The position numbers and the translations under genes are program-made. Shown piece by piece: positions 1 to 11,497 of a stretch of DNA of 11,497 nucleotides (the first letter of the stretch is position 1; the number at the start of each line of letters is the position of its first letter). The notes under the pieces were generated by a model. The model was given only the letters and a program-made list of their open reading frames with translations, had not been told where the DNA came from and ran no database searches. The DNA is from an uncultured Candidatus Competibacteraceae bacterium (GTDB taxonomy: Bacteria; Pseudomonadota; Gammaproteobacteria; Competibacterales; Competibacteraceae). Location of the stretch: assembly GCA_937872125.1 (NCBI GenBank), contig CALMNY010000484.1:1-11497 (forward strand). The letters run 5' to 3'.

Positions 1-7
1 GCAACGC

Positions 8-1573
8 TTACTTTGCCGCGGTCCACTGGTAACTCCAGGTTTCGGTCAACACATCGTTGCCCAGCTTGAGAAAACCGCGCAGCTCCGATGCAGTATCACC
101 GTGCGGCAACAGTTCGAAAGACAGGCGCCAGCCCTGGGTTTGGGGGTTTTTATGAACCACCACGTTCTGAATCTGGCCGGTTGAACCGCTGACTACGCCT
201 TCCACCGGCGCATCGTCCGCCAGTTTGGCCAGATTCTCGCCGCCGAAATCAATGACGAATCGCCGCCGTTCGGATTGCAGATCGCCCGCGCCGCCCGCGC
301 CAACCCGGCTGGCCAGCGTGCGACCGCCCGACGTCAGACTCGGCAAATCGAGGAAGAACGACAGCCGGTAGTGGTATTCCAGGCGCTGGCCGGCCTCAAC
401 CGGCTTCTCCGGGGTCCAGAAAGCGGCGATGTTGTCGTAACGCTCGGCGGTGCTGGGAATTTCGATCAACTGCACCGAACCCTTGCCCCAGTCGCCCTGT
501 GGCTCAACCCAGAGGCTGGGCCGGCTGTGATAGTGCGCCTCCAGGTCCTGGTAGTTGTCGAAATCGCGGTCGCGCTGCAGCAGGCCAAAGCCACGCGGGT
601 TGTTATCCTGGTAGGCGCTGATGCGCAGCCGGGTCGGGTTGTTCAGCGGCCGCCAGATCCATTCGCCGTTACCGGTGAACATCAACAGGCCATCGGAATC
701 GTGCACCTGCGGGCGGAAATCATCGAAGAACCGCTCGTTCATCGCACCGTGATAGAACATGCTGGTCAGCGGCGCCACCCCGAGTTTCTGCACCGAGTCG
801 CGCATGAACAGGTTGGCCTTGACTTCGATCTGGGTGGCGACGCCCGGTTTGATGGCGAAGCGGTAGGCGCCGGTCAGGCTCTTGCTGTCCATCAGGGCGT
901 AGACCGTCAACTCGGTAGCGTCCTTGGCCGGTTTTTCCAGCCAGAACTCGCGGAACCGGGGGAATTCCTCGGGCTTGGGCAGGCCGGTGTCCACGGCCAG
1001 ACCGCGAACCGACAGACCATAGTTCTGCTTCTGGCCGACCGCGCGGAAATAGCTTGCGCCCAGGAACACCGCGACTTCATCGTAATGGCTGTCGGTGTGC
1101 AGCGGATACAGCACCTTGAAGCCGGCGAAACCCAGATCCTTGGGGAGATTTTCCGGCACCGGGTTCTTGCCGTAGTCGAACAGATCGCTGGCGTACTCGA
1201 CAGGCCGGCTTTCGCCCTCATCCACGATGTGAATGACCACCGGCTCGAAGAACAGGAAGCCGAGCGGGGCGAACTGGATTTCAAACGGCAGACCCTCCGC
1301 GCGCCACAGGCTCTTGTCGGCCCGGAAGCGAATGTCGCGGTACTGGTCGTAATCCAGATTCTTAAGAAAATCAGGCAGATTGTTACTGGTCGCCTGGAAC
1401 GGTTGTGACGCCAGCATCTCGGCGCGGCGGTGAACGTCGGCGAAATTGAAACGCTTGGGGGGAGGGGTAGTGGCCGGGGTGGCTTCGGGCGCGCTGGGCG
1501 CGCTAAAACTCGCTACCGGCCCTATCCAGATCCCCACCAGCAGCGCAAGACTCAGCAGCATTCGGAATTTCAC
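8..1573 (-). CDS. opgG: Glucans biosynthesis protein G (OpgG/MdoG family)
   Basis: Periplasmic protein of the OpgG/OpgD family (GH186), needed for osmoregulated periplasmic glucans, where it acts on the beta-1,2-glucan backbone made by the membrane synthase OpgH. Visible family features include FADVHRRAEMLASQPF and LPDFLKNLDYDQYRDIRF near the N-terminus, HDSDGL at about residues 291-296, NNPRGFGLLQRDRDFDNYQD at about 324-343, and a C-terminal beta domain ending ETWSYQW. I chose the GTG at 1573 (521 aa). It gives a classic Sec signal (MKFR, then a hydrophobic core, then an Ala-rich cleavage zone near SFSA), and GGAG lies 10 nt upstream. An in-frame TTG at 1609 adds 12 residues (RR, but no Tat consensus) and has no ribosome site. 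An ATG at 1561 is a third option. The E. coli protein is about 511 aa, so this one looks full length. opgH usually follows and would lie beyond the left edge. Function is confident, start less so. Confidence 0.93.
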   Translation of the reverse strand: MKFRMLLSLALLVGIWIGPVASFSAPSAPEATPATTPPPKRFNFADVHRRAEMLASQPFQATSNNLPDFLKNLDYDQYRDIRFRADKSLWRAEGLPFEIQFAPLGFLFFEPVVIHIVDEGESRPVEYASDLFDYGKNPVPENLPKDLGFAGFKVLYPLHTDSHYDEVAVFLGASYFRAVGQKQNYGLSVRGLAVDTGLPKPEEFPRFREFWLEKPAKDATELTVYALMDSKSLTGAYRFAIKPGVATQIEVKANLFMRDSVQKLGVAPLTSMFYHGAMNERFFDDFRPQVHDSDGLLMFTGNGEWIWRPLNNPTRLRISAYQDNNPRGFGLLQRDRDFDNYQDLEAHYHSRPSLWVEPQGDWGKGSVQLIEIPSTAERYDNIAAFWTPEKPVEAGQRLEYHYRLSFFLDLPSLTSGGRTLASRVGAGGAGDLQSERRRFVIDFGGENLAKLADDAPVEGVVSGSTGQIQNVVVHKNPQTQGWRLSFELLPHGDTASELRGFLKLGNDVLTETWSYQWTAAK

Positions 1574-1653
1574 AGGTTTACGGCTCCGTCGTTGGGATAA
1601 TCCGATCAAATTTGGGAGAACGTCTTTAAACGGGATATTGTATTGCTGTCCGG

Positions 1654-1688
1654 TTCTTCCGACTATCCAGATTCGCAGGTTGGAAGAA
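1654..1688. repeat. Inverted repeat in the opgG-gabD divergent gap
   Basis: TTCTTCCGAC (1654-1663) and GTTGGAAGAA (1679-1688) pair over 10 positions with one G-T wobble, around a 15-nt loop. It lies in the gap between the divergent opgG and gabD genes, 62 nt upstream of the gabD start. It could be a hairpin in the gabD leader or a regulator site. No T-tract follows, so it is not an intrinsic terminator. I see no convincing -35/-10 pair in this gap. Confidence 0.4.
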
Positions 1689-1749
1689 GGCGCACGCCGC
1701 CGGCAATCCCAAGTCTCCTGTTTATCTTGCTCACGTTCCGGAGGATGTC

Positions 1750-3204
1750 ATGTTGCTTCGTGAAACCACACTGTTCCGCCAGCAATGTTACGTCGCCGGT
1801 TGCTGGATCGCCGCCGACCATGGCGCTGCCTCGATCATCACCAATCCCGCCACCGGCGAAGCGCTGGGTCAGGTTCCCGAACTGGGCGCCGCCGAGACCC
1901 GCCGCGCCATCGAGGCCGCCCATGTGGCGTTGCCCGGCTGGCGGGCGTTGACCGCGCAGGCGCGAGCGACAATTTTACGGCGCTGGTTCAATCTGCTGCT
2001 GGAGCATCAGGAGGACCTGGCGACGCTGATGACCTCGGAACAGGGCAAGTCACTCGCTGAGGCGCGCGGCGAGATCGCCTACGCCGCCAGCTTCATCGAA
2101 TGGTTCGCCGAGGAAGGCAAGCGGGTCTACGGCGAGGTGATTCCGACCCCGTGGCCGGATCGGCGGATTCTGACGCTGAAGGAGCCGGTCGGAGTCTGCG
2201 CGGCGATCACGCCCTGGAACTTTCCGGCCGCGATGATCGCCCGCAAGGCGGGAGCGGCGCTGGCGGCCGGTTGCACCATGGTGGTTAAACCCGCGCCGCA
2301 GACCCCGTTTTCGGCGCTGGCGCTGGCGGTGCTGGCGGAACGCGCCGGCCTGCCCGCTGGCGTGCTGAACGTGGTCACTGGTCCCGCTCAGATCATCGGC
2401 GATGAAATTCTCGACAACCCCCTGGTCCGCAAGCTGAGTTTTACGGGTTCGACCCGTACCGGCAAATATCTGATGCAGCGTTGCGCCGGCACGCTCAAGC
2501 GGTTGTCGCTGGAACTGGGCGGCAACGCGCCGTTCATCGTGTTCGACGACGCCGACCTCGATGCGGCGGTGGCCGGGGCGCTGGCCTCCAAATATCGCAA
2601 CAGTGGTCAGACCTGCGTGTGTGCCAACCGGTTCCTGATTCAGGACGGAATTTACGACGCTTTCGCCGCCAAACTGACGCAGGCGGTGCGCACGCAACTG
2701 AAGGTGGGCAACGGTCTGGAGCCGGGCGTGATGCAGGGACCGCTGATTGATGCGGCGGCGCTGGCCAAAGTCGAACGACATGTCGCCGACGCGGTGGCTC
2801 GGGGCGCAAACGTGCTGACCGGGGGCCGGCGCCACGCGCTGGGCGGCACGTTCTACGAACCCACGGTGTTGAGCGAAGCTACGCAGGAGATGCTCGTCGC
2901 CCGCGAGGAGACCTTCGGCCCGGTGGCGCCGCTGTTCCGGTTCCACACCGACGCCGAGGCGATCCAGTGGGCGAATACTACCGAGTTCGGGCTGGCGGCC
3001 TATTTCTACAGCCGCGATTTGGGGCGGGTGTTCCGGGTAGCCGAGGCGCTGCAATATGGCATGGTCGGCGTCAACACCGGGCTGATCTCGACCGAAGTTG
3101 CGCCGTTCGGCGGGGTCAAGGCATCCGGATTTGGTCGGGAAGGCTCGAAATACGGCATCGAGGAATATCTGAACCTCAAGTATCTGTGCGTGGGCCTCGC
3201 CTAA
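1750..3204 (+). CDS. gabD: Succinate-semialdehyde dehydrogenase, NAD(P)+
   Basis: Aldehyde dehydrogenase that oxidises succinate semialdehyde to succinate in the cytoplasm, the last step of GABA breakdown. At 484 aa it matches the E. coli GabD family closely along its whole length. Visible active-site parts are PWNFPAAM with Asn157, the cofactor Lys180 in VVKPAPQTPFSAL, FTGS at 231-234, the general-base Glu255 in LELGGNAPFIVFDDADLD, and the nucleophile Cys289 in NSGQTCVCANRF. The nearby Cys291 gives the Cys-X-Cys pair that forms a redox-switch disulfide in some SSADH enzymes. The family ending KYGIEEYLNLKYLCVGL is intact. The ATG has a strong GGAGG at 1740-1744, 5 nt upstream. No gabT or gabP neighbour is in the window, so the physiological substrate could also be glutarate semialdehyde or a related aldehyde. 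Confidence 0.95.
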   Translation: MLLRETTLFRQQCYVAGCWIAADHGAASIITNPATGEALGQVPELGAAETRRAIEAAHVALPGWRALTAQARATILRRWFNLLLEHQEDLATLMTSEQGKSLAEARGEIAYAASFIEWFAEEGKRVYGEVIPTPWPDRRILTLKEPVGVCAAITPWNFPAAMIARKAGAALAAGCTMVVKPAPQTPFSALALAVLAERAGLPAGVLNVVTGPAQIIGDEILDNPLVRKLSFTGSTRTGKYLMQRCAGTLKRLSLELGGNAPFIVFDDADLDAAVAGALASKYRNSGQTCVCANRFLIQDGIYDAFAAKLTQAVRTQLKVGNGLEPGVMQGPLIDAAALAKVERHVADAVARGANVLTGGRRHALGGTFYEPTVLSEATQEMLVAREETFGPVAPLFRFHTDAEAIQWANTTEFGLAAYFYSRDLGRVFRVAEALQYGMVGVNTGLISTEVAPFGGVKASGFGREGSKYGIEEYLNLKYLCVGLA

Positions 3205-3257
3205 AGCCTGGCGATGCCAAAATTTGAATGAATGTTCCAAAGAGCGAGTAAGATCGT

Positions 3258-4343
3258 TTGTACTTCGATAATGTTAATCTGCTGCGCGCTTTTGCGGCGT
3301 TATCAGTTCTGGTCTATCATGTCATTGAACTTTATCCGTGGAAATCTTTTCCGGTAGAAGGGCCGTTGCTTTGGTTTCGCATCGGCTGGCTAGGCGTTGA
3401 CCTGTTTTTTGTGATCAGCGGTTTCGTGATAACGCTGTCAGCGTCACAGTTGTTCGAGCAGTATGGAGACAAATTCCACCCTGTCTATCTGAGAAGAAGG
3501 ATAGCGCGGATTCTTCCACTCTATTTTTTAACCGGGTTTCTCTTCGTATTATTCTGCGAGCCAGCCATTCTAAAAAACCTGGGCCTTCTTTTTAAAAATC
3601 TGATTTATCATCTGCTGTTTATTCACAATCTTGATCCTGTCACTCATGGCGCCATTGATGGACCCAACTGGTCGGTAGGCGTTGAGATGCAGTTTTATCT
3701 GCTCATGATGTTCTCCATCCGGTTTCTGGTGCGCCTGCATCCTGGAGTGATATTGCTCGTTTTTATCCTGACAAGCTGGACTTGGCGCACGCTGGTTTTT
3801 TTCTACTGCCAGCGATTGAATCTGGATGACTTTAACCGATTTTTTCTTTCAACCCAGATTCCTGGGTGCCTGGATGCGTTTGGCTTCGGAATCTTTCTGT
3901 GCCGCATGATTCTCGACCGGGAGCAACGATTTTTTCCGCCAGACAGCATTCGTCGCAACCCGTGGTTGTGGATGGCGGCTGCGGTGCTCATCGCCTGGCT
4001 CACTTTCGCCCTGTTTTGGAGTTCGCCAAATTACTGGCAATCCTGGTGGATGGCGATTTTCTGGCGCACAGGAGCGGCGATGACCTTTTTTATCGTACTG
4101 GCGACAGCGGTATGGCTGGTTTCACTGATAAAATTAAACAAGTTTATCTTTAAGCCGCTCTGGTATCTGGGAGAGATCAGCTATGGCATCTATTTGTGGC
4201 ATATTCTGGTTATCAGAAACCTCAGCGAGGTCAAGACGTTCACCGTAGTGGAGTTTCTGTTATGGACCCTGTTTTTCACCATTGCGCTTTCGGCCTTCTC
4301 CTGGCATTTCGTAGAGAAACCCCTGATTAAAAGATTCCGCTGA
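3258..4343 (+). CDS. Acyltransferase 3 family membrane protein (OafA/YrhL-like)
   Basis: Integral membrane O-acyltransferase (361 aa), of the type that moves acetyl or other acyl groups onto sugars of O-antigen, exopolysaccharide or lipids. The substrate cannot be read from sequence. Signature parts are Arg10 and His21, in the R-X10-H spacing typical of the family, FFVISGFVI at 50-58, RRRIARILPLYF at 79-90, GPNWSVGVEMQFYLL with Glu143, YLGEISYGIYLWHI at 303-316, and the C-terminal WHFVEKPLIKRF. Roughly ten hydrophobic segments are present. An in-frame stop at 3249-3251 leaves TTG at 3258 as the only sensible start for the conserved N-terminus; GAG at 3246-3248 is a weak ribosome site. Base composition is clearly lower in GC than in neighbours (about 41% in 3481-3600, against about 70% in a sampled part of gabD), which suggests horizontal acquisition. 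It follows gabD by 53 nt without obvious functional linkage. Confidence 0.9.
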   Translation: MYFDNVNLLRAFAALSVLVYHVIELYPWKSFPVEGPLLWFRIGWLGVDLFFVISGFVITLSASQLFEQYGDKFHPVYLRRRIARILPLYFLTGFLFVLFCEPAILKNLGLLFKNLIYHLLFIHNLDPVTHGAIDGPNWSVGVEMQFYLLMMFSIRFLVRLHPGVILLVFILTSWTWRTLVFFYCQRLNLDDFNRFFLSTQIPGCLDAFGFGIFLCRMILDREQRFFPPDSIRRNPWLWMAAAVLIAWLTFALFWSSPNYWQSWWMAIFWRTGAAMTFFIVLATAVWLVSLIKLNKFIFKPLWYLGEISYGIYLWHILVIRNLSEVKTFTVVEFLLWTLFFTIALSAFSWHFVEKPLIKRFR

Positions 4344-4401
4344 ATGCCAGCCGCATTGATTATATTTCTCGATAGAACAACACAACGCTTCTAATCCGCC
4401 C

Positions 4402-5190
4402 ATGACCTTCACTCAGGAAGTGATTTACATCGGCTTGCTGGTGCTCGGGATTCTGGCCACGTTCGCCACTGCCGGCCTGCTGCTCTGGCTGTGCAGCTTT
4501 TCCCGATTCGCCCCACGATTTCAGTTGTTGACCAATCTGTCGCCGCAGGTGGTCGCTATCGTCGGTATTCTGTTCGCGCTGTATACCACCTTTTTTGCCA
4601 GCGACATCTGGAATATCCGCGACCGGGCGCAGACCGCGATCCAGCAGGAAGCGGAAGCCATGCGCGGGCTGTTCCGGCTGGCCGAACAGCAGCCGCCGGT
4701 CATCGGTGCGCCGATCATCACCGCACTGCGGGAGTACGCGCGGGCGTCGATCCAGGACGAATGGCCGCTGCTGGCGCGGGGCGAGCCGCCTGGCGAGCAA
4801 ACCCTGGAGCGCTGGCGGGATTTGTTGCGGGCAGTGCTGGCCGAGCCAGCAGCGAAAGGCTTGCCCACCAGCGTTCATGCCGCCATGGTGCAGCAGGTGG
4901 AGCGGGTGCATGTCGCGCGCCATCAGCGCATCGCCCAAAGCCAGCGGCACGGCGATCCGCTCAAATGGTTCGCCGTGGCGTGTCTGGGCGCGTTCACGCT
5001 GCTGACGGTGGCGCTGGTGCATCTGGATAACTGGCGAACTCAGTTGGCGGCGCTGCTGATCTATTCCGCCGCCATCTCGGTCAGCTTCGCGGCGGCCTAT
5101 TTGCAGCGCAGTCCGTTTCAGGTGTTCGTCGTCAGTTCCCAGCCCATCGCGGAATTGATCACGATGGAGTCGCTGCTGGACCGGCGTTGA
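4402..5190 (+). CDS. DUF4239 (bestrophin-like) membrane protein
   Basis: A 262-aa membrane protein of unknown function that looks like the DUF4239 family. Predicted membrane segments lie at about 7-30, 48-66, 188-207 and 213-233. A long, mostly helical soluble section of about 120 residues separates the two pairs. Family-like features are the GILFALYTTFFASDIW stretch after the second helix, the acidic/alanine-rich EAEAMRGLFRLAE helix, and the C-terminal RSPFQVFVVSSQPIAELI, which matches the usual NPF-G-x-x-VSP-type ending. The gene converges on ptsP with only 15 nt between the stops. No clear Shine-Dalgarno site precedes the ATG. Related proteins are remotely similar to bestrophin channels, but no transport role can be inferred here. 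Confidence 0.75.
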   Translation: MTFTQEVIYIGLLVLGILATFATAGLLLWLCSFSRFAPRFQLLTNLSPQVVAIVGILFALYTTFFASDIWNIRDRAQTAIQQEAEAMRGLFRLAEQQPPVIGAPIITALREYARASIQDEWPLLARGEPPGEQTLERWRDLLRAVLAEPAAKGLPTSVHAAMVQQVERVHVARHQRIAQSQRHGDPLKWFAVACLGAFTLLTVALVHLDNWRTQLAALLIYSAAISVSFAAAYLQRSPFQVFVVSSQPIAELITMESLLDRR

Positions 5191-5205
5191 CGACGGTGCG
5201 CCGCC

Positions 5206-7473
5206 TCAGGTCGGTTCGTGGATGATCTCATCCAGACCCGCGCGCCGCAGCGCGGCGTCGAGCAGCCGGCGGATCTGACGGACGGTGTCCAGCTCCAGCG
5301 CCTGCTGCGCCAGTTCGCGGGCTTCGGCGTGGGTGAAGCTGCGGATCGCCCATTTGACGCGCGGTACGCTGACGGTGCTGGGGTTCAACCCGTCCACCCC
5401 CATCCCCAGCAGTAGCACGGCGGCGCCCGGATCGGACGCCAGTTCTCCGCCCAGGTTGACTGGGCGACCGGCGCGATGCCCCTGCTCGATGATGTGGGCC
5501 AGGGTTTTGAGCATGGCCGGGTGCAGGCTGTCGTACAGGTTCGCGACCCGGGCGTTGTCGCGGTCCACCGCCAGCAGGTACTGGGTCAGGTCGTTGGCGC
5601 CCACCGACAGGAAATCCACCCGCTGGGCCAGTTGCCCGGTCTGCCAGGCGGCCGCGGGCACCTCGATCATCACGCCCACGGGCGGGTGCGTTACGGCATA
5701 GCCTTCTTCGCGCAATTCCTGCTCGGCGCGCGCCAGCAGCCGCAGGGCCTCGTCCACTTCCTCGACCGTGGTGATCATCGGGAACAGAATCCGCAGTGTG
5801 TCCAGCCCGATGTTGGCCCGCAGCATGGCGCGCACCTGGGTCAGGAAAATATCCGGATGGTCCAGCGTGAAGCGCATCCCGCGCCAGCCCAGAAACGGGT
5901 TGCTTTCCGCGATGGCGAAGTAGGGGAGGTTCTTGTCGCCGCCGATGTCCAGGGTGCGCATGACCACCGGCCGCGGTGTGAAGGCGGTCAGGATCGGGCG
6001 ATACAGCGCCACTTGCTCCTCCTCACTGGGGAAGGATTCGCGCACCATGAACGCGAACTCGGTGCGATACAGGCCGATGCCCTCCACGCCGACCGTGCGA
6101 GCGGCGGCGACGTCGGCGGGCAGTCCGGCCTTGGCGTAGAGGGGAATCCGGTAGCCATCCCGGGTTTCGGCGGGCAGATCGCGCAGATTGCCGAGTTCGG
6201 CGGACAGTTTGGCGTCAGCGGACATGATTCGCTGGTATTCGGCGCGGGTGGCCGGGTCCGGGTTGAGATAGACCCGGCCCCGATAGCCGTCCACGATGAC
6301 TTCGCTGCCCTCGAACCGGCCCAGCGGCCGGTCGCCCAGGCCCATCACCGCCGGGATGCCCATGGCCCGCGCCAGCAGGGCGACATGGGACAAAGCTGAA
6401 CCCCGCAGGCAGACGATGCCGGCCAGTTGCTCCGGCGGCGCCGCCGCCAGATGCGCCACACTCATTTCCTCCGCGGCCAGCACGCAGCGCCCGGCCGCAG
6501 GCTCCAGAGCGTGAAGCGGGGCGGCGCGCAAGCGATGCAGCACCCGCCGGCCCAGATCGCGGATATCCTCAGCGCGGGTGCTGAGATAAGGATCTTCCGC
6601 CTGTTCCAGTAACCGGACCCGGGCCAGCACAGCGTCGCGCCAGGCGGCGGGCGCCCAGTGGCCGGCCTGGATGCCGGCGCGCGCCTCTCCGATCAGGCTG
6701 TCGCTGCTCAGCATCATCCGGTAAACCGCGAACAGCGCCTGCTCGGTAGGCGGCAATCGCGGCGCCAGCCGGTCGCTGGCGGCGCATAATTCCTGTTCGA
6801 CGGCGGCGATGGCGGCATGGAGAGCCGCTTCCTCGGCAGCGCCGTTCTGAGCTGGCCGATCTGGCACATCGTCGAGATCAGCCAGCAGATGGGGCACAGT
6901 GACGATGCCCATGGCGATGCCGGGCGCGCCGGGCACGCCGTGCAGCGTGCGGACGCCCGTGGTCAGGGGATCGAGCAATTCCTGGGTGGCGCCGCTGAGA
7001 ATGGCGTGATTGAGAATGCTGGCCAGTTGGGCGGCAATGGTGACCAGGAAATCCACGTCGTCCGGCTGGAACTGGCGCACGGCGGTATCCTGAACCACCA
7101 ATACGCCCAGCACCCGACGGTACTGGATCAGCGGCGCTCCCAGGAAGGCGTGGTAAGCCTCTTCGCCCAACGCGCTTACTGGATGGAAGCGGGGATGGCG
7201 CAGCGCATCTTCCAGATGGATCGGTTCCTGCCGTTCTGCGACCAGCCCGACCAGCCCTTCTCCGTGGTTAAGCCGGACTTGACCGACGGCCTGTGGATTC
7301 AACCCCACGGTGGCCATGAGCCTATAGCTCCGATTGTCCTCATCGGCCAGATAAACGGTGCAGGCGGCGACCTGCATCGTGTCCCGAATCCGGTTGACCG
7401 TGATCGCCAGCGCCTTGGGCAGGTCTGGCGCGGCGCTAACCTCCTGGACGATACGGCGCAGGGTGGCGAGCAT
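5206..7473 (-). CDS. ptsP: PTS-Ntr enzyme I (phosphoenolpyruvate-protein phosphotransferase PtsP)
   Basis: First enzyme of the nitrogen-related phosphotransferase chain. It takes phosphate from PEP and passes it to NPr (PtsO), then to EIIA-Ntr (PtsN), a regulatory rather than sugar-transport relay. Domains of the 755-aa protein are an N-terminal GAF sensor (about 1-156), the HPr/NPr-binding helical part, the swivelling domain with phospho-accepting His363 in GSALSHVALLARAMGIPAVMG, and the C-terminal PEP-binding barrel. In the barrel I see Arg470 (GLYRTEF), Arg506 (MRTLDIGGDK), Glu604 (GVMIEVP) and Asp628 (ANDLTQY). Length and N-terminus fit E. coli PtsP (748 aa). The odd point is NLGGELASDP at about 673-682, where the family has Cys-Gly-Glu; the Cys that protonates enolpyruvate is Gly675 here. 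The ATG has GAGG 11 nt upstream. No ptsO, ptsN, rppH or lgt neighbour is present. Confidence 0.95.
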   Translation of the reverse strand: MLATLRRIVQEVSAAPDLPKALAITVNRIRDTMQVAACTVYLADEDNRSYRLMATVGLNPQAVGQVRLNHGEGLVGLVAERQEPIHLEDALRHPRFHPVSALGEEAYHAFLGAPLIQYRRVLGVLVVQDTAVRQFQPDDVDFLVTIAAQLASILNHAILSGATQELLDPLTTGVRTLHGVPGAPGIAMGIVTVPHLLADLDDVPDRPAQNGAAEEAALHAAIAAVEQELCAASDRLAPRLPPTEQALFAVYRMMLSSDSLIGEARAGIQAGHWAPAAWRDAVLARVRLLEQAEDPYLSTRAEDIRDLGRRVLHRLRAAPLHALEPAAGRCVLAAEEMSVAHLAAAPPEQLAGIVCLRGSALSHVALLARAMGIPAVMGLGDRPLGRFEGSEVIVDGYRGRVYLNPDPATRAEYQRIMSADAKLSAELGNLRDLPAETRDGYRIPLYAKAGLPADVAAARTVGVEGIGLYRTEFAFMVRESFPSEEEQVALYRPILTAFTPRPVVMRTLDIGGDKNLPYFAIAESNPFLGWRGMRFTLDHPDIFLTQVRAMLRANIGLDTLRILFPMITTVEEVDEALRLLARAEQELREEGYAVTHPPVGVMIEVPAAAWQTGQLAQRVDFLSVGANDLTQYLLAVDRDNARVANLYDSLHPAMLKTLAHIIEQGHRAGRPVNLGGELASDPGAAVLLLGMGVDGLNPSTVSVPRVKWAIRSFTHAEARELAQQALELDTVRQIRRLLDAALRRAGLDEIIHEPT

Positions 7474-7511
7474 GGGATGGGAATCCTCAATGAATGAAAT
7501 CGGAAAAGGCG

Positions 7512-7546
7512 TCTACCGTAGAGCAGTGATTGCTCTAACGGGTAGA
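7512..7546. repeat. Long imperfect palindrome between ptsP and fieF
   Basis: The left arm (7512-7525) ends CCGTAGAGCA and the right arm (7531-7546) starts TGCTCTAACGG, with a 5-nt centre GTGAT. The inner 7 bp are perfect (TAGAGCA/TGCTCTA). All 14 left-arm bases pair if two single bases bulge on the right arm. It lies in the 139-bp gap between two divergent starts and has no T-tract, so a shared operator, or a hairpin in one 5' leader, fits better than a terminator. Confidence 0.65.
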
Positions 7547-7612
7547 TTGGCGCCGTCGCGATGGACAGGAACCAGGTAGAATAGAGTAATTTCAGGTGAC
7601 TCGGCATTTAAC

Positions 7613-8533
7613 ATGAACCAGGAAATCCGGTTAACCCTTGAGCCAGCGCGGGTTGGTCGCCTGTTACGGTTGGCGACCTACGCCTCGGTTACGACCGCCA
7701 TGGTGCTGATCGCCGGCAAATTGGTGGCGGCGCTGTTGACGGGATCGGTCAGCGTGCTGGCCTCGCTGGTGGATTCGATGATGGATGCGGCGGCATCGCT
7801 GATCAATTTGTTGGCAGTGCGTTATTCGCTCCAACCGCCTGACCGTGAACACCGGTTCGGCCACGGCAAGGCTGAGCCACTGGCGGGGCTGGCGCAGGCG
7901 GCGTTTATCGCCGGATCGGCGGTGTTCCTGATTCTGCACGCGGTGGACCGGTTGCTGCATCCACAGCCGATGAATGACGCCTTGATCGGCGTCGGCGTGC
8001 TGCTGTTCGCCATTGCCGCTACGGCAGTGCTGTTGCTGTTCCAGCATCATGTGATTCGCCTGACCCAATCCACAGCGATCCGGGCTGACGCGCTGCACTA
8101 CGCCACCGACCTGTTGACCAACGCGGCGACTCTGCTGGCGCTGGGTCTGGCGATGCTGGGCTGGCCGCTCGCGGATCCCGTCTTCGCCATCGGCATCGCG
8201 CTGTACATTCTTTATAGCGCCGGCCACATCGGCCATGAAGCGATCCAGTTGCTGATGGATCACGAGCTGCCGCCCGAGGTGTATGCGCACATCAAGGAAA
8301 TCGCCCGCAGCCATGCGCGGGTGCGCGGCGTTCACGATATCCGCACCCGCCGTTCCGGGCAGACCTATTTCATCCAGTTGCACCTGATGCTGGACGATCA
8401 AATGCCGCTGGTGGAGGCGCATCAGGTGGCCGACGAGGTGGAAGCAGCGATCATGGCGGCGTTTCCCAATGCGGATGTGCTGATCCACGAAGATCCGGCC
8501 AGCGAACCGCCGCCGCGACCGTTGCCTGCTTAA
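7613..8533 (+). CDS. fieF: Cation diffusion facilitator, FieF/YiiP type divalent metal exporter
   Basis: Proton-coupled inner-membrane exporter of Zn2+, Fe2+ or similar divalent metals, working as a homodimer. The 306-aa sequence tracks E. coli FieF/YiiP from end to end, offset by nine residues. The transport site is complete: Asp54 and Asp58 in LVDSMMDAAAS, plus His162 and Asp166 in LHYATD. Site B is present as Asp77, His80 and His84 (PDREHRFGHGKAE). The cytoplasmic dimer site is present as His241, His257, His270, His292 and Asp294. Six membrane helices are followed by the soluble ferredoxin-like domain from about residue 215. No good Shine-Dalgarno site precedes the ATG (AGGTGA is 13 nt away). 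The gene is divergent from ptsP across a palindrome, and its stop lies 42 nt before the vapBC promoter. Zn and Fe preference cannot be separated from sequence alone. Confidence 0.93.
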   Translation: MNQEIRLTLEPARVGRLLRLATYASVTTAMVLIAGKLVAALLTGSVSVLASLVDSMMDAAASLINLLAVRYSLQPPDREHRFGHGKAEPLAGLAQAAFIAGSAVFLILHAVDRLLHPQPMNDALIGVGVLLFAIAATAVLLLFQHHVIRLTQSTAIRADALHYATDLLTNAATLLALGLAMLGWPLADPVFAIGIALYILYSAGHIGHEAIQLLMDHELPPEVYAHIKEIARSHARVRGVHDIRTRRSGQTYFIQLHLMLDDQMPLVEAHQVADEVEAAIMAAFPNADVLIHEDPASEPPPRPLPA

Positions 8534-8549
8534 TAATTGTTGATAAACA

Positions 8550-8571
8550 GAATGTTACCCAGCTAACATTC
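8550..8571. repeat. Perfect inverted repeat upstream of the vapBC promoter
   Basis: GAATGTTA (8550-8557) and TAACATTC (8564-8571) are perfect complements around CCCAGC, giving a 22-nt dyad. It ends 4 nt before the -35 box of the vapBC promoter and starts 16 nt after the fieF stop. There is no T-tract, so it is a better candidate for an operator than for the fieF terminator. Confidence 0.55.
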
Positions 8572-8575
8572 CGAT

Positions 8576-8604
8576 TTGACGCGGCGCCAGGCCTGGCCTA
8601 TGCT
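8576..8604 (+). promoter_or_regulatory. Sigma70-type promoter of vapBC
   Basis: TTGACG (8576-8581) and TATGCT (8599-8604) are separated by exactly 17 bp, an excellent match to the sigma70 consensus. Transcription should start near 8611, leaving a leader of about 24 nt with GGAGG at 8623-8627. Confidence 0.82.
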
Positions 8605-8615
8605 TGGCCTATGTT
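8586..8615. promoter_or_regulatory. Operator-like repeats overlapping the vapBC promoter
   Basis: A perfect 12-bp palindrome GCCAGGCCTGGC (8586-8597) sits between the -35 and -10 boxes. Two tandem 11-bp units follow, TGGCCTATGCT (8594-8604) and TGGCCTATGTT (8605-8615), with 10 of 11 bases identical and a spacing of one helical turn. They cover the -10 box and the predicted start site, where VapB-VapC complexes typically bind to repress their own operon. Confidence 0.6.
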
Positions 8616-8634
8616 TTCTGTTGGAGGGGTCACC

Positions 8635-8883
8635 ATGTCAAGTCAAGTTGCTGAACGCCGCGCCCGTCTGTTCCGTAACGGTCGTAATCAGGCCGTGCGC
8701 ATCCCCCGTGAATTCGAATTGCCGGGCCATGAAGTGGTCATCCGCAAGGAGGGCGACCGCCTGATCGTAGAGCCGGTTAGGAAACCTGGCGGATTAGCTG
8801 AATTACTGGCCTCCTGGGAACCGTTGGAGGAAGAATTTCCCACCATTGAAGATCCACCCGTGCAACCCGAGGACATTTTTTAA
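8635..8883 (+). CDS. vapB: VapB-type antitoxin
   Basis: An 82-aa antitoxin that should neutralise the adjacent VapC and repress the operon. Residues about 11-48 (LFRNGRNQAVRIP, then FELPGHEVVIRKEGDRLIVEP) form a SpoVT/AbrB-type DNA-binding fold of the VapB/VagC kind. The proline- and acid-rich tail (LEEEFPTIEDPPVQPEDIF) is the usual toxin-wrapping part. The ATG at 8635 has GGAGG 7 nt upstream. An earlier in-frame ATG at 8611 coincides with the predicted transcription start and has no ribosome site. The stop is 1 nt before the vapC start. Confidence 0.92.
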   Translation: MSSQVAERRARLFRNGRNQAVRIPREFELPGHEVVIRKEGDRLIVEPVRKPGGLAELLASWEPLEEEFPTIEDPPVQPEDIF

Positions 8884-8884
8884 T

Positions 8885-9319
8885 ATGGCCGGCCCGTACT
8901 ACTTGCTCGACACCAACATTTTGTCGGCCGTGGTGAAGCAACCGGCGAGTCTGCTGGCGCGACGCATCGCCATGATGAATCGCGAGGATTATTGCACCAG
9001 CCTGGTGGTGGCCTGTGAACTGCGCTACGGCGTGCTCAAGAAGGGTTCACCGAGTTTGGCTGCAAAAGTGGACCAACTGTTTATGCGAGTCGAAGTGTTG
9101 CCCTTGGAAGCGTTGGTTGATCTTCATTACGCAGAAATACGGGTCGCGCTGGAAAAAATGGGCCAGCCGATCGGCCACAATGACCTGCTGATCGCCGCTC
9201 ACGCCCGCGCCCTGGGGTTGACGCTGGTCACCGACAACGTGCGTGAGTTTTCCCGCGTGCCGGGATTACGGGTCGAAAACTGGCTGGCTGAATCCGCCGG
9301 AACCGGGCCTGAACTGTGA
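8885..9319 (+). CDS. vapC: VapC-type PIN-domain ribonuclease toxin
   Basis: A 144-aa PIN-domain toxin, a metal-dependent endoribonuclease that usually cuts tRNA or rRNA sites when free of its antitoxin. The four conserved acidic residues are all present: Asp9 (LLDTNILS), Glu45 (ACELRYG), Asp100 (GHNDLLIAAHA) and Asp117 (TDNVREFSR). The protein is therefore predicted active. The ATG at 8885 is 1 nt after the vapB stop, and the GAGG before it lies inside the vapB tail. The longer in-frame start at 8846 would overlap vapB and add residues before the canonical PIN start, so I reject it. The TGA stop overlaps the GTG start of the next gene. The cellular RNA target cannot be read from the sequence. 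Confidence 0.93.
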   Translation: MAGPYYLLDTNILSAVVKQPASLLARRIAMMNREDYCTSLVVACELRYGVLKKGSPSLAAKVDQLFMRVEVLPLEALVDLHYAEIRVALEKMGQPIGHNDLLIAAHARALGLTLVTDNVREFSRVPGLRVENWLAESAGTGPEL

Positions 9320-10104
9320 GCCAGTGTTCGATCCGGTTTTACGAGGAACTGAACGATTTTCTGCCGCTGGAGCGGCGCAAGGTTGATTTCAGCCACGAGT
9401 TCCAGCGGCGGGCTTCGATCAAGGATCTGATCGAGGCGCTGGGCGTGCCGCATACCGAAGTGGATCTGATTCTGGTCAATGGCGCTTCCGTAGATTTCTC
9501 CTACATCGTGCGGGATGGCGACCGGATTAGCGTCTATCCGATGTTTGAAGCCTTCGACATCCAGACGGTCAGCCGGGTCCGGCCGCAACCGTTGCGCGTG
9601 ATCCGTTTTGTGCTGGACGTGCATCTGGGCAAACTGGCGCGCTATCTGCGGCTGCTCGGATTTGACACGCTGTACCGCAATGATTACGACGATGCCGAAC
9701 TGGCGCGTCTGGCCAGCGCCGAGCAGCGGATTTTGCTGACCCGTGACCGCGATTTGTTGAAACGGGCGCTGGTGACACACGGCTTTTTCGTGCGTGCGAC
9801 CGATCCACGTCGGCAGATTGAGGAAATTCTGGACCGGCTGGACCTGTACCGCGCGATCCGGCCCTTTCTGCGCTGTCCCCGGTGCAACGGTTTGCTGGCG
9901 ACAACGTCCAAGCACCAGGTATGGGAACGTCTGCCGCCGAAAACCCGCCGGTACATCGAGGCATATTGGGAGTGTGGACAGTGCAGCCAGGTGTATTGGG
10001 AAGGCAGCCATATGCCGCAGCTCCGCCGGTTCATCGAGAATTTACAGGCGCGGGCGGGCGGTGGAGCGTCGTGTGCTGGACAAATCGCCGGGGCTGGGAA
10101 ATGA
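9316..10104 (+). CDS. Ubiquitin-like / Mut7-C RNase domain fusion protein
   Basis: A 262-aa protein with two known modules. Residues about 1-82 look like the ThiS/ubiquitin-like beta-grasp domain found fused to Mut7-C (VNGASVDFSYIVRDGDRISVYPMFEAF). Residues about 93-243 are the Mut7-C domain, a PIN-like predicted RNase with FVLDVHLGKLARYLRLLGFD (Asp101) and LLTRDRDLLKRA (Asp144, Asp146). It carries an inserted zinc ribbon, Cys187-X2-Cys190 and Cys220-X2-Cys223. The GTG start shares GTGA with the vapC stop, a 4-nt overlap that implies translational coupling, so this gene is the third of the vapBC operon. The beta-grasp domain is fused and has no free Gly-Gly tail, so it is unlikely to be a conjugated modifier. 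The last ~18 residues look non-conserved. RNA target and biological role are unknown. Confidence 0.85.
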   Translation: MSQCSIRFYEELNDFLPLERRKVDFSHEFQRRASIKDLIEALGVPHTEVDLILVNGASVDFSYIVRDGDRISVYPMFEAFDIQTVSRVRPQPLRVIRFVLDVHLGKLARYLRLLGFDTLYRNDYDDAELARLASAEQRILLTRDRDLLKRALVTHGFFVRATDPRRQIEEILDRLDLYRAIRPFLRCPRCNGLLATTSKHQVWERLPPKTRRYIEAYWECGQCSQVYWEGSHMPQLRRFIENLQARAGGGASCAGQIAGAGK

Positions 10105-10179
10105 TGCAGGGGCGTCGGATTCGCCCGCGAGGGTGAGTGGGCGCATTCCCCCGCACCAACCTTATTTCAAGGATTCGTC

Positions 10180-10521
10180 ATGCGTTCGCGGCTATTGCTT
10201 GCGTTGTTTCTGGCGTCGGGCCTGGCTTCGGCCCAGGACGCGGTGAGATCTCCCGGTCTGGAACCGATTGCCGATGGTCCGCCGGAGGCGTCGCGGGAAC
10301 AGAATGTGCCCGCGCCGGAAGTGACGATCCGTCAGCAGGGCGATCAGGGTTCGGTTGAGGAGTATCGCGCCGGGGGTGTGCTGTACATGATCAAGATCAA
10401 CCCCACCAAGGGCGCGTCTTACTATCTGGTGGATACCGACGGCGACGGCAATCTGGAAACCCGCTACAACGACTTGCAGGGTGGATTGCTGATTCCGGCC
10501 TGGGTGCTCTTGCGCTGGTAA
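10180..10521 (+). CDS. DUF2782 secreted protein
   Basis: A 113-aa small exported protein of the proteobacterial DUF2782 family, function unknown. It begins with a Sec signal (MRSRLLLALFLASGLASA, cleavage near residue 18). The mature part has a Pro/Glu-rich linker and then the family core: EVTIRQQGDQGSVEEYRAGG, VLYMIKINPTKGASYYLVDT and a C-terminal IPAWVLLRW. The loop DTDGDGNLE (85-93) resembles a calcium-binding Asp-X-Asp-X-Asp-Gly loop. Whether it binds metal is not known. The ATG has CAAGGA 6 nt upstream. Its stop faces the stop of a minus-strand small gene 13 nt away. In some gammaproteobacteria this family sits beside polA, which is not seen here. Confidence 0.85.
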   Translation: MRSRLLLALFLASGLASAQDAVRSPGLEPIADGPPEASREQNVPAPEVTIRQQGDQGSVEEYRAGGVLYMIKINPTKGASYYLVDTDGDGNLETRYNDLQGGLLIPAWVLLRW

Positions 10522-10534
10522 GCGGAACGCGCGT

Positions 10535-10690
10535 TCAGCGCGACTGCCGCCATTCGGCGCTTTCCTGCCGCAACCGGCTGCGAACCCGGTTCCGCTCTGC
10601 TGTTTTGGACTTCTGGTGCATGCCACCCTTGCGCAGGATCGGCGCGGTGGCGACCGGGTTGCGGCGTGACCGCACGATGATTTTCTCCAT
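10535..10690 (-). CDS. 51-residue very basic protein, unrecognised family
   Basis: A small minus-strand gene. It starts at ATG 10690 with GGAGAG at 10697-10702, 6 nt upstream, and stops with TGA at 10535-10537. The product has 15 Lys/Arg and only 4 Glu in 51 residues. It contains RSRRNPVATAPILRKGGMHQ near the middle and an Arg-rich C-terminal helix-like part (TAERNRVRSRLRQESAEW). This composition suggests binding to RNA, ribosomes or DNA, but I do not recognise the family. It has no signal peptide or membrane segment. Support for reality is the strong ribosome site, a dedicated near-consensus promoter and a structured leader with terminator upstream, and neat convergence on the DUF2782 gene with a 13-nt gap. 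A short GC hairpin (10528-10542) overlaps its stop. Confidence 0.72.
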   Translation of the reverse strand: MEKIIVRSRRNPVATAPILRKGGMHQKSKTAERNRVRSRLRQESAEWRQSR

Positions 10691-10710
10691 GATGTTCTCT
10701 CCAAATGCAA

Positions 10711-10747
10711 AAAAACCCTGGATGACGGGTTGTCACCCAGGGTTTTT
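10711..10747 (-). terminator. Intrinsic terminator / attenuator hairpin in the small-gene leader
   Basis: The GC-core arms CCCTGG/CCAGGG (10737-10742 with 10716-10721) are extended by five A-U pairs outside and by TGAC/GTCA inside, around a 5-nt loop with one A-C mismatch. In the minus direction the stem is followed by seven Ts (10715 to 10709), then 6 nt later by the ribosome site of the 51-residue gene. In the plus direction it is followed by five Ts, so it could also stop readthrough from the DUF2782 gene. Its place between a strong promoter and the ribosome site suits premature termination control. Confidence 0.8.
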
Positions 10748-10807
10748 CCAGATCGGAAAACAGGCTCGGAAGACAACCAGGGCCTTCCGGAGACCGCCCG
10801 AAAGGCG

Positions 10808-10837
10808 TCACATGATGGTGTGTTCTGATAGAAGCAT
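10808..10837 (-). CDS. Nine-codon leader peptide (candidate)
   Basis: The ORF starts at ATG 10837 and reads MLLSEHTIM before TGA at 10808-10810. GGGAGG (10845-10850) lies 7 nt upstream, one of the best ribosome sites in the window. The start and stop codons fall within the two arms of a 7-bp inverted repeat (10808-10814 and 10835-10841), so translation would open or block that helix. The composition does not point to a single amino acid as in trp or his leaders. Too short to be supported by anything except context. Confidence 0.5.
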   Translation of the reverse strand: MLLSEHTIM

Positions 10838-10911
10838 GTGAAAACCTCCCGTGCACTGGAGTGGCGTGAATCGCCGATAAATTAAAACGCGAATTCCAGA
10901 AAAGCATTCAA

Positions 10912-10940
10912 AATATAGGCGACTTTGCCACGCTTGTCAA
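10912..10940 (-). promoter_or_regulatory. Near-consensus sigma70 promoter on the minus strand
   Basis: Reading the minus strand, TTGACA (10940-10935) is a perfect -35 box, followed after exactly 17 bp by TATATT (10917-10912), one base from the -10 consensus. Transcription should start near 10905. The promoter points away from the TRAP binding protein gene and into the leader of the 51-residue gene. Confidence 0.85.
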
Positions 10941-11000
10941 AAAGCTGCGCCTTCCAGGATGCAATCCGCCGGGCATCTGATAGATTTTACTGGGAATCCG

Positions 11001-11018
11001 GGCGTTTCGTGGAACGCC
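11001..11018. repeat. Inverted repeat upstream of the TRAP binding protein gene
   Basis: GGCGTT (11001-11006) and AACGCC (11013-11018) are perfect complements around TCGTGG, 37 nt before the start of the TRAP gene. It could be a regulator site or a leader hairpin. I see no clear -35/-10 pair for the TRAP gene in 10941-11055. Confidence 0.4.
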
Positions 11019-11055
11019 AATCCTGCCAACCATCGCTAATTACGAGGAAAAAGTA

Positions 11056-11497
11056 CATGCAGCGTCGCGAGTTCATCAGGAAAGCTGGTCTGGGTCTGGC
11101 CGCCGCTACCGGGGTAGCCGCCGTCCCCGTCATCGGCCAGGCGGAAGCTTTGCCCGCGATCAAATGGCGACTGGCGTCGAGCTTCCCCAAGAGTCTGGAT
11201 ACGCTCTATGGCACCAGCGATTTTCTGGCCAAGCGGATCGCCGAGATCACGGATGGGAAGTTTGAAATCCGGGTCTTCGCTGGCGGCGAGATCGTGCCAG
11301 CGAACGGGGTGCTGGACGCCGTGCAGCAGAATACCGTCGAGTGCGGCCATACCTGTGGCTATTACTACCATGGCAAGAACAAGACGTTTTCCCTGGAGAC
11401 CACCATTCCTTTCGGGCTGGGGGTCCGCCAGATGAACGCCTGGTATTACTTTGGCGAGGGTCAGGCGCTGTTTCGGGAATTCTTCGCCAAATACAAC
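11056..11497 (+). CDS. TRAP transporter periplasmic binding protein, TakP/DctP family (cut by window edge)
   Basis: First 147 residues of a DctP-type solute receptor, which catches an organic acid in the periplasm and hands it to the TRAP membrane subunits (DctQ/DctM). The N-terminus RREFIRKAGLGLAAATGVAA is a twin-arginine (Tat) signal, with cleavage expected near QAEA. The mature start (IKWRLASSFPKSLDTLYG), the DGKFEIRVFAGGEIVP stretch, and GHTCGYYYHGKNKTF with IPFGLGVRQMNAWYY closely resemble TakP, the alpha-keto acid receptor of Rhodobacter. The substrate is therefore probably pyruvate or another 2-oxoacid, though lactate or similar acids are possible. GAGG at 11044-11047 lies 8 nt before the ATG. 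Membrane subunits would be expected beyond the right edge. Confidence 0.9.

Follow-up and report, generated by a model that had tools for sequence, protein, structure and literature searches.

A putative ribosome-mediated attenuator of the rtcB RNA-repair operon, standing before a microprotein gene in a Competibacteraceae genome

We analysed a window of 11,497 nt, contig C484 of the draft genome G000 (553 contigs, 80.7% complete) of an uncultured Candidatus Competibacteraceae bacterium. The original prediction had described, on the minus strand, a promoter, GGGAGG with a 9-codon ORF, a series of hairpins, an intrinsic terminator with T7, GGAGAG and a 51-codon ORF; on reading the letters of the window we found every one of these parts in its place. 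They are listed below in the order of transcription, with the pairing segments numbered 1 to 6.

10912..10940, minus strand: sigma-70-type promoter TTGACA-17-TATATT (TTGACA at 10940-10935, 17-nt spacer, TATATT at 10917-10912)
10845..10853, minus strand: segment 1, the leader ribosome-binding site CACGGGAGG, with GGGAGG at 10850-10845
10808..10837, minus strand: leader ORF MLLSEHTIM* (9 codons, ATG to TGA), from the sequence
10797..10806, minus strand: segment 2, beginning 1 base past the leader stop codon (2:3 stem in the window, p 0.04)
10782..10791, minus strand: segment 3 (TCCGGAAGGC), partner of segment 2 (ON) or of segment 4 (OFF)
10765..10778, minus strand: segment 4 (GGTTGTCTTCCGAG), whose GGTTGTC is complementary to GACAACC of the terminator
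10728..10734, minus strand: segment 5, GACAACC, within the 5' arm and loop of the terminator
10709..10747, minus strand: intrinsic terminator, segments 5:6, with T7, from sequence and folding
10697..10702, minus strand: GGAGAG, ribosome-binding site of the microprotein gene, from the sequence
10535..10690, minus strand: gene for a basic microprotein of 51 aa (family RNPVAxAPILRKGGxHxKS), from homologues and a profile

A promoter, a Shine-Dalgarno sequence (SD) and a short ORF ahead of an intrinsic terminator, the arrangement that marks the attenuator class, are found in the window element and in its relatives. The terminator with its flanks folds at −27.4 kcal/mol (z −5.3) and the antiterminator GGUUGUC:GACAACC at −20.8 kcal/mol (z −3.3); 18 nt separate the terminator from the microprotein gene. 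Against shuffled sequences, the window's own pairings reached p 0.045 for 1:2 (−12.5 kcal/mol), p 0.154 for 3:4 and p 0.025 for 4:5. The leader, which had been put forward as a functional unit, is not a chance arrangement: its 216 nt fold more stably than 200 of 200 shuffles (z −4.7), and mean column identity is 79% among 12 aligned leaders of the family (Competibacteraceae, Candidatus Contendobacter and Competibacter). The ATG start, the stop codon and the 9-codon length of the leader ORF are kept in all 12, and the ORF is free of internal gaps across the alignment. The attenuator in the window looks real. The four aligned leaders of the Competibacter genus have largely lost the 7-bp 4:5 pairing, and their T-run is broken.

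The 51-codon ORF, proposed earlier as an unknown microprotein gene, turned out to be conserved: counting G000, a homologue is present in 18 of 40 genomes from the order. At most of the homologue loci printed, the microprotein gene lies directly after rtcB, the gene for an RNA ligase; the RtcB C-terminus, recognised by eye, was confirmed with PF01139. Matches to a 22-nt leader motif (at most 3 mismatches) occurred in 15 of the 40 genomes, 13 of which proved on inspection to hold true leaders; the matches in G001 and G009 and a second one in G007 were judged not to be leaders, and one extra leader, L110, was contributed by a covariance model. In 10 of these 13 family genomes the leader stands directly before rtcB, which speaks against the original prediction on one point, namely that the attenuator is dedicated to a single microprotein gene. 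In the other three (G000, G003 and G017) the leader precedes the microprotein gene and rtcB is absent in between. Since three genomes share this kind of arrangement, an artefact of the fragmented draft is unlikely. G017 retains remnants of both ends: the rtcB 5' leader on one side and, on the other, the 3' end of rtcB together with the intergenic sequence.

We obtained a similar picture from 58 loci in named genomes, which were not de-duplicated and include a few from sister assemblies: rtcB or a piece of it adjoins the microprotein gene in 40 (35 upstream, 5 downstream), and a gene of about 315 aa, here called X, precedes the microprotein gene in 13. By tblastn, all that is left of rtcB next to an intact microprotein gene is a C-terminal scrap at L123 (the L247 contig), L124 (the L184 contig), L192 and L240, and a longer C-terminal remnant at L239; scraps at contig ends were left out of the count. 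Because these local remnants lie beside intact microprotein genes, the microprotein seems to have persisted after decay of the local rtcB, and to have done so more than once. At the level of sequence, gene orders and remnants demonstrate both the operon linkage and the loss of rtcB. The ancestrally regulated gene is rtcB, and the microprotein is a downstream member, closing an operon of the order rtcB-(X)-microprotein; judged against its relatives, the arrangement in the window is the outcome of rtcB loss from the locus, which leaves the switch before the microprotein gene only.

Several other arrangements were seen. G000 carries two further rtcB genes elsewhere in its genome, one of which (L043, contig C42) is preceded by genes for an AAA_33 kinase-like protein and Thg1. 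In Thiocystis, Thiorhodococcus and Imhoffiella (L147, L149-L152) the order is reversed, with the microprotein gene before rtcB. At L333 (G276:C20:49300-53300) rtcB is found 1.9 kb downstream of the microprotein gene, and an open frame of about 425 codons separates the two; the microprotein gene stands behind a terminator but has no leader that satisfies the leader rule given below. A long, intein-like insertion, in frame, interrupts rtcB at L098 and G014:C101, where the open frames measure 762 and 741 aa.

A microprotein profile matched 900 protein clusters (the best 120 are listed), the 58 loci in named genomes and 27 of 369 genomes of the class. In the order to which G112 belongs, called Thiotrichaceae here and including Thiolinea and Thiothrix, it matched 43 of 63 genomes. 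Residues invariant throughout the family back its coding, as does the close pair L010/L016, in which few amino-acid changes accompany the silent ones (dN 0.019, dS 0.26); comparisons with the window microprotein gave weak coding support (dN/dS 0.24 to 0.82). Searches of Pfam and NCBIfam returned no match over the cut-off for the microprotein, and for seven distant members matches far below it; a sequence search of the PDB gave one match at chance level. Protein X has 1946 homologues at E≤1e-4 among 8000 candidates scored, and found no convincing relative in Pfam, NCBIfam, PADLOC or the PDB. PADLOC and PHROGs gave nothing convincing for either protein, and no X was found on plasmids. In an alignment of X (A4: L196, L197, L143 and nine others) the motifs ALIEEIQSDW and PPRSLYTxLPRKF are conserved. 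For the microprotein, which the original prediction suggested may be a ribosome- or RNA-binding factor, the sole functional clue found is its link to the RNA ligase operon, which would place the protein in RNA repair; X and the 51-aa protein are two large uncharacterised families tied to RNA repair.

Leaders of the same build precede the rtcB operon in Competibacteraceae, in Thiotrichaceae and in other gamma-proteobacteria. We defined a leader by rule, as an SD and an ORF of 6-16 codons whose stop lies 40-105 nt before an intrinsic terminator, and applied the rule to 81 upstream regions: 71 before operons led by rtcB or X, and 10 added by hand (the window, seven family leaders, L204 and L205). 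A terminator of some kind was called in 73 of the 81, and a leader in 41 of the 71 and 4 of the 10. After removal of repeated peptides and, in the same step, of L138 (terminator mis-called), these 45 gave 39 distinct leader peptides, and removal by 8-mer similarity left 30 non-redundant leaders; L242 was kept among them although its stem looks mis-registered, and five of the 12 Competibacteraceae leaders in the alignment, which the rule did not call, are absent from them. Shuffles of the leader-bearing regions satisfied the rule in 9% of cases, and in 1.9% when an SD of at least 5 bases was required, an SD that 23 of the 39 distinct leaders possess. A promoter score of at least 9.5 was reached upstream of 23 of 28 non-redundant leaders (two of the 30 had too little upstream sequence) versus 5% of shuffles.

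No leader was called in the 30 best-scoring regions before the other, longer RtcB type (about 480 aa), and 28 of 30 regions before E. coli-type rtcB genes not directly joined to a microprotein gene were likewise without one; the two exceptions belong to genomes (G071 and G341) that carry the microprotein elsewhere. The G276 region described above (L333) is one of these 30. Some rtcB-microprotein operons have no leader. Among the 369 class genomes, a covariance model built from the 12 family leaders had two clear distant matches, in G270 and G074; of the other 30 rows, the window's own aside, 15 cover the terminator part only and the longer ones are weak, though one (G341:C20) coincides with a leader called by the rule. 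In Candidatus Marithrix (L125, L138) a terminator follows the promoter almost directly before rtcB, by eye with no room for a leader ORF.

We analysed the alternative structures in the 30 representatives. A stem was sought with its first base between −2 and +8 nt from the leader stop codon, and in 27 of them this base falls at −2 to +2. Complementarity was better than in shuffles (p<0.05) for 2:3 in 24 of 30, for 3:4 in 20 and for 4:5 in 23; the Fisher-combined p values are extreme, for sequences that are related and not independent. Covariation was assessed in an alignment of 21 Thiotrichaceae leaders (A5), with the structures written from inspection of that alignment. In the ON set (2:3 and 4:5), 91.4% of cells are paired and double-change cells number 22 versus 8.4 in shuffles; in the OFF set (3:4 and 5:6), 90.6% are paired and double-change cells number 45 versus 15.5, and in neither case did any of 500 shuffles reach the observed count. 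When the structures were slid along the alignment, paired cells fell to 36-53% (ON) and 32-53% (OFF). Both comparisons are to be read with the caveat that kinship by itself can outdo the shuffles, and that structures taken from the very alignment being scored will outscore their slid versions. The covariation of the ON set is weak when counted by pairs changed on both sides (6 versus 4.3 in shuffles, reached by 47 of 500), and its pair types show no excess (18 versus 19.2). Column 125 covaries with both column 62, its antiterminator partner, and column 145, its terminator partner, as expected of a true switch. Terminator and antiterminator are mutually exclusive, as judged by covariation in Thiotrichaceae and, in the window, by complementarity and energy. 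Sequence comparison thus establishes the anatomy of the leader and, through covariation in Thiotrichaceae, its alternative structures. Translation-coupled transcription attenuation with a leader peptide, as the original prediction had it, is supported: the build is kept in relatives and both states covary in this sister group.

The following mechanism can be proposed. Promoter, leader ORF, hairpins and terminator would be followed by rtcB, in some cases gene X, and the microprotein gene. A ribosome reaching the leader stop codon would cover segment 2, allowing 3:4 and the terminator 5:6 to pair (OFF); behind a ribosome halted earlier, segment 2 would stay free, 2:3 and 4:5 would pair and RNA polymerase would read through (ON). 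If the leader is not translated, the outcome would be mixed, on average intermediate. We folded the 30 leaders with the stretch under the ribosome blocked, at the stage before the 3' arm of the terminator is made. The mean antiterminator probability was 0.62 with an early ribosome, 0.21 with a late one and 0.38 with none. In 22 of 30 leaders the early value was the higher by more than 0.2, and in none was the late value higher by that margin, whereas shuffled controls (n=180) gave 11% and 10%; with two other footprint sizes, early exceeded late in 19 and 21 of 30 leaders and the reverse occurred in 0 and 1. For the window copy the values were about 0.8 early, 0.43-0.59 late and 0.64 without a ribosome, a weak to modest predicted switch. 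The models thus predict that an early halt turns the switch ON and that a ribosome near the leader stop turns it OFF; real termination and readthrough are what we infer.

We examined the leader peptides for the signal sensed. The 39 peptides share a length class and A-rich codons, but no residue or repeat is conserved across genera. Runs of control codons are absent, the longest stretch of identical residues being two, and the repeated codons for one amino acid that characterise his and trp leaders are lacking. Their amino-acid composition is largely what RNA rich in A and poor in G would encode; among the 20 amino acids, only Asn (37 versus 23.3 in shuffles, p 0.003) and Gln (p 0.019) exceed composition-matched shuffles, with p values uncorrected for 20 comparisons. 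The idea that the leaders present a panel of NAN codons (second base A) was not supported, A at position 2 not being enriched (p 0.31), and a tRNA panel is not demonstrated. In the Competibacteraceae leader ORFs (alignment A2; window 10808-10837) third codon positions are near-fixed, with an entropy of 0.26 versus 1.15 and 0.88 at positions 1 and 2. This wobble-position conservation, the reverse of normal coding constraint, has a permutation p of 0.0006 in 12 related sequences and was not seen in the Thiothrix-like set (p 0.75).

One reading of these leaders is an amino-acid attenuator of the histidine type, which senses the charged tRNA of one amino acid. The Rfam model His_leader (RF00514) aligns with the window over its full length at 35.3 bits (36.1 and 33.9 bits in 2 of the 12 relatives searched), under its gathering cut-off of 49; CAC or GAA codons recur in Competibacteraceae, and Asn is enriched overall. 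The peptides nevertheless vary between genera and lack runs, and the genes downstream are rtcB, X and the microprotein, not biosynthetic genes, so we regard this reading as unlikely. A general decoding sensor is favoured over an amino-acid sensor, since the peptide changes from genus to genus and no single amino acid predominates in it. The signal is probably a general failure of decoding, such as general stalling, cut tRNAs, ribosome damage or translation inhibitors, and a broken-tRNA or stalling signal would suit an RNA-repair operon. Failure could also be reported at initiation: pairing of the SD (1:2) would then register loss of initiation, for instance through cleaved 16S rRNA. Such pairing is significant (p<0.05) in 16 of the 30 leaders, 11 of 30 lean ON without a ribosome (antiterminator above 0.5), and RtcB is said, in a passage of PMC9741440, to re-join truncated 16S rRNA; yet the mean antiterminator probability is lower without a ribosome than with an early-stalled one, which leans initiation failure towards OFF on average and makes this sensor quite improbable.

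The ORF might instead be incidental to an RNA element that binds a protein or ligand, whether a riboswitch or a site of autoregulation by RtcB or the microprotein. The UUGUCUUCCGAG segment is strongly conserved within Competibacteraceae, where the conserved codon positions are the third ones; on the other side, segment sequences vary between families while the ORF, the position of its stop codon and the order of helices stay, and the Rfam comparison, proposed with the original prediction, gave no family at the cut-off in the window, riboswitches and T-box included. We give this explanation very little weight. Equally remote is a terminator that merely ends a free small RNA, with the microprotein gene under another promoter: the terminator is strong and the sequence does not contradict a small RNA, but the same build stands before rtcB in many lineages, with an antiterminator that covaries in Thiotrichaceae.

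Taken as a whole, the element is likely a ribosome-mediated transcription attenuator of his/trp architecture that would control an RNA-repair operon in response to general decoding failure, rtcB having been lost in the window. The his attenuator consists of successive alternative hairpins with the terminator last. The leader resembles it and RF00514 in that such hairpins, ending in a terminator, follow a leader ORF; it differs in having no histidine run and a sub-cut-off Rfam score, and in controlling RNA repair genes. As in trp attenuation (part of PMC1183508), ribosome position would select between hairpins. The trp leader differs in having Trp control codons and four regions. Erm-type leaders, which sense a global slowdown of translation, would resemble the element in having no amino-acid specificity; according to part of PMC2965389, ermC is of this kind and acts on translation, whereas here a transcription terminator stands before rtcB. 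The rtcBA operon of Salmonella and E. coli is likewise a case of rtcB control, and excerpts of PMC7790460 report a response of rtcBA to tRNA fragments, which activate the Salmonella operon via RtcR. RtcR is a sigma-54 activator protein, whereas the present element is a cis RNA behind a sigma-70-type promoter, the sole type sought. Increases of rtcB and the next gene in Acinetobacter baumannii appear in parts of two further papers, 252-fold with tigecycline (PMC7652931) and 2.6-fold with minocycline (PMC9741440). The rtcB control that we met in print runs through the RtcR activator. Full-text searches, judged in part by title and covering sources other than subscription papers and preprints, found no paper on rtcB attenuation among those listed, and the word rtcB is absent from the main text of a broad terminator survey (PMC2965389). 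The mechanism class is known, but the kind of regulated gene and the kind of leader are new.

If decoding failure were reported by this switch, RtcB would help to repair the damage. It is conceivable, though we put it forward tentatively and somewhat short of even confidence, that an expendable leader ORF serves as a monitor of decoding as such, through which tRNA breakage or ribosome stalling induces the operon for its own repair (RtcB ligase, X and the microprotein), and that the microprotein represents a novel factor, acting in RNA repair or associated with the ribosome, which several lineages kept after discarding rtcB, some of them still under the switch. If so, stalled decoding itself would induce RNA repair without a dedicated sensor protein, and a cis decoding sensor would be a second answer, beside RtcR, to how bacteria time the synthesis of an RNA ligase.

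PIN toxins often have tRNA or rRNA as their cleavage target. About 1.2 kb from the element, at 8611-9319 on the plus strand, the window also carries a gene pair encoding a MazE-type antitoxin and a PIN-domain protein.
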